This document shows positions 1 to 7,409 of a DNA stretch of 7,409 nucleotides, piece by piece; the stretch's first letter is position 1; each line of letters begins with the position of its first letter. The notes under the pieces are model-generated. The model was not told the DNA's origin. It saw only the letters and a list, made by a program, of their open reading frames with translations, and searched no databases. Source of the DNA: Chloroflexota bacterium (GTDB lineage: Bacteria > Chloroflexota > Limnocylindria > P2-11E); assembly GCA_025350745.1 (NCBI GenBank), contig JANXXG010000328.1, positions 1-7,409 on the forward strand, written 5' to 3'. The position numbers and the translations under genes were made by a program.

Positions 1-479
1 ACTGGCCAGCGGATCCCTGAAGCCAGCCCACACGTGTCCGGGTGGATCTCGTTGGTGTAGACGCGGCAGGTCTGGCCCACCGCGATCGTCATGCTCGGAA
101 ACCTGTAGCTCGGATAGGTCTGAGAGCCGCATTGCGATGTGGGGCAGACGGCGAGGGGGCGAACGCTGACGATCTCCCAGCCGCTCATGTCTTGCGCTGC
201 TCCACCGCGATTCGTGATCTCAACGTATTGACCCGAGCCAGTGTTTGGGTCCACACCCTCGCCTTCGTAATGGAGCTGCGTGATCACGAGCGAAGAGGCA
301 ACGTTCGGCGGTGCACCCGTTGGGGACGGCGGTGTCGGCCTCGGGGTAGCCGGAACGGCAGTCGTGGTCGCCGCCGTTGTAGGTGGTGCGGATCCACATG
401 CAGCAAGTCCGATGATCGTCACGGCCGCGAGCAGCAGGACGAACGAGTTTGTCCGGCCGAGCCAGCGACATCCGCTCAA
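1..479 (-). CDS. Lipoprotein with lamin-tail-like (LTD) domain, C-terminus cut by window edge
   Basis: An open frame runs from a TTG codon at 479 leftwards off the window: 159 codons without a stop. The N-terminus is a lipoprotein signal: a basic stretch (R5, R9), hydrophobic core FVLLLAAVTIIGLAAC and lipobox LAAC with Cys28. A Thr/Pro-rich linker follows (about residues 30-60), as in surface-anchored lipoproteins. From about residue 64 the pattern is lamin-tail-like: VITQLHYEGEG, then QYVEITNRG, DMSGWEIVSV, and later FPSMTIAVGQTCRVYTNE. In LTD proteins the G.YVEI.N....D.SGW and F....I..G...RVYT segments are the hallmark. Four cysteines in the domain (112, 117, 138, 150) may form disulfides outside the cell. 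The TTG start is chosen because GGAG (491-488) lies 8 nt upstream and the signal peptide begins there. Role unknown; LTDs are found in extracytoplasmic and nuclease-associated proteins. Sure of the lipoprotein, fairly sure of the domain. Confidence 0.8.
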   Translation of the reverse strand, partial: MSGCRWLGRTNSFVLLLAAVTIIGLAACGSAPPTTAATTTAVPATPRPTPPSPTGAPPNVASSLVITQLHYEGEGVDPNTGSGQYVEITNRGGAAQDMSGWEIVSVRPLAVCPTSQCGSQTYPSYRFPSMTIAVGQTCRVYTNEIHPDTCGLASGIRWP

Positions 480-865
480 CTTGCCAACTCCACGCTCACA
501 CGCGACATGACCTGGGTCCTCCGATCTCAGCGGGGCACTTCTTAGCGGTTAGACGTGCCAAACCCAGGTCCATGGCCCGAACCTGGCAAAAGTGAGAACA
601 GCCGCGGCGAGACCGCCTGGACTCCCTAGAACAGCTGGCTGGACCCCGAAAGGAATCTCTGCGGTCGTGAGATCCCGGGGATCTGGGGGGGCTTCCTGCA
701 ACCCCTGGCCCATAACTTGGCGCCGCCCGACCATCTCGCATGAGCGTCCGCGTCTATCAGGTCACCTTCGAGCTCTGGCATCTCGCAAGTATCCTGCCCC
801 TCAGGACGCCGTTCGAGAGACCCGCGTGTCGGGCTGGAGTTCGGGCGCGCTCTAGGCTTTGCGGC
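480..865. other. Divergent intergenic region, no gene seen
   Basis: This 386-nt gap separates the minus-strand lipoprotein from the plus-strand hydrolase/cyclase, so both promoters should lie here. No clear sigma-70 box pair is visible for either gene. It holds three copies of the hexamer ACCTGG/CCAGGT near the lipoprotein side and a small inverted repeat AGATCC-CGG-GGATCT at 670-684, next to a G-run. The plus-strand frame of the cyclase stays open through part of it (from 740), but that stretch looks unlike protein and is treated as leader. Confidence 0.5.
509..586. repeat. Inverted repeats of ACCTGG upstream of lipoprotein gene
   Basis: GACCTGGGT (509-517) and ACCCAGGTC (562-570) are perfect 9-bp inverted arms 44 nt apart. 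CCAGGT (564-569) pairs again with ACCTGG (581-586) across 11 nt. The three half-sites lie 30-107 nt upstream of the TTG start of the lipoprotein. They could be regulator half-sites or a leader hairpin. In GC-rich DNA a six-base motif can recur by chance, so this is a weak call. Confidence 0.3.
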
Positions 866-2209
866 ATGGCACCAACGGTCCTGTACGCGCGGAGCGGCGA
901 GCTTCAGATCGCGTATTCCATCCTCGGCGCGGGACCCGTCGATGTCGTGTGGTGCGCAGGCGCGATGTCTCACCTCCAAGGGCAGCTCGCGTCGCCGTAC
1001 TTCCGGCAGATGTGGGATCGGCTGGGGACCTACTCGCGCCTCATCCTGTTCGATCGACGCGGCTCCGGGATGTCCGACCGTCCGCCCGGTGTCGCGACGC
1101 TCGAGGAGCGCATCGATGACATCCGCGCGGTGATGGACGCCGCGCAGAGTGAGCGCGCGCACATTTTTGGGGTCTCTGAAGGCGGGCAAATGGCCTCACT
1201 GTTCGCAGCGACGTACCCCGACCGGACCCGTTCGCTGATCCTCTGGGGTACCCGACCGCGGTGGACGCGGACAGCCGACTACCCTTGGGGCCCGACCGAC
1301 GAGCAGGCTGAGCGCGCCCTCGAGGAGAGCGTCGCGAACGGCTGGCGCCCGGATCTGACCAGTCCGTTCATGCGCCGCTGGCTCGGCCCGCGGTATCGGG
1401 ATGACCCCGTTTTCCTCGAAGCGTGGGCGGAGCTCGGCCAACTCTCGATGACCCCGGCCGCGCGCGCCGCTCAGGAGCGGATGAATCGCATTGCGGACGT
1501 GAGGGGCGTCCTGTCGAGCATCCGCGTGCCGACCATCATCCTTGCCGGCGCCGATGACCCGGTGATGCCGCCTGAAATCGCGCGTGACCTCGTCGCGCGG
1601 ATCCCCGGCGCTCGGCACGTCCAATTCGAGGGTCACGGTCACTTGTTGCTCGGCGCGTGGGATGAGGTGAACGAGACGATCCGGGAGTGGGTCACCCAGG
1701 CGGCAGCACCTGTGGCCGCCGACCGGTTCCTCGCGACCGTCCTATTCGTTGACCTGGTCGGATCGACCGACCGGGTCGTGCGCATCGGCGATACCGCCTG
1801 GCGCGACCTCCTCGGCCGCTACTACGCGGCAGTCCGTCGCGATCTTGCGGTGTACGGAGGTGTTGAGGTGGACACCGCGGGCGACGGTCTGCTTGCGCAC
1901 TTCGACGGGCCCGGCCGCGCGATCCGTTGCGCGATGGCGATCGAGCGGACGGCGGCAGCGCTGGGGCTCGAGGCCAGGGCAGGCCTGCACACCGGCGAGG
2001 TCGAGAGGGACGGGGGTGCAATCCGCGGAATCGCGGTCCACCTCGCGGCTCGTGTCGGCGCTCTCGCGGGGGCGGGCGAGGTCCTGGTGTCGAGCACGGT
2101 GCGCGAGCTCGTAGCCGGGTCAGGATTTTCCTTCGCCGATCGGGGCACCCACACCCTGAAGGGGATCCCAGAGCCCCGACAGGTTCTCGCAGTCGAAGCC
2201 CCCGCGTAA
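866..2209 (+). CDS. Alpha/beta hydrolase fused to class III adenylate/guanylate cyclase-like domain
   Basis: 447 aa, two domains. Residues about 1-275 are an alpha/beta hydrolase: nucleophile elbow FGVSEGG with Ser104, acid in GADDPVMP (Asp231) and catalytic His in GHGHLLL (likely His259), so the triad looks complete. Residues about 288-447 are a class III nucleotidyl cyclase homology domain: FVDLVGST carries metal Asp296 and DTAGDG carries metal Asp340, with the 44-residue spacing of mycobacterial Rv1625c. The transition-state Arg is present (Arg396 in VHLAAR). The purine-selecting Lys is replaced by Asp336, the partner Asp by Ala385, and the Asn by His392, so cAMP or cGMP synthesis is doubtful. 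This fusion is a recurrent architecture in Actinobacteria and Chloroflexota; the hydrolase may act as a sensor of a small ligand. No membrane segment, so probably cytoplasmic. ATG 866 is chosen because the hydrolase fold starts there (MAPTVLYARSGELQIAYS); an in-frame extension to 740 looks non-coding. No strong ribosome binding site. Confidence 0.9.
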   Translation: MAPTVLYARSGELQIAYSILGAGPVDVVWCAGAMSHLQGQLASPYFRQMWDRLGTYSRLILFDRRGSGMSDRPPGVATLEERIDDIRAVMDAAQSERAHIFGVSEGGQMASLFAATYPDRTRSLILWGTRPRWTRTADYPWGPTDEQAERALEESVANGWRPDLTSPFMRRWLGPRYRDDPVFLEAWAELGQLSMTPAARAAQERMNRIADVRGVLSSIRVPTIILAGADDPVMPPEIARDLVARIPGARHVQFEGHGHLLLGAWDEVNETIREWVTQAAAPVAADRFLATVLFVDLVGSTDRVVRIGDTAWRDLLGRYYAAVRRDLAVYGGVEVDTAGDGLLAHFDGPGRAIRCAMAIERTAAALGLEARAGLHTGEVERDGGAIRGIAVHLAARVGALAGAGEVLVSSTVRELVAGSGFSFADRGTHTLKGIPEPRQVLAVEAPA

Positions 2210-2315
2210 TCGGAAGGGTCCGACCAGTCATCCCCCCGAGGGTGAGGCGTCGCTGATGTAGGTGCGCTCTCAACGGGCTGTCTCGCGATCGCATGGGCTG
2301 ATGGGAAGAACTGCT

Positions 2316-2794
2316 ATGGCCTATGACGTCACGATCGAGCGGACGAGCGAGTGCCCAACAGCAGTTGTCAAAGTCAACACAACGTGGCGGGAGTTCGGGA
2401 TGCTGTGGCCCGCGTTGCTCGACGCCGTGTGGGCGTTGCTGCGCTCGACGCCTGGCCTACGCACCGATGGTCACAACGTCATGCTGTATCGGCACGGCCC
2501 CCGGGAGGCCCGGTCGAGGTCGCGGTCGAGGTCGGCGTCCAAGTCACCGGACCGTTCCGGTCCGAACGGCCGCGTCGTCCCCTCGATCTTGCCGGCCACG
2601 GAGGCAGCCGTGACGCTCCACGTCAGGAACCCTACGGGGATCGGCGCCGCGCACGCTGCAGTGCGGGCGTGGTGCTCCGCGCAGCGCCGTGAGCTGACCG
2701 GTGTCTCCTGCGAGATCTACGGAGACCTGACCCGCGGACCGGGCACGTCGATGTCACCTTCTACTGGGAGGTCGTAGGGACAGGCGCGGCGTGA
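2316..2794 (+). pseudogene. GyrI-like / effector-binding domain protein, broken by several frame changes
   Basis: The start at 2316 follows GGGAAGAA and reads MAYDVTIERTSECPTAVVKV, then TTWREFGMLWPALLDAVW and GHNVMLYR. This is the usual N-terminal half of small GyrI-like proteins, the domain that binds effectors in AraC/MerR-type regulators and SbmC. After about 2495 the protein-like sequence moves to the next frame (PPGGPVEVAVEVGVQVTGPF, about 2498-2557). It returns to the first frame near 2562 (GRVVPSILPATEAAVTLHV), and GIGAAHAAVRAWC and GVSCEIYGD follow. It ends in the other frame from about 2741 (GHVDVTFYWEVV, stop 2792-2794). The short EPYG at 2627-2638, matching the family's GPY.G, is also in the alternate frame. 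At least three net shifts are therefore needed. The uncorrected frame would stop at 2777 with an Arg/Ser-rich middle unlike the family. Two shifts lie near C5 and G4 runs, so sequencing error is possible; decay of a real gene is the other reading. It is 106 nt downstream of the cyclase on the same strand. Confidence 0.65.
2511..2534 (+). repeat. Perfect 12-bp tandem duplication (CGGTCGAGGTCG x2)
   Basis: CGGTCGAGGTCG occurs twice in a row, coding for the repeated Val-Glu-Val part of the broken GyrI-like gene in the alternate frame. It is just after the first inferred frame change, so slippage could have produced it. Family members have a similar V-E-V-x strand, so the repeat may also be simple codon recurrence. 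Confidence 0.5.
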
Positions 2795-2996
2795 TCGATC
2801 TCCTCCAGGCATCCGCAGGCTGAAGGGATCACCGGATTTCAGCAACGAGACGCCCCAAACCGGACGGCCTGTACCTTGCAAGTCGTCCACCCATGGCGCA
2901 GCTCAGGCCAGAGGGTCACGTACCGCCCGTCACTTCTCATCCTCGCGGCGCCAGCGTTCTGAAGGCGGGGGCTCCAGGTGCCGTGATGCCAATGAC

Positions 2997-3022
2997 ACCA
3001 TTAGTAGATATATAGCGGCGCG
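2997..3022. promoter_or_regulatory. Putative operator, copy 1 (TAGATAT motif)
   Basis: ACCATTAGTAGATATATAG followed by CGGCGCG stands out as AT-rich in GC-rich surroundings. It matches copy 2 at 3670-3695 at 22 of 26 positions in the same orientation. The core GTAGATATATAG is an imperfect palindrome, as expected for a site bound by a dimeric winged-helix regulator (PadR is one possibility; the family cannot be told from the site). It ends 78 nt before the DoxX start, just upstream of the candidate promoter, so it could bind an activator. If TATATA at 3009-3014 is itself a -10 box, it would instead suit a repressor. Confidence 0.45.
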
Positions 3023-3057
3023 CAGTTCCGCAGCAGTTCGGGCTACGCATAGAGGCG

Positions 3058-3063
3058 TATAAC
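3058..3063 (+). promoter_or_regulatory. Candidate -10 box (TATAAC) for the DoxX gene
   Basis: TATAAC matches five of six bases of the sigma-70 -10 consensus and would give a leader of about 30 nt ending in a good ribosome binding site. No convincing -35 hexamer is found 16-18 nt upstream (AGTTCG region), so the promoter may depend on an activator or another sigma factor. Confidence 0.3.
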
Positions 3064-3087
3064 GGTCTCTGCGGGCCGCACCCGCCC

Positions 3088-3093
3088 AAGGAG
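3088..3093 (+). promoter_or_regulatory. Ribosome binding site deciding the DoxX start
   Basis: AAGGAG directly abuts the ATG at 3094 but lies 6 nt before the ATG at 3100. Spacing therefore favours 3100 as the start. It is the strongest Shine-Dalgarno sequence in the window. Confidence 0.7.
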
Positions 3094-3099
3094 ATGACC

Positions 3100-3621
3100 A
3101 TGCACGTGGACCTCGCGCTGCTTGTGCTGCGGGTCGCGGTCGGTGTGGTCATCTTCGCGCACGGCGCGATGAAACTCGGATGGGTCGGCAAGGGCGGCAC
3201 GCCCGCTGGCACCGCTGGATGGCTCACCAGCATCGGCATCCGCCCGGGTTTGTTCTGGGCCTGGGTCGTGATCCTGGCCGAGGCCGGCGGCGGTGTGCTC
3301 ATGATCCTTGGCCTCGGTGGGCCGATCGGCCCGGGCATCGTGGCCGGCGACCTGGTCGTCGCGATCATCGTGGCCCACCTCCCGAAAGGCTTCTGGGCTG
3401 CCCAGGGCGGCTGGGAGTTCATCGCCCCAATCGCCGCGGGCGCCTTCGCGATCGCCCTGATCGGGAACGGCCGCTGGTCGGTCGATGGCGCGTTCGGGCT
3501 GACCTATTCAAGCCAACTGGTGTACGGGTGGCTCGCGATCGTGGCCGCCGGTGCGCTGCTCGCGCTCGTGATACGCGCACTCGCGCCAAAGCCCAAGCCA
3601 GCGGCGGGCGGCGCGGCGTAA
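3100..3621 (+). CDS. DoxX-family integral membrane protein
   Basis: 173 aa, mostly hydrophobic, with four to five membrane spans: about residues 4-22, 51-71, 76-93, 108-122 and 141-160. The N-terminal HGAMKLGW (His21-Gly22, Lys25) after the first helix and the conserved Glu61 in VILAEAGGG are typical of DoxX/YphA-type proteins. The tail is short, basic and Pro/Ala-rich (PKPKPAAGG), probably cytoplasmic. DoxX is a subunit of archaeal thiosulfate:quinone oxidoreductase; most bacterial relatives are of unknown function, some linked to oxidative or thiol stress (MmpS/SodA/DoxX in mycobacteria). The start is set by the ribosome binding site at 3088-3093. The gene stands alone, flanked by the two TAGATAT repeats, and converges on the YCII gene. 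Confidence 0.88.
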   Translation: MHVDLALLVLRVAVGVVIFAHGAMKLGWVGKGGTPAGTAGWLTSIGIRPGLFWAWVVILAEAGGGVLMILGLGGPIGPGIVAGDLVVAIIVAHLPKGFWAAQGGWEFIAPIAAGAFAIALIGNGRWSVDGAFGLTYSSQLVYGWLAIVAAGALLALVIRALAPKPKPAAGGAA

Positions 3622-3669
3622 CTCTGAGGGCGTCGTGTCGCGGTGTGGTGGTGTCGTGATCCCAGTTGG

Positions 3670-3695
3670 ACCATTACTAGATATCTAGAGGCGCC
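3670..3695. promoter_or_regulatory. Putative operator, copy 2 (perfect 12-bp palindrome)
   Basis: ACCATTACTAGATATCTAG followed by AGGCGCC; CTAGATATCTAG (3677-3688) is a perfect palindrome. It is a direct repeat of the site at 2997-3022, starting 673 nt further on. It lies between the convergent DoxX and YCII genes, which is an odd place for a promoter operator. It is followed by AGAGG-CGCCTA-CCTCT (3687-3702), which can form a small hairpin. It could be a true binding site, a relic of a duplicated promoter, or part of a shared terminator region. Confidence 0.45.
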
Positions 3696-3736
3696 TACCT
3701 CTGCCCGCGCTGGTCGGCGTGGGCCCCGCTTCTTGG

Positions 3737-4054
3737 CTACATCGCGTTGACGGTTTCGTAGACCGCGATCTGCCCGCCGCTCTTCAGCACTGGGCAGCCC
3801 GCCGCCATCTTGGCGGCCTCGTCAATCGAGCCGGCCTCGAGGATGCTGTAGCCGGAGGCGATCCGGGCAATTGGACCGTCGCCGATCGCGCCGTCCGCCG
3901 ACACGCTCTTCACCTTGCCGGTGAAGGGGTTGCCGCCATCGACCACCGCCGTGCCGAGATCCTTGAACCAGGCGTCCCAGGCCTTCAGGCCCTCCGCCCG
4001 GGCCTCGGGCGTGCTGGCCATGGCGCCGCCGTAGTAGACGAGCAGGTGCTTCAA
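3737..4054 (-). CDS. YCII-family (DGPF-type) protein
   Basis: 105 aa starting at a TTG codon: LKHLLVYYGG, then AWDAWFKDLG, VVDGGNPFTGKVKSV, GYSILEAGSIDEAAKMA, GCPVL and a terminal IAVYETVNAM. This is the standard pattern and length of YCII-related proteins, small ferredoxin-like dimers; the relatives beside ECF42 sigma factors carry the DGPF motif, seen here as DGGNPF. Their reaction is mostly unknown. TTG is chosen because AAAGGA (4067-4062) lies 7 nt upstream and family members begin M-K-x-L; the frame stays open back to 4192 but that stretch is unlike protein. No ECF sigma gene is in the window. It converges with the DoxX gene and has a TAGATATC core about 125 nt upstream. Confidence 0.87.
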   Translation of the reverse strand: MKHLLVYYGGAMASTPEARAEGLKAWDAWFKDLGTAVVDGGNPFTGKVKSVSADGAIGDGPIARIASGYSILEAGSIDEAAKMAAGCPVLKSGGQIAVYETVNAM

Positions 4055-4363
4055 GGGTGTGTCCTTTCGTTCGCGTCTGGCTGGTGTGAGATCCGCAGCC
4101 AGCGTAGCGGCCGCGCGGCCTAGGTTAGTGCGGGTCGCGTCGGGGACATGAGCGCGATCGCCATAGGCGTTGCCGCGATATCTACCGGACACTGGCTTTT
4201 CATGGTCGGTCCGGGCGGTGTCGCTTCTTCAGAGTGCGGCGTCGATACGGCACCGAGTTGCACCGAGCGACGCCATGGGTGGGTTGTGGTGGAGTCGGGT
4301 CACCGCGACAGGCCTCGGGCTTGACGCCCTAACAGCAGAGGCATTGCTCTGAGGCTCGCATCG
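4055..4363. other. Region between YCII and bioY genes, no gene seen
   Basis: About 310 nt without a convincing gene; short frames here have no protein-like composition and no tRNA or rRNA pattern is seen. Nearest the YCII start is a perfect 12-bp palindrome GGCCGCGCGGCC (4109-4120), unremarkable at this GC content. Further up is GATATCTA (4177-4184), read on the minus strand as TAGATATC, the core shared with the two sites around the DoxX gene. The promoter of the YCII gene should be here. Confidence 0.45.
4177..4184 (-). promoter_or_regulatory. Third TAGATATC core, upstream of YCII gene
   Basis: On the minus strand CCGGTAGATATCGCGGC carries the eight bases TAGATATC, identical to the core of copy 2 and seven of eight in copy 1. 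The flanks do not match, so it is at best a half or degenerate site. Its position about 125 nt before the TTG start of the YCII gene fits a regulatory role. Confidence 0.25.
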
Positions 4364-4396
4364 CGACGAGCGGCGCGCTCGGCGAGCGTCTCGTCG
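4364..4396 (-). terminator. Hairpin directly after bioY, likely terminator
   Basis: Two nested perfect stems lie two nucleotides past the bioY stop: outer CGACGAG/CTCGTCG (7 bp) and inner CGCTC/GAGCG (5 bp, loop GGC). An alternative fold pairs CGAGCG with CGCTCG (4367-4381). No U-tract follows, as is common for hairpin terminators in GC-rich bacteria. It could instead stabilise the 3' end of the mRNA. Confidence 0.45.
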
Positions 4397-4398
4397 GC

Positions 4399-5013
4399 TC
4401 AGCGCGGTCCGACGATCCGCCACGCGATCGGGAGTGCGACCGCTGCAAGCAGCAGCTTGTACAGGTCCCCGACGATGAACGGGGCGATGCCGGCCGCGAT
4501 GACCTGGCCGCCGACAAAGCGCGCCAGCCACGGCAACCCGAGCGCGTAGATCGCGACCTCGCCGACGAGCATCGCCGGCACGGCCGTGGCCAGCCGACGA
4601 TCCCAGCCGCGCTCGGCGAAGCGGCCCACGAGGAAGGCAGCGAGCGCGAATCCGGCGAGGTATCCCCCGGTGGGACCAATGAGGATCGCTGGCCCCGATG
4701 TGCCGCCAGCGAACACCGGCGCGCCAACTCCGCCTTCGGCGAGGTAGGCCACGACGCTCGCCAATCCGAGCCGACTCCCGAGCGCCGCGCCGACAACCAG
4801 CACCGCGAACGTCTGGCCAGTGACCGGCACCGGGCTGAACGGCAGGTCGATCCGCAGCTGCGCGGAGAGCGCAATGACCACGGACCCGCCGATCACCAGG
4901 GCGAGCTTCCAGACGAGCGAATCCGGGGCCAACGAGATCGCGACCGGTCGGGCCCTGGTCGCGATCACAGCCGCGATGATAGCCGTCGCGTCGGGCACCG
5001 CGACGCGCATCAT
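4399..5013 (-). CDS. bioY: Biotin transporter BioY (ECF S component)
   Basis: 204 aa. BioY is the membrane substrate-binding subunit of the energy-coupling-factor biotin importer, working with EcfA/EcfT-type (or BioM/BioN) partners or, in some bacteria, alone. The family pattern is clear: LPFSPVPVTGQTFAVLVVGA (about 57-76), YLAEGGVGAPVFAGG (90-104), GPTGGYLAGF (113-122), FIVGDLYKLLLA (179-190). Six hydrophobic helices fit residues about 33-52, 66-90, 110-130, 142-160, 168-182 and 184-201. Start: tandem ATG codons at 5013 and 5010; neither has a clear Shine-Dalgarno, so the message may be leaderless or the start slightly different. No bioM or bioN is adjacent. The gene diverges from the GH130 gene and ends two nucleotides before a strong hairpin. 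Several biotin auxotrophs rely on such a lone bioY; whether this one makes biotin cannot be seen here. Confidence 0.93.
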   Translation of the reverse strand: MMRVAVPDATAIIAAVIATRARPVAISLAPDSLVWKLALVIGGSVVIALSAQLRIDLPFSPVPVTGQTFAVLVVGAALGSRLGLASVVAYLAEGGVGAPVFAGGTSGPAILIGPTGGYLAGFALAAFLVGRFAERGWDRRLATAVPAMLVGEVAIYALGLPWLARFVGGQVIAAGIAPFIVGDLYKLLLAAVALPIAWRIVGPR

Positions 5014-5154
5014 CAGTGACCCGCGCGCAGCGGATCGAACGGGTGCAGCGGCATGCCCGTGCGCGTGATCGCGTTCGCCGGTCCGGGAGACCCGACGTCG
5101 GGCTCGGGCGTCCGCGCGATGTGACGCATCGCACAGGGTGGGGAGTGCTCTGAC

Positions 5155-5188
5155 TTGTACAGAGCCGCGCTTCAACGTTGGTGTACCG
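5155..5188. promoter_or_regulatory. Possible BirA-type biotin operator
   Basis: TTGTACAGA (5155-5163) and GGTGTACCG (5180-5188) are imperfect inverted 9-nt arms separated by 16 nt, with GTACA/TGTAC exactly paired. The known BirA operator is TTGTAAACC, about 14-16 nt, then GGTTTACAA; each arm here matches six of nine bases. Its place between bioY and the GH130 gene would suit biotin control of bioY, but it is about 140 nt from the bioY start and only 10 nt before the GH130 start. It may be chance. Confidence 0.25.
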
Positions 5189-5197
5189 TTCCGGCCC

Positions 5198-6406
5198 GTG
5201 ACCGGCCTTGCCCAGCGCGTCGGAGATCGCCCGCTGTTGATGGCGGCGGACGTGCGCCCGTCGCAGCCCGGCTTCGAGGTGCAGAGTGTCCTCAACCCCG
5301 CGGCGGCGCGCGTCGGCGACGAGACCGTCCTGCTGATGCGCGTCGCGGAGCGGCCACGGACGGATCTCGACCCGCCGGCCGGCGCGCGGACCCTCGATTT
5401 CACGGGTCCACATCCGAAGATCGTGGCGCTCCCGTCCGGCCACACGAGGGCCGACGTCGTGGCGATCGCGATGCGCGATCCGGAGGCCCGGGGTTTCCGC
5501 TACACCCCGATCTATCTGCCGAAGGACCTGCCAGGCCTCGATCTGTCGGATCCGCGTGCGATCAGCTTCACCCACCCGACGCTCGGACGGCACCAGACAT
5601 TCCTCACCCAGGTCTCCCATCTCCGCTGCGCGCGCAGCTCGGACGGCGTCCACTTCACCGTTGACGACGAGCCTGCGATCGCCCCGGCCGCCGATCTCGA
5701 GGAGTTCGGCTGTGAGGATCCGCGCGCGACGTTCCTCGACGGCGCCTGGCACATCACCTACGTGTCGGTCTCGCGCGTTGGCATCAGCGCGAGCTTGGCC
5801 GTGACCAAGGACTTCCGGACCTTCGAGCGGCTCGGGGCGATGCTGCCGCCGGACCAGAAGGACCTCGCGCTCTTCCCGGAGCGCAAGCACGGGAAGCACA
5901 TGGCGCTGACGCGGCCGATGCCGAGCTCGTTCGGCCACGTGCTCGGCATTTGGATCGCGCACGCCGACGAGCGGATGCCGTGGGGTAATCATCATCCGCT
6001 CGTTCTTCCCCGGGAGGGGATGTGGGACGAACGTCAAACCGGTGCAGGCACCGTTCCATTCGAATGCCGCAAGGGATGGCTCGAGATCTACCACGGCGTG
6101 AACGCCGAGATGCGGTATGCCCTCGGCGCGGTGCTCCTCGACAGGACGGACCCCTGCACGGTCCTCGGGCGAAGCCCCGAGCCGATCCTGCTGCCGGAGC
6201 GGCCGTACGAGCACGCCGGCCTACTCTCCGACGTCGTGTTCACCTGCGGTCACGTGCCGCTCGATGACGCTGGCCAGCGGATCCGCGTCTACTACGGCGC
6301 CGCGGATTCGGTCATCGCGGCCGCGGACTTCGACGTCGATCAGATCCTCGACTCGCTCGAACCGTCACCGGCCGCATTCGGGAACCCCCAGCGCGCAGGC
6401 GCCTGA
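5198..6406 (+). CDS. Glycoside hydrolase family 130 protein (beta-mannoside phosphorylase or mannosidase)
   Basis: 402 aa, the usual GH130 length, a five-bladed beta-propeller fold. Landmarks: ADVRPSQPGFEV then VLNPAAARVGDETVLLMRVA (residues 17-50), CEDPRATFLDGAWHITYVS (172-190) with Asp174 as likely proton donor, KDLALFPERKHGKHMALTRP (221-240), WGNHHPLV (262-269), GAGTVPFECRKGWLEIYHGV (282-301) and VYYGAADSVIAAA (364-376). GH130 enzymes split beta-mannosides, mostly by phosphorolysis, some by hydrolysis; which applies cannot be settled by eye. No signal peptide, so cytoplasmic, acting on imported oligosaccharides. GTG 5198 is chosen because relatives start about ten residues before the NP-L/RPLL-ADV segment; GTG 5138 and ATG 5240 are alternatives and none has a strong ribosome binding site. 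No sugar transporter is adjacent. Its stop lies 3 nt from the stop of the convergent redoxin gene. Confidence 0.88.
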   Translation: MTGLAQRVGDRPLLMAADVRPSQPGFEVQSVLNPAAARVGDETVLLMRVAERPRTDLDPPAGARTLDFTGPHPKIVALPSGHTRADVVAIAMRDPEARGFRYTPIYLPKDLPGLDLSDPRAISFTHPTLGRHQTFLTQVSHLRCARSSDGVHFTVDDEPAIAPAADLEEFGCEDPRATFLDGAWHITYVSVSRVGISASLAVTKDFRTFERLGAMLPPDQKDLALFPERKHGKHMALTRPMPSSFGHVLGIWIAHADERMPWGNHHPLVLPREGMWDERQTGAGTVPFECRKGWLEIYHGVNAEMRYALGAVLLDRTDPCTVLGRSPEPILLPERPYEHAGLLSDVVFTCGHVPLDDAGQRIRVYYGAADSVIAAADFDVDQILDSLEPSPAAFGNPQRAGA

Positions 6407-6409
6407 CGC

Positions 6410-7400
6410 TCAGGGGACCGGCGCCTCCGGCACGGCGAGCGTCAACGCGATCGCGTTCGGCGGTAAACACTCGGTCGCACTGCAGGTCTGGAAGCGCACC
6501 GCGATCTCGAGTCGAACCACGCCGGAGTTCCGCGGGATCGTGAACTCGAGCGGTATCGTCATCGCCACCGTTCCCTCATAGACCGAGAACTCCTCATCGA
6601 GACCTGGGATCCGGAACGGCGTCGGCTCGGGCCATGCGATCGGTCCCATTCGCACGCCGTCCGGGCTGCTCACGATGTCGATCCCGAGCGTCGTGTCGCC
6701 GGCGGCCACAGCCGGCCCGTAGACGTGCCAACCGGGTGCCACGCCGAGCTCGAGGTGGAGGCCGAGACGCTGGTACGGGAAGTAGCTCGGCGAATCGAGC
6801 CACGCGCGACCCGAAACAATGGCCAGCGGACCGGTCGTCGTCGTTTCGATGCGCGGCTCGCCCTCGTTCGCGGCCACGCCGAGGAGCTCCTCGACGAGCC
6901 AGCGACCCCCGTTGCGCAGGCGGTAGTTCGCTTCGACGATCTTCCGCTCGACGCGGCCCGCTGCATCGAGGACGAAGGTCATCGGGTAGGCAACACCGAG
7001 CTGCTGAGGGTTCACGGTCCCGCCGAAGGCCCCGTGGTGGGCCTCGAGGTCGTCATCCAGGACCCCGAGCTCGCGGATGACCCGGCTGCCTTCGTCGGCA
7101 AGCAGTGAATAATCGACGTGGTGCAGGTCGGCAAAGGCCTTCAGGTCCGCGGGGCGGTCGTAGCTGATCGCGAAGACGGCGTAACCGGCGCGCTCCAGAG
7201 TGGGAAGGACCCGTTGCAGCTCGACCAGCTGCGTCTTGCAGTACGGTCACCAAACCGCGCTGCGATGCAGGACCACGACCGCGCGACGCCGGTGATGACG
7301 GTGCGGGTGGAGGCGGCGCCGTCAACGGCCCGAGCGAAACCTCGACCGGCGACGGGGTACATCCCGCCACCAACAATAAGATTGCGAGCGGCCTCACCAC
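6410..7400 (-). CDS. Lipoprotein: redoxin with in-frame UGA (candidate Sec, U-P-Y-C) plus DsbD-alpha-like domain; needs one frame change
   Basis: Three parts. (a) From GTG 7400, VVRPLAILLLVAGC is a lipoprotein signal with lipobox LVAGC, then a Pro-rich linker; the true start may lie outside the window. (b) An AhpC/TSA-type redoxin domain reads RAVVVLHRSAVW-[UGA]-PYCKTQLVELQ, then AGYAVFAISYD, DYSLLADEGSRVIRELGV and GVAYPMTFVLDAAGRVERKI. (c) A DsbD N-terminal (alpha)-like domain: GLHLELGVAPGWHVYGP, then the Cys pair FQTCSATECLPP (codons 6484-6482 and 6469-6467). The usual redoxin motif is W-C-P-Y-C; the first Cys codon is TGA at 7249-7247, in frame with everything downstream to the stop at 6412-6410. 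Signal (a) is in a different frame from (b), with the change between about 7321 and 7280; the frame of (b) has another stop at 7324-7322. Full product about 330 aa, anchored outside the cytoplasmic membrane, probably passing electrons between its two thiol domains. Readings: selenoprotein with one sequencing indel; decaying gene; or two sequencing errors. Confidence 0.75.
7211..7249 (-). other. UGA codon with bacterial SECIS-like stem-loop
   Basis: The transcript reads UGA (7249-7247), then after 14 nt a perfect 6-bp stem GCAGCU (7232-7227) / AGCUGC (7221-7216) closing the loop GGUCG. A lower stem CCGU (7246-7243) / ACGG (7214-7211) can form across an asymmetric loop. The distance from UGA to the apical loop is 20 nt and the loop opens with GG, which fits the known bacterial SECIS rules (a G among the first two loop bases, loop roughly 16-37 nt from UGA; the E. 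coli fdhF loop also carries GGUC). Caution: the stem sits on codons for Q-L-V-E-L, where CAG-CTG and GAG-CTG pair naturally in GC-rich genes, so it could be coincidental. Confidence 0.45.
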
Positions 7401-7409
7401 AGGACCGAG

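What the first reader, a model, noticed from the sequence alone, without database searches (positions are those of the whole stretch)
7211..7249. Candidate selenocysteine at the redoxin active site (W-U-P-Y-C) with SECIS-like hairpin
Seen: TGA replaces exactly the first Cys codon of a W-C-P-Y-C redox motif; the reading frame is protein-like on both sides and clean for about 280 codons downstream; a 6-bp stem with loop GGUCG starts 14 nt after the UGA. Known: U-x-x-C replaces C-x-x-C in several bacterial thiol oxidoreductase selenoproteins, and bacterial SECIS elements lie just 3' of the UGA. Inference: this is a selenoprotein, to my knowledge in a redoxin/DsbD-alpha fusion. Counter-evidence: a second lesion in the same gene, and a hairpin that common codon choice could create.
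Basis: partly seen in the sequence, partly recalled or inferred. Interest (0 to 1): 0.82.

Follow-up and report, generated by a model that had tools for sequence, protein, structure and literature searches.

The report
Selenocysteine redoxin fused to DsbD-like domain
A bacterial redox-enzyme gene carries an in-frame UGA "stop" codon at the place where a few related proteins have cysteine, all eleven related genes whose DNA covers the site carry it too, and it is very likely read as selenocysteine, although most of the database entries listed for this family start only after that codon.

Summary
UGA at 7249-7247 (minus strand) is followed in frame by 278 codons encoding the rest of a redoxin (AhpC/TSA) domain and an nDsbD-like domain. 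All 11 other distinct genes whose DNA covers the site carry UGA there (W-U-[PG]-[YF]-C). In 10 relatives aligned by codon, both sides evolve as coding sequence in one frame. The host MAG encodes selA, selB and tRNA-Sec; selD was not found in this 80.8%-complete assembly, but 15 of 15 other genomes tested have it. Of 240 database entries listed in two searches, 232 begin after the UGA, 4 have Cys and 4 have Trp at the site (probably TGA read by code 4). So the family looks mostly Sec and mostly annotated as truncated. The hairpin fits published bacterial SECIS rules but is only weakly above codon-choice expectation. The window copy is not intact as assembled: similarity to relatives stops at 7312, near the contig end (7409). 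UxxC redoxin selenoproteins are known. I found no named nDsbD fusion in the catalogue passages seen, and no NCBIfam model reaches its cut-off. New variant of a known kind.

The parts
6410..7312 (-). Recognisable part of the selenoprotein gene (300 codons with UGA as residue 22, then stop TGA 6412-6410)
   Evidence: aligned with 10 relatives
7247..7249 (-). In-frame UGA, predicted selenocysteine, first position of U-P-Y-C
   Evidence: TGA at the same place in 11 of 11 other distinct DNA loci covering it
7238..7240 (-). TGC, the partner Cys of U-x-x-C
   Evidence: Cys invariant in 11 rows
7216..7232 (-). SECIS-like hairpin GCAGCU-GGUCG-AGCUGC, 20 nt from UGA to loop
   Evidence: fits the bacterial SECIS stem, loop and spacing rules in PMC13188914; statistically weak, and not the preferred fold of the window sequence
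6947..7282 (-). AhpC-TSA/redoxin domain (thioredoxin fold)
6452..6772 (-). nDsbD-like (DsbD_N) domain
   Evidence: PF11412 51.7 bits (cut-off 25); one search matches 6c29, 1vrs, 1jzd
6467..6484 (-). Conserved C-x4-C pair (TGC 6484-6482, TGT 6469-6467) of the nDsbD-like domain
   Evidence: C277 and C282 conserved in at least 90% of 52 rows
7313..7409 (-). Stretch up to the contig end with no similarity to the N-terminus of relatives; gene broken or contig end misassembled here

Best explanation
The UGA at 7249-7247 sits at the first position of the U-P-Y-C motif of a redoxin gene fused to an nDsbD-like domain, is present in all eleven other genes whose DNA covers the site, and is likely translated as selenocysteine by the host's SelA/SelB/tRNA-Sec system. 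SelB would be recruited by the short stem-loop 14 nt after the UGA (predicted, not shown). The protein would then be a thiol oxidoreductase, probably cytosolic (no signal peptide seen by eye in relatives; no predictor was run): the selenol of U-x-x-C attacks a disulfide or peroxide and is resolved by the neighbouring Cys. The C-x4-C pair of the nDsbD-like domain would pass electrons to or from this centre within the same chain, as nDsbD does with the thioredoxin-fold domain of DsbD (inferred from domain homology). The copy in this contig lacks a recognisable N-terminus, either because the contig end is wrong or because this copy is damaged.
For: TGA at the site in 11 of 11 other distinct DNA loci covering it, including a paralogue in the same genome at 59% identity; no other TGA in the 11 codon-aligned rows. 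Codon positions 1/2/3 differ 0.337/0.277/0.540 upstream and 0.313/0.270/0.521 in the next 100 codons among 10 relatives, so both sides are coding in one frame. Host genome: selB 346 bits (cut-off 242.25), selA 391.3 bits (cut-off 267.9, cut by a contig end), tRNA-Sec 73.8 bits (gathering score 47) with anticodon tca. selD over cut-off in 15 of 15 other genomes tested, each match itself with one in-frame TGA. Cys at this column in four database proteins; two of them, P0124 and P0125, lie among Sec or probable-Sec members on starred branches of a tree rooted only at its midpoint. All 120 listed hits and 112 of 120 listed hits begin after the UGA. Second-Leu codon CTG/TTG in 12 of 12 genes against 159 of 315 Leu codons elsewhere in them. 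AlphaFold mean pLDDT 92.7.
Against: No selD in the assembled host genome (the one hit is below cut-off and its ORF reads as PurL by eye). Hairpin: stem-only test against resampled codons not significant (Fisher p 0.43) and other in-gene windows reach it often (Fisher p 0.074); the window sequence prefers a competing fold (46 shuffles of 200 as good, z -0.64), and the predicted 45-nt fold holds the hairpin in only 8 of 12 sequences (by eye); only one compensatory pair, reached in 47 of 500 shuffles. tRNA-Sec occurs in 327 of 400 phylum genomes, so its presence is not discriminating, and one family-positive genome (G175) had no match. L033 has the UGA but no DsbD_N match. The window copy has no intact 5' end. 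No protein-level evidence.
Confidence: 0.88

Rival explanations
1. The UGA is a nonsense mutation in a decaying gene, or a sequencing error for TGC/TGT.
For: A second disruption lies upstream in this copy, and the site is 160 nt from a contig end.
Against: The same codon is found in 11 of 11 other loci, with 271 or more open codons downstream in 10 of them (L037 set aside: its frame is disturbed) and coding-type substitution on both sides in 10 relatives.
Confidence: 0.04
2. The UGA is a true stop and the functional protein starts at an internal codon after it, as the database entries are annotated.
For: 232 of 240 listed database entries of two searches begin after it.
Against: That protein would lack the first residue of the redox motif and the N-terminal part of the fold. 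The part up to W-U is conserved in frame in 10 relatives. Four entries have Cys there and run through.
Confidence: 0.03
3. UGA is read as tryptophan (reassigned code or near-cognate readthrough) rather than selenocysteine.
For: Four database entries show W-W-P-[YF]-C.
Against: 9 of the 12 genes also end at TGA. The 11 codon-aligned rows hold one in-frame TGA each. The column is Cys, a redox residue, in four other relatives. The host has tRNA-Sec, selA and selB. The W entries fit gene callers using code 4 (inference; their DNA was not seen).
Confidence: 0.03

Closest known systems
Prx-like thiol:disulfide oxidoreductase (PF00578, UxxC/UxxU) and 'Redoxin family protein' (PF08534, UxxC) of the prokaryotic selenoproteome catalogues (PMC13188914, PMC9312934; passages seen)
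   Same: Same fold family, same U-x-x-C motif, Sec encoded by UGA.
   Different: The catalogue rows seen name no nDsbD partner domain; the example accessions could not be fetched, so identity with this family is not excluded.
[quoted passage not shown] passages seen)
   Same: U-x-x-C redoxin (PF08534-like) fused to a second domain with conserved Cys.
   Different: Unknown_3 is described with three conserved Cys including C-x-x-C; here the second domain has two, as C-x4-C, and is recognised as DsbD_N. The figure with its alignment was not seen.
DsbD / ScsB N-terminal (alpha) domain with thioredoxin-fold partner (PDB 1vrs, 1jzd, 6c29)
   Same: An nDsbD-like domain with a Cys pair; in DsbD it works with a thioredoxin-fold domain (recalled; 1vrs is that complex by its title).
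   Different: Only redoxin-type and DsbD_N Pfam families pass their cut-offs, the redoxin precedes the nDsbD domain, and the redox centre is U-x-x-C.
SelL-related redox protein (NF040769) and TUGYCR motif (seleno)protein (NF053656)
   Same: Thioredoxin-fold families named for Sec members.
   Different: Scores far below cut-off: 20.4, 37.6, 40.6 and 28.9 of 120 for four proteins, and 18.3 of 100 for one.
Rhodanese/DsbD fusion-like selenoprotein TsoB (NF045694, PMC13188914, passage)
   Same: A selenoprotein named for a DsbD-like part.
   Different: Listed as rhodanese-like with a UxxxxU motif and two Sec; not among the hits.

Membership tests
Bacterial selenoprotein | In-frame UGA at a redox position, conserved in relatives, Cys in some homologues | tested here: met
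Bacterial selenoprotein | Sec machinery selA, selB, tRNA-Sec in the same genome | tested here: met
Bacterial selenoprotein | selD in the same genome | tested here: inconclusive
   not found over cut-off in the 80.8%-complete assembly; present in 15 of 15 other genomes tested, one of them of the same genus
Bacterial selenoprotein | Bacterial SECIS just 3' of the UGA | tested here: inconclusive
   fits stem, loop and spacing rules in 11 of 12 sequences; weak or no support from codon and fold controls
Bacterial selenoprotein | Selenium shown in the protein | not testable with these tools
   no protein data
AhpC/TSA-redoxin superfamily (PF00578/PF08534) | Profile score over the curated cut-off | tested here: met
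nDsbD / DsbD_N (PF11412) | Profile score over cut-off and a conserved Cys pair | tested here: met
   also 5 of the 6 proteins (L033 is the exception)
Complete DsbD | Transmembrane beta and C-terminal gamma domains after nDsbD | tested here: not met
   only AhpC-TSA, Redoxin and DsbD_N pass Pfam cut-offs in the window protein; NCBIfam DsbD (NF001419) reaches 16.7 of 330 bits in one of four proteins; no membrane predictor was run
SelL-related redox protein NF040769 | Score over cut-off 120 | tested here: not met
   20.4, 37.6, 40.6 and 28.9 bits
[quoted passage not shown]
   two conserved Cys, C-x4-C; description from passages of PMC2398784, figure not seen

The most novel reading that the evidence does not exclude
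An unnamed two-domain selenoenzyme family in which selenocysteine is the default state: a U-x-x-C redoxin carrying its own nDsbD-like electron partner on the same chain, spread over Chloroflexota and Actinomycetota, with occasional Sec-to-Cys conversions, and overlooked because gene calls are cut at the UGA.
Probability: 0.6. Interest if true: 0.6.

Novelty: new variant of a known kind. Interest (0 to 1): 0.52.

Why it matters
More than 230 listed database entries of this family begin after the UGA and so lack the first half of their redox motif. Naming the family would restore a conserved Sec enzyme in bacteria known largely from metagenomes. It also offers a natural case of a selenol centre paired in one chain with an nDsbD-like domain, which can be tested biochemically, and its four Cys members allow Sec and Cys to be compared within one family.

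Tried and rejected
Pseudogene, sequencing error, internal start and UGA=Trp were considered and rejected as above. Co-occurrence with tRNA-Sec was tried as a test and is uninformative: 327 of 400 phylum genomes have it, and 10 of 11 family-positive genomes. The dinucleotide-shuffle fold of the window hairpin gave z -0.64 and a competing structure; the predicted 45-nt folds hold the hairpin in 8 of 12 sequences, not in the window, L031, L033 or L037 (counted by eye). Codon resampling gave Fisher p 0.0045 (MFE) and 0.43 (stem), and 0.0041 (longest stem under the SECIS rules) and 0.074 (other in-gene windows); these combine related sequences as if independent. An inverted-repeat search with 12-base minimum found none in 7000-7409, and Rfam at gathering score found nothing in the window. 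A DNA search for 7253-7409 in 61 genomes found only short weak matches besides itself. L034 (G066), which covers only the second domain, was left out of the 12-locus count, as were L014-L021 and L023, whose matches are to other redoxins. L028, L035, L024 and L053-L058 repeat loci already counted; L025 and L036 are identical over the 66 nt compared and were counted once. L037 has a disturbed frame further downstream and was left out of A4 and the codon-position count, but kept in the TGA, hairpin and Leu counts. The tree's Cys label is no more clustered than shuffled labels. Gene neighbourhoods were looked at only in L036 and the window and suggested no partner. Paper searches were seen as listings only; one gave none.

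Full report

RELATIVES. A protein search of 61 genomes (own and relatives) found 12 matches in 10 genomes. The three strongest (the window, a paralogue at 59% identity in the same genome, and G015 at 46%) each contain one TGA, as do the next three, which are other, shorter redoxins; the remaining six contain none. A profile of the part after the UGA found 12 matches in 11 of 400 genomes of the phylum. A scan of named genome contigs gave two loci, L036 (Candidatus Dormiibacterota) and L037 (Candidatus Microthrix). Counting distinct sequences that cover the site (window, L022, L013, L025 = L036, L026, L027, L029, L030, L031, L032, L033, L037), 12 of 12 have TGA there, so 11 of 11 besides the window. 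In the codon alignment of 11 of these 12 (L037 left out for its disturbed frame), the TGA column is shared by all 11 and each row has exactly one TGA. L033 reads W-U-G-F-C and lacks a DsbD_N match. A full-length search of the 29 genomes of one class found 6 matches, each with one TGA (these are loci already counted).

BOTH SIDES ARE CODING. Among 10 relatives the fraction of differing bases at codon positions 1, 2, 3 is 0.337, 0.277, 0.540 upstream of the UGA and 0.313, 0.270, 0.521 in the 100 codons downstream. So the region before the UGA is selected as protein in the same frame as the region after it.

DATABASE VIEW. In one search, 126 proteins matched, 120 were listed, and all 120 begin after the UGA (starts printed and read by eye; some begin far downstream and so say little). 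In one search, started from an intact relative, 343 matched and 120 were listed: 112 begin after the site, 4 have Cys (P0124, P0125, P0130, P0178) and 4 have Trp (P0126-P0129). The matches that were not listed were not seen. In one search, the 22 hits other than the query also begin after it. In a tree of 35 proteins, rooted only at its midpoint, the Cys members P0124 and P0125 lie inside groups of TGA or probable-TGA members on starred branches, which suggests Sec-to-Cys change; P0130 and P0178 are on long branches and their place is unsure.

MACHINERY. The host assembly (2.0 Mb, 426 contigs, 80.8% complete) holds selB over cut-off, selA over cut-off on the same contig and cut by its end, and one tRNA-Sec over the gathering score (ARAGORN anticodon tca). 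No selD reached cut-off; the weak hit lies in an ORF that I recognise as PurL (by eye). In 15 of 15 other genomes tested, selD is over cut-off with one in-frame TGA. tRNA-Sec is common in the phylum (327 of 400), so this shows that Sec is possible, not that it is used here.

HAIRPIN. The stem GCAGCU/AGCUGC, loop GGUCG, 20 nt from UGA to loop, satisfies the stem, loop and spacing rules of the published bacterial SECIS model (section 5 of PMC13188914 read in full), and 11 of 12 sequences keep an uninterrupted 6-7 bp stem at the same place, one with a G-U pair. Against this, there is only one compensatory pair, reached in 47 of 500 shuffles; predicted 45-nt folds hold the hairpin in 8 of 12 sequences and not in the window (by eye); and codon controls are mixed. 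The clearest sign is the second Leu codon: CTG or TTG in 12 of 12, against 159 of 315 Leu codons elsewhere in these genes, about 3 in 10,000 if the rows were independent, which they are not. I call the SECIS probable but unproven.

THE 5' END. Relatives have 51-62 residues before U, with start codons chosen by me, a conserved stretch like IGPxxGxxFPDVxLPDQ and, by eye, no signal peptide. In the window, in-frame similarity stops at 7312, an in-frame TGA lies at 7324-7322, and none of the three frames upstream resembles the relatives. The lipoprotein-like start in another frame (GTG at 7400) is therefore not shown to belong to this gene. The contig ends at 7409, so assembly error and true damage cannot be told apart. 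Intact copies exist elsewhere.

MECHANISM. Shown: sequence, conservation, machinery genes, domain matches, a confident predicted fold. Inferred: Sec insertion, the SECIS role, and a selenol-based thiol or peroxide reductase whose nDsbD-like C-x4-C pair (C277, C282, conserved in at least 90% of 52 rows) relays electrons within the chain. The U-x-x-C pattern resembles TlpA/DsbE-type disulfide oxidoreductases more than the T-x-x-C of true peroxiredoxins (recalled motifs), so disulfide exchange is the more likely activity.

KNOWN OR NEW. The selenoprotein catalogues list Prx-like thiol:disulfide oxidoreductase and 'Redoxin family protein' with UxxC (passages of PMC13188914 and PMC9312934). [quoted passage not shown] No NCBIfam model reaches its cut-off for the four proteins tested. 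Paper searches with selenoprotein + DsbD + UGA and with selenoprotein + redoxin + DsbD + metagenom returned only the 2026 review, selenoprotein + Limnocylindr returned none, and a search naming soil, Actinobacteria and Chloroflexi returned none. The library holds only part of the literature. I rate it a new variant of a known kind.

Noticed in passing
G000:C45:123-989 (L022): A second copy of the family in the same genome, 59% identical, with the usual upstream part and one TGA at the same site.
   Followed up: yes
L014, L015, L016 (G021, G022, G016): A shorter redoxin with D-W-U-P-Y-C-N and one TGA, in genomes of the same family; its visible C-terminal part shows no DsbD-like sequence by eye; probably another selenoprotein.
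   Followed up: partly
L038-L052: selD in 15 genomes carries one in-frame TGA each, so selenophosphate synthetase itself appears to be a selenoprotein in these bacteria.
   Followed up: partly
L001 2225-2620: A 131-aa ORF resembling RidA (by eye) lies between selA and selB in the host genome.
   Followed up: no
window 5138-6406: Glyco_hydro_130 (mannooligosaccharide phosphorylase) gene, convergent with the selenoprotein gene, with 3 bases between the two ends.
   Followed up: partly
window 740-2209, 3094-3621, 4399-5445, 3-479: An alpha/beta hydrolase fused to a nucleotide cyclase domain, DoxX, BioY, and a Lamin Tail Domain protein with a lipoprotein-like start (the last by eye).
   Followed up: partly
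P0126-P0129: Trp at the Sec position in four database entries, probably TGA translated by code 4 in the source annotation.
   Followed up: partly
L037: The Microthrix relative has a disturbed frame in the middle of the gene that recovers later.
   Followed up: no
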